Positions 1 through 64,000 of a stretch of 64,000 nt of DNA are shown piece after piece. Every line of letters begins with the position of its first letter. The first letter of the stretch is position 1. A program made the translations under genes and the position numbers. Below the pieces are notes generated by a model. That model saw only the letters and a list, made by a program, of their open reading frames with translations. It was not told the origin of the DNA and did no database searches. The DNA comes from Steroidobacter agaridevorans (GTDB taxonomy: Bacteria; Pseudomonadota; Gammaproteobacteria; Steroidobacterales; Steroidobacteraceae): positions 271,140-335,139 of the forward strand of contig NZ_BLJO01000005.1 in NCBI RefSeq assembly GCF_009932555.1. The letters run 5' to 3'.

Positions 1-185
1 ACGGCCACGCCGCGGCCCTGGTAGGTCTTCTTGTTGTCGAAGAACACGACAAAGACATGCGACAGCAGCACCAGATTGGCCGCTGTAAAGCGCAGTAGAT
101 CCAGAAAAGCCGTCGCGGACGCACTGGTGCCCCGGGAGTCCCGCTGCTTCGACGCGTCAGCCGTGACCGGTGGAGAACTGTCCAT
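1..185 (-). CDS. acyltransferase family 3 protein, N-terminal fragment (runs off the left edge)
   Basis: An open frame on the minus strand starts with ATG at 183-185 and continues past base 1, giving about 61 N-terminal residues. A polar start (MDSSPPVTADASKQ) is followed by a hydrophobic segment reading FLDLLRFTAANLVLLSHVF. This resembles the first membrane helix of acyltransferase-3 (OafA/OpgC-like) proteins, including the arginine after the LD-L pair and the histidine near the helix end. A Shine-Dalgarno-like AGGTGG lies just upstream of the ATG. The start is 10 bases after the stop of the upstream SGNH hydrolase gene, so the two are probably co-transcribed. Family assignment rests on one helix only. 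Confidence 0.55.
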   Translation of the reverse strand, partial: MDSSPPVTADASKQRDSRGTSASATAFLDLLRFTAANLVLLSHVFVVFFDNKKTYQGRGVA

Positions 186-195
186 TGACGACCAC

Positions 196-933
196 CTACT
201 TCGATTCGATTTTCTGCTTGAGCGTCCGTCCCAACACTTCGTAACCCGCAGGGCCGATATGCAAGCGATCCGCAGCCAGCAGATTCGGCTGCGGCTGCCC
301 GTCCGGGGTTGCAAACAGCGGAAACAAATCCAGCAACTCCACGTTGTCATACTTTTTCGCCAGCTCGCGGATACTGGCGTTGAGATGGGTCAGCTCCGAC
401 GCCTTGATCGGCGCCTTCTCGCTGTTCCTCGGCGGCAAGGTGCACAGGATGACCGGCAGGTCCGCCTTGTGCGCCCGGATGGCCTGCAACATCCGATCGA
501 TGTTTCGAGCAGTCTGATCGGTCTTCTGTAACGCGCTCAGATCGTTGCCGCCGATCAGCACGACGATCCCGCTGGGGTTCAGCTCGAGCACGTCTTCCTG
601 GAATCGAAACAACAATCCGCGGCTCACGTCGCCGCCGATGGCTCGATTCGCGATCGGCGTCGGCGCGAGATCGCGCTCGGAGGTCTTCCAATTGCCCAGC
701 AAGGAGTCGCCGGCGAGCACCCAGGCGCCCTGTTTTCGCTCGCGCTGCTTCCAGAAACTTTCGCGGTTGTCCTTCATCCAGCCGAAGACGCGGATCACGC
801 CTTCGCCGGGCCAATCCTTCTCAGCCGCCGGGTAAGGCGTGGGCCCATTCTTTGAAATATTTTCAGTCGCACCGGCAACCGTCATCAAGCCGGTGCAAAT
901 CAGCGCGGCAATTGCCCGCACCCATCTCCGCAT
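196..933 (-). CDS. SGNH/GDSL-type esterase, exported
   Basis: A 245-residue protein with an N-terminal signal peptide (hydrophobic residues about 7-22). It carries the SGNH blocks in order: GDSL (block I, nucleophile serine), the glycine in NRAIGGD (block II), GGND (block III), and D-x-x-H in AADRLHIGPAGY (block V). The family hydrolyses acyl esters, often on sugars or glycans. It is probably periplasmic. The next gene downstream on the same strand is an acyltransferase, a pairing often seen for O-acetyl transfer and removal. ATG at 931-933. The substrate cannot be read from the sequence. Confidence 0.85.
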   Translation of the reverse strand: MRRWVRAIAALICTGLMTVAGATENISKNGPTPYPAAEKDWPGEGVIRVFGWMKDNRESFWKQRERKQGAWVLAGDSLLGNWKTSERDLAPTPIANRAIGGDVSRGLLFRFQEDVLELNPSGIVVLIGGNDLSALQKTDQTARNIDRMLQAIRAHKADLPVILCTLPPRNSEKAPIKASELTHLNASIRELAKKYDNVELLDLFPLFATPDGQPQPNLLAADRLHIGPAGYEVLGRTLKQKIESK

Positions 934-1020
934 ATCTCGTCCCTCGCCCGTAAACGGCGACGATACGCGAGTTGCACCGTTTTAAATATAGATACGGTTT
1001 TCAGACAAGGAACGATGACG

Positions 1021-2094
1021 TCACGAATCGGCGACAGCGCAAACTGCGGCAGCCCGCGCCTCTCTTGTTTCTTTTGCCAGCTCGCGCGCCTTCTCGTAGA
1101 ACCGTGGCAGATCGCTATCGACCGATTGCAACAGTCGACGCAACCCCGGCACGCAGCCGTAGTAAGTCGCGGCAGACACCAAATGAGCGTTGTTCAGCGT
1201 GCGACCGAACCAGGCGTCATAGCCGCGATAACCATTCCACTGCTCGGCTTTCAGCTGCGAGTACTGCAGCTTCAGCACGCCGAATTCATATTGTTTGCGA
1301 TCGCGCTTCTCGTCGTCGGGCAAGTCCGACCGATACAACGCATCGAGGCGTTCGCGAGTCTGTAACAAGAGTGCAACGAACTGAGCATTGCGCTCGCGCT
1401 GCTCATTCCACGCATCCAGATCCTTCAACCGGCCGCGCGATGCGAGCCATCGCTGCAAGCCTGCCTCCTCGACCACGGTCGCGAACGCTTCGTTGAACTC
1501 CGAATCGCCGGGCACATAGACGACCTGATGCGCCAGCTCATGAAACAACGTCGCCGCAAGCTGCACGTCGCTCCAGCCGAGCATGGTGTTGAGCACCGGG
1601 TCTTTGAAATGACCCAATGTTGAGTAAGCGGCAACACCACCCACCGCGGTGTCGCTGCCTCGCAAACGCAAGCGACGTGCATAGGTCTTCGCGTTGTTCT
1701 CTTTGAAGTAACCGCGATACACGACGCAGCCGGCAATCGGAAAGCACCAGCGCTTCGGCTGCACCGAGAACTCATCGGTCGCGAACACATTCCAGACGAC
1801 GTAAGGACGGCCGACATCCGCATAGCTGCGATAGCTGTCGTTGTCCGGCAGGCCCAGCTCTTGCGAAGCGAAAGTTCGCGCGGCGGACACGTATTCGAGC
1901 CGGTCGCGCAACTGCTCCGGCGTGCGCGCGTCGGTCAGCAGCTTGGCGATGGGCTGACGCTTGGAGGTGAGCTCCATTTGCCCGGTGGCCGCCTGGATCA
2001 AATAGCAGCCGCCGGCCGATAGCGACGCCGCCAGGACGAGCGCGATCCTGCACAGGCGGGCAATGAAACTAGGGGTGTGGTCCGTTCCGGGCAT
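1021..2094 (-). CDS. predicted zinc aminopeptidase, lipoprotein (PF10023 / DUF2265 type)
   Basis: A 357-residue protein with a lipoprotein signal: hydrophobic core, then SAGGC near residue 30, so it is likely anchored to a membrane facing the periplasm. The zinc-binding HExxH motif appears as HELAHQ around residue 188, followed by the NEAFAT segment that supplies a downstream glutamate in this family. The tyrosine-rich middle ([12 protein letters not shown]) is typical of the predicted aminopeptidase family PF10023. Activity in this family is largely predicted. It is monocistronic and divergent from cca. ATG at 2092-2094. Confidence 0.8.
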
Positions 2095-2161
2095 CGTTCG
2101 GGCAATCAGCTCACGATCGCGCCATTTTGTCCCACCGCGTCAAGTGAGACAAAATGTCCGT

Positions 2162-3436
2162 ATGAAGATTTACCTGGTCGGCGGCGCAGTGCGTGATGAG
2201 CTCCTCGGCCTGGCCGTGCGAGAGCGCGACTGGGTCGTGGTCGGCGCGTGCCCGGAGGAATTGCTCGATCAGGGCTTCAAGCCGGTGGGAAAGGACTTCC
2301 CCGTGTTCCTGCATCCGCAGACCAGCGAGGAATACGCACTCGCCCGCACCGAGCGCAAGACCGGGCCGGGCTATCGCGGCTTCGACACCATGTTCTCGCC
2401 CGACGTGACGCTGGAGCAGGATCTCGAGCGCCGGGACCTGACGATCAATGCGATCGCCCGGGATGAGGCGACGGGCGCGCTCGTCGATCCATTCCACGGC
2501 CAACGCGATCTCCAGGAGCGCTGGCTCCGGCACGTGTCGCCGGCATTCGTCGAAGATCCGGTTCGAGTGCTGCGCCTCGCGCGCTTCGCCGCCCGGTTCG
2601 CACCGCTCGGTTTTCGGGTCGCACCTGAAACAATGGAGCTCTTGAGAGAGATCGCTGCACGCGGCGAGCTCGATGCGCTCGTGTCTGAACGTGTCTGGCA
2701 GGAGACCCAGCGCGCGCTGGAAATGCCCGCTCCGCGTCAGTTCTTCGAGGTGCTGCGCGAAGGGAACGCGTTGCCGGTGATCTTTCCGGAAATCGATGCG
2801 CTTTTCGGCATTCCTCAGCCCGAGCAATGGCATCCGGAGATCGACACCGGCGTGCACACCATGATGGTGCTCGATCAAGCCACCAAGCTGACTGACGATC
2901 CGGTGGTCCGCTTCGCCGCGCTCGTTCACGACCTGGGCAAAGCGACGACGCCAACTCATGAGCTGCCCCGGCACATCGCGCACGAAGAGCGGGGCGTCGG
3001 CATCGTCGAGGAGCTGTGCGATCGTCTGCGCATTCCCAATGCCTATCGCGAACTGGGCGTGCTGGTGTCTCGCTATCACCTGCACATGCATAAGATCACA
3101 GAGCTGCGTCCGCAAACCGTTCTGGAGCTGCTGGAACGTCTCGATTCGTTCCGGCGCCCGGCGCGATTCGAACAATTTTTGCTCGCGTGCGAAGCCGACG
3201 CTCGCGGCCGTAAAGGGCTCGAGCAGCGCGATTATCCGCAGCCCGAATATTTACGCCGCGCGCGTGAGGTAGCTGCGGCTGCGACACTGAGCGCAGAAGA
3301 ACGCGAGGGACTGCAAGGCTTCGAGATCGCGAAGCGGCTGCACGACAAGCGCATCCACGCGCTGAAAGAGCTGAAGCGACAGCACGAAGCCGCTCGCAGC
3401 GAAACTAAAGAGACGCCGCCAGATCCCGAACGCTGA
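2162..3436 (+). CDS. cca: multifunctional CCA tRNA nucleotidyltransferase
   Basis: A 424-residue enzyme, close to the usual length of about 410, that adds or repairs the 3' CCA of tRNAs. The nucleotidyltransferase core starts at once with [11 protein letters not shown] and the metal-binding [10 protein letters not shown] neck and body follow, and a C-terminal HD domain (HDLGKATTP near residue 256) is typical of the gammaproteobacterial multifunctional form with phosphohydrolase activity. The ATG at 2162 is preferred over an upstream in-frame ATG at 2063 because homology begins at MKIYLVGG. The 3' end overlaps the convergent MidA-type gene by 32 bp. Confidence 0.95.
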
Positions 3437-4583
3437 AGCCGCGCAACGGCAGCTCGATTCCTTTGGCGAGTCCGATGACTTTGAATCGCTCGCCCATCTC
3501 GCCGGGCAGCGTCAACAACATCGCCTGTCGCGCCATCTGTAATCGCGCCGCGAGTTCTTCATCATTCGTCGGCGCGAGGAACTGCTCGATACCGGTGCCG
3601 ATGAGGAAGTGCGCCTGCGTCGTGTAACCGGCGACGCTCATGCCCGCGGCGATAGCAGCCTCGGCGACGGCGGTGAAATCCACCCACGCGCCGATATCCT
3701 GCACACCGACATTGATGAGCGGATCGTCATGGAAACGATGCCGGAAGTGACAAAGCATCGTGCCAGCGCTGCGGTTGGCCGCGTAGTACTGTCGGCGAGG
3801 CAGTCCGTAGTCGATGAAGAACGCGGCGCCTTGCTTCATCGATGCCGCGATACCTGCGATCCACTGCGACAAACGGAGATTGATCTCAGAGGTGTAACCG
3901 TCGGCGAACGGCTCGCCCAAATTGAACTCGATTTCGCGCACCGTCGCCTCGAGCGCCGCGTCGGCGTGCACCTCGGACCAGTCGAGTCGGCCGAGCTCCC
4001 AGGTCACGCCCAACTGATTCACCTGCAGACCGCGGATCCGAAAGCGCTGAATCGGCAGTGCGTCGAGCACTTCATTCGCGAGCAGCACGCCGCGAAATTC
4101 ATCCGGCAGACGATCCAGCCACTCGATGCGATCCATCAGGTGCGGCAGGCGCCGTTGTAACAACGCGCGCTGCCGTTCGCACAGATCGGCGCTGACTTCG
4201 AGGATGAGATATCGCTCCGGTGTTTTCTGCTGTCGGTCGAGCTCGCTCAGCACGTCGGCGGCCATCACGCCGGAGCCGGCGCCCAGTTCCAGAATGTGAC
4301 CGCCGTTGACCGTATCCAGCACCTGGACGCATTGATTGGCGAGGCAGCGGCTGAACAAGGGAGAAATTTCCGGCGCGGTGACGAAGTCGCCTTCGCTGCC
4401 CAGCTTGGTCGCGCCCGCACTGTAGTAGCCGAGGCCCGGTTCGTAGAGCGCCATCTCCATGAAGCGCTCGAAGCTGATCCAGCCGCCGGCGGCTTCGATC
4501 GCGTCGCGAATGCGCTGGACCAGCTGCTCGCTGTGCGCCAATTCATCCGGCGAGAGTGCCGGCAACGGCAGTGACACGTTCAA
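3405..4583 (-). CDS. MidA-family SAM-dependent methyltransferase (NDUFAF7-like)
   Basis: A 392-residue protein of PF02636. The family block [10 protein letters not shown] near residue 50 and [16 protein letters not shown] after it are diagnostic. LELGAGSG near residue 110 is the SAM-binding glycine motif. The eukaryotic homologue methylates an arginine of complex I; the bacterial substrate is not established. It is convergent with cca (32-bp overlap) and divergent from the pteridine reductase gene, which starts 59 bp away. It sits within a conserved housekeeping block. ATG at 4581-4583. Confidence 0.88.
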
Positions 4584-4642
4584 GCGACGCGCTCCGAGTC
4601 AGCCGGGCTTGCAGCAATCATCCGTTCGTTCACCATACCTGC

Positions 4643-5395
4643 ATGGACACTTCCAACGCACTCGCCCAACGTTCGGTGCTGATCACTGGCGCGGCCCGCC
4701 GCATCGGCGCGGCGCTGGCCCGGGGCTTTCATGCCGAGGGCGCCAATGTCTGCATTCATTTTCACCGTTCGGCCGGCGAAGCGGAACAGTTGCGTGACGA
4801 GCTCAATGCCGCTCGCGCCGACTCGGCCGTCTGCGCCGCCGCCGATCTGCTGGATACCGAGGCCCTGCCGACGCTCGTCGAGCGAGCAACCTGCGCGTTC
4901 GGCCGGCTCGATGTGCTGATCAACAACGCTTCGACGTTTTATCCCACTCCGCTCGGCACTGTCACGGCCAAACAATGGGACGACCTGATGGGGACCAACC
5001 TGCGCGCGCCGCTGTTCCTGGCGCAAGCAGCCGCGCCGGCGCTCAAAGCAGCGCGAGGTCTCATCATCAACATGATCGACATTCATGCGCAGCGCCCGCT
5101 CCCGCAGCACCCGGTTTATTCCAGCGCCAAGGCCGGATTGATGATGCTGACCCGGTCGCTGGCGCGCGAGCTGGCGCCCGAGGTGCGGGTCAATGGCATC
5201 GCGCCCGGCCCGATCCTGTGGCCCGAAGGCGGCCTCGACGAGACGGTGAAGCAGGAAATCATCGACAAGACCTTGCTCAAGCGCAGCGGCTCGCCGCCCG
5301 ACATCGTGCGCGCGGCGCTGTTCTTCGCGAAGGACGGCCCGTTCGTCACCGGCCAGATTCTGGCGATCGATGGGGGGCGGAGTGTGGGCTGGTAG
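4643..5395 (+). CDS. pteridine reductase-like short-chain dehydrogenase
   Basis: A 250-residue SDR. The cofactor motif TGAARRIG is the arginine-containing TGxxxRxG variant that marks pteridine reductases (PTR1/FolM-like, NADPH-preferring). NNAS appears at the NNAG position, and the catalytic YxxxK is YSSAK. It probably reduces dihydrobiopterin, dihydromonapterin or dihydrofolate-type pterins. The 3' end overlaps folK, with folB next, which fits a folate/pterin role. The ATG at 4643 is chosen because SDR homology starts at SVLITGAARRIG; an in-frame ATG at 4556 would overlap the divergent methyltransferase gene. Confidence 0.88.
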   Translation: MDTSNALAQRSVLITGAARRIGAALARGFHAEGANVCIHFHRSAGEAEQLRDELNAARADSAVCAAADLLDTEALPTLVERATCAFGRLDVLINNASTFYPTPLGTVTAKQWDDLMGTNLRAPLFLAQAAAPALKAARGLIINMIDIHAQRPLPQHPVYSSAKAGLMMLTRSLARELAPEVRVNGIAPGPILWPEGGLDETVKQEIIDKTLLKRSGSPPDIVRAALFFAKDGPFVTGQILAIDGGRSVGW

Positions 5396-5885
5396 GCTCG
5401 CCGCCCAGCAGCACCTCGACCATGGCGTGCTCACCGCCCTGAAAACTTTCCCAGAGCTCGCGCATGGTTTTATCGAGCATCGGGTGCCGCACATCGGGCG
5501 CGATGTCGGCCATCGGCTTGAGCATGTAAGGCCGCTTCACCAGATCCGGCCGCGGGATGACCAGGCCGGGCTGGTTGCTCACCAGGTCGCCGAACAAAAG
5601 GATGTCGAGATCCATGGTCCGCGGCGCCCACTTCGGCGCGTCCGGCGGACGGTCGCAGGCGGCTTCGATCTTCTGCAGTTGTCGGCGCACTTCAGCGACG
5701 GAATCTTCCGTGTTGAAGCCGACCACCAGATTGATGAAATCGGCGCCCTCGAACCCTACGGCCTTGTTCTTATAAGCCGGCGACAACGTCATCGGGCCAT
5801 ACGCCGCCGCCAACGCGCGTAACGCGACCGACAAATGTTTTTCGGGCTCGACGTTGCTGCCAGCAGCGACGTAAACAGCCGTCAT
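5346..5885 (-). CDS. folK: 6-hydroxymethyl-7,8-dihydropterin pyrophosphokinase
   Basis: A 179-residue HPPK, which transfers pyrophosphate from ATP to 6-hydroxymethyldihydropterin in folate synthesis. The start YVAAGSNVEPEKHL, the pterin-site GFEGADFINLV, the Mg-binding PRTMDLDILLFGD and IPRPDLVKRPYMLKP are the classic HPPK blocks. Its ATG overlaps the folB stop by 4 bases (ATGA), so the two are translationally coupled. The C-terminal tail after residue 160 is non-conserved and overlaps the 3' end of the convergent pteridine reductase gene by 50 bp. Confidence 0.95.
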   Translation of the reverse strand: MTAVYVAAGSNVEPEKHLSVALRALAAAYGPMTLSPAYKNKAVGFEGADFINLVVGFNTEDSVAEVRRQLQKIEAACDRPPDAPKWAPRTMDLDILLFGDLVSNQPGLVIPRPDLVKRPYMLKPMADIAPDVRHPMLDKTMRELWESFQGGEHAMVEVLLGGEPTSPHSAPHRSPESGR

Positions 5886-6268
5886 GGCTGAGTCTGCTGC
5901 GTCACGCCCGCGTAATCCTCAGCACGTCGCTCGATCTCGATACCGACATCCCGCGCGCCCCGAATCGCGCCGCGCTTATTCAGCCGCACCTTCACCCACG
6001 AAACACCGAACTCCGTGACGATCACTCTCGCGATCGCCTCGGTCAGCGTCTCGACCAGCTGATATTGCGACTCGCCCACGAATGCGAGCAACCGTTTGGC
6101 GACGCGTTTGTAATCGATGGTGTCATCGATGTGGTCGGTGGCCGCGGCTTTGCGAATGTCGGCCGCCATTTCGACATCGAGGATGACGGTCTGTTTGACG
6201 CGCCGTTCCCAGTCCCAAATGCCGACGATGCATTCGACACTGAGCTGGGACAGAAAGATCTTATCCAT
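5882..6268 (-). CDS. folB: dihydroneopterin aldolase
   Basis: A 128-residue protein that cleaves 7,8-dihydroneopterin to 6-hydroxymethyldihydropterin, the substrate of FolK encoded next. MDKIFLSQLSVECIVGIWDWER is the family's start, with the substrate glutamate placed in an I-x-x-W-E context. DTIDYKRVAKRL and LVETLTEAIA are further conserved blocks. The start at 6268 is chosen because homology begins at MDKIFL; an upstream in-frame ATG at 6352 would extend into tsaD. It is likely co-transcribed downstream of tsaD, whose stop lies 31 bp upstream. Confidence 0.94.
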   Translation of the reverse strand: MDKIFLSQLSVECIVGIWDWERRVKQTVILDVEMAADIRKAAATDHIDDTIDYKRVAKRLLAFVGESQYQLVETLTEAIARVIVTEFGVSWVKVRLNKRGAIRGARDVGIEIERRAEDYAGVTQQTQP

Positions 6269-6299
6269 GGACTGAAGGGGCAACTCTCTAAAGGATGGA

Positions 6300-7322
6300 T
6301 CAAACGGCCGCGGGCATGCGCAGCGTATCGAGCGGCCAGCGCGCGGTCGCACGAATCTTCAAATCGTCGTGCTCGCCTGCCGCCAGACGGCGATAGCCAG
6401 CGTACGCGATCATCGCCGCATTGTCGGTGCAAAACTCCGGCCTCGGATACAACACTCGCAACCCGCGCTTCTCGCCCAACGCCTGCAGCTCGGCTCGCAA
6501 CCGGCGGTTCGCGCCCACGCCACCGGCAACCACCAACGTCTTCAACCCGGTTTGTTTCGCGGCGCGCGCGCATTTGGCGACCAGCGTCTCGACCACGGCT
6601 TGCTGAAATTCATAAGCAACGTCGGCCCGCGTCTGTTCATCGAGCTGCCGACCGCGAATCGCGACCACCACCGCCGTCTTCAGACCGCTGAAGCTGAAAT
6701 CCAGCCCCGGCCGGTCGAGCATGGGCCGCGGAAAATCGAAGCCCCCCGGCTTACCGCTGTCCGCCAGCTTGGCCAGCGCCGGGCCGCCCGGATACGGCAA
6801 GCCGAGCATCTTGGCCGTCTTGTCGAACGCCTCGCCGGCGGCATCGTCCAGGGAGGAGCCGATGATCTGGTACTCCCCGAGCCCGCGAACTTCCGCGAGC
6901 AGGGTATGGCCACCGGACACCAACAACGCCAGGAATGGAAACTCGGGCGCCGCCGTCTCCAGCATGGGCGCGAGCAGGTGCCCTTCCAGGTGATGAACCC
7001 CGACCGCCGGCTTGCCCCAGGCAAACGCCAGGCTGCGAGCCAGCGAAGCGCCCACCAGCAATGCCCCGACCAGGCCGGGCCCGGCGGTGTAAGCGACGCC
7101 ATCCAGCTGATCTGCATCGATTTTTGCCTCGGCCAGCGCTTGCTGGACCAGCGGCAACAGCTTCTTTACATGGTCACGCGAGGCCAGCTCCGGCACGACG
7201 CCGCCATAAACGGCGTGTAGTTGAACCTGACTATATAAAGCGTGGGACAGCAGCCCGCGCTCGCCGTCGTACACGGCGGCGGCGGTCTCGTCACAGGAGG
7301 TTTCGATACCGAGGACTTTCAC
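6300..7322 (-). CDS. tsaD: tRNA N6-threonylcarbamoyladenosine transferase
   Basis: A 340-residue catalytic subunit that installs t6A37 on ANN-decoding tRNAs. It opens with [18 protein letters not shown], carries [16 protein letters not shown], and has the metal-binding HLEGH pair at residues 111 and 115. [10 protein letters not shown] is the late ATP-fold motif. The start is taken as GTG at 7320-7322 because homology starts at KVLGIE; the longer frame adds a non-conserved dozen residues. It is divergent from rpsU, as in many gammaproteobacteria. A hairpin (7354-7372) lies between the start and the divergent promoter. Confidence 0.95.
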
Positions 7323-7353
7323 AGTGGCGCGTAGGGCTGGTTGTAGGAAAGGG

Positions 7354-7372
7354 CCCAAAACCCAATTTTGGG
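7354..7372. repeat. short inverted repeat upstream of tsaD
   Basis: CCCAAAA at 7354-7360 pairs perfectly with TTTTGGG at 7366-7372 around a 5-base loop. It lies in the 271-bp tsaD-rpsU intergenic region, about 30 bp upstream of the tsaD start. It could be a weak hairpin in the tsaD leader or a binding site; no function is visible. Confidence 0.3.
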
Positions 7373-7447
7373 GGCGCGAAGCTTAACCCCCAAGGCAGCC
7401 CAAGTGCCCCTATCCGCGGGCTGCAGAAAGCCGATTTCTGCGTTATT

Positions 7448-7476
7448 TTGCTTTTCCCCTCGGGGACCATTAGACT
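7448..7476 (+). promoter_or_regulatory. candidate sigma70 promoter of the rpsU-yqeY-dnaG-rpoD operon
   Basis: TTGCTT (7448-7453) is separated by exactly 17 bp from TAGACT (7471-7476). Both are four-of-six matches to the sigma70 consensus and lie about 118 bp upstream of the rpsU start. The rest of the 7323-7593 spacer has no recognisable gene. Confidence 0.45.
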
Positions 7477-7593
7477 GCCGCGCTCTCAATCGTCCCCGTC
7501 TCGTTTCGTCCTCGACCCCGACGCCAGTCTTCGGCGCTCGTCGTCGGCTCGAATCGACCGAAGCGGGCCGTGTTCAACATTCCGAGGTTAGTA

Positions 7594-7821
7594 ATGCCGA
7601 GCGTTCGCGTCCGAGAAAACGAGTACTTCGATGCCGCCTTGCGGCGCTTCAAGCGCGCCTGCGAAAAGGCCGGGGTCCTGACGGAACTGCGCCGCCGGGA
7701 ATTCTACGAGAAGCCCACTCAGGAACGTAAACGCAAGAAGGCCGCCGCCGTGAAGCGCCACATGAAGCGCGTCACCCGCGACGGCAGCAGCCGCGGCCCA
7801 GCCCGCGCCCGCGCTTACTGA
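7594..7821 (+). CDS. rpsU: 30S ribosomal protein bS21
   Basis: A 75-residue basic protein, slightly longer than the usual 71, first gene of the macromolecular-synthesis operon. It opens [20 protein letters not shown] with the conserved KAG and [16 protein letters not shown] stretch. It binds the 30S platform near the anti-Shine-Dalgarno. The ATG at 7594 has GAGG nearby upstream; the in-frame ATG at 7570 is rejected because homology begins at MPSVRV. The C-terminal RGPARARAY is an extension beyond the typical end. Confidence 0.95.
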
Positions 7822-7836
7822 TCGAACTTGTTTCCC

Positions 7837-7862
7837 GGGACGGAGCCTTCTCGCTCCGTCCC
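7837..7862 (+). promoter_or_regulatory. perfect 9-bp hairpin between rpsU and yqeY
   Basis: GGGACGGAG (7837-7845) pairs with CTCCGTCCC (7854-7862) around an 8-base loop. No T-tract follows, so it is not a standard intrinsic terminator. It may be an attenuator, a processing site or an RNA-stabilising element separating high rpsU output from the downstream genes; this role is inferred. Confidence 0.5.
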
Positions 7863-7897
7863 CGTCGATTCCCTCCCGCCGACCTGCCCGAGCCGCC

Positions 7898-8347
7898 ATG
7901 TCCTCACTCAAAGACCGCATCACCGAAGACATGAAGACGGCGATGAAGGCCAAGGACACCGAGCGCCTGGGCACGATCCGGATGATCACCTCCGCCATCA
8001 AGCAGCGCGAAGTCGACGAGCGTATTCAGCTCGACGACACGCAGGTGCTGGCTGTGGTCGAGAAGATGATCAAGATGCGCAAGGAATCCATTGCGCAGTT
8101 CCAGAGCGGCGGTCGCGAGGACCTGGTCGCCAAGGAACAGAAGGAAATCGACCTGTTGCAGGGCTATATGCCGCAGCAGCTCAGCGACGCCGAAGTCGAT
8201 GCGCTGATCGCCCAGGCCATTGCCGAATCCGGCGCCACTTCCATCAAGGAAATGGGCAAGGCCATGGCGTTGCTGAAGCAGAAGGCGCAGGGCCGCACCG
8301 ATATGGCCAGCGCCAGCGCCAAACTGAAGGCCAAGCTCGGCGGCTGA
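7898..8347 (+). CDS. yqeY: GatB/YqeY domain-containing protein
   Basis: A 149-residue stand-alone YqeY protein (PF09424), homologous to the C-terminal tRNA-binding tail of GatB. It has the family start LKDRITEDMKTAMKAKD, then RLGTIRMITSAIKQREVDER, and LLQGYMPQQLSDAEVDALI in the C-terminal helical half. It is commonly placed between rpsU and dnaG outside the enterics, as here. Molecular function in bacteria without GatCAB is unclear. It ends 49 bp before dnaG and is co-directional with it. Confidence 0.93.
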   Translation: MSSLKDRITEDMKTAMKAKDTERLGTIRMITSAIKQREVDERIQLDDTQVLAVVEKMIKMRKESIAQFQSGGREDLVAKEQKEIDLLQGYMPQQLSDAEVDALIAQAIAESGATSIKEMGKAMALLKQKAQGRTDMASASAKLKAKLGG

Positions 8348-8396
8348 GGCGATCGGGCTCTATGCCGGCCACGTTGCCGCGCATACTCTTGCATTC

Positions 8397-10160
8397 GTGT
8401 CCGGCCTCATCCCCAAACATTTCATCGAAGAGCTGATCTCCCGGGTCGACCTGGTCGAGCTGATCGGCAGCCGTGTGCCGCTGAAAAAGGCCGGCAAGGA
8501 ATATAAGGGCTGTTGCCCGTTCCACGGAGAGAAGACGCCGTCGTTCACCGTGGTGCCGGACAAGAACTTCTACCACTGCTTCGGTTGCGGCGAGCACGGC
8601 AACGCGCTCGGCTTCCTGATGAAGCACGACAACCTCGGCTTCATCGATGCGATCGAGGAGCTGGCCGACCGGGTCGGCGTCGAGGTGCCGCGCGAGCAAA
8701 CTCCGGGCCAACGGCCGCCGCCGTCGGATGTTTTGTTCGCGACGTTGGAGAAAGCCGCGGCTTTCTACAGAAGTGAGTTGATGAATACGGCCCGCGGCAA
8801 GGACTACTTCAAGTCGCGCGGCCTCACCGGCGAAACCGCCGCAACTTTTGCGCTGGGATACGCCCCGGACGCCTGGGATTCGGTACTCAAGCTACTGGGC
8901 GGCAGCGACGCCGAGCGGTCGCGGCTGCTGCAGGTGGGGTTGATCATCGAGCGCGACAACCGCTCCGGCCATTACGACCGGTTTCGTGATCGGGTGATGT
9001 TCCCGATCCGTGATGCGCGGGGTCGCACCATCGGTTTCGGCGGGCGCGTGCTCGATAAAGGCGAGCCCAAGTACATGAACTCGCCGGAAACAGAACTGTT
9101 TCACAAAGGCCGCGAGCTTTATGGCTTATATGAGGCTCGTCAGGCCAGCCGGACCCTGAGCCGGCTGTTGATCGTTGAAGGTTATATGGATGTGGTGCGG
9201 CTCCATCAGGCCGGCATCACTTATGCAGTGGCGACCCTGGGTACGGCAACGACGCCGGAGCATCTGGCACGCGTGTTCCGCATCTGTAACGAAGTGACTT
9301 TCTGTTTCGACGGCGACCGCGCCGGCCGGGCGGCCGCGTGGAAAGCGCTGGAGAACTCGCTGAGCCAGGTGCGCGAGGGACGGCAGATCCGGTTCTTGTT
9401 TCTGCCCGAAGGGCACGATCCGGACACGCTGGTCGGCGAGGAAGGCCGCGAGGCTTTCGAAGCACGTATCAAACAGGCGATGCCGTTGTCTGAATATTTC
9501 ATCAATCATCTGAGCGCGCAGGTCGATACGCACAGCATCGACGGGCGGGCGCGGCTGGGCGAAATGGCACGGCCGTTGCTTGAGCGCATCCCCGCGGGAA
9601 TTTTCCGTGAATTGCTGGCCGAGGAAGTAGCCAAAACCGTCGGCCTGAAACGCGACCGATTGACGTCTATGTTAGGCGAGGGCGGCGAAAAGGCGGCCGC
9701 GCCGGAGCCGGCGCGCCGGCCCATGAAGCCTCAGGTTCAGACGGGTCGGCGCAATCTGGTCCGGCAGGCGATTCATTTGTTGGTGCATTACCCTGAAATT
9801 GCCGACAAGGTGACCTTGAATCCTGTCTTGAGCACGCTCGAAAGGCCGGGAATTCCGCTGTTGATCGAGCTGATCGAGGAACTAGCCCAGCGCCCGTGCG
9901 CTAACACTGGGGCGCTGCTTGAACGCTGGCGGGATCGCCCCGATGTTGAGCACCTGGCGAAATTGGCCGCTCAGGAGTGTCTGGTCGACGCCGCCGGCGC
10001 CGCCACCGACCTGGCCGGCGCGGTCCAGCAGCTGGCCGCCGAGGCGATGGAGGCTCGACAGAAGCTTCTGTTAAGCCGGGCGGGCCAGTTAACCGATGCC
10101 GAAAAGGCTGAATTGCAGGGGCTATTGGCCCGGAAACCTCCGGTTGCTCATGGTGCGTGA
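8397..10160 (+). CDS. dnaG: DNA primase
   Basis: A 587-residue primase that synthesises RNA primers for replication. The N-terminal CHC2 zinc ribbon has C40, H43, C61 and C64. The TOPRIM core includes LLIVEGYMDVV and FDGDRAGRAA. The C-terminal region (after about residue 440) is the DnaB-interacting helical domain. The start codon is GTG at 8397; the sequence MSGLIPKHFIEELI matches the family's start. It is third in the rpsU-yqeY-dnaG-rpoD operon, 90 bp before rpoD. Confidence 0.96.
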   Translation: MSGLIPKHFIEELISRVDLVELIGSRVPLKKAGKEYKGCCPFHGEKTPSFTVVPDKNFYHCFGCGEHGNALGFLMKHDNLGFIDAIEELADRVGVEVPREQTPGQRPPPSDVLFATLEKAAAFYRSELMNTARGKDYFKSRGLTGETAATFALGYAPDAWDSVLKLLGGSDAERSRLLQVGLIIERDNRSGHYDRFRDRVMFPIRDARGRTIGFGGRVLDKGEPKYMNSPETELFHKGRELYGLYEARQASRTLSRLLIVEGYMDVVRLHQAGITYAVATLGTATTPEHLARVFRICNEVTFCFDGDRAGRAAAWKALENSLSQVREGRQIRFLFLPEGHDPDTLVGEEGREAFEARIKQAMPLSEYFINHLSAQVDTHSIDGRARLGEMARPLLERIPAGIFRELLAEEVAKTVGLKRDRLTSMLGEGGEKAAAPEPARRPMKPQVQTGRRNLVRQAIHLLVHYPEIADKVTLNPVLSTLERPGIPLLIELIEELAQRPCANTGALLERWRDRPDVEHLAKLAAQECLVDAAGAATDLAGAVQQLAAEAMEARQKLLLSRAGQLTDAEKAELQGLLARKPPVAHGA

Positions 10161-10250
10161 ACGCGAACCTAGCGCCCGGAAAACGATCAAAGTACACTGC
10201 GCGGTCTTTTTAAGCCCGCCCACCCCCGGACAGCACGTGAGGGCCACGAC

Positions 10251-12140
10251 TTGAGCAAAACCTTGGCAGCAAAGAAGGAACCGGCGCAGATCGCCGATGA
10301 GCGTCAATCGCAATTGAAGCTGCTGATTGCCCGTGGCAAGGAGCAGGGCTACCTGACGTACGTCGAGGTCAATGACCATCTGCCCAGCGAAATCGTCGAT
10401 CCGGAGCAGATCGAAGATATCGTCAACATGATTAACGACATGGGCATTACGGTGTACGAGAAGGCGCCGGAATCCGAAGCCCTGTTGTTGGCCGAGCCCG
10501 TGGTCGCCGACGAGGAAGCCGCAGAAGAAGCCGCCGCCGCGCTCGCCACTGTGGACGCCGAATTCGGCCGCACGACCGACCCGGTCCGCATGTACATGCG
10601 CGAGATGGGCACCGTCGAGCTGCTGACCCGCGAAGGCGAAATCCGTATCGCCAAGCGCATCGAGGAAGGCCTCGACACGGTTCGTGGCGCGCTGTCCAGC
10701 TATCCCCTCACCTATAACTTCATGCTCAACCAGTACGAGCAGGTGAAGGCCGGTCAGGGCCGCCTGGTCGACATCATCACGGGCTTCATCGATCCGAACG
10801 CGCCGGACGAAATCGCCGCGCCGGTCAATCCGAAGCTGGCCGCGGCCGCCGCGCCGGCCGAAGAGGAGAACGAGGACGAGGAGAGCGAGGGCGGCAGCGA
10901 GGACGAGGAAACGCTCGAGACCGGCCCGGATCCGGAAGAGGCCGCTCGCCGCTTCGTGTCCATTGCCAAGGGCCACCAGCAGGTCCTCAAGGCCATGGCC
11001 GAAGACAAGACCGGCAAGGACCCGAAGTCGGTCAAGCTGCGCAAGAAAGTCGCCAGCGAGTTCATGGAACTGAAGCTGTCGCCGAAGATGTTCGACGCGC
11101 TGATCGTGCAGCTGCGCGACAACGTCGCCGAGATCCGCAATCTCGAGAAGCAGATCATGATCCTGTGCGTGCGCGACGCCGGCATGCCGCGCAAGGACTT
11201 CATCTCGACCTTCCCGAAGAACGAGACCAACACCAAGTGGCTCGACAAGCACATCCGCGCCAAGCGCAAGCATTCGGCCGCGCTCGCGCGTCTGCGTGAA
11301 GAGATCGAGAAGCAGCAGAAGAAGCTGATGTCGCTCGAGGAGCGCGTGCACCTGACGATCGCGGAAGTGAAGGAGATCAACCGCGAAGTGGCCGTGGGCG
11401 AAGCCAAGGCCCGCCGCGCCAAGAAGGAGATGGTGGAAGCCAACCTCCGTCTGGTGATCTCGATCGCGAAGAAGTACACGAACCGTGGCCTGCAGTTCCT
11501 GGATCTCATCCAGGAAGGCAACATCGGCCTGATGAAGGCGGTCGACAAGTTCGAATACCGCCGCGGTTACAAGTTCTCGACCTATGCGACGTGGTGGATC
11601 CGCCAGGCGATCACCCGTTCGATCGCCGACCAGGCGCGCACCATCCGTATCCCGGTGCACATGATCGAGACCATCAACAAGCTGAACCGCATTTCGCGGC
11701 AGATGCTGCAGGAGATGGGTCGCGAGCCGACGCCGGAAGAGCTGGCGGTGCGCATGGAAATGCCGGAGGACAAAGTCCGCCGCGTGCTCAAGATCGCCAA
11801 AGAGCCGATCTCGATGGAAACGCCGATCGGCGACGACGAGGATTCGCACTTGGGCGATTTCATCGAAGACACTTCGGTGGACTCGCCGATCGATTCCGCG
11901 ACGATGGAAAGCCTGCGCGAAACTACGCACTCCGTGCTGGCTGGCCTGACCCCGCGCGAAGCGAAGGTTCTGCGGATGCGCTTCGGTATCGACATGAATA
12001 CCGACCACACGCTGGAAGAAGTGGGCAAGCAGTTCGACGTGACGCGCGAGCGCATCCGTCAGATCGAAGCGAAGGCGCTGCGCAAGCTGCGTCATCCGAG
12101 CCGCAGCGAGCAGCTGCGCAGCTTCCTGATGGATGACTGA
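10251..12140 (+). CDS. rpoD: RNA polymerase primary sigma factor (sigma70)
   Basis: A 629-residue housekeeping sigma factor. It contains region 1.1 ([17 protein letters not shown]), region 1.2 ([11 protein letters not shown]), an acidic non-conserved insert (about residues 200-225), region 2 ([17 protein letters not shown]), region 3 ([14 protein letters not shown]) and region 4 ([20 protein letters not shown]). The start is TTG at 10251, with a TGAGGG Shine-Dalgarno about 8 bases upstream and an in-frame stop ahead of it. It ends the operon and is followed within 31 bp by a perfect intrinsic terminator. Confidence 0.97.
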
Positions 12141-12170
12141 CCGTCACCGCCGCTACAACAAAGCAAGACA

Positions 12171-12200
12171 TTCAGCCCCCTCACGGGGGCTGAACTTTTT
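12171..12200 (+). terminator. rho-independent terminator after rpoD
   Basis: A perfect 10-bp stem, TTCAGCCCCC (12171-12180) with GGGGGCTGAA (12185-12194), closes a TCAC tetraloop and is followed by CTTTTT. It ends the rpsU-yqeY-dnaG-rpoD transcript. Confidence 0.92.
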
Positions 12201-12293
12201 CAGGGCCTGGCATTCCAAAATATCGACGCTCGGGAACCGACCACCTCGTCCGGTCGTTTTTTCGACAAGACGAAAATGTTGGAGGCTGCACAA

Positions 12294-12368
12294 ATGGGCC
12301 TGTTGTTTTATCTGACTCTGTTCATCGTGATGTGCGTGTTCGGCTGGTCCGCTCGCGGCGCAGGTTGA
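12294..12368 (+). CDS. candidate 24-residue membrane peptide downstream of rpoD
   Basis: An ATG at 12294 preceded by GGAGG (12281-12285, 8-base spacing) opens a 24-codon frame ending in TGA at 12366-12368. The product begins MGLLFYLTLFIVMCVFGW and is one hydrophobic helix with a short basic tail (SARGAG). It has the look of a small single-pass membrane protein. It lies between the rpoD terminator and the convergent ycaQ-type gene; no promoter was clearly identified. Short length makes chance possible, but the ribosome binding site is the best in this interval. Confidence 0.4.
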   Translation: MGLLFYLTLFIVMCVFGWSARGAG

Positions 12369-12386
12369 ACTTACATTCACATCCGT

Positions 12387-13619
12387 TCAGCGCGCTTTCA
12401 GTTTCTTCAGCGCGCGCATGAGCTCACCCTTGCGACTCGTGACGGCGTAATTTTCCAGGCCGAGCCAGCTCGCCAGCTCAACCAACTGTTTCGCCAGCGG
12501 CTCGGCGACGCGCGCCGGCACGACACCCGGCTCGACGCTTCCGCCCTTGACCTGTAGCACGCCGCTCTGGCGCTCCGATTTCAGATCGACACGCCCGACG
12601 ACGCGCTCGCCCAGCAACAGCGGCAGCACGTAGTAACCATGCACTCGCTTGTGCAGGGGCGTGTAAATCTCCAGCCGGAAGTGAAAGTCGAACAGACGTT
12701 CGGTGCGCTGACGTTCCCAAATCAACGAGTCGAATGGCGATAGCAGCGCGGCCACATCAGCAATCTTGGAAGCGCGAGGAATCTTCGCTTCGTGGTGTAA
12801 GTATCCCTGCTGCTTCCAGCCTTCCACGCTGACGGGCACGAGCCTGCCCTCTTCCACAAGCTCCGCGAGCCGCATCGCCGCCTCTTTCGTCGGAAGCCGA
12901 AAGTAATCGCGCAGGTCGCGCGCCGTCGCCACACCCATGGCTCGGGCGCCAATCATCATCAGCTCGCGCTGTGCGCTCTCTCGTGCGGGCACAGGCGCGT
13001 TTCGTACCGACTCGGGTAACACGCGCTCCGGCAAGTCATACAGTCGTTCGAAATTCCGCCGACGCGCCGTGGTCACGTCACCGATCCAGAACAGCCACTC
13101 CAGGATTTCCTTGCCCTGACTCCAGCCCCACCAGCTGCCCTTGGATTTGCCGGCGTCCGTCAGCTCACTCGCGCCCAGCGGGCCGCGCTCGCGGATTTGA
13201 TCGATCGCGCCTTTCACCAGATCTTGATGACTGGTCGCATATCGCTTGAGGCGGCCCCAGGTGCCGACGCCTTTGCGCGCGTCGTCCATGCGCCAGCGGA
13301 ACAATGGATACGATTCAATGGGAAGCAGCGAGGCTTCGTGGCCCCAATATTCGAACAGCAACCGCTCGTCGTAGGCCGCGCGTTCGAGCAGCGCGCTCTT
13401 GTAATCGCCCCGCCGCGAAAACACCGGCAGGTAGTGCGAGCGACACAGCACGTTGACGGAATCCATCTGCACGACGCCCAAGCGTCGCACGATGTCTGCG
13501 AGTGCCTTCCCGCTTCTCGGCGCGGCTCCTGCCGAGAGGAACTGCTGTGCCTCTAACGCTACCCGTCGCGCTTCGCCGATCGAAAGTGAATCCTTCGCCG
13601 CGCCCATGAAGCCACGCAT
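12387..13619 (-). CDS. YcaQ/AlkZ-family DNA glycosylase (HTH_42)
   Basis: A 410-residue winged-helix protein of PF06224. The family unhooks interstrand crosslinks and alkylated purines. The catalytic Q-x-D of the YcaQ branch is visible as VVQMDSVNVL (Q51, D53 from the chosen start). It is followed by HYLPVFSRRGDYK and EYWGHEASLLP, and late by the RVHGYYVLPLLLGERVVGRVDLK block. The start is taken at ATG 13619; an upstream TTG and an internal ATG at 13607 are alternatives. It is convergent with the rpoD side. SOS or damage regulation is not visible. Confidence 0.85.
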   Translation of the reverse strand: MRGFMGAAKDSLSIGEARRVALEAQQFLSAGAAPRSGKALADIVRRLGVVQMDSVNVLCRSHYLPVFSRRGDYKSALLERAAYDERLLFEYWGHEASLLPIESYPLFRWRMDDARKGVGTWGRLKRYATSHQDLVKGAIDQIRERGPLGASELTDAGKSKGSWWGWSQGKEILEWLFWIGDVTTARRRNFERLYDLPERVLPESVRNAPVPARESAQRELMMIGARAMGVATARDLRDYFRLPTKEAAMRLAELVEEGRLVPVSVEGWKQQGYLHHEAKIPRASKIADVAALLSPFDSLIWERQRTERLFDFHFRLEIYTPLHKRVHGYYVLPLLLGERVVGRVDLKSERQSGVLQVKGGSVEPGVVPARVAEPLAKQLVELASWLGLENYAVTSRKGELMRALKKLKAR

Positions 13620-13690
13620 CCCCAACAAACAGGAAGCGCGCAGTGTAGCCGCAAACCCTGACTATCCCCGCCGCTTTTGGGCGCAGCGGC

Positions 13691-14794
13691 TCACATGGCG
13701 TGCGTCGTAGCAGTCATGCTCATGCTGGCAGGCCGAGGTTGTTTGAAACGCCACCACGCCTGCGCGGCCTGGTAATGATCCAGGCGCTCAGCCTCGCCAA
13801 TGCGCGGCATGGTGAGACGAATACCGTGTTGCGACGACAGCGTCAGCATCTTTTCCATGGGCTCATCCCAGGAATGGAACGCCAGATCGAACGTCGCGTT
13901 GTGGATCGGCAGCAACCAGTCGCCCCGCAAATCCCGATGCGCTTGCATGACCTGTTCGGGAAGCATGTGCACTCCTTCCCATTGCTTGTCATAGGCGCCG
14001 GCCTCCAGCAACGTCAGATCGAACGGCCCATGGCGCCGGCCGATCTCCGCGAAGCCGTCGAAATAACCCGTATCGCCGCTGAAGAAAATGCGATGCGTGC
14101 CGGTGTAGATCGCCCACGACGCCCACAACGTCGGGTTCTTCGCAAAGAAGCTGCGGCCGGAGAAATGCTGGGCCGGCGTGGCAGTGAATTGCAGGCCTTC
14201 CAGTTCGACGGTCTGCCACCAATCGAGCTGCTGGATCTTGCTGGCGGGAACGCCCCACCGGATCAGATGATCGCCCACGCCCAAGGGCGTAAGAAACATG
14301 CGGGTCTTCGCGGCGAGCTTCACGACCGTGTCGCGATCGAGATGATCGAAGTGATCGTGCGACAGCACCACGCCGGCCAGCGGCGGCAAGTCCTCGAGCG
14401 CGATCGGCGTCGGGATGAAACGCTTCGGCCCGGCCCATTGCACCGGCGAGGCGCGCTCGGAGAACACCGGATCGGTGATCCAGAACCTGCCATTCAATTT
14501 CATCAGCACGGTCGAATGGCCGAGCCGCCAGATCGATCCGTCGGCGGCCTGCTGCAATTGATCCGGCGCCAGCGGCGTCACGGACAATGCTTCGGGCGGC
14601 ACCGTCCGGCTCGTATCCTTGAACATGAACTGCCACCACAATTTCAGCAACTGCCACCCGCCCGGCTGCTTGGGCGGCGCGACGTTGTGAAATCGACCGT
14701 CGCGAAACTGAGCCGATGAAAAGGCAGGCCGATCGCCGTAGGCTGCGCTCATAGCGACAACTCCCAATAACAACACCCAATGGGTCAGGCGCAT
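13691..14794 (-). CDS. MBL-fold metallo-hydrolase, exported (NAPE-PLD/RomA-like)
   Basis: A 367-residue protein with an N-terminal signal peptide (LTHWVLLLGVVAMSAAYG). The metallo-beta-lactamase motif HxHxDH is LSHDHFDHLD near residue 130; HFSGRSF, FFSGDTGYFDGF and the late PIHNATFDLAFHSWDEP complete the metal-ligand set of PF12706. The closest described relatives are N-acyl-phosphatidylethanolamine phospholipase D-type and RomA-type enzymes, so a lipid or ester substrate is plausible but not shown. It lies 84 bp downstream of the SLC13 permease gene on the same strand. Confidence 0.8.
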   Translation of the reverse strand: MRLTHWVLLLGVVAMSAAYGDRPAFSSAQFRDGRFHNVAPPKQPGGWQLLKLWWQFMFKDTSRTVPPEALSVTPLAPDQLQQAADGSIWRLGHSTVLMKLNGRFWITDPVFSERASPVQWAGPKRFIPTPIALEDLPPLAGVVLSHDHFDHLDRDTVVKLAAKTRMFLTPLGVGDHLIRWGVPASKIQQLDWWQTVELEGLQFTATPAQHFSGRSFFAKNPTLWASWAIYTGTHRIFFSGDTGYFDGFAEIGRRHGPFDLTLLEAGAYDKQWEGVHMLPEQVMQAHRDLRGDWLLPIHNATFDLAFHSWDEPMEKMLTLSSQHGIRLTMPRIGEAERLDHYQAAQAWWRFKQPRPASMSMTATTHAM

Positions 14795-14878
14795 GGGCAG
14801 TATCTTGCCCTGGGAGACTTAGCCAGGAGTTAGGCGAAGCTGGCGGGTTCTTGCCTATTCCCGCACATCCCGCCTGGA

Positions 14879-16720
14879 TCAACCCAACGGATAGAACTGT
14901 GGCAGCACCCAAGTCAGCGCCAGCCACATGATCAACGTCAGCGGCACACCGACGCGCAGGAAATCGCCGAACGAATAGCCACCTGCGCTATAGACGAGCA
15001 AATTGCAGTTGTCGGCCATCGGCGTCGCGTATCCCATGTTCACGCCGAACATCACCGCCAGCACGAATGGCTCCGGCGCCAGCCCCAACTGCCTCGCCAG
15101 CTCGATAGCAATGGGTGTTCCGATCACCGCGGCAGCACTGTTGGAAATCACACTGCTCATCATCGCCATGAACAGCATCGTCGCGCTCAGCACGGCCAAC
15201 GGCGGCAGCGACTTCGCCACTGCGGCAGCCACTTGCGCGATGAACGCAGCGCCGCCCGTCGTCACCAATGCAAGGCTCAACGCGAGGCTCGCCACCGTCA
15301 GCAGGATCATCGACGAGTCGAGCGCCCGCGTCGCGTGACGCCACTTCAAACACCCCGTCGTGACCATCACCAACACGCCGCAAATCGCGGCGATGGCGAC
15401 CGGCGCGATTCGCAACGACGCGATCAAGACGATGCCGGCCATGATGCCCAACGCCAGCGGCGCCTTGGCCGTCAGCGGCACATTGCTGGTCGCATCCAGC
15501 ACCAGCATTTCGCTGCGCTTCTTGAGCGCCTCGATCTGCTCCGCCGGCCCCTGCACCAGCAACACGTCGCCGACGCCCAGCCGCACGTCCCGTAGCATCG
15601 TGTGACTCAACGCCTCTTCCTCACCGGGCCGATGAACCGCGAGGGGAATCAGCTGGTAGTGCCAATCGAAGTTGGCCTGCGCCAACGTGCGATCTCGCAG
15701 CGGCGACGCGGGTGTCAGCACCAACTCGGCCGTCTGCTGGTTGGGCGCAGTCAGCGGATGCTCCGCGTCGACGCGTACGTCGCCGGAAAACAGCGTCGCG
15801 CCGAGCACCCGCGAATACTCCATCAACTGTTCCGACGTATCCCGCACAGCAAGCTGATCGCCAGCTCTCAGGATTACGTCCGGCAGCGGCGAAATCACCA
15901 AATCCTGCGAGCGCCGCACCGACACGACGGACATCTCGCCCTGCGTGAGCTTCTTCGCATCGGCCAACGTCTTGCCCGCGACCGGACTGCTGTCCGAGAT
16001 ATGCAGCTGAGCATCGAAAATACGCGGCGAGGCATTCACGAACGACGGATGCGGGTGCTTGTCCGGCAGCAGTCTCGGCGCGATCAGCCACAAGAACAGC
16101 AGGCCTGGGATCGCCGCCAGCGCCGCCGGCGCAATGAAGTCGAACATGTGGAAGCGCTCGACTCCCAGGCTCGCCGCGCTGCCGATCACCAGCAGGTTCA
16201 GCGACGTGCCGATCGGCGTGCCCATGCCGCCGATCTGCGAGGCGAAGGTCATGGGCATGAGCAGTTTCGACGGCGACATGCTCGAGCGCACCGCCACCGC
16301 CGTGAGGATGGGGATCATCAACACCACCTGCGGGGTGTTGTTCATGAATGCGCTGATGACGGCCGTCACGATGATCACGACCCCCATCGCCAGCAGCGGA
16401 CTGATCTGCCACACCCGGTGCACGACCCGCCCGATCGGCGCGAGCGCCCCGGTGGAGACCAGCCCCTGGCTCGCCATCACCAGGGCGCAGATCGCGATCA
16501 AGGCCTCGTTGCCGAAACCTGCGAAGAAGCGGATGGGATCGAGCTCGCTGCCGTCCGTCCCCCGATAGGGGAACAAGCTGAACCCGATGGCCAGCACCGC
16601 CACGACCAGCAGGCTGGACGTCTCGATGGGAATGAAGTCGCGCGAGAAGAGATAAAGCGCGCCGAGGGTCAGCAGCATGACCGCGATCGCGTGCGGGTCG
16701 GGCATGGGGATCGGGGTCAT
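14879..16720 (-). CDS. SLC13-family permease with two TrkA-C domains
   Basis: A 613-residue integral membrane protein of the ArsB/NhaD (IT) superfamily. The N-terminal half has AFMNNTPQVV at about residues 124-132; the C-terminal half has the matching SNSAAAVIGTPIA re-entrant motif. Between them two RCK_C/TrkA-C ligand-binding domains occupy roughly residues 215-400. Relatives transport dicarboxylates, sulfate or other anions with sodium; the substrate cannot be assigned. ATG at 16720 is chosen over an upstream TTG at 16729. Confidence 0.8.
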   Translation of the reverse strand: MTPIPMPDPHAIAVMLLTLGALYLFSRDFIPIETSSLLVVAVLAIGFSLFPYRGTDGSELDPIRFFAGFGNEALIAICALVMASQGLVSTGALAPIGRVVHRVWQISPLLAMGVVIIVTAVISAFMNNTPQVVLMIPILTAVAVRSSMSPSKLLMPMTFASQIGGMGTPIGTSLNLLVIGSAASLGVERFHMFDFIAPAALAAIPGLLFLWLIAPRLLPDKHPHPSFVNASPRIFDAQLHISDSSPVAGKTLADAKKLTQGEMSVVSVRRSQDLVISPLPDVILRAGDQLAVRDTSEQLMEYSRVLGATLFSGDVRVDAEHPLTAPNQQTAELVLTPASPLRDRTLAQANFDWHYQLIPLAVHRPGEEEALSHTMLRDVRLGVGDVLLVQGPAEQIEALKKRSEMLVLDATSNVPLTAKAPLALGIMAGIVLIASLRIAPVAIAAICGVLVMVTTGCLKWRHATRALDSSMILLTVASLALSLALVTTGGAAFIAQVAAAVAKSLPPLAVLSATMLFMAMMSSVISNSAAAVIGTPIAIELARQLGLAPEPFVLAVMFGVNMGYATPMADNCNLLVYSAGGYSFGDFLRVGVPLTLIMWLALTWVLPQFYPLG

Positions 16721-16930
16721 CGCCGTCAAATGAACGACTTTACATTATGGTTCCCTGGAGGTCACACGTGCCGTCCGGGCGGTTAGAATGCGCCGCGCTG
16801 CCCGACCGGATTACGGTAAGTCGCACCATTTCATAATGCTTGCGACTCGCGTGTGTGAACTGCGTTGCAGGCTTCAGCCACGCGCCTCTGGCAGCATCCA
16901 TGGGTCGAAGTCGAATGAGGGCCGAGCTCA

Positions 16931-17209
16931 ATGAATCCCATCGCGGAGATCTCCATCGATCTCACGGCCCAGGAATTGACCGATCCCTCGAGCGTTGGCC
17001 CCCTCGCCCCCAATGAAATCGAAGTGGACGACATCTGCGAATTCGACCCGCTGTTGAAGCCGCTGCCGGCGGCGAACAACGATGGCGCCGTGCTGTCCCC
17101 CGCCGATCCCATCCCGGACCTGGCGCTGGACGACGACACCATCGAAGTCGAAATCGAGCTGAGCGTCGAGCAGATGGACGCCATGCTCTCCGGCTTGCCG
17201 GTTCGCTAG
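16931..17209 (+). CDS. hypothetical acidic 92-residue protein
   Basis: A short, strongly acidic protein (about a fifth of residues are D or E, with almost no basic residues) with no signal peptide, membrane segment or cysteine pair. The C-terminal IELSVEQMDAMLSGLPVR looks helical. The ATG at 16931 has ATGAGG 10 bases upstream. It ends one base before the convergent DUF4136 gene's stop. A TAGAAT (16784-16789) lies far upstream as a possible -10. The family is not recognised; the composition suggests an unstructured partner-binding protein. Confidence 0.5.
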   Translation: MNPIAEISIDLTAQELTDPSSVGPLAPNEIEVDDICEFDPLLKPLPAANNDGAVLSPADPIPDLALDDDTIEVEIELSVEQMDAMLSGLPVR

Positions 17210-17800
17210 CTACATATTCGGCTTGCCGGGGTACTGCCGCATCAGCTCGGTCACGACCGCGTTGATGGCGACCTTCGGGTTCTGCAGCTCGTCCTCGTTC
17301 ACGCGACCTTCGGCCACGCCTTCCCACACCAGCTGCTTCTTCTCGGCATCGACGATGTCGAGATTCAGCGTGCCGACTTTGTACGTGACGGTGCGGTCTT
17401 CGTCATACATCGGCCAGGCGTTGTACAGGCCGTAGCGATAGCCGTAATAGCCATAGCCCACCGACGCACGCGCATCCGGACGGATCTCGGTGCGCTCGCG
17501 AGTATTCATGTAGAAGTTCACCAGCAGGTCCGGATGCTCCTCGCTGTACTTGTAGCCGCGAGCTTCCATCTGCGCCGACATCGCGCTCTTCAGATAGCTC
17601 GTGACCAGCGTCGAATAACCGCCGCGATCGGTGCCGGTTTCCTTCGGGAATCCGTAAGTGCGATACACGGAAAAGTCCGCCGATCGATCGTAGTCGATGC
17701 GGGTCTTGGGGCCGCTGGTGGTGGCGCAGCCGGCCGCGAATAGAGCCGCGGTCAGCGCGAACGCCGCCGCGACCCGTGAAAAATATGGCTTGAACGACAT
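17210..17800 (-). CDS. DUF4136 lipoprotein
   Basis: A 196-residue protein with a lipobox (LFAAGCATT near residue 24), so probably outer-membrane anchored. It carries the DUF4136 features: DYDRSADFSVYRTYGF after the lipid site, SYLKSAMSAQMEARGY, and LNLDIVDAEKKQLVWEGVA near the C-terminus. It has a glycine/tyrosine-rich insert (YGYYGYRYGLY). Function is unknown. The ATG at 17800 is chosen because the signal peptide starts at MSFKPYFSR, with GGACTCC upstream; an in-frame ATG at 17821 is less likely. Confidence 0.82.
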   Translation of the reverse strand: MSFKPYFSRVAAAFALTAALFAAGCATTSGPKTRIDYDRSADFSVYRTYGFPKETGTDRGGYSTLVTSYLKSAMSAQMEARGYKYSEEHPDLLVNFYMNTRERTEIRPDARASVGYGYYGYRYGLYNAWPMYDEDRTVTYKVGTLNLDIVDAEKKQLVWEGVAEGRVNEDELQNPKVAINAVVTELMRQYPGKPNM

Positions 17801-17928
17801 GATGGAGTCCCTCGTACGCATCAGCTTACTGTTTAGGCGAATCGTCCGGGCCTCAAGTTCCGAAGCGACGCGTTACCAAATGTTCATCCTCGGCGCCTAT
17901 ATGGCGGCTGAACCGGTGCTCACAAGCC

Positions 17929-18468
17929 CTACAGCGCCAATGAGCCCTGACCCCGCTCCAGGTCCAGCAGAATCCGTTTGCGCCACAGGCCGCCGCCGTA
18001 GCCCCCGTCGCCGCCATCGGCGTTGATGACCCGATGACAGGGAATGACGATGGCGATGGGATTCGCGCCATTCGCATACCCGACCGCCCGCGTCGCCAGT
18101 GCATCGCCGATGCGCACGGCGAGCTGCAAATATGACCAGGTCTCGCCGTAAGGAATTTCGCAAAGCGCCGCCCACACACGCTCCTGAAACGGCGTGCCGG
18201 GACTACGCAACGACATCGTGAACGTCTGGCGCTGACCCGCGAAATATTCCGCCAGCTGCACTCTCAGATCGTTCAGCACCCGATTGCTGCCCGCTTGTAG
18301 CGTCATCGCGTGCCGCTCGCGCAGCTCGTGCAATCGTTCTTGCAGGCGATCGGCGTCGCAGAACGACAGGCCGCAGAGCGCGCTGTCGGTTGCACGAGCA
18401 ATCAGCGGCCCGACCGGCGATTCGTACCAGTCGATGGAGCGGACCTCGGATGGGGCAGCGGCGTTCAC
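17929..18468 (-). CDS. ogt: methylated-DNA--[protein]-cysteine S-methyltransferase
   Basis: A suicide repair protein that removes methyl from O6-methylguanine and O4-methylthymine. The active-site PCHRV (IPCHRVINADG) is present, preceded by GTPFQERVWAALCEIPYGETWSY and the RAVGYANGANP DNA-binding helix. The N-terminal domain starts near DWYESPVGPL. The start is uncertain: GTG at 18468 gives 179 residues, near family length, while the frame stays open to an ATG at 18576 that would overlap mgtC by 74 bp. No AdaA-type domain is present. Confidence 0.88.
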   Translation of the reverse strand: MNAAAPSEVRSIDWYESPVGPLIARATDSALCGLSFCDADRLQERLHELRERHAMTLQAGSNRVLNDLRVQLAEYFAGQRQTFTMSLRSPGTPFQERVWAALCEIPYGETWSYLQLAVRIGDALATRAVGYANGANPIAIVIPCHRVINADGGDGGYGGGLWRKRILLDLERGQGSLAL

Positions 18469-18502
18469 GGGCGCGCACGTTACACCAGCGGGCACGCGCC
18501 CA

Positions 18503-19057
18503 CTAGAAGTGCGGTTTATCCGCTTTGCGTCTTTCGGAGCGCTGCTCGCCTTCGACCGGCTTTGGAGCCTCGTCATCCGCGGGCTTGGTGGCCAGCCGCT
18601 TCTCTATCTTCGCCAGCACGACGAGCACGATGAGCGCGAACCCGGTGCCGATAGTGGCGAGAAAGTAATACCCGGCACCGCACGCGACGCCGAGCGCGCC
18701 GGCAAGCCACATGTTGGCGCCAGTCGTCAGGCCATGCACGTTGCCGCGACTCTGAATGATCGCGCCCGCGGCCAGAAACGCGACGCCGGCGGTCACCGCC
18801 TCGATGATACGAACCGGATCGGCCGTCTTGCTGCTGTTGTCGCCGGTGAACTGCTCGTGCAGCTCGAAGGTGATCAAAGTGAACAAAGCCGCCGCGAGCG
18901 ATATCAAAATATGCGTGCGCAGACCGGCCGGTTTGTTACGCAGCTCGCGATCCAGCCCGATGAGGCTGCCCGCCACAACCGCGAACAGGAGGCGGAGTGT
19001 GGCTTCGAGCGATGGCAGCACCGTGTGGTGTCCGCCCAAGGTGACGAACAGGTCCAT
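18503..19057 (-). CDS. MgtC/SapB family inner-membrane protein
   Basis: A 184-residue membrane protein. The conserved MgtC block is clear: LLFAVVAGSLIGLDRELRNKPAGLRTHILIS, then AGVAFLAAGAIIQSRGNVHGLTTGANMW and ALGVACGAGYY. Around five hydrophobic segments are visible, with a charged C-terminal tail. Homologues are linked to growth in low magnesium and survival in hosts, some by inhibiting the F1Fo ATPase; the role here is unknown. The start at 19057 is chosen as the ATG just before homology; the longer frame reaches into unrelated sequence. Confidence 0.87.
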   Translation of the reverse strand: MDLFVTLGGHHTVLPSLEATLRLLFAVVAGSLIGLDRELRNKPAGLRTHILISLAAALFTLITFELHEQFTGDNSSKTADPVRIIEAVTAGVAFLAAGAIIQSRGNVHGLTTGANMWLAGALGVACGAGYYFLATIGTGFALIVLVVLAKIEKRLATKPADDEAPKPVEGEQRSERRKADKPHF

Positions 19058-19171
19058 GGCCAGGAACGTTGCACCCGGCCGTAGGGTTCCTCTGATGCAG
19101 TGTGCTGAACTCGCTTCACGGCCGGGCTGCCGTAATGGCCAGACGAGGCATTTGCCATTAATCTCACGACC

Positions 19172-21163
19172 ATGACTCGTTTCCGCCCCATGAAATCGTC
19201 GCTGCTCGCGTTGACCCTGCTGTCGCTGATTGGCGGCACGGCGCTCGCTGCCAAGGATCCGTACAAGCGCACTCGGGAAGTGTTCCAAGAGGCGTACGAA
19301 CTGGCGAGCACCCAGCCGACCGATGAGAAGAAAGACAGCGAGGCGTTACGCAATTACCCGCTGTATCCCTATTTGCAGGCAGCGCGTATCAAGCGCGCCC
19401 TGGGCGAGGCGACCGACGAGCTCGGCCCGGCCGATCGGAGCGCGGAAACATTCGTTTCCTATTATGAACGCGAGCCGGTGGGACGCGACGTGCGCGGCGC
19501 CTGGTTGACGAGCCTCGCGACCCGTCAGCAATGGCAACCGTTCATGCAACACTACCGGGACGCGTCGGCCAGCGATTCCTTGCGCTGTCAGAGCTTCACC
19601 GCCCGCATCGCGCTCGGACAAACCGAAGACCTGTCGCTCGACATCGCGCGCCAATGGCTCACTCCGGTCAGCCTGCCGGATTGTGAGCAGGCGTTCGCAT
19701 GGATGCGTGCGCAAAATGCGATGACGCCCGAGCTGATCGAGCAACGTGTGCGTCGCGCGCTCGAAAACAACAATCCCAGCTTTGCCAAACAGATCGCCAC
19801 GGGATTGCCGGCCGATCGTGCCGCGCCGCTGCTGCGCTGGGCCGCGCTGCTGGAAAATCCGCAAAAGCAGATCGATGCGCTGATCGGCTCACCTGCGCTG
19901 GAGGTTGAACCGAAGGCGCAACTCGCCGGCTGGCAGCGGCTGGCGCGCATCGACCGTGACGGCGCCGTGAGTCGCTACGAAAGATTCGTCCGCGCTCGCA
20001 AGCTCACAGAAGAAACCGCGAGCCCCTATGCGCTGGCGCTCGCACTTGGCCTGGCCTGGGACCGCCGGTCGGAAGAAGCCCTCGATTACTTCAAGCGCGT
20101 GCAGCTGAAAGATTTCGATGACATGGCTCGCGAGTGGCACGCACGCGCGGCGCTGTGGACCGGCGATTGGAAACTCGTCGCCAATATCATCGCCGCCATG
20201 CCGGATCAGCAGCGCTCGCTGGCTCGCTGGCGATATTGGGCGGCGCGCGCCACCGAGAAGAACGGCGACCCGAAGCTGGCGCGTCAGCTCTATGAATCGG
20301 TGCTGGCCGAGGACAATTTCTATTCCATCATGGCCGGCGCACGGCTCGATCGGCCCGTCTCTCCGCATCCTGAAAAGCTGCCGCTGGATCAGGCGCAAGT
20401 CGAGCGCATGGAACAATTGCCGCCGATGGTGCGCGCGCGGGAGCTGTTGTTGAGCGACATGCGCAATCAGGCCAACAGCGAATGGTCGTTTGGCTTCGAG
20501 CAACTGATGGACTCGGCGCGCACGCAATCCATTCATCTCGCCGCCCGCTGGGGCTGGTACGACCAAGCCATCGCCACGGCGACTCAGCAGCGGGTGTTCA
20601 ACGATTACGAGCTGTTGTATCCGCAGCCTTACGATGCGGAAGTGCTGACGGCCGCGAAGCTCACCGGCCTGTCACCGCAGCTGATCTACAGCGTGATGCG
20701 CCAGGAAAGCCTGTACCGCCGCGACGCGTACTCGTCGGCCGGAGCGCGCGGTCTGCTGCAGATGCTGCCGGAGACCGCACGGCGCACCGCCCGCAAATGG
20801 AATAAACCGCGCCCTTCTCCTGACGACCTGTTCAATCCGGTGATCAACGTGCCGCTCGGTGCGGCCAATCTGCGCGGTCTGGTGGATCGTTTCGGCGGCC
20901 AGACGATGGTTGCATTGGCCGGTTACAACGCCGGCCCGAATGCAGCGGCGCGCTGGATGCCGCCCGAATCGCTGGATCCGGACATCTGGGTCGAAAACAT
21001 TCCCTACAACGAAACGCGCAACTACGTGCAGCGCATCCTCTGGCACAACGTGGTGTTCTCGTGGCTAAAGACCGGCGAGCCGCAGAAGGTGGACAACTGG
21101 CTGGCGCGGATCGCACCGTTGAGCGATTCGGCGGTGCTCGGCCTCGCCGAAGAAGGCACCTGA
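19172..21163 (+). CDS. slt: soluble lytic murein transglycosylase (Slt70 family)
   Basis: A 663-residue periplasmic enzyme cleaving peptidoglycan between MurNAc and GlcNAc to give 1,6-anhydro products. A signal peptide (MKSSLLALTLLSLIGGTALA) begins at ATG 19190; ATG 19172 is an alternative adding six residues. A long alpha-helical superhelix follows (about residues 30-480). The C-terminal SLT domain has the catalytic glutamate in VMRQESLYRRDAYSS, then GARGLLQMLPETA and VALAGYNAGPNAAARW. It is divergent from mgtC and convergent with the transporter gene 4 bp away. Confidence 0.92.
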   Translation: MTRFRPMKSSLLALTLLSLIGGTALAAKDPYKRTREVFQEAYELASTQPTDEKKDSEALRNYPLYPYLQAARIKRALGEATDELGPADRSAETFVSYYEREPVGRDVRGAWLTSLATRQQWQPFMQHYRDASASDSLRCQSFTARIALGQTEDLSLDIARQWLTPVSLPDCEQAFAWMRAQNAMTPELIEQRVRRALENNNPSFAKQIATGLPADRAAPLLRWAALLENPQKQIDALIGSPALEVEPKAQLAGWQRLARIDRDGAVSRYERFVRARKLTEETASPYALALALGLAWDRRSEEALDYFKRVQLKDFDDMAREWHARAALWTGDWKLVANIIAAMPDQQRSLARWRYWAARATEKNGDPKLARQLYESVLAEDNFYSIMAGARLDRPVSPHPEKLPLDQAQVERMEQLPPMVRARELLLSDMRNQANSEWSFGFEQLMDSARTQSIHLAARWGWYDQAIATATQQRVFNDYELLYPQPYDAEVLTAAKLTGLSPQLIYSVMRQESLYRRDAYSSAGARGLLQMLPETARRTARKWNKPRPSPDDLFNPVINVPLGAANLRGLVDRFGGQTMVALAGYNAGPNAAARWMPPESLDPDIWVENIPYNETRNYVQRILWHNVVFSWLKTGEPQKVDNWLARIAPLSDSAVLGLAEEGT

Positions 21164-21167
21164 TTAT

Positions 21168-22958
21168 TTACTGGGCCTGCACCGAGAGCTGATGCGACTT
21201 ACTGGTCGGCTCAGCGCTGGCGGACTCGGCATTCGCTGCGAGCAGACGATCGATTGCGGCGACCGCCTGCTTCGCGCCAACCACCATACAATTCGCACCG
21301 GCTTCGCGGAAGCGCTCGATGGAACGAGGCGCTTCATCGTCCGGCAGCTGCGGACGCATCACGATGATTCGGGTTTCGGGAAGCTCACTCCGGATGCGGC
21401 GGCAATAGTTGCGCAGCTCCGATCCTCGAGTCGAGGCAGCGGCGGCGATACAGATCATCGCAGGCGCCTGCCGAATCGCGGCACGCAGCGCTTCTTCCGC
21501 AGTCATTTCGGGTGACATCACCGCAATCCGGTCGCGCCCGTACGCCGTACGCAACATCTCGAGCACCAAGTCGTCCGCCGGCGCGCGCACCGTCAAGCCG
21601 ATGATGTTGGTCTTCGGCATCACCACATTGTCCATGCTCGGCAGCTGCTGCAAAGTCTCGGCGACCACATCCAGCACGAACTCTGTGTCGTCCTCGCTGA
21701 TCTCGTTCTGCTCGCGATGACTCAGCACCAGCGTCACCGTGGGCACCAGCACATCGTCGATGACGGCGATCGGTCCCATGTCGTTCAGCATGCGATTGAC
21801 CAGCACGCTGGCCTCATCCTCATCCCGCGCCAGCAACCGTTGATAGAAACGAACATGCGGCTGCAATGCCGGCTCGTCCGCGAAAATGACGGCGAGGAAG
21901 CGTAGCGAGCGCACATGACGCCCCAGCACGGCAATACACACCGTCAGTGGCGTCGCGAGCAGCAGTCCCACCGGGCCCCACACCCAGATCCAGAACAGCG
22001 CCGAGATCAACAGCGCGAACGAAGAAACACCGGTGCGATAACCGAATACCACGGGCTCGACGAAGTACGCGGTGATCAGATCCAGCCCAAGGAACAGCGC
22101 CAGCGTCTCGGCGGTTTCGGACCAGCCAGGAAAGATTGCGAACGCCAGCGACGCCGGCATCAACGCCGAAAGCACGGTCCCGACGTAGGGCACGAAACGC
22201 AGCAACGCCGTGATGCCGCCCCACAACGCCGCATACGGCACGCCGATCCAGTACAGCCCCAAGCCCACCAGGATGCCGAAGCCGAGGTTGATCAGCGTCT
22301 GCCACACCAGGAACTGGCTGACCCGATACGCCGCTTCATTCATCAGCCGGGTCGTCAGGGTCACATTGCCGGCGCCGATCAATCGTATGAAACGGTCACG
22401 CAGGTCTTCGCGCTGCCCGAGAAGAAACGCGACCAGCACGATCACGATGAATGCACTGGCGACCGACTCGAAGATCGCCGTGAACGATTCGCGCAAGCGT
22501 TGCGTTGGCGGCAATTTCGCGGGCACGACCCGCACGGGCTCTGCCTTGGCTTGATCGGGATCGTCGTAGAACTGATCGGTCACGCGGCCCAGTGTGCGCG
22601 TGAACTGTTGAATGGCGGCGTCGTTCCCCAGGCGCAACTGGCTGACCTTGCGACGCATGGATGAGGTGTATTGGCTGATCTCTCCGGACAGCTGCGCGAA
22701 CTGGTCGTAGACGACGTAGCCCATGCCGCCGACCGCGCTCAGCGCCAGCACCATGGTGAGCGCCACGCCGGCAAATCTTGGCAGATGCATCCGATCGAAC
22801 TGGCGGACCAGCGGCGTGAGCACGAAGGCGAGCACCACACCCAACGCCATCGGCAACAGCACTGCCTTGCCGGTGTACAGAATGCCAACGACCAGCACGA
22901 GCGTGAGCAAAGTGACCCACGGACCGTTCAATCGTGCGGGTAAAGGGTTCTGCGGCAC
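21168..22958 (-). CDS. AI-2E family transporter with a large C-terminal cytoplasmic extension
   Basis: A 596-residue protein. Residues 1-350 are the PF01594 membrane domain, with an N-terminal helix pair, an amphipathic middle (SQYTSSMRRKVSQLRL), and late FVPYVGTVLSALMP and FWIWVWGPVGLLLATPLTV. The family includes TqsA and PerM and sodium/proton antiporter-like members, so AI-2 export should not be assumed. About 240 further residues form a soluble extension with a Rossmann-like pattern. The start codon is GTG at 22958, with no clear ribosome binding site. Confidence 0.8.
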   Translation of the reverse strand: MPQNPLPARLNGPWVTLLTLVLVVGILYTGKAVLLPMALGVVLAFVLTPLVRQFDRMHLPRFAGVALTMVLALSAVGGMGYVVYDQFAQLSGEISQYTSSMRRKVSQLRLGNDAAIQQFTRTLGRVTDQFYDDPDQAKAEPVRVVPAKLPPTQRLRESFTAIFESVASAFIVIVLVAFLLGQREDLRDRFIRLIGAGNVTLTTRLMNEAAYRVSQFLVWQTLINLGFGILVGLGLYWIGVPYAALWGGITALLRFVPYVGTVLSALMPASLAFAIFPGWSETAETLALFLGLDLITAYFVEPVVFGYRTGVSSFALLISALFWIWVWGPVGLLLATPLTVCIAVLGRHVRSLRFLAVIFADEPALQPHVRFYQRLLARDEDEASVLVNRMLNDMGPIAVIDDVLVPTVTLVLSHREQNEISEDDTEFVLDVVAETLQQLPSMDNVVMPKTNIIGLTVRAPADDLVLEMLRTAYGRDRIAVMSPEMTAEEALRAAIRQAPAMICIAAAASTRGSELRNYCRRIRSELPETRIIVMRPQLPDDEAPRSIERFREAGANCMVVGAKQAVAAIDRLLAANAESASAEPTSKSHQLSVQAQ

Positions 22959-23033
22959 GTGAATTTCAGCCCCTGCGGGGACGCTGATAGGAAGACGACG
23001 TTGCAGAAACTCCGCGCCGCAGGCGCGGGTTCC

Positions 23034-25715
23034 TCACTTCTCGTCGGCCGGGGGTCTGCCGGAACGAGCGCCGCGCGCAGTGGACGCTCGCAAAGTACGT
23101 AGCCGTGTAGTGTTCGACTCGTTTTCGTGGACCGGCGCGGGCGCGCCGATCATCAATTGTTCCAGATGCGCGCGTGCCTGATCGATGAACACCGGCACCG
23201 TCGCCGCATTGATGGGTCGCGACACCAGATAGCCCTGGACCTGCACGCCGCGGTCGTTCAGCAAAGCACCGAGCTGCGCCGGCCGCTCGACACCTTCGGC
23301 GGTCACCTGCAGGCCGAGGCTGTGGCACAGGCCAATGATGGAACGCACGATCGCCGACGAGCGCCCGCCGGTGTCGATCGTGCTCACCAGGCTGCGATCG
23401 ATTTTCACGCGGGTCAGCGGCAGCCGCTCCAGCGACGTGAGCGAGGAATAGCCGGTGCCGAAATCATCCAGCGCAATGCTGATGCCGAGCTCGCGCAAGC
23501 GCTTCAGTGTCGCGACGGTGTTCGCGCCGGTCTGCAGGACATTCTCGGTCAGCTCGATCTCCAGACACTGCGCCGGCAATTGATACTGCTTCAGCAACGA
23601 CTGCAGACGGCTGACGAAGCTCGCGCTCATCAGCTGCTGCGAAGAAATATTCACCGCGACGCGCGTCTTGGGCCATGGGCCGCTGTGCCAGACCGCCGCC
23701 GTTTGAATGGCCGTGCGCAGCGCCCAATCGCTGATATCGGCGATGAGCCCGGTCTGCTCGGCGACCTCGAAGAAATCCGCCGGCGACACGACGTTGCCAT
23801 CGGGCTGACGCCAGCGCAGCAGCGCCTCGACCGTGTGCGTCTCCAACGTTTCGAAACAGACTTCCGGTTGATAGAGCAGCTCGAACTCGCCCTGCTCCAC
23901 CGCGCGTCGCAGCGACTGCTCGACCTTGAAGCGCGACGCCGCCGCCTCGAGCAGCTGTGGCGCATACAAACTCCAGCAATTGCGGCCCGACTCCTTGGCG
24001 CGGAACAACGCCGAATCGGCCGCCCGTAACAAGGCATGAGAGTCGGACGCGTGATCCGGAAAGATGCACGCGCCGACGCTTACGCTGATCCGTAGCTCGC
24101 GGCCGTGGACGCTCAGCGAACGCTGGAACTCTTCCAGCACCGAGCGGCTCAGCCTCTCGACATCCCCTAGCTGATCTACTTCTTCACAAACAACCGTGAA
24201 TTCATCGCCACCGAGGCGGGCGCTGAACGAGCGCGAGAACAAGCTGTTCATGCGCAGCCGCTCGCTCACCGCCTGCAGCACGCGGTCGCCGAACGCGTGA
24301 CCCATGCTGTCATTGATGGTCTTGAAGTTATCCAGATCGATGAACAGCAGCGCAAGTCGACCATTTCTCAAACGCGCACGATCGATGGCTTCGTCGAGAT
24401 GCGCCAGCAGATGGCGGCGATTCGGCAGATCGGTCAGCGGATCGTGATGTGCGAGATGATTCAGCTCGCGCGTGCGCTCATCGACTCGAGCTTCCAGCTC
24501 CAGCTGATGCACGCGAACGGCGCTCTGTGCCTGCTGGAGCTGCTCGGCCATCTGGTTGAATGCCTCGGCCAGCGTGTCGAGCTCGGGCACGCCGCCGCGG
24601 ACAACGCGAGTTCTCACCGCGCCTCCCGCCAACCGACGGGTCGCTTCGGTCAAGCGACGAACCGGCGCCGTCACGCCCGTGACAGTGACGATCGCAATGC
24701 CGATCAACAACAGCATCGCGATGCCGCTCGCCCAACCAAGCCGACGATCGGCCCGATCCGACGCTTGCACCGCCAATTGATCCGCATCCGCCAGCGCACG
24801 TCGCGCCGGCTCGACGAGCTTCGTCACGACCATGCCGGAAATCTCGGCGGCGTGATCGCGAAACGTCACCGACTGCTCGTTGAATGTGTCGATGCTATCG
24901 AAGGCAGCCCGCCGTCCGGTCACCACACTATTGAAATTGCGCTTCACTTGATCGAGCCAGGGCTGGCCGTGCAACTTCGCCAGCTCGGTCGAGTGCTGCT
25001 GCAGCCGGGCGCGAAATGCATTTTCACTCGCGATGATGAGCTGCAAGGAACGCGGCGACGACAGGCTCGCGGCGGCACTGACCTGCTCACGGACACTCGC
25101 CAGCGTGCGAGACAGATCCATCAGTTTTTCGCTCGCGAACACCGCGCCAGCGAAGCGCACCGCATTCGCTTGCGGCGCATTGAGGCTCGTTTCCAACGTA
25201 TCGAAGCGCGCCCAGTAATCTCGCATTCGAGAACGACGCGTCACACTGGTACGCAGAAGATCGTCGCCCGATTTCAGAAAGTCATTGAGCTCGCCGGCAA
25301 ACGCCGGCGCGGGACGATCGTTCTCGGAGAATCGCGAGGCCGCTTCTTGATAGTCGGCCGCGGCTTCGGTCATGCGCTGGGCAGCGGCTTTGACCGGCTG
25401 TTGGGCGATCGTGCTGGTCTCGCTTTGATCGATGACCGCGCGCTCGTACATGGATACGGCAGCGGCGAGCGATTCGGTGGCGCGCACCAGCGGCTCGTGC
25501 TGGACCAGCAGCTCACGAACCTTTTCCCGGGCCTCGCGGGCGCTCTGCTGCGTGGAAATATTGGTGACGATGACCGTCAGGCCGACCGCCGCAAAGCCGA
25601 TGGCCACACGCCAGGCCATGCCCGGCCGCCAACGGCCGGGGCGGGCGTTGGAGACTGGACTCGATGTTCCTTCGCCAGAGTCGATCCCGTCGGTTCGGCT
25701 TGGAGGAAGCTCCAT
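23034..25715 (-). CDS. membrane GGDEF-EAL protein (cyclic-di-GMP turnover)
   Basis: An 893-residue sensor. TM1 at about 34-52, a long periplasmic helical region, TM2 near 335-352, then HAMP. The GGDEF domain keeps RLGGDEF and so may make c-di-GMP; the RxxD inhibitory site ahead of it is absent (RSFS). The EAL domain keeps EALLRW, ELTENVL, DDFGTGYSSL and KIDRSLV, the metal and base residues needed for phosphodiesterase activity. Both activities are therefore possible. The C-terminal tail is basic. ATG at 25715; it stands alone between convergent or divergent neighbours. Confidence 0.93.
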   Translation of the reverse strand: MELPPSRTDGIDSGEGTSSPVSNARPGRWRPGMAWRVAIGFAAVGLTVIVTNISTQQSAREAREKVRELLVQHEPLVRATESLAAAVSMYERAVIDQSETSTIAQQPVKAAAQRMTEAAADYQEAASRFSENDRPAPAFAGELNDFLKSGDDLLRTSVTRRSRMRDYWARFDTLETSLNAPQANAVRFAGAVFASEKLMDLSRTLASVREQVSAAASLSSPRSLQLIIASENAFRARLQQHSTELAKLHGQPWLDQVKRNFNSVVTGRRAAFDSIDTFNEQSVTFRDHAAEISGMVVTKLVEPARRALADADQLAVQASDRADRRLGWASGIAMLLLIGIAIVTVTGVTAPVRRLTEATRRLAGGAVRTRVVRGGVPELDTLAEAFNQMAEQLQQAQSAVRVHQLELEARVDERTRELNHLAHHDPLTDLPNRRHLLAHLDEAIDRARLRNGRLALLFIDLDNFKTINDSMGHAFGDRVLQAVSERLRMNSLFSRSFSARLGGDEFTVVCEEVDQLGDVERLSRSVLEEFQRSLSVHGRELRISVSVGACIFPDHASDSHALLRAADSALFRAKESGRNCWSLYAPQLLEAAASRFKVEQSLRRAVEQGEFELLYQPEVCFETLETHTVEALLRWRQPDGNVVSPADFFEVAEQTGLIADISDWALRTAIQTAAVWHSGPWPKTRVAVNISSQQLMSASFVSRLQSLLKQYQLPAQCLEIELTENVLQTGANTVATLKRLRELGISIALDDFGTGYSSLTSLERLPLTRVKIDRSLVSTIDTGGRSSAIVRSIIGLCHSLGLQVTAEGVERPAQLGALLNDRGVQVQGYLVSRPINAATVPVFIDQARAHLEQLMIGAPAPVHENESNTTRLRTLRASTARGARSGRPPADEK

Positions 25716-25849
25716 CCAGTATCACTACGTAAGTTAAGAGCCGGCAATGTGCCACCGGCTCTGTCCCCGGTCTGTAGGAACTCGATTGGATTGAGCAGCA
25801 AGTCTCGCTTTGTCGCCGCTCTGAACTCAGTCTCGCACTGTGATTTAAC

Positions 25850-26896
25850 TTATCGGCCGCCGGCCGGCACCGGTGGCGCAGTGCGTTCCGCAAACTGTCC
25901 GTTCCAATACGGGTAATAGGGGTACGGCGGCGTCACCGCGCTGACCGCATCCAGCCTCGCCATTTGATCCTTCGAGAGCTGCCAGCCGATCGCGCCGAGA
26001 TTCTCACGCAGTTGTTTCTCGTCTCGCGCCCCAATGAGGACGGTCGAGACGGTCGGCCGCTGCAGCAGCCAGTTCAACGCGATCTGCGGGACGGACTTGC
26101 CGGTTTCGGCAGCAACTTCATCGAGCACATCCACGATGCGATACAAGCGCTCATCGTCCACCGGCGGACCGATGCTGGCGGTTTCGTGCAGACGGCTGGA
26201 CTTCGGCAGCGGCTGACCGCGACGGATGCGCCCGGTCAAGCGGCCCCAGCCCAGCGGGCTCCAGACCACCGCGCCGATGCCTTGATCGAGCCCCACTGGC
26301 ATCAGCTCCCACTCATAGTCGCGCCCGAGCAGCGAGTAATACGTCTGATTGGCAACGAAGCGCGAGTAACCGTAGCGATCCGCGGCGGCTTGTGACTTCA
26401 TCAATTGCCAGCCCGAAAAGTTCGAAGCGCCGATAAAGCGCACCTTGCCCGCGCGCACCAGATCGTCGAGCGTCGACATCACGGCTTCGACCGGCGTCAT
26501 CGCGTCGAAGTGATGCAGCTGTAACAGGTCGATGTAGTCCGTGCCCAGGCGTTGAAGCGCACGATCTGTTGCACGGATGAGGTGATACTTCGACGCGCCG
26601 ACTGCATTCGCGTCTGTACCGGCGCGCAGAGTCAGCTTTGTGGAGATCACAACCTGATCTCGCCGTCCTTTGATCGCGGCGCCGAGGATGGACTCGGACG
26701 CACCGTCCGAATATACGTCGGCCGTGTCGAAGAAATTCAAGCCCGCATCGAGACTCACATCGATGAGCCGTCGCGCCTCCTCGACATCGGTATTGCCCCA
26801 CGCACTGAACAGCGGCCCCTTGCCGCCAAACGTGCCCGCCCCGAAGCCCAGCGCCGACACTTTGAAACCTGATGCACCTAAGAACCGATATTCCAC
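25850..26896 (-). CDS. aldo/keto reductase
   Basis: A 348-residue NADPH-dependent TIM-barrel oxidoreductase of the Tas/YajO-like branch. The catalytic tetrad is visible: D and Y in FFDTADVYSDG, K in VVISTKLTLR, and H in LLQLHHFDAMTP. NADP-binding blocks appear as VWSPLGWGRLTGR and STVLIGARDEKQLREN. The start is GTG at 26896, preceded by GGGAGAG at good spacing. It is divergent from a LysR regulator 191 bp away, which probably controls it. The substrate is unknown. Confidence 0.88.
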   Translation of the reverse strand: MEYRFLGASGFKVSALGFGAGTFGGKGPLFSAWGNTDVEEARRLIDVSLDAGLNFFDTADVYSDGASESILGAAIKGRRDQVVISTKLTLRAGTDANAVGASKYHLIRATDRALQRLGTDYIDLLQLHHFDAMTPVEAVMSTLDDLVRAGKVRFIGASNFSGWQLMKSQAAADRYGYSRFVANQTYYSLLGRDYEWELMPVGLDQGIGAVVWSPLGWGRLTGRIRRGQPLPKSSRLHETASIGPPVDDERLYRIVDVLDEVAAETGKSVPQIALNWLLQRPTVSTVLIGARDEKQLRENLGAIGWQLSKDQMARLDAVSAVTPPYPYYPYWNGQFAERTAPPVPAGGR

Positions 26897-27087
26897 GTTT
26901 GCTCTCCCAGTCAACCGAGCGCCTGTGGATGCAGCAATTGCTTCCAGAAGGTCGCCGAACGAAGTGCTCTGCCGGCGTCGCGGCGCGGAGCGCCGCCGAC
27001 GCAAGCCATGGATCGCAGGTTAGAGGTGCGCCTCTTGTGTTAAAACCACGCGCATCGACCAGCACTTTCTACGTTTCGTTGAAAATC

Positions 27088-28023
27088 ATGGACCACCTCG
27101 GCGACTTGAACCTCTTTCTGCGCGTGCTCGACTTGGGCTCGATCAGCGCCGCCGCTCGCAGCCTGGATCTCTCCGTCGCGGTGGCCAGCCAGCGCCTGAA
27201 GCGACTGGAGCGCGGCTTGGGCGTTCGGCTCTTGCACCGGACCACGCGTCAGCTGCAGCCGACGCCGGAGGGCGTCGCGCTGGCGGATCAAGGTCGACAC
27301 CTGGTCGAAGAATTGGACGTACTGACCAGCAGTCTCGCCAGCAACGCGAAGAGCATCGCGGGCACCCTGCGCGTCACGATTCCCGGGTCGTTCGGCCGCC
27401 AGTACATCTCGCCGGTGCTGCCGCAATTCATGGCGCGCCATCCTCGGCTACGTCTGGACATCGACCTGTCGGACCAGATGCGCGATCTCGTCAGCGAAGG
27501 CCTCGATCTCGCCATCCGCATTGGCACGCTGAAGGACTCCGAGCTCGTAGCGACTCGACTCGCTGAAAATCGGCGCGTACTGTGCGCGTCGCCGGATTAC
27601 TTGCGTCGTCATGGCACGCCGAAGCAACCGACAGAACTGACGCGTCACGAATGTTTGCTCATGTCGTCGAATCGCGAGTCTTCCAACGTCTGGAAACTGC
27701 GCGGCCCGGATGGGAAAGAGACGGACGTACGCTTGCAAGGCCGAGTCAGAAGCAACCTCGGCGAGGTCATTCGCGACGCGGCTATCGGGGGCTTGGGAAT
27801 TGCGCTGCATTCGACCTGGCACGTTTGCGAAGACCTGCGCGCCGGCCGGCTCAAGATCGTGCTGCCCGACTATCAGCTGCCGGACAGCGGCATCTACGCC
27901 GTCATGCCGCAGCGGCGGATGGTGCTGCCGCGAGTGCGTGCTTTCGTCGACTTCCTGAGTCAGCAGTTCGGCAAAACCCCGCCGTGGGAACGATACTTGG
28001 CCGCGAAGTCTTCAAAGAAGTGA
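27088..28023 (+). CDS. LysR-family transcriptional regulator
   Basis: A 311-residue regulator. The N-terminal winged helix is DLNLFLRVLDLGSISAAARS followed by SVAVASQRLKRLERGLGVRLLHRTTR, and the substrate-binding domain starts near SIAGTLRVTIPGSFGR (residue 90). It is close to the DsdC/AaeR-like group with LysR_substrate PF03466. The ATG at 27088 is chosen because the HTH starts there; the upstream open frame runs into the divergent reductase gene. It is divergent from the aldo/keto reductase and 19 bp upstream of a glutathione transferase, so it likely regulates both. Confidence 0.9.
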   Translation: MDHLGDLNLFLRVLDLGSISAAARSLDLSVAVASQRLKRLERGLGVRLLHRTTRQLQPTPEGVALADQGRHLVEELDVLTSSLASNAKSIAGTLRVTIPGSFGRQYISPVLPQFMARHPRLRLDIDLSDQMRDLVSEGLDLAIRIGTLKDSELVATRLAENRRVLCASPDYLRRHGTPKQPTELTRHECLLMSSNRESSNVWKLRGPDGKETDVRLQGRVRSNLGEVIRDAAIGGLGIALHSTWHVCEDLRAGRLKIVLPDYQLPDSGIYAVMPQRRMVLPRVRAFVDFLSQQFGKTPPWERYLAAKSSKK

Positions 28024-28042
28024 CGTCACCCGAGGAATCACC

Positions 28043-28771
28043 ATGGTGTACGAGCTTTATTACTGGCCGGGCATCCAGGGGCGCGGCGAATTCGTCCGGC
28101 TGGCGCTGGAAGAAGGCGGCGCGAAGTACATCGACATCGCATTGAAGCCCGAGAACCGCGGTGGCGGCGTGCCCGCCATGAATAAATTTCTCGAAGGGCC
28201 GCGTGTGCCGCATCCGCCGTTCGCGCCACCCTTCCTCAAAGTGGGCAAGCAGCTCATCGGCCAGACCTCGAACATCCTGCTGTACCTCGGCGGCCCGTTG
28301 AAGCTCGCGCCTCGCGATGAAGCAGGCAAACTTTGGGTGCATCAATTGCAGCTGACGGTCGCCGATCTGGTCGTCGAAGCGCACGACACGCATCACCCGA
28401 TCGCGGCCGGTCTCTATTACAAGGATCAGAAAGCGGCGGCAAAACGCCGCGCCGAGGACTTCCGCGAACACCGCATTCCGAAGTTCTTCAACTATTTCGA
28501 GAAAGTGCTGACGCGCAATCGAACCGCCGGCCCCTGGCTCGTCGGTCGTCGGGTGACCTATGCGGACCTGTCACTCGCGCAGGTCGTCGCGGGTATTCGT
28601 TACGCGTTTCCCAAGGCGTCGACGAAGGCGCTCCGCAAACATCCTCGATTGATGAAACTGCACGACGCCGTATTCGAACGCCCGCGCATCAAGCGCTACG
28701 CCGAGTCAGGCCGACGCCTCGCATTCAACAACGACGACTTGTTCCGGAATTACCCGGAGCTGGATGGCTGA
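28043..28771 (+). CDS. glutathione S-transferase family protein
   Basis: A 242-residue GST. The thioredoxin-like N-domain starts YELYYWPGIQGRGEFVRLALEEGG, with Tyr in the usual catalytic region, and QTSNILLYL in the glutathione-gamma-glutamyl site. The helical C-domain carries GPWLVGRRVTYADLSLAQVV, the N-capping box. An insert (PENRGGGVPAMNKFLEGPRVPHPPF) is longer than in typical bacterial GSTs. It probably forms an operon with lysR (19-bp gap). The end overlaps the convergent NTF2-type gene by 22 bp. Confidence 0.82.
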   Translation: MVYELYYWPGIQGRGEFVRLALEEGGAKYIDIALKPENRGGGVPAMNKFLEGPRVPHPPFAPPFLKVGKQLIGQTSNILLYLGGPLKLAPRDEAGKLWVHQLQLTVADLVVEAHDTHHPIAAGLYYKDQKAAAKRRAEDFREHRIPKFFNYFEKVLTRNRTAGPWLVGRRVTYADLSLAQVVAGIRYAFPKASTKALRKHPRLMKLHDAVFERPRIKRYAESGRRLAFNNDDLFRNYPELDG

Positions 28772-29199
28772 GCCGGCACTGACACGTGGGTGTAAACCAC
28801 CTGCCACTTGCCGTTGCGTTTGGCCCAGATGTCCGCGAATCGCAGCGTGACCGCGAACGGCTTGCCTTCCGATGTGCCTTTGAGATGCACAAGCCCGCCC
28901 ATGACCGCGCCATCGCCCCAGGCCTTTTCAACCGGCTCCAGCACTTTGAACGGCTCGATCTTGTAGCCGGGCGAGAGATAGTCGGCGATCAGCTCTGACT
29001 TGTTCTGCACCTTGCCGCTGCTGTTGACCAGCACGTATTCATCAGCGACCAAGCGGTGCAACTCGGCGCCATCCGCCTTCACCTGCGCGTGATCGTAATC
29101 CTCGACGGCCTTGCGCAGGTCAGCCGGAATATCCGCCGCAATCGCAGCTGCTGCCCAAGCGACGCACGCGAGCAGAACGGCAACGCATTTCTTGAACAC
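28750..29199 (-). CDS. exported NTF2-fold (SnoaL/DUF4440-like) protein
   Basis: A 149-residue protein with a signal peptide (FKKCVAVLLACVAWAAAAIAA) and then an NTF2-like fold: DHAQVKADGAELHRLVADEYVLVNSSG, SELIADYLSPGYKIEPF, and FADIWAKRNGKWQVVYTHVS. Such proteins are small-molecule binding or isomerase-like, and function is often unknown. The start is GTG at 29199, with GGATGAGG 8 bases upstream; the frame is open much further upstream but without homology. It is the last gene after the deacetylase on this strand. Confidence 0.75.
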   Translation of the reverse strand: MFKKCVAVLLACVAWAAAAIAADIPADLRKAVEDYDHAQVKADGAELHRLVADEYVLVNSSGKVQNKSELIADYLSPGYKIEPFKVLEPVEKAWGDGAVMGGLVHLKGTSEGKPFAVTLRFADIWAKRNGKWQVVYTHVSVPAQPSSSG

Positions 29200-29246
29200 T
29201 GTGAGCACCTCATCCTTTGGCGATGAGGCATGGTATGAACTGGCAG

Positions 29247-29822
29247 CTACGCCGGCAACAGCGCCGGGCGCAGTCCCCGATCCGACAAATTGCGCAGGAA
29301 TACCGGAAGAATCTGTACCAGCTGATCCGGCCGATTGTGCTTGTTCTGACCGTCGTGCATCAGCACGATGTCGCCGCCCTTCACCGCGTCGAGCCGCTTC
29401 TCGATACCCTCGGCCGCTCCGAGCGGGCCCCAGTCGATGGCGCTCACATTCCAAAGAACGACCTGCTCGCCGCAACGATGCGCCTCGTCACTCATGCAGG
29501 CTCGTTCGCGTCCATGCGGCGGGCGATAGAACCCGGGCTGCACGCCGAGCACATCGCTGATCGCGTTTGCACCATCGCGCACCTGCGCTCGCGCAGCTCG
29601 TTGCGACATGAACCACGGATGACGATGGCTGAATGTGTGATTGCCCACTGCATGCCCGGCGTCATGAACTCGCCGCATCAGATCGGGGAAGCGCTGCGCC
29701 TGTCGCCCGATCGCGAAGAACGTTGCCTTCACGCCCTCTTTCTCGAGCGCATCGAGCACGCGCGGCGTCCACTCGGGATCCGGTCCGTCATCGAACGTGA
29801 GATAGACGCGGTTGGCGCACAT
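29247..29822 (-). CDS. polysaccharide deacetylase (NodB homology domain)
   Basis: A 191-residue carbohydrate esterase family 4 domain with no signal peptide. Motif 1 TFDDGPDPEWT gives the base and metal aspartates, motif 2 HTFSH gives the metal histidines, motif 3 is RPPHGRER, and late LMHDG supplies the remaining histidine. It likely N-deacetylates a GlcNAc-containing glycan or glycolipid. It starts two bases after the stop of the YkoP-like gene, which itself overlaps the glycosyltransferase gene, so it is the third gene of a coupled cassette. Lack of an export signal is unusual for cell-wall acting family members. Confidence 0.88.
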   Translation of the reverse strand: MCANRVYLTFDDGPDPEWTPRVLDALEKEGVKATFFAIGRQAQRFPDLMRRVHDAGHAVGNHTFSHRHPWFMSQRAARAQVRDGANAISDVLGVQPGFYRPPHGRERACMSDEAHRCGEQVVLWNVSAIDWGPLGAAEGIEKRLDAVKGGDIVLMHDGQNKHNRPDQLVQILPVFLRNLSDRGLRPALLPA

Positions 29823-29824
29823 CG

Positions 29825-30379
29825 CTAGCCGACCTTCAACTTATCCAGATTGCGCGACAGAGCCTCACGCGTCAGCCAGTATAGGCGGGGCTCCGCCTGC
29901 TCGCGATTGCGAATGCGCGCAGCCGGCGCGAACACCCACATCAGCATCTTGAAATGCGCCGAGAGCAACCGGGTCTTCCACGTCTTCGGCATCGGCGTGC
30001 TCACGAAACCGACGACCTCGCCGTGCGCGGGAATCCAAGTCGTGCCCTGAAACACACGCACATCGGCCAACGAAGGATCGTTATGCGCCGCCTCCGCCAG
30101 CTTGCGCAGCGATTCACGCATCAGCTTGGCAAAGCGAAAGCCGACGCGATGCATCGAGCCCTCGCCCAATGCGGCGATGCTCGCATTGTTGAAGTGCAGA
30201 CGGCCGATGACGTCGTTGTCGCGCAGTAACGTGCCATCCTCGAATTTCAACTCCGGCCCGCGATAGTGCGTCCGGCCGATGAACAGCACCGGTCCGAGCG
30301 TTTTCAATTTGTAGCGACGGTAGTACCACGCGTCGACCAGGCCGAGCGCGCGCTGCGCGAGCCGATGCATTGCCTTCAT
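29825..30379 (-). CDS. YkoP-like protein of unknown function
   Basis: A 184-residue basic protein. Conserved-looking segments are PVLFIGRTHYRGPELKFEDG, DNDVIGRLHFNNASIAAL and KLMRESLRKLAEAA. From memory it resembles uncharacterised YkoP-type proteins that sit beside, or are fused to, polysaccharide deacetylases; this is recall and not a search. No catalytic motif was recognised. The ATG at 30379 overlaps the glycosyltransferase stop (ATGA) and its stop lies 2 bases before the deacetylase ATG, which places it in the same pathway. Confidence 0.65.
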   Translation of the reverse strand: MKAMHRLAQRALGLVDAWYYRRYKLKTLGPVLFIGRTHYRGPELKFEDGTLLRDNDVIGRLHFNNASIAALGEGSMHRVGFRFAKLMRESLRKLAEAAHNDPSLADVRVFQGTTWIPAHGEVVGFVSTPMPKTWKTRLLSAHFKMLMWVFAPAARIRNREQAEPRLYWLTREALSRNLDKLKVG

Positions 30380-31788
30380 GGAGTTTGTTGCGCCACTGCC
30401 CGGTTGACGGACGCGAGGTCGAGTGCGAGTTGCGCCACCTTGGCCGCGCCGTCGCGCTGACCCAGCAGCCACGCGCGACGCTGCATATTCTGCAATACAT
30501 CCCGATCACGCAGCAGCGCATCGACCCGCTCCAACAATTCACCATCGGCGACCAGGCCGCCGACTTCGTGTCGCGTGAGGAAATCGACGTTGAAGCCTTC
30601 CTGCCCGCCAAGCGAGCGCGTCGCGAGCAGCGGCCGGCCACAGGCCAGCGCTTCGGCGACGGTGATTCCGCCCGGCTTGCCGACGACCACATCGGACGCG
30701 CGCAGATAAACATCCATGCGATCGGTCCAGTCGCACACTTTCAACCGCTGCGGATGCCGGGCCGCGAGCCGATCCAGCGCCGAGCGCGCTTTGTTATTTG
30801 TGCCGGGCATGACGATGACATGCGTCGACGCCGGTCGCTGCAAGAGCGACATCGCTGCGGTGTCCACACTCAGCCCCAAGCCGCCGCCGAGCACCAGCAC
30901 GACCTGCGAATCTTCCGGCAGGCCCACCGCACGCCGCGCCTCCACCTGTGACAGCGGGAACGCGAAATCCGGCATCAATGGCACACCAGTAACGACTGCC
31001 CGCGAGGTTGTCGACGAGCCATCCCCTTCCAGGATGGAGGGGTGCGCTACACAGTACCGATCGACACCGCGCTGCTTCCAGAAATCGTGCACGCCAAAAT
31101 CCGTCAGTACTCCGATCATCGAAGTCTGCACCTTGCCGCGTTGCTTCAAATAGGACGTCATGGCGGCAGGAATCATCTGGGTGCTGATGATCACATCGGG
31201 CGCGAATTTGCGGATCGCCGGCTCCAGGCGCCGAATCAGCCGCAGGTACGTGAACTTCCAGAGGGCTAGCCGGGCGCGCACGCCGTTGCCCGCAAGACTG
31301 TCACCGTCATACGGCATCGACGCGCACAGCAACGAGTACAGCAGTTTGTCCGATGCGTATCGACCGCCTCGCGGGATGCTCTGCCCCTCCTTCGACGCAA
31401 CCGAAGCGATCAGCTCGAGCACTTCGAGCACGGCGCGCGGCGGGCCGGAACGGCTCTCCAAGACCTGGCGCCAGGTGCCGGCTTCCAGGTGATACAGCCG
31501 CTCATACAAATCGGAATGGTTTTGAACCAGATCCAGATACGTCGCATGAATAGCGCGCGCCGCGCCGGCATTCATCAGCGACCAGAAATCGACGGTGGCG
31601 ACCTCGGCCTGATCCTGCAATGCCGCCGCGACGGCCTGGGCCGCCCGCACATGCCCCAACCCCAGGCCCGACGTGAGCAACAGGACACGCAGCGGCGGCC
31701 CGTCGTGAGATATCGGCTGATCGTTGTCAGAAAATACGAATGCTTCGCGAGCGGGTAGCGATCCTGAACTGGGGAGATCGAGGCGCAT
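30376..31788 (-). CDS. MGDG synthase-type glycosyltransferase (GT28 fold)
   Basis: About 470 residues. The N-domain is PF06925 (monogalactosyldiacylglycerol synthase type): LRVLLLTSGLGLGHVRAAQAVAAAL, then DVIISTQMIPAAM. The C-domain is GT28-like: VVLVLGGGLGLSVDTA and the nucleotide-sugar site DVVVGKPGGITVAEALACGRPLLA. Relatives (YpfP/UgtP, MurG) add sugar to diacylglycerol or lipid carriers, so the product is probably a glycolipid. The start may be ATG 31788 or ATG 31827; the former is chosen as nearer homology. It heads a coupled three-gene set. Confidence 0.85.
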   Translation of the reverse strand: MRLDLPSSGSLPAREAFVFSDNDQPISHDGPPLRVLLLTSGLGLGHVRAAQAVAAALQDQAEVATVDFWSLMNAGAARAIHATYLDLVQNHSDLYERLYHLEAGTWRQVLESRSGPPRAVLEVLELIASVASKEGQSIPRGGRYASDKLLYSLLCASMPYDGDSLAGNGVRARLALWKFTYLRLIRRLEPAIRKFAPDVIISTQMIPAAMTSYLKQRGKVQTSMIGVLTDFGVHDFWKQRGVDRYCVAHPSILEGDGSSTTSRAVVTGVPLMPDFAFPLSQVEARRAVGLPEDSQVVLVLGGGLGLSVDTAAMSLLQRPASTHVIVMPGTNNKARSALDRLAARHPQRLKVCDWTDRMDVYLRASDVVVGKPGGITVAEALACGRPLLATRSLGGQEGFNVDFLTRHEVGGLVADGELLERVDALLRDRDVLQNMQRRAWLLGQRDGAAKVAQLALDLASVNRAVAQQTP

Positions 31789-31902
31789 GCCGTGTTCCGA
31801 TGTCCGGCGGCTGCGCCGGGCGTGCAATGAACATTACTCCTTTGAATGCCCCATCGTAGTCCTCGGTTCCGGACGCCGCATGAGGACATTGTTCATTTTC
31901 AA

Positions 31903-32481
31903 TCACTTCAGTCGTGATCGTTCGGCGAGCGGCGGCATCACCCACATATATATGCCGTCGGCGCCGAGATTGACCGAGCGATCCGGCGGCCAGTCTTTGC
32001 CCATGTCGAAATCATGCGAGACCACTCGCGCGCCCGGCGGCAGCTCGGCGAACAGTTTCGGTTTGAGACGCCGATTCAATTCGGGCAAGAGATACAACAT
32101 GACGACCGTCGCTTCGCGCAGATCGGTCTCGAACATATCGCCAACTCGGAATGTGACCAGCTGGTCGACGCCCTGCGCTTTGGCATTGGCGCGCGCTTCT
32201 CGGATTCGAGCCGGATCGAGATCCACCCCGACGCCGCGTGTGCCGTACTGCTTGGCGGCGGCGATGACCATGCGACCGTCGCCGCAACCGAGGTCGTAGA
32301 CCACGTCGGTCGCTTTGATCTTGGCCTCGTAGAGCATCCGGTCGACCACTTCATGCGGCGTGGCGACGTACCAGACGTCGAGCTTGCGCTTGGGTTTGGT
32401 CGGCTCGACCTCGGAGCCGGCGGCGAATTGGCAGAGCGCCAGCAGTATTAGCCCCAATAGCGCGAGTGCGGGGTGTGGCAC
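31903..32481 (-). CDS. exported class I SAM-dependent methyltransferase-like protein
   Basis: About 192 residues from GTG at 32481. An N-terminal hydrophobic stretch (ALALLGLILLALCQFAAGSE) looks like a signal peptide. A Rossmann methyltransferase follows with WYVATPHEVVDRML, VVYDLGCGDGRMVIAAAK (SAM motif I), GVGVDLDPARI (motif II acidic) and VVMLYLLPELNRRLKP (motif IV region). Such secreted-looking relatives are widespread, with unknown substrate. The start is uncertain: the frame stays open to a TTG at 32577, without a good ribosome binding site at any candidate. Confidence 0.7.
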   Translation of the reverse strand: MPHPALALLGLILLALCQFAAGSEVEPTKPKRKLDVWYVATPHEVVDRMLYEAKIKATDVVYDLGCGDGRMVIAAAKQYGTRGVGVDLDPARIREARANAKAQGVDQLVTFRVGDMFETDLREATVVMLYLLPELNRRLKPKLFAELPPGARVVSHDFDMGKDWPPDRSVNLGADGIYMWVMPPLAERSRLK

Positions 32482-32594
32482 TGGGTTAGACGGTCGCAAG
32501 CAACCTCCGTCAACGTTGATCACTGAACGATCAATCCAACGCCCGAGCCATCTTCCGCCGCAGATGCGCGAAGTCAAGCCTCGGTTATCAAGAA

Positions 32595-32617
32595 GTTATC
32601 CACCGCTTCTGTGGATA
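32595..32617. repeat. inverted pair of DnaA-box-like 9-mers
   Basis: TTATCCACC (32595-32603) and, on the other strand, ATATCCACA (complement of TGTGGATAT at 32609-32617) each differ from the DnaA box TTATCCACA at one base. Together they form TATCCAC / GTGGATA arms around a 7-base centre, 50 bp upstream of the tRNA gene. Confidence 0.35.
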
Positions 32618-32666
32618 TCTGGGCGCTGGCGCGACTGACTGCTAGAATTGCGCGCTTCGACGATAT

Positions 32667-33043
32667 GGGCCTGTAGCACAACGGTTAGTGCAGGGGACTC
32701 ATCGATAAAAGGTGCCTTCGTGTGCGAAAGCCACGAAGTGGACGGGATGAATTCAGGGAACCCTTCCGCCTCACCCTCGCGGGGATGGCGTGGCAACCCT
32801 GAGCCAAGCCGGCGGTACACCGCCGGAAGGTGCAGAGACTACCTGAGGGCGGGTTCGATACCGGGACTTCGGTCCTGGCGACGAATCCGAGCGCCCTTGA
32901 TAACAGGCTGGAGCGTCCCGCACCCCACCGCTCGCTTCGATTTATTCGAAAGGCGCGGGTGAAGAGATAGTCCACTCCCTTTGGAAACATCGGGACCACA
33001 GTGAATCCCTTGGTTGCAGGTTCGAATCCTGCCGGGCCCACCA
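32667..33043 (+). tRNA. tRNA-Ile(CAU) interrupted by a group I intron
   Basis: The exons 32667-32702 and 33004-33043 join to a 76-nt cloverleaf with encoded CCA (33041-33043). The acceptor GGGCCTG pairs with CGGGCCC, the D stem is GCAC/GTGC, the anticodon stem is GGGGA/TCCCT with loop CTCATAA (anticodon CAT), and the T arm is GCAGG-TTCGAAT-CCTGC. The CTCATAATC-CTTGGT neighbourhood matches the minor tRNA-Ile that is converted by TilS to lysidine-34 and reads AUA. Elongator tRNA-Met is the alternative but fits less well. The intron lies between positions 36 and 37. Confidence 0.9.
32703..33003 (+). ncRNA. group I self-splicing intron (IC3-like) in the anticodon loop
   Basis: A 301-nt intron without an encoded protein. 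It starts after T36 and ends in G (33003), as group I introns require. The internal guide GTG (32712-32714) faces the exon end CAT. P2 is CTTCGTG/CACGAAG (32716-32722 with 32732-32738), capped by a GAAA loop. The conserved P element is AATTCAGGGAACCC (32750-32763), Q is CAACCCTGAGCCAAGC (32794-32809), R is GTGCAGAGACTACC (32830-32843) and S is AAGAGATAGTCCA (32962-32974). P9 with a GGAAA cap precedes the 3' splice site. The GTG guide, the P2 start and the position match the Azoarcus tRNA-Ile ribozyme plan. Confidence 0.92.
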
Positions 33044-33232
33044 TTTCGTTCTAGCGCGCGGTGCAGCGCGCATGAATCCAAAGTCGACCCCCGCTCGAAC
33101 TTTGACGGTTGGTTAGCCTCCCCCTCTTGAGTCAGAGCCGCGAACGTTCGTCCACGCGACGCCAGCCTCGCGTTCGGTTCCATCGTCCCGCGAGGCCGAG
33201 TCGGGCACGAACTACGCGGACACCTTTCGGCT

Positions 33233-34768
33233 ATGAACAAAAAAACGGCGCTGGCCCTGCTGGGCCTGAATGACAACAAGGATCGGGTCAGGGTGGCGCG
33301 GGCTTATGGCGAACGACTGGCTCTTCTCCAGGACAAGCTCATGTCGGCGCAGTCCGAGCAAGAGCGCAGCGCCCATGGCGTCGAACTCGCCGAGTTGGGC
33401 AAGGCTTATGAAGTGCTCACCGGCGCAGGCCACGGCGCGAAATCAAATGAAGCGTCTGCGACTGTTATGCGCACGGGCACGATGCAATCGCCTGCAGCAG
33501 ATGCGTTCGTTCGCATGGAGCCCGGCGCAGTCATCGCGGGTCGTCTGGAAATCGGCGCATTGCTCGGGGAAGGAGGCATGGGCTGCGTGTACGCTGCGCG
33601 CGATCGTCTGAAGGGTGAGGACGTCGCGATCAAAGTGTTGCGACACGACCTGCAATTCAGCAGCGCGGCAAAGGAGCGTTTCCTCGCCGAAGCAAAAGTT
33701 TCCTGCAGTCTGTCTCATCCCAACATCGTGCGCGTGCATGACGTCGGCATCGGCGGCGGCCTCTATTACCTGTCCATGGAGCGCTTGAAAGGTCACACGC
33801 TGCGCCACCAGATCGAGCAGTATCGCAAGAAGAATCGCGCCTTCCGTATTGCCGAGGTCACGGACATCGCGCATCAGCTGATCGATGCACTCGACTACGC
33901 GCATCGCTACATCATGCATCGGGACATCAAGCCGGAGAACATCTGGCTGGCCGAGGATGGCACGGTCAAGTTGATGGACTTCGGCATCGCTCGAGCGTCG
34001 AGCGACTCTCAGATGACGAAGACCGGCGTGACGCTCGGCACGGCTTACTACATGTCGCCGGAACAACGCATCGGCTCGAAGAAAGTGGACTGGCGCACCG
34101 ATCAGTATGCGCTCGGCGTGGTGTTGTATGAATTGTTGGCCGGCACCTTGCCGACCGGCGCGGTGCAGCCGATCGATACGATTCGTCGCGATCTGCCGAA
34201 ACGCTATGCGAAAGCGCTCATGCGAGCGATGTCGACATCGCCGCGGAAGCGTTTCCGATCGTATAACGAGATGCTGGCCGAGATGCAGTTGCCACGCTCG
34301 AGGCAGTCGTTTCGTTTTGCTGGCTTGCTGTTGATCGGCGCCGGAGTGGCGGCAGCGGGGTACGCGGTCTGGAATGTCCCCGATTGGCAAACGAAACTGT
34401 CAGCTGCTGTTATCGCGCTGAAAGCAGAGCTGGCGGGAACGGGCGCAGCGGAGGTGGGGGCTTCCGATGCCGGACGTGCAGAGGGGTTGATCCCTGTCGA
34501 CGTTCCGCCGCCGGAAGAAACATCGTGGGTCGCAACTGCCTTGACGGAGCCCGAGTCACAGTCGGCGTTGGAGACAGTGCCCGTGCCGGACTCGGAGTCA
34601 GAGCCGAAACTGGAATCGCAGTCGGACTCGGAGTCAGAGCCCGGCTTGGAGGCTCAGCCGCCCTCCGAGCCGGAACAATTGCCAAGCTCGGTGGCAGAGC
34701 CGGAGCCAGAGGCATCGCTGCAAGCTCCAGCCCTATCGACCGATGCAGTCAGCGCGACCCCGCCGTGA
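33233..34768 (+). CDS. membrane serine/threonine protein kinase with J-domain-like N-terminus
   Basis: A 511-residue Hanks-type kinase. Residues 5-65 form a helical segment ending KAYEVLTG that resembles a J domain without the HPD motif. The kinase has LGEGGMGCVY (111-120), K134, HRDIKPEN (229-236), DFG (249-251) and GTAYYMSPEQ, so it should be active. A single membrane helix spans about 362-380 (FAGLLLIGAGVAAAGYAVW). A serine/glutamate/proline-rich tail of about 110 residues with repeated SESEP units would face the periplasm. ATG at 33233. It stands alone between the tRNA gene and the convergent receptor gene. Confidence 0.88.
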   Translation: MNKKTALALLGLNDNKDRVRVARAYGERLALLQDKLMSAQSEQERSAHGVELAELGKAYEVLTGAGHGAKSNEASATVMRTGTMQSPAADAFVRMEPGAVIAGRLEIGALLGEGGMGCVYAARDRLKGEDVAIKVLRHDLQFSSAAKERFLAEAKVSCSLSHPNIVRVHDVGIGGGLYYLSMERLKGHTLRHQIEQYRKKNRAFRIAEVTDIAHQLIDALDYAHRYIMHRDIKPENIWLAEDGTVKLMDFGIARASSDSQMTKTGVTLGTAYYMSPEQRIGSKKVDWRTDQYALGVVLYELLAGTLPTGAVQPIDTIRRDLPKRYAKALMRAMSTSPRKRFRSYNEMLAEMQLPRSRQSFRFAGLLLIGAGVAAAGYAVWNVPDWQTKLSAAVIALKAELAGTGAAEVGASDAGRAEGLIPVDVPPPEETSWVATALTEPESQSALETVPVPDSESEPKLESQSDSESEPGLEAQPPSEPEQLPSSVAEPEPEASLQAPALSTDAVSATPP

Positions 34769-34788
34769 AGGTCACGCAGTCGCCGGCA

Positions 34789-37740
34789 TCAAAACGTGTA
34801 ATTAACCGACATCGCATAACTCCGCCCGAAAATCCCGTCGTAATACGCAACCGTTCCGCCCGCCGCGGGCACCGGGAACGGCGCCTCGCGATCGAACACG
34901 TTATCGACGAAGACGCGCGTCGTGATGTTTTCGTTGAGTCGATATCCCGCCGACAGATTGAACAGCCACCATTCCCCAATCTCCGCGAAGTTGCGAGTAT
35001 CGATCTGCTCATCGACATCCCATCGCGCCGGCCCCATGTATTGGGTCTGCAGTGACAGGGAAAGATCCTTGACGCTGTAGTTCAGCGTCAGCGAGCCCTG
35101 GTCGCGGCTCGTCCCCACCTCCCCTGCTTGGCGATCCAAGTCGCCGAGGCCGACCCGCGTGGTGAGATTGCGAAGGTTGTAGAAGTTCAGCGATGTGTCG
35201 AGTCGGCCGAAGCGGCCCAAGCCGACGCCGTAGTTCAACTGCGCCGTGATTGCTTTGAAGCGCTTGGACCCCGCATTGGCGTAGCCGGTGCGTACAAAGG
35301 TGACTTGGCCGGATGCGTCACGATCGATGTTGTCGCAGAGCGCGGTCGCGCCGATGCCCGCTTCACTGTCGTAGCACGCGTTCATCACGCCGACCGCGTT
35401 GAGGGCGACGATGGCGTTGGTGAGATCGATCTCGATCCAGTCCACCGCAAGGCTCAACGACGGCACCCAGCGCGGGCGCAGGACCACGCCCCAGGTGCGC
35501 GAATCTGCTTCCTCGTTCAACAGATCGGGATTGCCCGACACACTGACTTGAGCCGAGGCATCCACAATGTTGGATTGGAACGGCTGTGTAATGCCCGCCG
35601 CTGCGCAGTTCGCCGCACGCGTCGCGGGGTTCGGGCCCGCGTCGATGAATCGCGAGTCGCAGGGGTCGTCGGCCGTATCGAATGCGCTCGATGTCGGGAC
35701 GAACGCTTCGGTGATCGCGGGCGAACGAATCGCGAGCGTTTTGTTGCCGCGGAACTGAATGTCGGGAATTGGCGCGAATCGCGCGCCCGCAGTCCAAGTG
35801 AGATCGCCGCCGGCGACGGAATGGTCCACGTAGCGAGCAGCGCCTTCGACCTGCAAGGCATTCACGAACGGAATGTTCTGGTGCTCACCGACGATCGGGA
35901 TCAAGAGTTCGGTGAAAGCCTCATCCGTTTCGAACTCGCCGCTCAAGCCGTCGATGGGCACCAGCCGTCCCCACGCTTCCCGGAAGAAACGATCGGGATC
36001 GAATCGAGAAGTCTCCCGGCGGTTTTCCACGCCGACGACAGCCTGGACCGCACCACCAGGAAGATCGACGATTTCGCCGGAGATATCGGCAGTGACGACG
36101 CGCTGAGTGACCGTCGAAGTCTGCATCGCCAGCGTCGTGATGTAGTCGCGCGCGGCTTGGCTGGGCGAACCGACGCCGAACAGGTTCAAAGGTGCGCACG
36201 AGTCCGACCGTGTTCTGATCGGTGCAGACTCGAGCGTTCCATTCAACGTGCCGCGGCAGACAATCTGCCCGGTCGCGGCATCGATCACCGCATCCATCGC
36301 ATTCTCAAAATTCTGTTGAACGACCATCGGCTCGCGCGACGTCGTCTCGGAGTTGCCGTAGTTGCCCGCGATCTCCCATTGGAACGAACGTTCGCCTATA
36401 TCGAACGCACCTTCGAGGCCCGCAACCACTCGATACACATTGCTCTCGGAACGAGCCAGCCCGCTCTGAAGATCGGAATTCGCGCGAGCGAGATAGAAGA
36501 ACGAAGGATCAGCCCCTGCGGCCAGCAGATTGTCCCGAATGAGCGCGCGCGACTCGGCCGACAGGAAAGGATTGTCGGTGCTGACGATCAGATTGCCCTC
36601 GGGCGATCCGCCCGGGCCGAACAGCAGCGAGTTGTACACCGGTTGATCGGCGAATTTTTTGCCGCTGGTCGTCGAGTACCACGCTTCGCCGAACGCCCGC
36701 ACTCGGTCCGTGATCTGGAAATTTCCCAGCGCCGTGAAGTTCGCCCGCTCGGTCGGAGCAAGCAGAGTGCTCACCGCAGTGACATTGAAACCGTCGCCAG
36801 CGGACTTGTTGACCAGGTTCCCCGTCCCCGTGCCGAAGTTATACGGCACCAGCGCGCCGCCCGGGCCAAACTGCAGGGTGTTGCCGGTCGCATCGAGGAT
36901 GCCCGCGAACTGCGCCAGGGAATCGTCGATCAAAGGCAACCCACCGGCGGTCACCACATCGACTCGACGCTGCTCGATCAACTCGTTGACGTACGGCGAA
37001 TCCGGATCCTCCGGTGTGGTGTAGTACAGGCCGCGCGCCGTGCGCGATCTGTCCATGTACATCAAGCCTTCGCTGCGGGCGTACTCAGCGCTCATCGTCA
37101 CATTGCCGCGACCATCGGCGAAGTTCGTGCCGGCCAAAGCTCGCAGCCGATAGTTGTCCGCGTCGCCGCGTGCGGATTGGCCGAAGGACGCGTCAACGTC
37201 CGCGCCCTCGTAGTCACGCTTGAGAATGATGTTGACCGTGCCCGCGATGGCATCTGAGCCGTAGACCGGCGCGCCGCCGACGGCGATCACTTCGACCCGA
37301 TCGATGAGTTGAGTCGGAATCGCATTGAGATCGACCTGTTGCCCGGCATCGGCCGGCCCAAAGATCGAGGCCGTGTTCGAGGAGACGAAGCGACGTCCGT
37401 TCACCAGCGTCAAAGTCCGCTGCGAGCCGAGCGAGAAAAAGTCGGCGAAGCTCTGCGCGACGCCAAACGCGGAGGGCTGCGTACCCGCACTGCTCGACGC
37501 CGGCGGGCCGAACGCAGGAATGTCGTTCAGCACCTCGATGACGTTCGGCGCACCTCGATTCTCGATGTCGTCGCTGCTCACCACGACGGTGGGCTGCAAG
37601 CGCTCGAGCTCGGGCCGCGCAATTCTCGATCCGGTGACGACGATCGTATCGACGACGTCGGACGCGGGCGCCGTTTGTGCCCAGGCCGGGGCACTGGCGG
37701 CAACTGCGATGGCTGCAAGCGGAACGACTCGAATCCTCAA
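34789..37740 (-). CDS. TonB-dependent receptor
   Basis: A 983-residue outer-membrane receptor with signal peptide (VVPLAAIAVAASAPAWA), then a TonB-box-like DTIVVTGSRIARPE. The plug carries LVNGRRFVSSN, IDRVEVIAVGGAPVYGSDAIAGTVNIIL, and a barrel ends in a terminal F (YAMSVNYTF). The long extracellular loops and style resemble receptors of oligotrophic gammaproteobacteria and alphaproteobacteria for sugars or other large solutes; the ligand is unknown. The start is TTG at 37740, with GGGAGGAG about 7 bases upstream. TTG overlaps the TGA of the upstream regulator gene (TTGA), so translation is coupled. Confidence 0.9.
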   Translation of the reverse strand: MRIRVVPLAAIAVAASAPAWAQTAPASDVVDTIVVTGSRIARPELERLQPTVVVSSDDIENRGAPNVIEVLNDIPAFGPPASSSAGTQPSAFGVAQSFADFFSLGSQRTLTLVNGRRFVSSNTASIFGPADAGQQVDLNAIPTQLIDRVEVIAVGGAPVYGSDAIAGTVNIILKRDYEGADVDASFGQSARGDADNYRLRALAGTNFADGRGNVTMSAEYARSEGLMYMDRSRTARGLYYTTPEDPDSPYVNELIEQRRVDVVTAGGLPLIDDSLAQFAGILDATGNTLQFGPGGALVPYNFGTGTGNLVNKSAGDGFNVTAVSTLLAPTERANFTALGNFQITDRVRAFGEAWYSTTSGKKFADQPVYNSLLFGPGGSPEGNLIVSTDNPFLSAESRALIRDNLLAAGADPSFFYLARANSDLQSGLARSESNVYRVVAGLEGAFDIGERSFQWEIAGNYGNSETTSREPMVVQQNFENAMDAVIDAATGQIVCRGTLNGTLESAPIRTRSDSCAPLNLFGVGSPSQAARDYITTLAMQTSTVTQRVVTADISGEIVDLPGGAVQAVVGVENRRETSRFDPDRFFREAWGRLVPIDGLSGEFETDEAFTELLIPIVGEHQNIPFVNALQVEGAARYVDHSVAGGDLTWTAGARFAPIPDIQFRGNKTLAIRSPAITEAFVPTSSAFDTADDPCDSRFIDAGPNPATRAANCAAAGITQPFQSNIVDASAQVSVSGNPDLLNEEADSRTWGVVLRPRWVPSLSLAVDWIEIDLTNAIVALNAVGVMNACYDSEAGIGATALCDNIDRDASGQVTFVRTGYANAGSKRFKAITAQLNYGVGLGRFGRLDTSLNFYNLRNLTTRVGLGDLDRQAGEVGTSRDQGSLTLNYSVKDLSLSLQTQYMGPARWDVDEQIDTRNFAEIGEWWLFNLSAGYRLNENITTRVFVDNVFDREAPFPVPAAGGTVAYYDGIFGRSYAMSVNYTF

Positions 37741-38366
37741 GAGAACTCCTCCCAATCCAACGACGACTCCAGCGTCTGCGCCATCCGCACCAGGTGCGCA
37801 AACGAGCGTGCACGCATTTTGTCCATGATCCGGCCGCGATGAATCTGCACGGTGACCTCGCTGATACCGAGATCGAGCGCGATCTGCTTGTTCATCATCC
37901 CGTTCACGAGCAGGCGCATGACCTGCCGTTCCCGCGGCGTCAACCTGGCTCTGCGGTTGCGCACTTCCACGAGCGTCACCTGGGCGTGCCGGCGGCGGCG
38001 ATACTGATCGAGCGCCGCATTGACCGCAACGAGCACGTTGTCCCTCGACAACGGCGGCTGCAACAGGTCGACCGCGCCGGCCTTCAACGCACGAACGATC
38101 GCCGTCACTTCGGAGTACGCAGTGACGAACACGATCGGCACTCCGAGCGCAGCGAGTTCCAGTTGCAGATCCAACCCGCTCATGTCCGGCAACTCGATAT
38201 CGAGGATCGCGCAACACGGCGGCGTCGCGGCGGACTCGTTCAAGCATTCGGCGGCGGATCCGCATGCGCGCGTGTCGAGCCCCGCGCCTTCCAGATAGCA
38301 GCAGATCGTTGCACGCGTCTCCGGGTTGTCATTCACCACGTAGACGATCTCATTTCGTCCGCTCAT
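37737..38366 (-). CDS. FixJ/NarL-type response regulator with altered acidic pocket
   Basis: A 209-residue regulator. The receiver domain has the phosphoacceptor D56 in AILDIELPDMSG, T in VFVTAYS and a lysine in ALKAGAVDLLQPPL. The usual acidic pair (VDDD) is instead VNDN (N12, D13, N14), which may weaken Mg binding. The LuxR-type HTH is LTPRERQVMRLLVNGMMNKQ with DLGISEVTVQIHRGRIMDKM. ATG at 38366; the frame is open further upstream without homology. The stop overlaps the TonB receptor start, and a propeller histidine kinase gene ends 107 bp upstream on the same strand. Confidence 0.85.
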   Translation of the reverse strand: MSGRNEIVYVVNDNPETRATICCYLEGAGLDTRACGSAAECLNESAATPPCCAILDIELPDMSGLDLQLELAALGVPIVFVTAYSEVTAIVRALKAGAVDLLQPPLSRDNVLVAVNAALDQYRRRRHAQVTLVEVRNRRARLTPRERQVMRLLVNGMMNKQIALDLGISEVTVQIHRGRIMDKMRARSFAHLVRMAQTLESSLDWEEFS

Positions 38367-38473
38367 TTGTTCCGGCGTCTCGCGCGACTGCGTCGTCACG
38401 CAATGTATTCGCGCGAGCGGTGGTGGCACATCATCCCGCGCGGCAGGAGATCGCCTACCCTTTGGGGTAACTG

Positions 38474-41400
38474 TCAGCGATCGCTGGCGTACGCAATGTT
38501 CGCTGGAACTCTCAGCTCGATGCTCGTGCCCGCATCGGGCCTGCTGGCGATTTCGAATTGCGCCTGGATCTTTCGTGCGCGCTCCCGCATGCCCGCGAGA
38601 CCCCAATGGCCGTTCGCGGGCGCCGCCTGCAAGACACTCTCGTCGAAGCCCCGGCCGTCGTCGACGAGGCGCACTGTGAGCTCGCGCCGCGAATAAAGGA
38701 TCTCGATCTGGATCGTGTGGGCGTTCGCGTGGCGGAGCGCATTCGTCAAGCCTTCGCTGAGAATGCGCTCTGCTTCTTCCGCGACGACCGGATGCAGTCC
38801 GCGCGATTGACCCTCGACAGTCAGACGCACGTCCACGACGGTGTCTTCGGAAACGTGCGCCACGAGCTGTCGAATCGCCGCGGTGAAATCGCGTTGCGCA
38901 CGCGTCGAATGACGTAACGCCGTGACACGCTTACGCCCTTCGACTAGCACGACGTCTGCACGATCGAGTGCCTGCTCCATCAGATCGCGCGCCGGTTCGC
39001 CGCTTGGGATCTTCTCCATCGCACCTTGAAACTTGAGCATCAGCCCCTGCACGCTCTGCAGGAACGTGTCGTGCAGCTCGCGCGCGATCCGCTCGCGCTC
39101 TTCCAGACTCGCCTCGAGGCGGGAGCGGATGCGCGTCGCCACTTGCCGCACGCGGATCGCCAATACAGCCCATAGCAGCAGTACCGACGCAAGGATGGCG
39201 AGCACAATGAACCATGCGGTCTGATAGAACGTCGGCAACACTTCGAAGCCGAAGCTGGCGCCCTGCTCGTTGCATACGGCGTCGTGATTGCAGGCCGTCA
39301 CATGAAATGTATATCGGCCTGGCGCCAGATCGTTGTAGAACGCCTGCCGTCGCGTCCCGACCTCTTGCCAGTGCTCCTCGTAGCCTTCGAGGCGATAACG
39401 AAACGTGAGCTTCTGAGGCAGCGCCAGACTCGGCGCGGTGTAATCGATCTCGATGTCGCGCGTGAGCGCTGGAAACACCGGCCGCGATCGCACGCTGTAC
39501 TGCTTACGATCCGCGACTATTGCTTCGATATGCACGGGCGGGGCGGCGGCCGGCTCCTTCAGGCGCGACGGGTCGATCACGTGCGTACCGTTGAGGCTCG
39601 GGAACCAGAGCCTGCCATCCTTGGACATCGCCGATTCGCTCATGAACGGCGCGCGCGTGGGCGTCGCTCCGTCCAGAGCATCGAACCAACGCAAAGCAAC
39701 CCGGCGGGATGGCTCCTGACGCCAGGCAGCCAGCTCGCCTTTCGTGATTCTCACGAAGCCGCACTCCAGGCTGAGCCACAAGTCCTCCGATCTGTCGAAC
39801 TGCATGGCCCACACCCGATCGCACGGCAGGCCGTTGCTCCTAACCAGAGCTCGGCGCTGACCGCGCTGTGTCTCGATGAGCCCGTATCCCGCCGCGCCCA
39901 TGACGGTGCCGTCGGCTAGCACGATCAGGTCGTCCACATGCCGCTCGGTAATGTCGGGGTTCACGTCAGCGAACGAGATTGTTTCCAATTGACCATCACG
40001 ATAGCGAGCGAGATCGCCGCTCATGGTGCCGATCCAGATACCGCCGGCAGGATCGGCCGCCACCTCGCGCCCCGGGGGCACCTGTGGTTCGCGCAACTGT
40101 TCGACGATGCGAGTACCCTCCACACGCATCAATTTGCGCTCGCGCGCGGCCAACTGCATCCAGACATTCCGCCGGGTGTCTTGCGCGATGCTCGCGACCA
40201 GTCCGGATGGGCGGCCCTCGGCATCTTCGACCGGGGTGAACGTCCCCCGATCGAAAATAAACATGGACTGCGCAGCGCCGAGCCAGAGACGGGCAGAGGC
40301 ATCCTCGAACATCGACGTGATCTGGTGGTCGCGCAGCACCGCCGGCCCCCGATCGAGTTTCGACACTCTGCCATCGCGCAGAATGTTTACACCCTGACTG
40401 GTGCCGAGCCAGACGGAACCGTCCGCACGAGCCATGACCGAGCCAGTGTCATCGGAGCTCAGTCCCTCGCGCGTCGAGTATGGGACCACGCTGAACTCGC
40501 GAAAGCGATCCAGGCCGCGCACGGTCGAGACCCATACGTTGCCCTCGCGATCCTCGAAGAATCTCAGCACGTTGTCGGCCGAGAGTCCGTCGCTGGCCCG
40601 AAAGCGCTCCACGCGATCGCCGTCGATGCGCAACAGTCCCTGGTCCGCCGTTGCCACCCAAAGCGTATCCTGGCGGTCTTTATTGAGAGCAAAGATCGAT
40701 AGCGCGCTCGAGTCGAAGCCCGTTGTGACCAACGGTTGAAATTTGCCGTTGACGAGTCTCTGCAACCCACCCTCGCGTCCGTCCCTGGCCATGGCAACCC
40801 ACAAGTCGCCACGACGGGTTCGCGCGACTCCAACGACGCCGGCCATGCCCCGACTTTCGCTCAGCGCGGCGGGATAAATGGCCGAGGTCTTGCCCGCCTG
40901 CCAATGGATCATCCCCAGATCGGCGCCGAGCCAGATGCTGCCATCCGCTTCACGCAAGAAGCCTCTGGCGCAACACGAGCTCATCGTGAGCTCCAGACCC
41001 GGCAATGGCGCCGGACATTCCAGGCGATCCTCATGCACGCGACACAGGCTGGTCGCGAAGGGGGCGCCATACGTACGCACGGCCCAGATGCTGCCGTCGG
41101 GCTCGAGCGTCAGCTCCACGATCGCTGCGTCCAGTTCCTTCGAGATTCGCGTCAGGCGTCCGTCACGCAATCGATCCAGTCCCGAGTCGGATCCGATCCA
41201 GAGACTGCCGTCGGGAGTCCCGAGCAACGCGGTCACGTTCTTCGCCGCCAGTTCCTCGCCAAACTCGGAAACCCAACGCGTGAAGCGCACACCGTCGAAT
41301 CGATAGAGACCGCCCGTGGTGCCGATCCAGAGGTAGCCATCGGCGCTCTGCGCGATGGGATCCGGCACCGCCGGCAGCGAGCCGTCCTGCAGACGCCAGC

Positions 41401-41494
41401 TGGTGTGTCCGTACTGCGACAGCAGATATGCGGGATCCAACGCGAACGCGCACCGGCTCGCGCATGCGAGCAAGACGAACGTAAGAATTCGCAT
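38474..41494 (-). CDS. two-component sensor histidine kinase with beta-propeller sensor
   Basis: A 1006-residue protein with signal peptide (MRILTFVLLACASRCAFA). About 14 Reg_prop-type propeller blades follow (repeats like DGYLWIGTTGGLYRFDG and DGSVWLGTSQGVNILRDG), then a Y_Y_Y domain (FRYRLEGYEEHWQEVGTRR), one membrane helix near residue 765 and a HisKA_3 kinase. The phosphorylated histidine is in ARELHDTFLQSVQGLML; N and G boxes are LTNALRHANAH and GLAGMRER. The class often senses carbohydrates in the periplasm. Start ATG 41494 rather than 41539. The cognate regulator gene lies 59 bp upstream. Confidence 0.9.
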   Translation of the reverse strand: MRILTFVLLACASRCAFALDPAYLLSQYGHTSWRLQDGSLPAVPDPIAQSADGYLWIGTTGGLYRFDGVRFTRWVSEFGEELAAKNVTALLGTPDGSLWIGSDSGLDRLRDGRLTRISKELDAAIVELTLEPDGSIWAVRTYGAPFATSLCRVHEDRLECPAPLPGLELTMSSCCARGFLREADGSIWLGADLGMIHWQAGKTSAIYPAALSESRGMAGVVGVARTRRGDLWVAMARDGREGGLQRLVNGKFQPLVTTGFDSSALSIFALNKDRQDTLWVATADQGLLRIDGDRVERFRASDGLSADNVLRFFEDREGNVWVSTVRGLDRFREFSVVPYSTREGLSSDDTGSVMARADGSVWLGTSQGVNILRDGRVSKLDRGPAVLRDHQITSMFEDASARLWLGAAQSMFIFDRGTFTPVEDAEGRPSGLVASIAQDTRRNVWMQLAARERKLMRVEGTRIVEQLREPQVPPGREVAADPAGGIWIGTMSGDLARYRDGQLETISFADVNPDITERHVDDLIVLADGTVMGAAGYGLIETQRGQRRALVRSNGLPCDRVWAMQFDRSEDLWLSLECGFVRITKGELAAWRQEPSRRVALRWFDALDGATPTRAPFMSESAMSKDGRLWFPSLNGTHVIDPSRLKEPAAAPPVHIEAIVADRKQYSVRSRPVFPALTRDIEIDYTAPSLALPQKLTFRYRLEGYEEHWQEVGTRRQAFYNDLAPGRYTFHVTACNHDAVCNEQGASFGFEVLPTFYQTAWFIVLAILASVLLLWAVLAIRVRQVATRIRSRLEASLEERERIARELHDTFLQSVQGLMLKFQGAMEKIPSGEPARDLMEQALDRADVVLVEGRKRVTALRHSTRAQRDFTAAIRQLVAHVSEDTVVDVRLTVEGQSRGLHPVVAEEAERILSEGLTNALRHANAHTIQIEILYSRRELTVRLVDDGRGFDESVLQAAPANGHWGLAGMRERARKIQAQFEIASRPDAGTSIELRVPANIAYASDR

Positions 41495-41553
41495 CAGGTG
41501 GCTATGAATTCGCCCCTGCGCGTGCCGGTTCACATACATGCCGCTGCTTTTTC

Positions 41554-42195
41554 TTATAACTCGATGATGCCGCGTTTGACGGCAGTCACGACCGCGTGAG
41601 TGCGGTCGTTCGCGCCGAGCTTCGCTAAAATATTCTTCATGTGGGCCTTCACGGTGTCCTCGGAGATGCCCAGATCGGCCGCGATGCGCTTGTTCGCGTT
41701 GCCCTGCGCAGCTCCGCGCAGAACATCGAGCTCGCGCAACGACAGCAGCTCGTCGGTCAGGTGCTCCGCAAGCATGGTCGCGACATCTGGAGGAATCACA
41801 CGACGCCCCGCATGCGCCGTCCGAATCGAGTCACGCAAGGCCTTGCGCATGGTGTCTTTCAACATGAACCCGCACGCACCGGCACGAAGCGCGCCGGTGA
41901 TCTGAGCATCGCCCTGAAACGTCGTCAGGACCAGAATCCGTGCGTCGGGAAACTCTTCGCGAATGATGCGGATCGCGTCGATGCCATTCATGTCCGGCAT
42001 CTGCAGGTCCATGAGCGTGACATCGGGGCGAGTGAGCCGGAACTGCTCGATGCCGGCGCGCGCACTGGCGGCCTCGGCGACCAGTTGCATGTCCGGCTGG
42101 CCGGCCAATGTGGCGGCGATGCCTTCACGAAGCAGCGGATGGTCATCGATGGCAAGCACCCGGATCGGTCGCACCGAGGGGTTGTTCGACGACAT
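41554..42195 (-). CDS. NarL/LuxR-family response regulator
   Basis: A 213-residue regulator. The receiver has the intact acidic pair in VLAIDDHPLLREG, D63 in TLMDLQMPDMNG, T in VLTTFQGD and K in GFMLKDTM. The HTH is LSLRELDVLRGAAQGNANKR with LGISEDTVKAHMKNILAKLG. ATG 42195 is chosen over 42222. It is followed by the propeller histidine kinase gene on the same strand and is the likely partner of that HisKA_3 kinase. Targets may include the TonB receptor gene downstream. Confidence 0.92.
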   Translation of the reverse strand: MSSNNPSVRPIRVLAIDDHPLLREGIAATLAGQPDMQLVAEAASARAGIEQFRLTRPDVTLMDLQMPDMNGIDAIRIIREEFPDARILVLTTFQGDAQITGALRAGACGFMLKDTMRKALRDSIRTAHAGRRVIPPDVATMLAEHLTDELLSLRELDVLRGAAQGNANKRIAADLGISEDTVKAHMKNILAKLGANDRTHAVVTAVKRGIIEL

Positions 42196-42335
42196 GCTGC
42201 GCTCCAGGGAAAGGAACGCCAATCATGCCGCAGCACATGACATATCGAAAGCATCCAGACTACCCGAAAGTGTTAGCGGGCGATTGCTCTTGGGTGGGGT
42301 GGTGACCGGACAGTCACGCACGTACGCTCCCGACG

Positions 42336-42722
42336 ATGCAGGGATTCTTCTCCATGTTTCCTTCAGGACGCGCCGGCCTCGCGCTCCTGGTCCTACGAAC
42401 GTCGGTCGCCGCCGCTTTACTGTTGGGAGCAGTGGTTGGCTCGCATGCACTCTTATGGACCGCCGCGAGCGGCAGCATTGCCGTTTTGCTGTGCGCGGGG
42501 TTCGCGACGCCGATTTGCGCCGGGGTGTGCAGCGTCGTTGCAGCCATCGTCGCCTTCAGGGCAAGTGGCGAGAGTGCGCTGTGCCCGACGCTGTTCGCGC
42601 TGACTTCGCTTGCGCTCGCGCTGCTCGGGCCGGGCGCCTATTCGCTGGATGCACGCATCTTCGGCCGCCGTCGCATCGTCTTCACGAGCCGCGACAAGGA
42701 CCGCAATCAAATAAACATGTGA
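42336..42722 (+). CDS. DoxX-like small membrane protein
   Basis: A 128-residue protein with four hydrophobic helices: ALLVLRTSVAAALLLGAVVG, then LLWTAASGSIAVLL, GVCSVVAAIVAF and FALTSLALALLG. The GPGAYSLDARIFGRR end resembles the DoxX-type C-terminus. Function is not established; some DoxX relatives are subunits of quinol oxidases or thiosulfate:quinone reductases. ATG 42336, or ATG 42354 with AGGGA 9 bases upstream. It is divergent from the response regulator gene. Confidence 0.6.
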   Translation: MQGFFSMFPSGRAGLALLVLRTSVAAALLLGAVVGSHALLWTAASGSIAVLLCAGFATPICAGVCSVVAAIVAFRASGESALCPTLFALTSLALALLGPGAYSLDARIFGRRRIVFTSRDKDRNQINM

Positions 42723-42794
42723 TTCAGCAGCGGCCGTGAGGCACTCACTATCTGCCAGGCACACGAAGGCGTGCAGGCAGTCAGGAGCGAGCCC

Positions 42795-43199
42795 ATGGTG
42801 ACGAGCAATCAAACTGAAACAATGATCGCGACGGGCGAGTCGCGAGCCAGGGAAATCGGAGTTCCCGTCAACATCGCGGTACTGGATGCAGGCGCGCATC
42901 TCAAAGCGTTCAGCAGAATGGATGGCGCCGTCATCGGCTCGATCGACGTTTCCATCTCGAAGGCGCGCACCGCCGTTTTGTTCGGCATCCCCAGCGAAGC
43001 TGTTTGGGAGTACTGCAAGCCCGGCGCGCCCGCGCCTGGTCTGGAGCGAAGTAACGGCGGGCTTGCAACGTTCCCTGGCGGCATCCCGCTGTTCGATTCG
43101 AGCGGCGCGCTGATTGGCGCCGTCGGCGTCTCCGGCGGCGCGGTCTCTCAGGACCTCGAGATTGCCAAGGCCGCAGCCGCGGCGCTGCGCTCTTCGTGA
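42795..43199 (+). CDS. GlcG/HbpS-family (DUF336) haem-binding-like protein
   Basis: A 134-residue protein of PF03928. Typical segments are ARAREIGVPVNIAVLDAGAHLKAFSRMDGA, a SKARTAVLFGIPS helix, GGLATFPGGIPL and IGAVGVSGG near the end. Family members include the haem-binding HbpS of Streptomyces and GlcG of glycolate operons; the role here is unknown. The ATG at 42795 has AGGAG about 8 bases upstream; an in-frame ATG at 42771 is less likely. It is 34 bp ahead of an SDR gene on the same strand. Confidence 0.82.
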   Translation: MVTSNQTETMIATGESRAREIGVPVNIAVLDAGAHLKAFSRMDGAVIGSIDVSISKARTAVLFGIPSEAVWEYCKPGAPAPGLERSNGGLATFPGGIPLFDSSGALIGAVGVSGGAVSQDLEIAKAAAAALRSS

Positions 43200-43233
43200 G
43201 CCAACATCCCCCTTGCTATGGAGTCAATGTGTC

Positions 43234-44037
43234 ATGCCAAAAACTATCTTGATCACGGGTGCGGGCTCGGGCTTCGGCGAAGCCGCCGCGATCGGAATGG
43301 CCAAGAACGGTCACAACGTCATTGCCACCGCCCAGGTCTCGCCGCAGGTCACACCGCTGCGGGAAAAAGCGAAGGCGCTGGGACCGAAGAACCTGCGTGT
43401 CGAACGCCTGGATCTGACCGATCCTTACGATGTCGCCCACGCCCAGAGCTTCGACATCGACGTGCTGTGGAACAACGCCGGCATGGGTGAGGCCGGCCCG
43501 GTGTTCGAGATTCCCATCGATCTCGTACGCCGCAATTTCGAAGTGAACGTGTTCCTGCCGCTGCAACTCACCCAAGGCTTCATCCGCCAGTGGATCGCTG
43601 CGAAGAAGAAAGCGAAGGTGGTGTTCACATCGTCCATGGGCGGCCTGTTCACGCCGGCGAACTGGGGCACCTATGTGTCCACGAAGCACGCGCTGGAATC
43701 GGTGGCCGAGGCCATGCAACAGGAGTTGAAGGCTCACGGCATCAAGGTGCAGACCATCAACCCGGGCGCGTTTTATACCGGCTACAACGAAACGATGGCG
43801 GACGCGCCGTTTCGCTGGCTCGACGATTCGAAGCACGTCACCAAGCGCGCCGCGCTGCGCGCCGAGTTCGACTCGTTCCTGCAAGCGCCGGATGGGCACC
43901 TGGACGCCCGCGAGATGATCGATCGGATGATCGAAGTCGTTCCTGCGGACACCGGCAAGTTCCGCAACGTCGTGCCGAAGGCCACCGAGGACATGCTCAA
44001 GGCGCATCAGCTGGCGGCGTGGGAAAACGCGATCTGA
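43234..44037 (+). CDS. short-chain dehydrogenase/reductase
   Basis: A 267-residue classical SDR. TGAGSGFGEAAAIG is the nucleotide motif, LWNNAGMGEAGPV is the NNAG block, the catalytic serine is in FTSSMGGLFTP and the YxxxK is YVSTK. PGAFYTGYNETM follows. The substrate is unknown. ATG at 43234; homology begins at MPKTILITGAG. It is likely co-transcribed with the DUF336-type gene and convergent with the NTF2-fold gene. Confidence 0.88.
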   Translation: MPKTILITGAGSGFGEAAAIGMAKNGHNVIATAQVSPQVTPLREKAKALGPKNLRVERLDLTDPYDVAHAQSFDIDVLWNNAGMGEAGPVFEIPIDLVRRNFEVNVFLPLQLTQGFIRQWIAAKKKAKVVFTSSMGGLFTPANWGTYVSTKHALESVAEAMQQELKAHGIKVQTINPGAFYTGYNETMADAPFRWLDDSKHVTKRAALRAEFDSFLQAPDGHLDAREMIDRMIEVVPADTGKFRNVVPKATEDMLKAHQLAAWENAI

Positions 44038-44082
44038 GTGGGTGCTGAGCGGGCCTATCGCCCGCTCAGTCCTTCCCAACTG

Positions 44083-44583
44083 TTACTTCTGCGGAGCCAC
44101 CCGGTTCCACAAGTCGTCGAAGGCGATGCTGTCGAAGAACGCCGTGGCCTCGACGACCTTGCCGTCGCGCATCTTCAGGAACCACGCGTACGTGTTCCTG
44201 TAGGGCTTGCCATCGTGAGCCACCGCCTGCGCGTCGAAACGAATGACGACCTGCTCTCCATCGGCCATCACGTCGTGTACTTGCGGAATCAGTCGCTCGC
44301 GCATTCGCGCGTTGAACGGCTTGATGACCTCGTCGATGAAGCTCTGCCGATTCGGATACCGCTTGGCCGCCGCCGAGTGGCCGACGATGGTCCACGGCGC
44401 TTCCGGGGTCAGCAAGTCAAACGGGCTACCCGCCCCGGTCCGCCAGGCATCGAACGCCTTGGTCACTGCATCGACATTGCGACGCTCGATCTCATCGTGG
44501 GTTTGCGCCATCGCTATCTCTCCAGAAGTCAGTAGCCAACCGAGCAGCAGCGCCGCTGCAACTCGCTGCTTGTTAACGTGCAC
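44083..44583 (-). CDS. exported SnoaL-like (NTF2-fold) protein
   Basis: A 166-residue protein with signal peptide (VAAALLLGWLLTSGEIAMA) and an NTF2-like core: RNVDAVTKAFDAWRTGAGSPFDLL, EAPWTIVGHSAAAKRYPNRQSFIDEV, and FLKMRDGKVVEATAFFDSIAFDDLW. This matches ketosteroid-isomerase-like SnoaL proteins; the substrate is unknown. It is convergent with the SDR gene 45 bp away. ATG at 44581-44583. Confidence 0.8.
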   Translation of the reverse strand: MHVNKQRVAAALLLGWLLTSGEIAMAQTHDEIERRNVDAVTKAFDAWRTGAGSPFDLLTPEAPWTIVGHSAAAKRYPNRQSFIDEVIKPFNARMRERLIPQVHDVMADGEQVVIRFDAQAVAHDGKPYRNTYAWFLKMRDGKVVEATAFFDSIAFDDLWNRVAPQK

Positions 44584-44686
44584 GTCTCGAACTCCTTTGT
44601 ATGCTGCCGAACGCGCAGCGTAGGTCGAGCGAACTGCACTGGCCCATCATGGGAATCGATGATTGCGACGGGCGGCGCGAACAGGG

Positions 44687-45262
44687 ATGTTTGCCGACAT
44701 CATGATGCGGCTCGGCGTGCTTTCATCCATCGCGGCCTTTTGTCTCTGCATTCCAATGCACGGAGCCGCGGCGCCCGTGAGCGTGAATGCAACGGCTGGA
44801 GCAGCCTTCGCCGGCGAAGCGGTCAACGTCGCCTTGCTCGAGATCCGCCGTGACGTGACTGCTCATTTCTCGCTGGCCGCTGCAGCTGGCTATCTGGATG
44901 TGGCCGGTGGTCGCGACGAGGGGCAGCTGCGGCTGATGGCCATCGGCACTTGGAACATTCACGGCTGGGCGATCGACAATCGCCACTTGCTTTCGCTCAG
45001 TACCGAATCCGTCGAGCGCTATCGGATTCGAGCACGTGTTGCGCGCCCTGGCTTGTTTGGCCTGAGATCGCTCAGCGCTCGAGCGTTCGACGAGGGGTTC
45101 GTCGATCTGGACGGCGCCGGGTTCATTCGCAACAACATCGCGCTGGGCGTGGGCTTCGAGCTCAATCGCGCCGTGCTTGCCGAGTTCTATCGCGTCTGGG
45201 AAGGCAATCGGGATGCGCCGAACGATCGGTACGTGCTTGGACTGGTGACAGTTCGATTCTGA
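44687..45262 (+). CDS. DUF2490-like outer-membrane protein
   Basis: About 191 residues with an N-terminal signal (MFADIMMRLGVLSSIAAFCL onward to AAA). The rest alternates beta-like strands, with ERYRIRARVARPGLFGLRS, and ends in a terminal F (VLGLVTVRF), suggesting a small outer-membrane barrel of DUF2490 type. The start is ATG 44687 (with ACAGGG just ahead); ATG 44663 is possible. It is convergent with the FUSC gene. The family call is tentative. Confidence 0.55.
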   Translation: MFADIMMRLGVLSSIAAFCLCIPMHGAAAPVSVNATAGAAFAGEAVNVALLEIRRDVTAHFSLAAAAGYLDVAGGRDEGQLRLMAIGTWNIHGWAIDNRHLLSLSTESVERYRIRARVARPGLFGLRSLSARAFDEGFVDLDGAGFIRNNIALGVGFELNRAVLAEFYRVWEGNRDAPNDRYVLGLVTVRF

Positions 45263-45271
45263 GTTCGCACA

Positions 45272-47140
45272 TCAGGAGGTGACCGCTCCCCTGGGCGGCG
45301 AAGATCGCTGCAGGCACTCGTGCAGATCGACCAGCTCCGTCTCCAGCACATGAGGCAGTGTTGGTAGCGCCGGCAATGCGTTGCTTTTCAGAATCGCCGC
45401 GACAAACCCATCGATCGCTTCGCGCACACGCGCGGCTCCCTCGTTAACGAACATCGATGCCGCAGTTTCGCGGGCTGCGTCACCCCCGAGCTGTTCGAGC
45501 GCCCAGCAGGTCGAAAGCGTGCGATAGGCGAGACGTTCGACGGCGGCGATGGCCGGCCACCACTCCTCGGCGGCGAATCGCTGAGCGCGAGATGCTGCCA
45601 GGCTATCTTCGTAAGCATGATTTAGCGCGAAGCTCGCGAGCTGCAACTCGCGGCGGGATTTTCTGGCGTCGGGCGTTGTGACTTCACCGTGAGCGAGATG
45701 GCCGGTGGCTTCTGCGACAGCTCGCAACACACGCGCCAATTGCTCCGGGATTTGGCGTGTAGTGGAGCGCGGCGGGAGCAACCGAAACACGACCAGCGCA
45801 AGCGCGCAGCCCACCAGCGTATCGATGCCCCGCGCCCATAAATAACTGCCTGCATCTTCGACGGGATGGCCGCCCGCCGCAATCGTCAGCGCCGCGCCGG
45901 TGATGAACACGACCGCGAGCGCGTAGTTGCGCATCACGAGCATCTCGATGGCGAACTGGAGCGCCATGATCGTCAGCGCGAGCCACACGCCTTGTGGATG
46001 GATAAATAGAATGGCGCCGGCGAGCAGCAAGCCAATCCAGGTCCCCAGCAGTCGCTCGATGCTTCGTTGAAGCGTGCGCATCCAGTCGAATCCCTGATGC
46101 AACATCAGCACGGTCGCGGCCACTGCCCAATACGCGCGCTCGAAATGAAATATCGACGTAAGCGCGCCAGCGAGCACGGCGGCGACACCCACACGCACGA
46201 TGACGCGCATCGGATTGGAACCCGGCTGCAGCGCTTCGAGCATCGCGGCGCCGGCGCTGGGATGGCCGAGCGGGATGGCGCTTCCATCCAGGGCCGGCAT
46301 AGTTTTCGGATCACGCACCTGCTCGATGAATATGTGCAGATCTGCGATGAGTTGCGGTCGTGGCGATTGATGACGGCTCGCGTCACCCATCGCCTCTGCA
46401 AAGCGCAGATGTAACTCTCGATTCAGTGCGCGGAGTCGGGCGATCGGACCGTCGGCGGGCACTTGCGAAGGCTGATGATTCACCAACGTCGTCCAGGCCC
46501 GATGCAAAGCGAACGCCGCGCGAAAACGCGCTGCGCCTTCGTCGGGTGTGCCAACCGATTTGATATAGCCGATGACTGCTCTGCCCGCTGATGTCACTGC
46601 GCTTCGCTCGGGCCCGCGATAGGAAATCAACGCGCCGCCCATATGAACCGCCCACGCGAATGCTCCACCGCCGAGCACTAACATCGCCGCCCCCACCGGC
46701 CCGATGTGCGCCGCCGGCATCGCCGTGCCCGCTGCACACGCAAGCGTGAACATGTACGCCCCGGGCGGGCCGATCTGCAGCGCATTACTCAACCAAGTCG
46801 CGACCATCGCCAGCGCCGCGACCGCAATGACAACGGCCCAACCGAGCGGCGCTACCCAAATCCCAATGCCCACACTGAACGCGAAAGCCAACGCGATCAC
46901 GGCGAGCTGTAACGCGCGACTGAAATACGGACGCCCGCTCCCGTACAGCGCCGTGAACCCACCGATCGACGCCATCAACCCAGCCGATGTATCACCCGTC
47001 AGCCACCCCGTGAGAATCGGCGCCCCCATACACACCGCCGCCCGCAACGAAAACCACACCCGCCCCGCCGGCGCCGGCCGCAACTGGAACAGGCCATGAA
47101 GGATTTGCTTGGCGGCAGACTGGGAGTTCGATTGAGGCAT
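45272..47140 (-). CDS. FUSC family membrane protein (aromatic acid exporter-like)
   Basis: A 622-residue inner-membrane protein with two six-helix blocks (about residues 30-170 and 340-490) and cytoplasmic segments after each, the AaeB/YccS/FUSC plan. The repeat TGDTSAGLMASIGGFTALYGSG and the C-terminal block LGTWIGLLLAGAILF fit PF13515. The substrate is unknown; AaeB exports hydroxybenzoates. ATG 47140 is preferred; a GTG at 47164 would lie inside the inverted repeat 47153-47179 that sits just upstream as a likely operator. Confidence 0.82.
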   Translation of the reverse strand: MPQSNSQSAAKQILHGLFQLRPAPAGRVWFSLRAAVCMGAPILTGWLTGDTSAGLMASIGGFTALYGSGRPYFSRALQLAVIALAFAFSVGIGIWVAPLGWAVVIAVAALAMVATWLSNALQIGPPGAYMFTLACAAGTAMPAAHIGPVGAAMLVLGGGAFAWAVHMGGALISYRGPERSAVTSAGRAVIGYIKSVGTPDEGAARFRAAFALHRAWTTLVNHQPSQVPADGPIARLRALNRELHLRFAEAMGDASRHQSPRPQLIADLHIFIEQVRDPKTMPALDGSAIPLGHPSAGAAMLEALQPGSNPMRVIVRVGVAAVLAGALTSIFHFERAYWAVAATVLMLHQGFDWMRTLQRSIERLLGTWIGLLLAGAILFIHPQGVWLALTIMALQFAIEMLVMRNYALAVVFITGAALTIAAGGHPVEDAGSYLWARGIDTLVGCALALVVFRLLPPRSTTRQIPEQLARVLRAVAEATGHLAHGEVTTPDARKSRRELQLASFALNHAYEDSLAASRAQRFAAEEWWPAIAAVERLAYRTLSTCWALEQLGGDAARETAASMFVNEGAARVREAIDGFVAAILKSNALPALPTLPHVLETELVDLHECLQRSSPPRGAVTS

Positions 47141-47152
47141 GCGTCCCTGCCT

Positions 47153-47179
47153 ATACCAATACACGCTGCGTATTGGTAT
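47153..47179. promoter_or_regulatory. 10-bp perfect inverted repeat, likely operator of the FUSC gene
   Basis: ATACCAATAC (47153-47162) and GTATTGGTAT (47170-47179) are perfect reverse complements around the 7-base centre ACGCTGC. The element lies 13 bp upstream of the FUSC ATG. No T-tract follows on either strand. The size and position suit a dimeric repressor site; a TetR- or GntR-type protein is a guess. Confidence 0.55.
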
Positions 47180-47209
47180 CAGGGGGCGCCATCACTAAGA
47201 ACAGATCAA

Positions 47210-47986
47210 CTAGCTGAACAAATCCGACTGCCCACCCTCTTCCCCGCGAGGTTTGATCAAGTCCGGGCCGTCGTTGCGGTTGCTGTTGACCAGATTGCCG
47301 ACCGGATACGCGAACATCATTCCGGAAGGAAACTGTTTGAGCGCGGAGAACGCTTCGGTGGGCGTGCCAGTCAGCCAGGTCTCGTAATCTTCCTGGGCCA
47401 GAATCGCAGGCATGCGCCGGTCTCCGGGCGGCAATAGCACGCGCTTGCCGGCGGTCTTCTTCGAGTTGTGAATATCCGCCATCAACTCATTCGCCGGCAT
47501 GGTGATGACGGTGCAGGACTCGATCACTTCGCCAGAGTCGCTCACCGAGCGGTCCCACAGGCCGGCGAGGAAGAACGGATCCTGATCGACGACGGTGATG
47601 TAGTAAGGCACAGCGACTTGCCAGTCCGGCGGCTGAGCCTGCCATTCATAGAAGCCAGATAGCGCCACGAGGCAGCGTTGCCCACGCCGCCACGCATCTC
47701 GAAAAGAAGAATTGGTCTGCAGCGTCTCGATGCGCGCATTGATGGTGTTGCCCATCGCTTTGCCGCGGGCCCAATGCGGGATCAAACCCCAACGCAGGTG
47801 AGCGCCTTCCCGCTGACCCTCCAACTCACGCACCACGCGCACGACCGGCACCGGATCGGTCGGCGACACGTTGTAACGCATGCCGAACAATCCCTGCGAA
47901 CGAAACCGCGACGCCCAGCTGCGACGCTGGATTTCCACCGCACGCTCGATCGCGGCTTCTTCGGGAGACACATAACGACCACACAT
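47210..47986 (-). CDS. SOS response-associated peptidase (SRAP, YedK/HMCES)
   Basis: A 258-residue protein that crosslinks to abasic sites in single-stranded DNA through Cys2 (MCGRYVSPEE). Further conserved blocks are YNVSPTDPVPVV, LRWGLIPHWA, NARIET (active-site Asn), CLVALSGFYEWQ (Glu) and RRMPAIL. It is 69 bp upstream of the FUSC region on the same strand, without obvious functional link. A LexA box was not recognised upstream. ATG at 47984-47986. Confidence 0.93.
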   Translation of the reverse strand: MCGRYVSPEEAAIERAVEIQRRSWASRFRSQGLFGMRYNVSPTDPVPVVRVVRELEGQREGAHLRWGLIPHWARGKAMGNTINARIETLQTNSSFRDAWRRGQRCLVALSGFYEWQAQPPDWQVAVPYYITVVDQDPFFLAGLWDRSVSDSGEVIESCTVITMPANELMADIHNSKKTAGKRVLLPPGDRRMPAILAQEDYETWLTGTPTEAFSALKQFPSGMMFAYPVGNLVNSNRNDGPDLIKPRGEEGGQSDLFS

Positions 47987-48080
47987 GGCGTCATCCTAAC
48001 ATCCGAGCCTCGAACCCCGCCGAATCCCGCAATGGAACGAATGGCGACCCGGCGCGATTCGATACTAAGATGGGTGGATC

Positions 48081-48446
48081 ATGAAGAGAATCTCCCTGCT
48101 GCTCCAGTGCGCGCTGCTCGGCAGCTTGCCGTCGCTGGCCGGATGCCAGGACTCGCCCGACGGGCCGCGCAAGACTTATCAGCCCAAGGGCTTCGTCCGT
48201 AACACTCGCAGCAATGCCGAGTGGGGCATGCAGTTCGTCTGGCCGATGCAGGCCGACTACGTCATCGTCTACCTGGATCGGCAGTATCAACAAACCATCA
48301 TTGCCCGCGAGCAGCGGGACTATGTATGGATCATGGCGCGCACACCGCGCATTTCCGCGACGGAATACGACGCGCTGACAGACCGGGTACGCGCGATGGG
48401 CTATGACATGAGCCTGCTTCGACGCGTGCCGCAGACCCAACCTTGA
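48081..48446 (+). CDS. truncated lipocalin-like lipoprotein (C-terminal half of Blc)
   Basis: A 121-residue protein with a lipobox (LPSLAGC, Cys22). From about residue 44 it matches the second half of bacterial lipocalin: FVWPMQADYVIVYLDRQYQQ, then DYVWIMARTPRISATEYDAL and AMGYDMSLLRRVPQ, which parallel the Blc strands and C-terminal helix. The first half, including the GxWYEIAR strand, is missing and replaced by about 20 residues (QDSPDGPRKTYQPKGF). It could be a degraded gene or a dedicated short form. It is 13 bp ahead of the FMN reductase gene. Confidence 0.65.
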   Translation: MKRISLLLQCALLGSLPSLAGCQDSPDGPRKTYQPKGFVRNTRSNAEWGMQFVWPMQADYVIVYLDRQYQQTIIAREQRDYVWIMARTPRISATEYDALTDRVRAMGYDMSLLRRVPQTQP

Positions 48447-48459
48447 CCGGGAGCTTGCC

Positions 48460-49008
48460 ATGACCAACGTCGGCTTCATCGTCGGCAGCCTTCGCAAAGG
48501 CGCGTACACCCGCATGTTGTCTCGGGCGATCGTCGAGATCGCGCCGCCGACATTCAAGCTCACGGAGATCGGCATCGGCGAGCTGCCGTTGTACAACCAG
48601 GACCTGGAAACGGACACGCCGCCGCCGGCGTGGACCACGTTCCGCAATCAAGTGAAGAGCAGCGATGCGATTCTGTTCATCACGCCCGAATACAACCGCG
48701 GCATGCCGGGCGGCGTGAAGAACGCCATCGATGTCGGCTCGCGGCCACCGAAACAAAGCTCATGGCGCGGCAAGCCCGCAGCTGTGATTTCGCTGACGCC
48801 CGGCAAGCTCGGCGCGATGGGCTCGCACCACCAACTGCGCCTGACGCTGTCCGTCCTCGGCGTGCCGGTGATGCCCATGCCGGAGATCTACCTCGCCGAG
48901 GCCGGCAAGCTGTTCGATGCCGACGGCAAGCTGGTGAGCGAAGATACGATCAAACTGCTCACCTCCATGCTCAACGATTTCGACACCTGGATCGGCCGCT
49001 TCAGGTAG
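48460..49008 (+). CDS. NADPH-dependent FMN reductase (ChrR/YieF-like)
   Basis: A 182-residue flavodoxin-fold reductase. The FMN phosphate loop is GSLRKGAYTRML and the isoalloxazine loop is TPEYNRGMPGGVKNAID; SLTPGKLGAMGSHHQL follows. The family reduces quinones, chromate and azo compounds. ATG at 48460 with GGGAGC upstream. It is likely co-transcribed with the half-lipocalin gene and ends 9 bp before the convergent lipoprotein gene. Confidence 0.9.
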   Translation: MTNVGFIVGSLRKGAYTRMLSRAIVEIAPPTFKLTEIGIGELPLYNQDLETDTPPPAWTTFRNQVKSSDAILFITPEYNRGMPGGVKNAIDVGSRPPKQSSWRGKPAAVISLTPGKLGAMGSHHQLRLTLSVLGVPVMPMPEIYLAEAGKLFDADGKLVSEDTIKLLTSMLNDFDTWIGRFR

Positions 49009-49017
49009 CGGCCGGGC

Positions 49018-49620
49018 TCACTTCTCTTCCGGAGCCTGATCCGGCAGCGGCGGAATGACCTGACCGGGATACCAGAACTTCAGGTGGCAACCTTCGCACA
49101 CCTGATCCATGGCTTCGCCGGCGTCCATGATTCCTTGCGGACTGCGCTCTTCGGCAGCTTTGAGGAACTGAACACCCACATCGTGCAGCGCCTGGCCGAA
49201 GCCGACGAACGTGGCGCGCTCCGCCGCGATGGCTTTCTCGGCTTCCTCGGCTGTCAAATTACCGGGCGTGCCGTGATCCTCGAGTTGTTTGCCTTCACGC
49301 GCTACATGCCGGCCGTCGAGCAGCAGCAGATTCGCAGACTCGGCCAGGATGATCGCGTGCTTGCGCACCTCGGCCCATTCCTCATCGGTGCGCGGCTGCT
49401 TCTCCTCGATCCCCTGTGCCGTTTCGGTGACGCTCACCGATTGCCATAAGAAGTCCGCGGCCGGATCGATCATGTCCCTCATGATGTCCTGCATGCCCGC
49501 CGTGAGCTTGACCGGGCTCGGCGCAGGCGCAGCTGGCGGCTCGGTTTTGGCACAGGCGCCCAGCGCCCCTGCAATCGCTGCCGTCATGAGAACCCTGGCC
49601 ACCCGCGGTGAGTTGATCAT
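49018..49620 (-). CDS. lipoprotein with a single C-terminal haem c motif (cytochrome c'-like)
   Basis: A 200-residue lipoprotein (lipobox GALGAC, Cys23) with a proline-rich linker and then an all-helical domain. The only haem motif, CEGCH, lies near residue 178, close to the C-terminus as in four-helix cytochrome c' and related class II proteins. DQVCEGCHLKFWYPG is the local context. It probably binds one haem in the periplasm and takes part in electron or ligand handling; partners are unknown. It is divergent from the antiporter gene. Confidence 0.68.
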   Translation of the reverse strand: MINSPRVARVLMTAAIAGALGACAKTEPPAAPAPSPVKLTAGMQDIMRDMIDPAADFLWQSVSVTETAQGIEEKQPRTDEEWAEVRKHAIILAESANLLLLDGRHVAREGKQLEDHGTPGNLTAEEAEKAIAAERATFVGFGQALHDVGVQFLKAAEERSPQGIMDAGEAMDQVCEGCHLKFWYPGQVIPPLPDQAPEEK

Positions 49621-49749
49621 CCGACCACCCCTGTTTTTGGAATACAGGTCGCCACTGTACCGGCGCCTCTAGCGGCCTTCATAAAATTAGAGTCAAGATG
49701 GCCTGCCCTTTGGAATGTGACCGTCCTTAAACCGGAGCACCGCACTGTC

Positions 49750-51285
49750 ATGGCGTTTTTCGAGACTTTGCTCGTGCTCCTGTTCGTCGCCATCCTGTTG
49801 TTGCAGGTGACACGGCGCTTCGCTGTGCCCTATCCCACCATGCTGGCGGTGGCCGGCGTCGTGATCGCGCTGCTGCCCGGGGCGCCGCATCTCGTCATCG
49901 AGCCGGAGCTGGCGCTGGCATTGTTCATCGCGCCGGCGCTGCTGGATTCAGCGTTCGATTTGCCGCCGAGAGAGCTGCGCCGAAATTGGCGGCCGCTGGT
50001 GGCGCTGGCCGGAGTCGCAGTAATCTTGACAACCGCAGCCGTCGCCTGGACCGCGGTTGCACTTCAGGGCTTGCCGCTCGCGGCAGCGATCGCGCTCGGC
50101 GCCATCGTCGCTCCCCCCGATGCAGCGGCCGCCGCCGCCATGCTTGCACGCGCCGAAATTCCTCGTCGCATGGTCAGCGTGTTGAAAGGCGAAAGCCTGC
50201 TCAACGATGGCGTTGCCCTGTTGATCTTCGCAGCGGCGGTCAACATCGCGATCTCGGACAAGCCAGCCACGCATGCAATCCCCGAGCTGGCGTTCGCGGT
50301 GCCCGGAGGAATTCTGCTGGGCATTGCGTTCGGCGCGACGCTGGCGTGGATGATGCGCTGGATGTCAGGCACGCTGAGCTCGACGCTGATGACCTTCGTG
50401 GCGACTTTCGGCGCCTGGATCCTTGCGGAGCAGTTGCATCTATCGGCCATCCTCTGCGTCGTTGCCCACGGAATGACGGTCGCACACATCGTGCCGACGC
50501 GTACGCCGCCTCGCGAGCGAGTGCATACCTACGCTGTCTGGGAAGCCGTCGTGTTCCTGCTGAATGTGCTGGCCTTCTTCCTGATGGGCCTGCAAGCGAG
50601 CGAGATCCTCAGCCGCTTGAATCCCGCCGAGATCTGGGAAGCCTGCGGTTTCGCCGCCATCGTGTTCGGCGTCGTGGTGGTCGTGAGATTCGCGTGGGTG
50701 ATGTTGTACATGCGGACCAGCGCCTTCGTGAAAGCGAAGCGTGGCAAACCCACCTTCAGCAGCAACGCGCACGCCGTGCTCGTCTCGTGGTGTGGCATGC
50801 GCGGGCTGGTGACTTTGGCGACTGCGATGTCTCTGCCGGGCACATTCCCGGAACGCGACCTGATCGTGCTGAGCGCCTTCGCGGTCGTGCTCGGCACGCT
50901 GGTGGTGCAGGGCCTGACGCTGCGGCCGTTGATTCGTTACCTGTCGTTCCCGCCCGATCGTTCCTTTGCAAAGGAGGTTGCGGCGGCTCGATTGCTGTTA
51001 CTGGACGCGGCGCTCAACAGCATGGCGGATCGCGACGACGCAGTCGCCACCCGCTTACGCGAGACCTACGAGGAGGAAAGAAAGATCGCCGAAGCGGGCA
51101 ACCATCCTCGCGACGTGAGCGAGTTCGATGCCGTGCGCCGCCATAACATCGCGGCCAAACGCAACAAGCTCGCCGAGCTACGAAGCGAGGGCGCGATCGA
51201 CGACGATGTCTTTCACGCCCTGGAGCAGGAGCTCGACTGGGCCGAGCTCGCGGTGACTCCGCCGCAGGAATTGGTCGAGAGCTAG
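49750..51285 (+). CDS. cation:proton antiporter, CPA1 family
   Basis: A 511-residue sodium/proton exchanger of PF00999. About 12 helices are visible, with the CPA1 ion site as SLLNDGVALLIF and the early acidic ALLDSAFDL. VSWCGMRGLVTLATAMSLP matches the late conserved helix with arginine. A cytoplasmic helical tail of about 100 residues follows. The start is ATG 49750; a GTG at 49717 is possible. It is convergent with a small coupled gene and does not appear to be in an operon. Confidence 0.9.
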   Translation: MAFFETLLVLLFVAILLLQVTRRFAVPYPTMLAVAGVVIALLPGAPHLVIEPELALALFIAPALLDSAFDLPPRELRRNWRPLVALAGVAVILTTAAVAWTAVALQGLPLAAAIALGAIVAPPDAAAAAAMLARAEIPRRMVSVLKGESLLNDGVALLIFAAAVNIAISDKPATHAIPELAFAVPGGILLGIAFGATLAWMMRWMSGTLSSTLMTFVATFGAWILAEQLHLSAILCVVAHGMTVAHIVPTRTPPRERVHTYAVWEAVVFLLNVLAFFLMGLQASEILSRLNPAEIWEACGFAAIVFGVVVVVRFAWVMLYMRTSAFVKAKRGKPTFSSNAHAVLVSWCGMRGLVTLATAMSLPGTFPERDLIVLSAFAVVLGTLVVQGLTLRPLIRYLSFPPDRSFAKEVAAARLLLLDAALNSMADRDDAVATRLRETYEEERKIAEAGNHPRDVSEFDAVRRHNIAAKRNKLAELRSEGAIDDDVFHALEQELDWAELAVTPPQELVES

Positions 51286-51434
51286 TCGGCTTTCTTCTCG
51301 GGAGTCGACGGACGCTGCTCCGCCTTCGGGTTTTTGCGAGAACGACGGCGAGTGATGACGAAAGCCGTGAATCCGCCGGCTGAGCCGGCACCTGCGGCAA
51401 TCCATGCTGCCGCGGCAAAACATGCTGGGCACAT
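51282..51434 (-). CDS. small cysteine-containing membrane peptide coupled to the DUF899 gene
   Basis: A 50-residue frame whose ATG (51432-51434) shares its first base with the DUF899 stop (TGATG). The product starts MCPACFAAAAWIAAGAGSAG, has one membrane helix carrying a CxxC at its N-terminal side, and ends with a basic and charged tail (RRRSRKNPKAEQRP). Coupling and composition argue that it is real. The function is unknown; CxxC beside a membrane helix suggests a redox or metal role. The stop overlaps the antiporter gene's end. Confidence 0.55.
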   Translation of the reverse strand: MCPACFAAAAWIAAGAGSAGGFTAFVITRRRSRKNPKAEQRPSTPEKKAD

Positions 51435-52192
51435 CAGGCAGTCTCCTCGTCGAGAATGTTGTGGGTGACGCTCGATTCAACCGGATCGGTGTCGTAGCGA
51501 TCGTGATGCCGGACCCAGGCCATCGGGAACTCGAACCCACCCTCGTCGCGCCCCTTGGGGGCGATGTCCAGGAAGTTGTACGTATTCGCGAACATCTCAC
51601 AGCCACGGGCGTAGCTCGAATACGTATGAAAGACGTCGCCGGCGGCGTCCTTGTAGAAAACACTGATGCCGTGAGTTTCCTCGGCCGGATACTCGAGCAG
51701 TTCGTAGTTGTAATAAGCCGTGTTGTTGGAAATGTCCTGCGGTGTGTGCGACGCCTGGAAGTCGTAGTTGAAATCCGTGCCGTGCGAGGAAACCCAATCG
51801 AACTGCCAGCCCATGCGGCGCTTGAACTGCGCGAGCTGCGAGTACGGCGCGCGCGACACGGCCATCAACTTCACGTCGCGCTGTTTCAAATGGACCAGCG
51901 CGCCGTCGATATGATCGGCAAGGAACGAGCAGCTCGCGCAGCCTTGCGGCCAGCTCGGACTGAACATGAAGTGGTATGTCATTAACTGGCTGGCGCCGTC
52001 GAACAGATCGGCCAGCGTGCGGCGACCCTGTGGGCCTTCGAACACGTACGGCTTGTCGATGCGAACCCAGGGCAGGGTGCGTCGTTCGGCACTCAGCAGA
52101 TCGCGCAGGCGGGTCAGTTCCTTCTCCCGTCGCAGCAGGCTCTTGCGGGCTTCCAGCCACTCTTCCCGGGACACGATTGGGTTATTCTTCAT
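51434..52192 (-). CDS. DUF899 thioredoxin-fold protein
   Basis: A 252-residue protein of PF05988. It starts with IVSREEWLEARKSLLRREKELTRLRD and carries YVFEGPQGRRTLADLF, the redox-like FSPSWPQGCASCSFLADH (CxxC in a thioredoxin-like position), and DFNYDFQASHTPQD. The biochemical role is unknown; the fold suggests a disulfide or peroxide reaction. The start at ATG 52192 is chosen by homology; the frame is open to 52282. It is divergent from the DUF488 gene, with 88 bp between starts, and coupled to a 50-residue membrane peptide. Confidence 0.87.
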   Translation of the reverse strand: MKNNPIVSREEWLEARKSLLRREKELTRLRDLLSAERRTLPWVRIDKPYVFEGPQGRRTLADLFDGASQLMTYHFMFSPSWPQGCASCSFLADHIDGALVHLKQRDVKLMAVSRAPYSQLAQFKRRMGWQFDWVSSHGTDFNYDFQASHTPQDISNNTAYYNYELLEYPAEETHGISVFYKDAAGDVFHTYSSYARGCEMFANTYNFLDIAPKGRDEGGFEFPMAWVRHHDRYDTDPVESSVTHNILDEETA

Positions 52193-52280
52193 CGCAGTGC
52201 TCCGCCGGCGTGGGTTGATATCTCCAGGACGAACGGCGCGCCGCGATTCCGACAGGGTCGTCATTATTTTTGCCCGGCTC

Positions 52281-52868
52281 ATGATCTATACCGTCGGTCA
52301 TTCCAACCATCCGATTGCGCACTTCCTGAAGCTGCTGCGGGGCCCGGGCGTGACCCTGCTGGCCGACGTGAGATCAACGCCTTACAGCCGGTTCAACCCG
52401 CAGTTCCGGCGCGACGCTCTGGTCGAGGCGCTCGGCAAGGAAGGTATTGAATATCTATTCCTTGGCGAGGAACTGGGCGCGCGGAGCAAAGATCCGTCGT
52501 GCTACGACGAGGGGCGAGTGAGTTATCGCAAGCTCGCGGCGACGGACCTTTTCCGACAGGGCATTGACCGGCTACTGACGGCCGCGAAGTCTCACACGGT
52601 CGCGATCATGTGCGCCGAAAAGGATCCGCTCGATTGCCACCGGACTATTCTGGTCGCACGCGAATTGGTGAAGCGCGGCGAGACGGTTGCGCACATTCTG
52701 GCAAGCGGCGAGGTCGAATCGCATGAGCAGGTCATGGAGCGCCTGCGCGAGAAGTTGAAGATCGAGCCGACGGATTTGTTTGGCGGCGATGCTAATGAAC
52801 AAGCGTATGAGCTACGCGGTCGCCAAATCGCGTATGTCGATCCAAAAGCCGCGCGTGCATCAAAGTAG
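52281..52868 (+). CDS. DUF488 family protein
   Basis: A 195-residue protein of PF04343. MIYTVGHSNHPIAHFLKLL, LLADVRSTPYSRFNPQF, FLGEELGARSKD and IMCAEKDPLDCHRTILVA are the family's conserved blocks, including the cysteine and histidine pairs. Molecular function is unknown. The start at ATG 52281 is set by homology. It is divergent from the DUF899 gene, and the 98-bp space to the convergent sigma factor gene holds no recognised element. Confidence 0.88.
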   Translation: MIYTVGHSNHPIAHFLKLLRGPGVTLLADVRSTPYSRFNPQFRRDALVEALGKEGIEYLFLGEELGARSKDPSCYDEGRVSYRKLAATDLFRQGIDRLLTAAKSHTVAIMCAEKDPLDCHRTILVARELVKRGETVAHILASGEVESHEQVMERLREKLKIEPTDLFGGDANEQAYELRGRQIAYVDPKAARASK

Positions 52869-52966
52869 CCGCACCCTGCGATCTGCCGCGCACCGGACCA
52901 GCAATCAGATTCCGGCCGCTCTGTTCCGAGCCAGGCGGAAAGACACCTTTAAAAGCGTGCTGCTGG

Positions 52967-54229
52967 CTAGTGCGTCTGCCGCTTCTTGCCTTCAGCCGCC
53001 AACTTGTCCAGGTGCGTGCGAATATGCGCCGCCTCGGCCGCGGTGTTCGCCAACGAAATCGCCTTATCGAACGCCACGCGCGCTTCATCGTTACGGTTCA
53101 GCTGCATTAGCAGACCACCGCGCAATCCATGAAAGTGAAAGTAACTCGACAGCGCCGACTCGAGCGGCTCGATCATGGCCAGCGCCGCCTCGGGGCCCTC
53201 GCATTTCATGACCGCGACCGCGCGATTCAACGTCACGACCGGCGATGGCTGAATGGTTTCCAGCAACGCATACAGCCGATCGATCTCATGCCAATTGGTG
53301 TCTTCCGAGCGCGGCGCTCGCGCGTGAACGCCAGCAATCGCCGCCTGGATCTGATACGGCCCGGGCTGCTGCAAGCGAACCGCTTTGTCGAGCAGCGCGA
53401 AGGCCTCGGCAATCAACTCACGCCGCCACAAGCGACGGTCCTGATCTTCCATCAACACAATGTTCTGCTCCGCATCGAGCCGCGCCGGCGCTCGCGCATG
53501 CTGCAATAACAGCAGCGCATTCAAGCCAAGAATCTCCGAATTGCCACGAAACAATCGCAGCAGCAGCCGAGACAGGCGGATCGCCTCCTCGCACAGCGGC
53601 TCGCGAATATGCAACTCGCCGCCGCTCGCCGAATAACCCTCGTTGAACAGCAAATAAATCATCGCCGCGACGGTGGACAAGCGCTCCGCCCGCTCCACCG
53701 CGCCCGGCGTCTCGAACGGCACATCGGCCTGTGAGATACGACGCTTCGCGCGAGTGATCCGCTGTTCCATCGCCGCTTCGCCGACCAGGAACGCGCGCGC
53801 GATCTCCTGCACCGACAAACCGGAAACGATGCGCAAGGCCAGTGCGATTTGCTGAGTCGCCGGCAAGTCCGGGTGGCAGCACACGAACAACAGCCTCAGC
53901 ACGTCGTCGCGGTAGTCCTCGCTGTCGAGTCGGTCGGCCATGGCAGTTTCGGCATCGCTGGTATCGGAAAGCACTTCTTCATCGGGCAACGTCTGCTGCT
54001 TGCTGCGTCGACGCGCCTCGTCGAGCGCGAAGTTGCGCCCGACCAGAATCAGCCATGCCGCCGGATCGCGAGGCGGACCGTTCACCGGCCACTTCTGCAA
54101 GGCGCGTAAGCACGCCTCCTGAAACGCCTCTTCGGCAGTCTCCAAGTTGCGGAAGTAGCGCAGCAGCGCCGCGACCGCCTGTGGCCGCGCTCCGGTGATC
54201 GCGGCGTCGATCCAGCTCAAGTCGCTCAC
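52967..54229 (-). CDS. ECF42-type RNA polymerase sigma factor with TPR-like C-terminus
   Basis: A 420-residue ECF sigma factor. Region 2 is FRNLETAEEAFQEACLRALQKWP with NPAAWLILVGRNFALDEARRR; region 4 is ALRIVSGLSVQEIARAFLVGEAAMEQR. The extra C-terminal 230 residues are helical repeats (ASGGELHIREPLCEEAIRLSRLLL; TVTLNRAVAVMKCEGPEAAL), as in ECF42 proteins. The following gene encodes a DGPF-domain protein, the standard partner of this group. The extension probably takes the place of an anti-sigma factor. Confidence 0.9.
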   Translation of the reverse strand: MSDLSWIDAAITGARPQAVAALLRYFRNLETAEEAFQEACLRALQKWPVNGPPRDPAAWLILVGRNFALDEARRRSKQQTLPDEEVLSDTSDAETAMADRLDSEDYRDDVLRLLFVCCHPDLPATQQIALALRIVSGLSVQEIARAFLVGEAAMEQRITRAKRRISQADVPFETPGAVERAERLSTVAAMIYLLFNEGYSASGGELHIREPLCEEAIRLSRLLLRLFRGNSEILGLNALLLLQHARAPARLDAEQNIVLMEDQDRRLWRRELIAEAFALLDKAVRLQQPGPYQIQAAIAGVHARAPRSEDTNWHEIDRLYALLETIQPSPVVTLNRAVAVMKCEGPEAALAMIEPLESALSSYFHFHGLRGGLLMQLNRNDEARVAFDKAISLANTAAEAAHIRTHLDKLAAEGKKRQTH

Positions 54230-54236
54230 ACGTCAC

Positions 54237-54611
54237 TCACTTCGCGGCGGCAGTTTTCAGCACACCTGGATTGAAGAACTGCACCGGACGGATTTCCATG
54301 CAGCCGGGCTCATGCACCAGCTCGCGCGCGGCGGCAATGACTTCGTCCAGGGTGTCGCAATCGAACAGGTAGAACCCGAGCATTTGCTCCTTGGTCTCGG
54401 CGAACGGCCCATCGAGCACCACCATTTCGCGACCGGTTCGCACAGTGGTAGCCGTGGTAGTCGGCATGAGGCGCGCGACCGGACCGAGCTTGCCTTTGGC
54501 GGCAAACTTCGCGAGCACGCCCTGATGATGCGCCATCACGGCGTCGTCTTTTTCCTTCGACCACGCGCCGATGACCGACTCCGAGTTGTAGCAAATGACC
54601 GCATACAGCAT
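54237..54611 (-). CDS. YCII-related DGPF-domain protein
   Basis: A 124-residue protein with the diagnostic LDGPFAETKEQMLGFYLFD motif and the ending EIRPVQF. MLYAVICYNSESVIGAWS is the start. DGPF proteins are encoded next to ECF42 sigma factors and are presumed regulators or targets. It lies 7 bp before the sigma factor gene, so they form one operon. The ATG at 54611 is chosen by homology within a much longer open frame. The 145 bp upstream hold no recognised element. Confidence 0.9.
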   Translation of the reverse strand: MLYAVICYNSESVIGAWSKEKDDAVMAHHQGVLAKFAAKGKLGPVARLMPTTTATTVRTGREMVVLDGPFAETKEQMLGFYLFDCDTLDEVIAAARELVHEPGCMEIRPVQFFNPGVLKTAAAK

Positions 54612-54756
54612 GGTTGACTCCTCTATGAACCAAGGACGATGCAGTATGACGGATTCCGACACCGCCCCCGTAAGACGGACGAGGGGCGGCGGAAGAGGCA
54701 GCTCCTGCACGTCCATGTGCCCGCTGCATTTGGGCGTCCCTGGCCCAGACCAACGA

Positions 54757-55035
54757 TCAGTCGCAGGCGACCGCGGCCAGGACGATGGGCAACTCGTTGA
54801 TCTTGGAGACGACGATGCGAAAGCCGTCATCGGCCAGCTCGGTCGGATCGAGCTCGATCTGAATCTGGAGGTATTCGTCGCCGAGCCGTTCGCTCGCGAC
54901 AGAGCGCGGGATGAGGTTACGCGCCTGGAAGAATTGCAGTACGCGGACCAGTGCGCCTGGATCCGCTTCCACCACCGCTTTGAGCCGCAGAGCTGCAGCA
55001 TTGCCGACTTGCATGATTGATCGCCTCTGATTCAC
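54757..55035 (-). CDS. stand-alone ACT-domain protein
   Basis: A 92-residue protein. RLKAVVEADPGALVRVLQFF and RSVASERLGDEYLQIQIEL follow the ACT pattern and resemble IlvM, the small subunit of acetolactate synthase II, with a DPGAL turn. No large synthase subunit is nearby. It may be a regulatory amino-acid sensor or an orphan. The start is ATG 55035, or 55014. It is upstream of the DGPF/sigma pair on the same strand, 145 bp away. Confidence 0.6.
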   Translation of the reverse strand: MNQRRSIMQVGNAAALRLKAVVEADPGALVRVLQFFQARNLIPRSVASERLGDEYLQIQIELDPTELADDGFRIVVSKINELPIVLAAVACD

Positions 55036-55045
55036 CTGAATTCAC

Positions 55046-55091
55046 AATTCGCATCGACACCCCGGCATCCGCGGATGCCGGGCGGCGAATT
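55046..55091. repeat. nested inverted repeat between tetR and the ACT-domain gene
   Basis: The core 55061-55082 is a perfect 22-bp palindrome around CCGCGG (arms CCCGGCATCC/GGATGCCGGG). It is flanked by a second pair, AATTCGC (55046-55052) with GCGAATT (55085-55091). There is no T-tract. It may be a transcript-end hairpin or an operator. Confidence 0.5.
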
Positions 55092-55146
55092 TGAATCCCG
55101 ATGATTCGGTGGGCGGTCATATGGCGTGCAATATAGCCCAGCTCTG

Positions 55147-55770
55147 TCAGCCGCGGAAGTTGCCGCAGATCAGCTCGATGGCCCGATCGGCGATGGCTTT
55201 GAGCGCCGCTCGCGATTCGCCAGCACGCGCTCGAACGGAGATGGTGTGCAGCACCGCCGACGCAATCATCGACAGCGCGGCGGGATCGGCTGACGGGTCC
55301 AGCTCACCAGCGGCCTTGGCATCGCTCAGCCGCAGTTCGATGGCATGATCCAAGCCACGCAGCGCGCCCAAAAGTTTCTTCCCGACTTCGGGATCCTGTA
55401 CCGCTTCGGTGGTGGCAGTGGATATTAAGTAACAGCCGCGCGGCCCGCCCTGCTCCAGGTAGAGCGATATCGCGTTTTCATAAAAGCGGTGCAGCCCCTC
55501 CGCGAGCGAGTGCTCGCGACTCAGGTTTTGCTTCAGAGCTGCGGCGCCATCGGCGATATAGCGATCGAGCGTCTGCAGATACAGCGAGTGCTTGTCGCCA
55601 AACGCCGCGTACATGCTCGGCCGGTTCATATCGGTGGCATCGCTGAGTACATCGAGCGATGTACCCGCATAGCCCTGGTTCCAAAAGGCATCCCTCGCGC
55701 CCGTCAGCGCGGCGGCCGGGTCATAGGCTCGCGGCCGGCCGCGGGCCCGAGTTGCTTTTTTATGTACCAT
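55147..55770 (-). CDS. TetR/AcrR-family transcriptional regulator
   Basis: A 207-residue repressor. The HTH is ALTGARDAFWNQGYAGTSLD followed by DATDMNRPSMYAAFGDKHSLY. The C-domain (LAEGLHRFYENAISLYLEQGGPRGCYLI) resembles the TetR_C of NemR/AcuR-type regulators, with a conserved cysteine (GCYL). The ATG at 55770 precedes the basic N-terminus MVHKKATRARGRPR. It is divergent from a GST gene 87 bp away, probably its target. Confidence 0.9.
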   Translation of the reverse strand: MVHKKATRARGRPRAYDPAAALTGARDAFWNQGYAGTSLDVLSDATDMNRPSMYAAFGDKHSLYLQTLDRYIADGAAALKQNLSREHSLAEGLHRFYENAISLYLEQGGPRGCYLISTATTEAVQDPEVGKKLLGALRGLDHAIELRLSDAKAAGELDPSADPAALSMIASAVLHTISVRARAGESRAALKAIADRAIELICGNFRG

Positions 55771-55785
55771 TTCGCATAAAAATAC

Positions 55786-55830
55786 TTGACCACCGACGGC
55801 CGCCGGGCGAATTATATATCGCTCGGTACA
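55786..55830 (+). promoter_or_regulatory. candidate promoter/operator of the GST gene
   Basis: TTGACC (55786-55791) and AATTAT/TTATAT around 55810-55817 (18-20 bp spacing) could be a promoter. An imperfect palindrome covers 55815-55830 (10 of 16 positions symmetric), a plausible TetR-family operator. Confidence 0.3.
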
Positions 55831-55857
55831 AAAACCCACCGGACCCGGAGTCTGTCC

Positions 55858-56493
55858 ATGAATCTGTATTTTTCACCCCTGGCCTGCTCGCTCGCCACCC
55901 GAATTGCGCTGTACGAGGCCGGCGCGCCGGCCGAGTTCACGCAGGTGGATCTCAAATCCAAGCGCGTGTTGAAAACCGGCCGCGACTTCGCCGAAATCAA
56001 TCGCCTGACGCTGGTGCCGACACTGGGCATCGACGCTCAGACGGTGCTGGTGGAGAACTCGGCCGTTCTGCAATTCGTCGCCGATCGCTTTCCCGAAGCG
56101 AAGCTCGCACCCACGTCGGGACTGCAGCGCGCCCGCATGCAGCAGTGGCTCGGCTTCATCAACTCGGAGCTGCACAAGGGCATCTTCAATCCCCTGCTGG
56201 ATTCGACCGCGCCCGAGGGTGCGAAAGAGTATGCGCGAACCAAAGTCCCGTCCCGGTTCGCGCTGCTCCAAGATCACTTCGCCACGCACGAGTTCGCGCT
56301 CGAGCAGTTTTCCATTGTCGACGCGTACCTGACGACGATCCTGAACTGGAGCGCGTTCAGCGGCGTCGATTTGAAACAGTGGCCGGCGGTGAACGACTAC
56401 TTCCAGCGCATGCTGAAGCGTCCCAACGTGGCGCGCGCCATGAATGAAGAGCTGGCGCTGTATCAAGAAGAAGTGCGGCGCCGGGCGAGCTGA
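55858..56493 (+). CDS. glutathione S-transferase
   Basis: A 211-residue beta-class-like GST. The start MNLYFSPLACSLATRIALYEAG carries a serine and cysteine in the catalytic loop, typical of GstA-type enzymes. VLVENSAVLQFVADRFPE is the glutathione site, and EQFSIVDAYLTTIL the C-domain N-capping box. ATG at 55858 with GGAG 8 bases upstream. It is divergent from tetR. The 180 bp to the convergent minE gene carry two hairpins. Confidence 0.88.
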   Translation: MNLYFSPLACSLATRIALYEAGAPAEFTQVDLKSKRVLKTGRDFAEINRLTLVPTLGIDAQTVLVENSAVLQFVADRFPEAKLAPTSGLQRARMQQWLGFINSELHKGIFNPLLDSTAPEGAKEYARTKVPSRFALLQDHFATHEFALEQFSIVDAYLTTILNWSAFSGVDLKQWPAVNDYFQRMLKRPNVARAMNEELALYQEEVRRRAS

Positions 56494-56583
56494 GCAACCC
56501 ACACATCGAAGCGGAGATCATCGACCCGCTGCGCGTCACTTTTTACTCGGGATCGGGCATCCTGCCACGACCCTCGTGCGAGC

Positions 56584-56632
56584 CAGCAAAAAGGCGTGAC
56601 TTTTTGCTGCTCGCCGCCGCCTGTGGCGGCGG
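56584..56632. terminator. two adjacent stem-loops between GST and minE
   Basis: The first is a perfect 10-bp stem CAGCAAAAAG (56584-56593) with CTTTTTGCTG (56600-56609) around a 6-base loop. The second is an 8-bp GC stem (56614-56621 with 56625-56632) around TGT. They lie between convergent genes and are probably a bidirectional transcript end, though no clean T-tract follows either. Confidence 0.45.
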
Positions 56633-56673
56633 GATACATCCATGTACCCGGTGATCTCCGTTAGTTACCGCAG

Positions 56674-56937
56674 CTACGCTTTGCCCTTCTCCGGCAGCGC
56701 CACGCTGAATTCGAGCACCTCGTGGCCGTCCTCTTTCTCGAGGTTGATCTGCACGGCCTCGGGATCGACATTGATGTACTTGCGGATCACTTCCATCAGC
56801 TCACGCCGCAGCGTCGGCAAGTAGTCTGGACCGCCCCGCGCGGTACGTTCCTGGGCAACGATGATACGTAGCCGCTCCTTGGCGACGTTGGCGGTCGGCT
56901 GGGAGCGGCGGAAGAATGCGAGTAGTCCCATTCTCAA
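56674..56937 (-). CDS. minE: cell division topological specificity factor MinE
   Basis: An 87-residue protein that drives MinCD oscillation by stimulating MinD ATPase. The membrane-targeting MGLLAFFRR, the MinD-activating KERLRIIVAQERT and the dimer domain LRRELMEVIRKYINVDPEAVQI are all present. The start overlaps the minD stop by 4 bases (ATGA). It is the last gene of the minCDE operon. Confidence 0.96.
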   Translation of the reverse strand: MRMGLLAFFRRSQPTANVAKERLRIIVAQERTARGGPDYLPTLRRELMEVIRKYINVDPEAVQINLEKEDGHEVLEFSVALPEKGKA

Positions 56938-57746
56938 CCTCCGAACATGCGGGCCAGGAAGCCCTTCTTCGGTTCTTCGAGGAACCGTAGCGGCAAGGTG
57001 TCGCCCAGCAGGCGGCCGACCGCATCCTCATAGGCTCTCGACACGTCGCTCTGCTCGTTCAGGATGACCGGGGTGCCGGCATTGGACGCCGACAGCACAT
57101 CCGGCGACTCCGGAATCACGCCGATGACATCGAGACCGAGGATTTCCTTGACGTCCCCGACGCTCATCATCTCGCCGGTGGCGACGCGACGCGGGCTGTA
57201 GCGCGTCAGCAGCAGATGTTCCTTCACCTTCTCCTCGCCCTTCTCGGCGCGCTGCGTCTTGCTGGAGAGCAGGCCGAGGATGCGATCGGAGTCACGCACC
57301 GAGGAAACTTCCGGATTCACGACCACGATGGCGCGGTCGGCGTAGTACATGGCGAGGTGCGCGCCCTTTTCGATGCCCGCGGGCGAATCGCAAATGATGT
57401 ATTCGAAGCCATCGGCGATCAGCTCGTCGAACACCTTGCGCACGCCTTCCATCGACAGCGCATCTTTGTCGCGCGTCTGCGAGGCGGCCAGTACGAACAG
57501 GGTCTCGAGGCGCTTGTCCTTGATCAACGCCTGCTTGAGCGTGCAATCGCCCTGGATGACGTTGACGAAGTCGTAAACGACGCGGCGCTCGCATCCCATG
57601 ATGAGGTCGAGGTTGCGCAGGCCGATATCGAAATCGATGACGGCGACCCGCTTGCCTCGGCGTGCCAGGCCGCAAGCGACGCTGGCGGAAGTGGTCGTCT
57701 TGCCGACGCCCCCCTTGCCGGAAGTTACAACGATGATTTCAGTCAA
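56934..57746 (-). CDS. minD: septum site-determining ATPase MinD
   Basis: A 270-residue deviant Walker A ATPase (SGKGGVGKTTTSAS). IDFDIGLRNLDLIMG and FDELIADGFEYIICDSPAGI are the Walker A' and B regions. The C-terminal amphipathic membrane helix KKGFLARMFGG is intact. It recruits MinC to the pole membrane and blocks polar septa. It lies 80 bp downstream of minC and overlaps minE. Confidence 0.97.
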   Translation of the reverse strand: MTEIIVVTSGKGGVGKTTTSASVACGLARRGKRVAVIDFDIGLRNLDLIMGCERRVVYDFVNVIQGDCTLKQALIKDKRLETLFVLAASQTRDKDALSMEGVRKVFDELIADGFEYIICDSPAGIEKGAHLAMYYADRAIVVVNPEVSSVRDSDRILGLLSSKTQRAEKGEEKVKEHLLLTRYSPRRVATGEMMSVGDVKEILGLDVIGVIPESPDVLSASNAGTPVILNEQSDVSRAYEDAVGRLLGDTLPLRFLEEPKKGFLARMFGG

Positions 57747-57826
57747 AGTGGGACTCTCCCCTTAAAGTAGAGTGAGGAAGTTGGTGAGTATTCGGTTCGA
57801 GAGGAAGGATCGGGCGGGTCCGCACT

Positions 57827-58585
57827 TCAGCCACCGATGCGGGCGAAGCGCAGATCGTCGCCATCCAGCCAGGCTTGCACGGGCTTGCCGGCCAGCTCGG
57901 GCGGCAAGGTCTCGAACACCCGGAACACGCCGGCGATGGAGATCAGCTCGGCATGAAATTCCTGGCAAAACACGCGCGCGGTGACTTCGCCCCGGGCTCC
58001 AGCCACGGCGCGACCGCGCAGCGTTCCATAGATGTGTACACAACCGTCGGCAATCACTTCGGCGCCGGCGCCCACCGTTGCGGTGACCACCAGGTCCGAA
58101 TTGCGAGCGTAGACGCGCTGCCCCGAACGAACCGGCTGATGCTGCATCAATGAAGGCGGATGCAATACCGGCGCTTCGACCGGCGGCGGCGCTGCCTTGG
58201 GCACTTCTTTCACGGGCGGCGGCGGCTGCACCGGCGCGGCTTTGCCCTGAACGCGAAACTGCGTCAGCACCGGAACATCGAGCGAACGCGCCAGCGTGTC
58301 GACCGCCTGCGTGCCGTGGGCCAATCCGACCGCGAGCATGCCGGCGCGACGCACGGCGTCGAACACACCGCGCATGTCACTCGCCGTGGGCTCTTTTTCC
58401 AGCGCGCTCAGGTCCAGGCACACCGCGGTCCGCTCGAAAAACTGCGGCGCCGAAGCCACGCGACCGGTCAACTCATCGAGAATGACCCCGGCATCGGTGG
58501 TGCGAATGCGCACCTGTGCCAGACCGACCTGGCCAAAACGGATTTCAACGGCTGGTTCTCGCACAGCTTCGAGGGGTTTATTCAT
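57827..58585 (-). CDS. minC: septum site-determining protein MinC
   Basis: A 252-residue FtsZ inhibitor. The N-domain is about residues 10-110 (VCLDLSALEKEPTASDMRGVF); a proline-rich linker of about 40 residues follows; the C-terminal beta-helix starts LRSGQ-like PVRSGQRVYARNSDLVVTATV and keeps VHIYGTLRGRAVAG and GDDLRFARIGG-type ends. The ATG at 58585 is chosen because homology begins at MNKPLE. It is the first gene of minCDE and is divergent from the PP-loop gene 232 bp away; that spacer has no recognised gene. Confidence 0.93.
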   Translation of the reverse strand: MNKPLEAVREPAVEIRFGQVGLAQVRIRTTDAGVILDELTGRVASAPQFFERTAVCLDLSALEKEPTASDMRGVFDAVRRAGMLAVGLAHGTQAVDTLARSLDVPVLTQFRVQGKAAPVQPPPPVKEVPKAAPPPVEAPVLHPPSLMQHQPVRSGQRVYARNSDLVVTATVGAGAEVIADGCVHIYGTLRGRAVAGARGEVTARVFCQEFHAELISIAGVFRVFETLPPELAGKPVQAWLDGDDLRFARIGG

Positions 58586-58817
58586 CGCTGACTTTCGCAC
58601 GGGCCAGGGGGGACTTTGCCGAGGCGAAGTGTAGCGGATGCTGCGGCCGCTGCGTGCGCCGATGCAAACTGTCGTACGACGTCGACAGCGGTTTTTTATA
58701 TCGCGAGGGAACGATGGGCCGGCCCGGTTCGTCATTCCACGAGTCTGGCGGGCTCAGCCGGTCAGTAAAATTGTTTCGCACGTCCCGGCAACGATGTCGG
58801 TCCCCCCGAGGGCACTC

Positions 58818-59621
58818 ATGGCAACGACGCCTCTATTGTGGACGGGAGGTTGGGATTCCACCTTCCGGCTGCTGACTCTGCTGCTTCGTGAGCAGCACGA
58901 AGTTCAGCCCTACTACATCCTCGACAGCCTGCACTATCGGCCAGCCGTCCCCGCCGAGCGCGAAGCGATGCGACTGATCCGGCAGGCGTTGCTGAAGCAC
59001 TGGCCCGAGGCAGCTGTCAGATTGGCCGACACTATCGAATGCCAGCTCGCCGACATCGAGGCGGACACCGAAACTCAGCGTTACTACGAGCGCTGCCTCG
59101 CCATCGGCTTCATCGGCGGCCAGTACGAATGGCTGGCGCGCTATTGCCGCCAGCACGGCATCGAGGGCATGGAGTTGTCCATTCACCGCGACGACAAGGC
59201 CCGCGAGCTGCTCGTCGAGCTGATCGGCCCCGATCGCTATCAACTCGATGCACGCTTCGCCGGCGACTGCCGTTACGAGTTGTTCAAAACGTTCCGCTTC
59301 CCGCTGTTCGACATGACCAAGCGGCAAATGCAGGCCGAAGCGCGCGCCGGCGGCTTCGACGAAGTCATGAAACTCACCTGGTTCTGCCACCGCCCCCGCC
59401 GCGGCCAGCCGTGCGGAACCTGCAATCCCTGCATCTACACCATCGAGGAAGGCTTGGGTGAACGGGTGCCGCCGAGCGGGCGGTTGCGATATCACCTGCG
59501 GATCGTGCCCAGAATCCGGCATTGGCTGGCGCGCCACCCCGATTTGTACATGCGAGTGCGAGCGCTGTATCGCCGATTGCGACATCCTTCCGTCGCCCCG
59601 CCGCGCGCCCCCGCGACTTGA
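58818..59621 (+). CDS. QueC-like PP-loop ATPase superfamily protein
   Basis: A 267-residue protein. The PP-loop is LLWTGGWDSTFRLLTLLL (variant of SGGxDS), and YYERCLAIGFIGGQYEWLARY and MELSIHRDD follow. A cysteine cluster WFCHRPRRGQPCGTCNPC near residue 205 resembles the QueC zinc site. Such enzymes adenylate a substrate carboxylate or carbonyl; homologues are annotated as 7-cyano-7-deazaguanine synthase-like, but no other queuosine gene is here. ATG 58818 with GAGG 6 bases upstream; 58794 is an alternative start. The basic C-terminus (RHWLARHPDLYMRVRALYRRL) is an addition. Confidence 0.7.
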   Translation: MATTPLLWTGGWDSTFRLLTLLLREQHEVQPYYILDSLHYRPAVPAEREAMRLIRQALLKHWPEAAVRLADTIECQLADIEADTETQRYYERCLAIGFIGGQYEWLARYCRQHGIEGMELSIHRDDKARELLVELIGPDRYQLDARFAGDCRYELFKTFRFPLFDMTKRQMQAEARAGGFDEVMKLTWFCHRPRRGQPCGTCNPCIYTIEEGLGERVPPSGRLRYHLRIVPRIRHWLARHPDLYMRVRALYRRLRHPSVAPPRAPAT

Positions 59622-59701
59622 GGTCAGCTTAAGTTCTTGACAGCGGCTGACCGGTTTTCCGCGTACGGTGACGGCGAACATGAACCTCTGGAGAAGCCGT
59701 C

Positions 59702-60526
59702 ATGACCGCCACGCAAAGAGATAAAGCCGCCGCGTTTCGCACGTTACACGAACAGCCTCGCGCCTTCGTCATCGCGAACGCGTGGGACGCCGGTTCAGCC
59801 ATGCTGCTCGCCGGCCTCGGCTTCCCCGCCATCGCAACGTCGAGCGCGGCCTTCGCCAATACGCTGGGCCGACAAGACGGCAAAATCACCCGAGACGAAG
59901 CACTCGCCCACTGCAAGACGCTGGTTGCTGCTGTGAATGTGCCGGTGGCCGCGGACCTCGAGAACGGCTTCGGCCACGCTCCCAGCCATGTGGCTGAAAC
60001 GATTCGCCTCGCCGCACAAACGGGACTGGCGGGCGGCTCGATCGAAGATCACACCGGCGATCCGACCAAACCGATTTATGACTTCGAGCAGGCGGTCGAA
60101 AGAGTGACTGCCGCCGTTGAGGCCGCCAAGTCGCTCGGCACGCCGTTCATACTCACCGCCCGCTGCGAAAACTTTCTGCACGGCCATCCCGACCTCGACG
60201 ACACGATCAAGCGACTGCAGGCGTTCGAGAAGGCGGGCGCGGATGTGTTGTTTGCGCCGGGGTTGCCGGATTTGAAGGCGGTGCGCGCGGTGTGCTCTTC
60301 GTTGTCGAAGCCGGTGAACTTCATGGTTGGCATTCCGGGCCGGTCGTTCAGCGTGCCGGAATTGCAGGAGGCCGGCGTGCGTCGGATCAGTTTGGCGACG
60401 TCGTTGCATCGGGCGGCGATGAGTGGGGTTTATAACGCGGCCCATGAGATTCTTGACAAGGGCACGTTCGAGTTCTTGAATGCTCTGGTAAGTCCAAAGG
60501 AGTTGGGCAAGTCGCTCCGGAAATAA
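59702..60526 (+). CDS. isocitrate lyase/PEP mutase family protein
   Basis: A 274-residue TIM-barrel enzyme. VIANAWDAGSAMLL, ATSSAAFANTLGRQDG, VPVAADLENGFG (Mg-binding DxE), GGSIEDHTGD and ILTARCENFLHG are the family's blocks. The group cleaves or forms C-C or C-P bonds of oxaloacetate-like acids; the substrate is unknown. ATG at 59702 with GGAGAAGCC upstream. A hairpin (60548-60571) follows the stop. Confidence 0.88.
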   Translation: MTATQRDKAAAFRTLHEQPRAFVIANAWDAGSAMLLAGLGFPAIATSSAAFANTLGRQDGKITRDEALAHCKTLVAAVNVPVAADLENGFGHAPSHVAETIRLAAQTGLAGGSIEDHTGDPTKPIYDFEQAVERVTAAVEAAKSLGTPFILTARCENFLHGHPDLDDTIKRLQAFEKAGADVLFAPGLPDLKAVRAVCSSLSKPVNFMVGIPGRSFSVPELQEAGVRRISLATSLHRAAMSGVYNAAHEILDKGTFEFLNALVSPKELGKSLRK

Positions 60527-60547
60527 GCTTCACAAGTTATGTGCGAC

Positions 60548-60571
60548 GCTGCGGATCAAAACCTCCGCAGC
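60548..60571 (+). terminator. hairpin after the PEP-mutase-like gene
   Basis: GCTGCGGA (60548-60555) pairs with TCCGCAGC (60564-60571) around 8 bases. It begins 22 bp after the stop codon and lacks a T-tract, so termination is tentative. Confidence 0.4.
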
Positions 60572-60635
60572 GACGCCTCTCAAGCACAACGCCGGGCGTC
60601 ACGAGTCGCCCTCATCAGCAGGGCCCCGTTCGACA

Positions 60636-61121
60636 ATGACTCTTCCCCTCGAGAGCTCCGCCCCCACAGATTTCGATTTCATCATCGGCGACTGGACGGT
60701 CAAACACCGACGGCTGAACGAGCGCCTGGCCGGCTGCACCTCCTGGACCGAGTTCTCCGGCCGTTCTTCCACCCGCAAGACGCTGGGCGGCTTCGGCAAC
60801 ATCGAAGACAACATCCTGCACTTCCCCGAAGCGACGTTCCGTGCGATCGCAGTCCGCTCCTACTGTTCCAAGACCGGCACCTGGTCCATCTGGTGGTTGG
60901 ATGGCCGCAATCCGACGCAACTCGACAAACCCGTCATAGGGAAGTTCAGCGGCAGCACCGGATTGTTCTATACAGACGACGTTTTCGCCGGCAGGCCCAT
61001 AAAGATCCGCTTCACCTGGCTCTGTGCTCCAAATGAAGATCCTCGCTGGGAGCAGGCTTTCTCCGCCGACAACGGCGTGACCTGGGAAACCAACTGGGTC
61101 ATGCAGTTCACGGCCGCGTGA
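60636..61121 (+). CDS. DUF1579-like hypothetical protein
   Basis: A 161-residue cytosolic protein. DFDFIIGDWTVKHRRLNERL is the start typical of DUF1579-like lipocalin-fold proteins, with tryptophan-rich strands (TWSIWWLDGRN; RWEQAFSADNGVTWETNWVM). The function is unknown. ATG at 60636. A 201-bp spacer follows that holds no recognised gene, only moderately lower G+C sequence. Confidence 0.65.
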   Translation: MTLPLESSAPTDFDFIIGDWTVKHRRLNERLAGCTSWTEFSGRSSTRKTLGGFGNIEDNILHFPEATFRAIAVRSYCSKTGTWSIWWLDGRNPTQLDKPVIGKFSGSTGLFYTDDVFAGRPIKIRFTWLCAPNEDPRWEQAFSADNGVTWETNWVMQFTAA

Positions 61122-61322
61122 CGGAGCGTCAGCAAGGAGTTTCTACGACGTTAGTACCTTCAGAGACGAGAGCTGAGCTTGAAGGACTCTGGCGGAGCAC
61201 GAACGTCTGCTGAATCATAATTAGTTGGAGCTCGCGGCGAGCCAGGCGTATCGAACTTTGGGCTCGCCAATCGTCTTATCTATCGGAGGCCCATCTGGGG
61301 CCATCGACAGGATGGATCAACC

Positions 61323-61661
61323 ATGAAATTTCTGTGTCTTGCATTTGGCGATCAGGCGGGCTGGGACTCGCTCACCGATGACGAGAAGGCTGAGGTTCTG
61401 GCGCAGGACGATGTTATTCGCTCACGAGGTGCGACCATGTCCGCCGTTCGCCCACAGGTAACGTCTGTGCGTAACTGGGACAAGAAGCTGGAGATCTCAA
61501 AGCAACCGCATGCAACCAGCCTGACATTGGCGGGCTTCTCGATCATCGAAGCTGAAGACATCGATGAGGTTGTAAAGATGGTTGCAAACACGCCCTGCGC
61601 CAGGGGCAAGGGTGTGATTGAAATCCGCCCATTTTGGAACGCAAACGCGAGCGCCGCCTGA
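61323..61661 (+). CDS. YCII-related protein
   Basis: A 112-residue protein with the YCII start MKFLCLAFGDQAGWDSLTDDEK and the ending GVIEIRPFWNA typical of the group. The DGPF motif itself is not present. ATG at 61323 with GGATGGATCAACC upstream. It is not adjacent to a sigma factor, unlike the DGPF protein at 54.2-54.6 kb. Confidence 0.72.
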   Translation: MKFLCLAFGDQAGWDSLTDDEKAEVLAQDDVIRSRGATMSAVRPQVTSVRNWDKKLEISKQPHATSLTLAGFSIIEAEDIDEVVKMVANTPCARGKGVIEIRPFWNANASAA

Positions 61662-61753
61662 CATGGCGTCGAAGCCGACAAGCGGCGGATGGAATAACAG
61701 TATGCGTTCCAGCTGAAGGATCTGAGCGTAGCGAAGTGCAACGTTAGCCATCT

Positions 61754-62086
61754 ATGGAAATGAAGCCGGAATACATTGCCGCAATCGTTGCGGCGCTGGC
61801 GATCGGATATTTCCTGCTCGGTCGCCGCAAGGCGCCGGAGCAAAAATCGTTTCGCTGCGCCCGCTGTTCCAAGACATGCCAGCACACGCCTCGCACCATC
61901 AATGCGTGGCGTAACGGGAAGTCAAAGTTTTTCTGCGACTCATGCCATTCGGGATGGGTGCGCTTCCATCCGAACACTCAAGTTGGCCGCATTAGGGGGC
62001 CCGGATCGCGCTCCGGTTGTTTGGGGGTTCTGGCTTGTATCGTCTTCATTCCGGTTGCGCTTATTGTTGGATGGCCTTATGTGTAG
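61754..62086 (+). CDS. small membrane protein with a CxxC/CxxC zinc-ribbon-like core
   Basis: A 110-residue protein. A membrane helix (YIAAIVAALAIGYFLLG, residues 7-23) is followed by a soluble core with CARC (33-36 region) and CDSC (59-62 region), a possible zinc ribbon. A second helix (LGVLACIVFIPVALIVGW) closes the protein. Function is unknown. ATG at 61754; an internal ATG two codons later is possible. It is in a slightly lower-G+C segment. Confidence 0.55.
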   Translation: MEMKPEYIAAIVAALAIGYFLLGRRKAPEQKSFRCARCSKTCQHTPRTINAWRNGKSKFFCDSCHSGWVRFHPNTQVGRIRGPGSRSGCLGVLACIVFIPVALIVGWPYV

Positions 62087-62117
62087 CGACGCGCGCATGA
62101 CGTTCCGAATCGCCCGC

Positions 62118-62579
62118 TCAACCAACGTCCAGCAGTTTTTCGCAGTCGCGAATCGAGCGAGTCCGGCAGTTCGAAGTGATCGTAGCGGGTGGCTGCTGAA
62201 TGGCGCAGGAATCCGTCACTGCGTGACGAACGTCATCGAGCAGTCGAAATGAGGCTGCTTCCACCTCTTCGCTTTCTCGCCCGGACCAACCGAACTGTAC
62301 AGTAATGATGCCTTCGTACAGGTGGATGCCGACCGCCGAAGTCCCGCGTTTCACTCCGATCTCGACAGCGCCGCCTTGCCTCGGCCCGGGCCCGTAGACT
62401 TCCCCCGGATCCACGCGTCCGGCGGCTGCACCGATGCACCGTGGATCAATGGGTGCCGGTGTCTCGATGACAACGCGGCCGTAGGTGTACGTTTCGCAAC
62501 CCGCGAGCGCAGATGAGATAGCTACGACAACGCTTGCACATACGCGCTTGCTGAACCAGAGCGACAGCCGTGTACTCAT
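62118..62579 (-). CDS. hypothetical lipoprotein
   Basis: A 153-residue protein with a lipobox (SSALAGC near residue 27), then YTYGRVVIETPAPIDPRCIG and YEGIITVQFGWSGRE. No family was recognised. It is convergent with the zinc-ribbon-like gene. ATG at 62577-62579. Confidence 0.55.
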   Translation of the reverse strand: MSTRLSLWFSKRVCASVVVAISSALAGCETYTYGRVVIETPAPIDPRCIGAAAGRVDPGEVYGPGPRQGGAVEIGVKRGTSAVGIHLYEGIITVQFGWSGRESEEVEAASFRLLDDVRHAVTDSCAIQQPPATITSNCRTRSIRDCEKLLDVG

Positions 62580-62679
62580 GTAGCGGGTATTTCCTAGTTC
62601 TGTCCTACTCCCGCCTGAAGCCTACACCCCGAGTGCAGGTGGTATCACCCCACGGACGCAGGGTGATACCAAATCACGA

Positions 62680-63261
62680 TCATTTTCCGCCCAACACCTT
62701 TTCCGTTTCCTCCGCCGACAGCGGCTGACCTGGATTGATGGTTGGACTTTCCACTCTCTTCTTGGAATTAGAACCCGATGCCGGCGCAGACTGGGCCGCG
62801 TTGCTGCCAGTCATGTCGATGCGGCCGTTGAACACGGCGCCATCCACCAGCCCGACTCTGGGCGCGAAGATGTTTCCGGCGACGCGGCCGGTTTCATGGA
62901 CGACGACCGATTCGATGCCGTGCAGGTCGCCTTCGACGCTGCCATCCACCACAACGACACGCGCGTAGATGTTTCCAACCACGGAACCATCCGTGCCGAT
63001 CGTGACGCTCTGAGTGTGATTGATCGAACCTTCGATCCGGCCCTGCAGAATGAAGTCTTCTTCCGCGCTCAGCTCACCCTTGAACCGCAACGTCGGGCCA
63101 AGCACGGCGATCTTGCGTTCCGGTGCGGCCGCCTTCGATGGCGGCTCGGCCACAGACGTAGAAGGTGTTTGCGATTGAGACAGAGGCATGGACGACAGTG
63201 ACGGCACGCGAACCGTGTCCGTGCCCGAGTCCTGCCGTTGATCGAATCCGAAGCTGCGCAT
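62680..63261 (-). CDS. bactofilin family protein (longer paralog)
   Basis: A 193-residue polymer-forming cytoskeletal protein of PF04519. A disordered N-terminal segment (about 50 residues, proline/serine rich) precedes the right-handed beta-helix core: LGPTLRFKGELSAEEDFILQGRIEGSI, VGNIYARVVVVDGSVEGDLHG and GNIFAPRVGLVDGAVFNGRIDM. The C-terminus is charged. ATG at 63261 with GGAG 7 bases upstream. It lies 65 bp downstream of a second bactofilin gene on the same strand. Confidence 0.92.
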   Translation of the reverse strand: MRSFGFDQRQDSGTDTVRVPSLSSMPLSQSQTPSTSVAEPPSKAAAPERKIAVLGPTLRFKGELSAEEDFILQGRIEGSINHTQSVTIGTDGSVVGNIYARVVVVDGSVEGDLHGIESVVVHETGRVAGNIFAPRVGLVDGAVFNGRIDMTGSNAAQSAPASGSNSKKRVESPTINPGQPLSAEETEKVLGGK

Positions 63262-63326
63262 ACGAGGTCTCCAAAATGACTTCTTCAAGTTGAGAACGAT
63301 CCTGAACCGCGGCCCTTCGACAGAAT

Positions 63327-63704
63327 TTACGTTCCCGTCTTACCTCGCAGCTGCGCCGACTTCTTCGAATCCATGTCGACCGCGCCATTGAACTTCGAGC
63401 CTTCGACCAGGCACACCGACGGCGCGTGAATATTGCCGCGCAGGTTGCCGGACTCCTCCACATACACCGAACGCTCGGCATGCAAGTCGCCTTCGACGGT
63501 GCCTTCGACCTTGATCGTCTGCGCGGTGATGCTCGCTTTGACTTTGCCTTCCTTGCCCACGGTGACGCGTTGGGTATGTTTGATCGTGCCTTCGATCTGG
63601 CCTTGAATCAGCAGGTCCTCATCGGCCGAGAGCTCGCCCTTGAAGCGCAACGTCGGTGGCAGGATCGACATCCGCTCGCTGGCTGTATCGTACGGATTGC
63701 TCAT
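63327..63704 (-). CDS. bactofilin family protein (short paralog)
   Basis: A 125-residue bactofilin with almost no N-terminal extension. ILPPTLRFKGELSADEDLLI, EGTIKHTQRVTVGKEGKVKA and EGDLHAERSVYVEESGNLRGNI align with the downstream paralog. It probably co-polymerises with it at a cell-envelope site. ATG at 63704 with AGGAGAT about 7 bases upstream. The 198 bp upstream hold no recognised gene. Confidence 0.92.
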   Translation of the reverse strand: MSNPYDTASERMSILPPTLRFKGELSADEDLLIQGQIEGTIKHTQRVTVGKEGKVKASITAQTIKVEGTVEGDLHAERSVYVEESGNLRGNIHAPSVCLVEGSKFNGAVDMDSKKSAQLRGKTGT

Positions 63705-63902
63705 TGTTATCTCCTGGGGTTGCGAACTGCAGCACACTGTAGGCAGCGGCGCACATCGACAAGGAGAGTTACTTCACAAAATGAATAGCGCGAGCCGCGT
63801 CGCGGCCGATATCACAGAACTGTCACCTTCCCAAAATTGTCACAATGTGCCTGCCACGCGGGCGATCCCTGAATCGGACTCGCAATTGTTAAACCGATCG
63901 AG

Positions 63903-64000
63903 TCAGTGCCTCATCTTTTTCAGCAGCTCGTGCAGCCGTCCCTGCAGCATGCGCGCCATGGCTTCGTAGTAACGCGCGGCCTTTGCTGGATCGCTGTGCC
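63903..64000 (-). CDS. C-terminal end of a gene entering from the right edge
   Basis: The minus strand reads HSDPAKAARYYEAMARMLQG, RLHELLKKMRH and then TGA at 63903-63905. The frame is open to the window's end. The fragment is helical and basic; the family was not recognised. It is upstream of the bactofilin genes on the same strand. Confidence 0.5.
   Translation of the reverse strand, partial: HSDPAKAARYYEAMARMLQGRLHELLKKMRH

Follow-up and report, generated by a model that had tools for sequence, protein, structure and literature searches.

A group I intron with a conserved P7.1-like arm in a split tRNA-Ile(CAU) gene of Steroidobacter agaridevorans

Positions 32667–33043 (+) of the window, by which we mean the whole 64,000-nt stretch of Steroidobacter agaridevorans DNA analysed here, contain a 76-nt tRNA with anticodon CAU into which a group I intron of 301 nt is inserted after U36. 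It is very probable that the locus is a precursor gene for tRNA-Ile2 (CAU), interrupted between U36 and A37 by a self-splicing intron that has no recognisable gene of its own and belongs to an arm-carrying lineage other than that of the Azoarcus intron; splicing, the role of the arm, lysidine formation and essentiality are what we infer from the sequence.

Results

The split tRNA gene and its genomic context

When the two exons (Table 1) are joined, ARAGORN folds them as a CAU tRNA, a 76-nt cloverleaf with encoded CCA, just as the preliminary description had proposed; in the unjoined window the same program detects no tRNA. The complete cloverleaf with its CAU anticodon differs from both tRNA-Met genes of the organism, as expected of a tRNA-Ile2(CAU) host, an assignment for which we take features of the stems and of the variable loop to be diagnostic. 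This reading of the host leans also on tRNA-Ile2 introns in other bacteria (PMC8450103, excerpt).

The assembly comprises 8,008,609 bases in 26 contigs. An RF00005 search of it found 46 other tRNA genes, among them elongator-type and initiator-type tRNA-Met as separate, uninterrupted genes. No second copy of the joined tRNA, for which the preliminary description had suggested a search, is present among these 46 genes of the 97.3%-complete assembly: the joined sequence matches only its own two halves, plus a tRNA-Arg(CCU) at 73% identity (G000:C2:739586), and the nearest intact tRNA in the genome is a tRNA-Lys(CUU) (75%). A third CAU tRNA, of 72 nt and without CCA, is located on contig C8 (G000:C8:411457-411528; L062, L201), with genes for a Band_7 protein and an HNH protein nearby.

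The genome also contains a TilS family match (167.8 bits, above the cut-off), and ATA accounts for 5 of the 183 isoleucine codons in seven Pfam-supported ORFs of the window. Because the tRNA was found only in split form in the assembly and a TilS match is present, splicing is probably needed to decode AUA, a rare but used codon, and the earlier single-copy argument holds within this assembly; the C8 CAU tRNA and the 97.3% completeness may leave room for an AUA backup. No sigma-70-like promoter was found in 32560-33240, by what is a weak test.

Table 1. Coordinates of the split tRNA gene, the intron and its structural elements within the window
Feature	Positions	Strand	Evidence
tRNA-Ile(CAU) 5′ exon	32667..32702	+	tRNA positions 1-36, the last three being the anticodon CAU; joined cloverleaf; 100% match to positions 1-36 of the uninterrupted copy in same-genus G009
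Group I intron, 301 nt, terminal (omega) G	32703..33003	+	RF00028 63.9 bits, E 7e-14; alignment A1
Internal guide GUG pairing with exon CAU (P1, U.G at 5′ splice site)	32712..32714	+	37/37 paired, invariant in A1
P2 hairpin, GAAA tetraloop	32716..32738	+	9 pairs, each changed on both sides in some sequence; 90.7% of cells paired
P3 5′ strand (partner 32914-32920)	32743..32749	+	drawn pairing; 98.8% of cells paired
P4 (32753-32758 with 32797-32802), encloses P5	32753..32802	+	drawn structure and pair counts
P6 and P6a	32803..32831	+	drawn structure and pair counts; P6a: 4 pairs changed on both sides
P7 5′ strand = element R (partner 32968-32972)	32837..32841	+	37/37 paired, invariant
J7/3 arm, P7.1 type: outer CCUG/CAGG, 3′ internal loop UGAUAA, inner AGGGC/GCCCU, lengthened here, C(UUCG)G hairpin cap	32842..32907	+	in 20 introns, covariation, model R1
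P3 3′ strand	32914..32920	+	drawn structure and pair counts
P8	32921..32961	+	drawn structure and pair counts (five basal pairs tested)
P7 3′ strand = element S	32968..32972	+	drawn structure and pair counts
P9, GAAA loop, two inner mismatches in the window intron	32977..32994	+	drawn structure and pair counts
tRNA-Ile(CAU) 3′ exon	33004..33043	+	tRNA positions 37-76, with CCA; joined cloverleaf; 100% match in G009

Identity and fold of the intron

The covariance-model search called for by the preliminary description, which had claimed a group I intron in tRNA-Ile(CAU), supports that claim: RF00028 matches 32690-32994 (+) over the full model (1-253) with 63.9 bits, above the gathering score of 50 (E 7e-14). 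Nothing else in the 64-kb window reaches the gathering threshold of any Rfam model, and RF00028 matches nowhere else in the genome. The intron combines a P1 with U.G at the 5′ splice site (37/37 aligned introns), a terminal G, a P3/P7 pseudoknot and a P4-P6 core, all of which are group I features, and P1 to P9 together with the pseudoknot can be drawn with standard pairs, the exception being the two unpaired mismatches inside P9. This drawing and the exon join also agree with the splice sites, the 301-nt insert, the GTG guide, the GAAA-capped P2 and the terminal G described before.

Among 37 aligned introns of type B (alignment A1; types A, B and C were set by the sequence after element R), 98.2% of 2219 cells are paired, against 34–45% when partners are slid by 1-3 columns, and 20 of the 60 pairs are changed on both sides; none of 500 shuffles came up to these values. 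Since the structure was drawn on the window sequence, the percentage paired favours itself, and the compensatory changes outweigh it as evidence; P1, P5, P6, P7 and the outer arm pairs are invariant in the 37-intron set, so that covariation there is silent on them. The minimum-energy fold differs in part from the drawn pairing, and the P3/P7 pseudoknot lies beyond such folding. A crude exact-string search found the 11-nt tetraloop-receptor motif in none (0) of 61 type B rows and in 3 of the 13 of type A, a result not counted as evidence either way.

A homing endonuclease within the intron was considered and rejected, as the 301 nt are largely taken up by the drawn helices. The sole ORF of at least 120 aa over the intron, 32839-33279 (-), extends beyond the 3′ exon and has no Pfam match.

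Judged from its sequence, the intron most likely excises itself. In the predicted pathway, P1 would form in the folded transcript between the anticodon CAU and the GUG guide of the intron; a guanosine held in P7 would attack after U36, and the freed U36 would in turn attack after the terminal G, joining the exons. The mature tRNA would be expected to carry lysidine-34, made by TilS, and to read AUA. By analogy with P7.1/P7.2 in other introns, the arm described below is probably packed close to the site at P3/P7 where the guanosine binds.

A conserved arm between P7 and P3

Between P7 and the P3 3′ strand lies an arm, CCUG-A-GGGC...GCCC-UUGAUAA-CAGG, that the Rfam alignment treats as an unmodelled insertion. 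In the window intron it measures 66 nt, with further stems and a C(UUCG)G cap, as compared with ~30 nt in many relatives, and it accounts for the greater part of the additional R-to-S length. The stretch from R to S is 125 nt long in the window intron, 37-48 nt in 11 type A, 72-144 nt in 17 type B and 66-131 nt in 8 type C introns listed from named genomes. The preliminary description had seen an Azoarcus plan lengthened mostly between R and S: the greater length stands when set against the 11 Azoarcus-like introns, and the idea of a longer Azoarcus version gives way before the arm and the trees. The distal part of the arm region is indeed recent, since four same-genus carriers (G000, G002, G008 and G011) have 125-141 nt between R and S, as against 78-90 nt in G003, G010 and G001.

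RF00028 matches were obtained in 28 of 60 genomes, own included, with filters losing some weak ones; 21 of the 28 are in tRNA-Ile(CAU), 20 joined automatically and one, L060, recognised by reading. Of the 21 introns, 20 have the arm; L060, which is of the short type, does not. Within type B, the five pairs of the inner helix are standard in 37/37 introns and three of them show both-sided exchange; this helix sets a purine-rich against a pyrimidine-rich strand, so that a slide of one still leaves two of the five pairs at 37/37, but no slid register keeps all five. The outer helix, invariant within type B, occurs across intron families as eight different 4-bp helices that are 4/4 Watson-Crick in 76 of 77 rows, where the remaining row (L255) was mis-parsed by the script and the window intron is counted twice, as L001 and L251. 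These 77 carry the arm among 90 introns examined across families, and the 13 without it are all type A. Exchanging sides between families, with nine representatives (the mis-parsed one included) and the same spacing freedom (3-6 nt) as for the real pairs, gave a mean of 2.24 pairs of 4 and perfect matches in 4 of 72 cases. A covariance model of the arm region (R1), built on 27 short examples with the window left out, scored the held-out window at 75.8 bits, type C introns at 22.7-31.6, one tRNA-Lys intron at 37.3 and type A introns at 22.8 at most.

No description of a P7.1-type arm in tRNA introns was found in the literature on P7.1 and tRNA, a scope outside which subscription papers mostly fall; the excerpts of PMC3984707, PMC4498298, PMC11915505, PMC1995217, PMC4227781, PMC11835236 and PMC6125680 describe no such arm in tRNA introns.

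Distribution across genomes and host tRNAs

A pattern scan of named genomes returned at least 118 stretches; of the 118 listed, 36 yield a joined CAU tRNA and 82 are chance pattern matches or unjoinable. Named species that carry the intron include Lysobacter daejeonensis, Luteimonas aestuarii, Rhodanobacter fulvus and Dyella mobilis. Among the matches listed, 17 are type B (Lysobacter, Luteimonas, Rhodanobacter, Dyella and Gammaproteobacteria MAGs among them), 11 type A (Polynucleobacter, Methylotenera, Neisseriaceae, Gulbenkiania, Propionivibrio, a MAG labelled Akkermansia and others) and 8 type C (Burkholderiales/Comamonadaceae, a beta-proteobacterial MAG and Planctomycetota). Computed intron lengths at L095, L107, L116 and L121 are inflated by an extra upstream tRNA 5′ fragment.

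The arm extends to introns of tRNA-Thr(UGU), tRNA-Lys(CUU) and one tRNA-Arg(UCU). Matches to R1 occur in 29 of 369 genomes of the class, 24 of them in tRNA-Ile(CAU) (own included), one in tRNA-Lys(CUU) and four in tRNA-Thr(UGU), the last being weak (31-35 bits); the tRNA-Thr introns (L257-L260) and those of tRNA-Lys (L256, plus L034 by reading) have the same arm type. Across 349 genomes of the phylum, the RF00028 search gave 29 with a match, 9 of these 29 loci being without an accepted tRNA join. Besides the window intron, the arm is found there in L262 and L267 (type C), and it is absent from four well-joined introns labelled tRNA-Leu(UAA) (L266, L275, L279 and L281). L262 interrupts the tRNA-Arg(UCU), and its join places the intron after U34, not U36.

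Within the genus, six of 13 other genomes have the intron and five an uninterrupted gene; neither was found in G006 (75% complete) and G012 (97%). The uninterrupted gene of G009 is 100% identical to the joined exons. In both G009 and G004 the intact gene adjoins the same methyltransferase gene as in the window (protein identity 71% and 66%), which makes these two orthologous empty sites; G007 has flank DNA in common just upstream (window 32520-32621, 85%), and the available flanks of G013 and G005 matched the tRNA only.

Other observations concern related loci. Group I introns in tRNA-Leu(UAA) occur in same-genus G008 and G013 (L077 and L057), G008 carrying the tRNA-Ile intron too. The short L060 (G024) is an Azoarcus-type tRNA-Ile intron within the family of the window organism that adjoins other type A introns in the tree, and a lateral transfer is possible. 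Two group I introns 46 bases apart (by model ends) are present at G020:C17 (L078), apparently in 23S rRNA as judged by eye. Partial tRNA-Ile(CAU) copies covering positions 30/32-76, and thus running across the intron site, occur in addition to the uninterrupted gene in G009 (G009:C1:249762-249806), G028 (G028:C40:54810-54854), G046, G048, G049, G050 and G059 and resemble attachment-site duplications; among the matches listed, intron carriers have only weaker 32-73 copies (83%; G020 and G024). As to the intron shielding an integration site, no integrase was present among 8 proteins from four stretches (G009, G024, G028 and G050), which include a transposase and an Abi_alpha protein. At L116, L107, L121 and L095, the complete, uninterrupted tRNA-Ile(CAU) gene is preceded by one or two copies of its 5′ part, which in L116 are followed by similar spacers, and a 1-44 fragment (G028:C40:63873-63916) is found near a complete tRNA-Ile(CAU) gene.

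Two lineages at one tRNA site

With the arm cut out, a tree of 64 rows, including 25 hand-picked type B introns, separates into two sides with support 100/99: one comprises type A introns of tRNA-Ile, introns of tRNA-Leu(UAA) and three introns labelled tRNA-Arg (host unsettled), and the other comprises types B and C of tRNA-Ile together with the tRNA-Thr, tRNA-Lys and tRNA-Arg(UCU) introns. The sequence 5′ of the arm alone (63 rows, 134 columns) yields the same split, again at 100/99 and in 100% of bootstraps. The program gave a long-branch warning for the trees, whose midpoint root makes gain and loss of the arm indistinguishable; monophyly of type B has no support in the arm-less tree.

According to these trees, in which the Azoarcus lineage is represented by type A relatives including the Rhodocyclaceae MAG L137, a single nucleotide of a single tRNA is host to two deep lineages, and the window intron is placed in an arm-carrying lineage that is found in several tRNAs and is distinct from the Azoarcus lineage. 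In our evenly balanced judgement, the arm-carrying introns may form an undescribed deep subgroup among the group I introns of bacterial tRNAs: its members would have entered after U36 (Ile-CAU, Thr-UGU and Lys-CUU; after U34 in one Arg-UCU), they would have reached by convergence the tRNA-Ile2 nucleotide that the Azoarcus lineage also occupies, and the P7.1-type arm next to the guanosine site would be their hallmark.

Alternative explanations

An enlarged direct relative of the Azoarcus-type tRNA-Ile intron, its extra sequence a late neutral expansion, would account for the common tRNA and insertion site, the similar core motifs and the recent growth of the distal part of the arm region in the four same-genus carriers. 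Such an origin is nevertheless improbable, given that every one of the 37 type B introns has the proximal arm, with covariation in its helices, and that trees from the 5′ part alone divide carriers from non-carriers as the arm-less trees do. Descent straight from the Azoarcus type was rejected on the trees without the arm.

Decay is a different matter: the gene might be a pseudogene whose intron no longer splices, and some other tRNA, for instance the one on C8, might then read AUA, a scenario into which the P9 mismatches and the very presence of a third CAU tRNA gene would fit. We regard it as highly improbable, because both exons are 100% identical to the intact G009 gene, the core pairs are intact within a structure constrained across relatives, and the C8 gene lacks CCA, shares 56% identity with the joined tRNA and, at pairs 4-69 and 5-68, shows A-U in place of the C-G of the split tRNA (as read from the tRNA folds). 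TilS prefers C-G at these two pairs, a preference for which a literature search gave no paper on point. More improbable still is that the host is an elongator or initiator tRNA-Met: ARAGORN does label CAU tRNAs as Met, but the separate and uninterrupted genes of both tRNA-Met types are only 70% and 64% identical to the joined tRNA. We accordingly retain the tRNA-Ile2 precursor gene with its arm-carrying intron as the preferred reading.

Discussion

The intron is ordinary in kind, and its novelty lies in a lineage with a conserved P7.1-type arm, a claim limited by the scope of the literature. The Azoarcus intron is a standard model for minimal ribozymes, and a second lineage that occupies its site but is equipped with an additional covarying arm provides a comparison, made by nature, for the effect of such an arm on folding and speed. 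The split gene also explains how gammaproteobacterial genomes can look as if they had no tRNA-Ile2 gene, and tRNA-Thr(UGU) and tRNA-Lys(CUU) are added as hosts.

The intron of Azoarcus sp. BH72 resides in pre-tRNA-Ile(CAU) and belongs to group IC3. The window intron resembles it in host tRNA, insertion after CAU, GUG guide, GAAA loops of P2 and P9 and conserved P4/P6/P7 motifs (for Azoarcus, compare PMC3984707 and PMC4498298, excerpts). Whereas the Azoarcus intron is without the P7.1/7.2 extension between P7 and P3 that is also missing from the IC3 standard (PMC4498298, excerpt), the window intron has a conserved 66-nt arm at this place and sits on the other deep branch; by eye, its core motifs look like those of the Azoarcus/Synechococcus tRNA introns. 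IC3, in its usual drawing, does not accommodate the window lineage.

Apart from its P7.1/7.2 between P7 and P3, the td IA2 ribozyme is similar to the IC3 ribozymes Syn and Azo (PMC4498298, excerpt), and a P7-P3 extension is what the window intron shares with group IA2 (T4 td, Twort and IStrons; PMC4498298, PMC1995217 and PMC4227781, excerpts); in Twort, the P7.1/P7.2 elements stabilise the guanosine pocket (PMC1995217, excerpt). However, whereas IA2 introns have two hairpins, P7.1 and P7.2, and an extended P9 (PMC4227781, excerpt), the window intron, compared by description, has a single arm with an internal loop and only P9 after P7; S and what follows it in the intron come to only 37 nt, too few for P9.1/P9.2. 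The group I introns of tmRNA likewise interrupt a tRNA-like RNA, and a P7.1 region is named in them, but their site, again compared by description, is in the T-loop rather than the anticodon loop (PMC11915505, excerpt).

Among tRNA introns, the excerpt of PMC4033280 lists group I members in cyanobacteria and in alpha- and beta-proteobacteria, and tRNA-Ile2 group I introns in Acidovorax and Burkholderia are already known from the work on tRNAscan-SE 2.0 (PMC8450103, excerpt). The latter interrupt the same kind of host gene as the window intron, and the Burkholderiales type C introns found here, only a candidate match to those of PMC8450103, carry an arm at the same place; the window intron differs from them in outer-helix sequence, host lineage and length.
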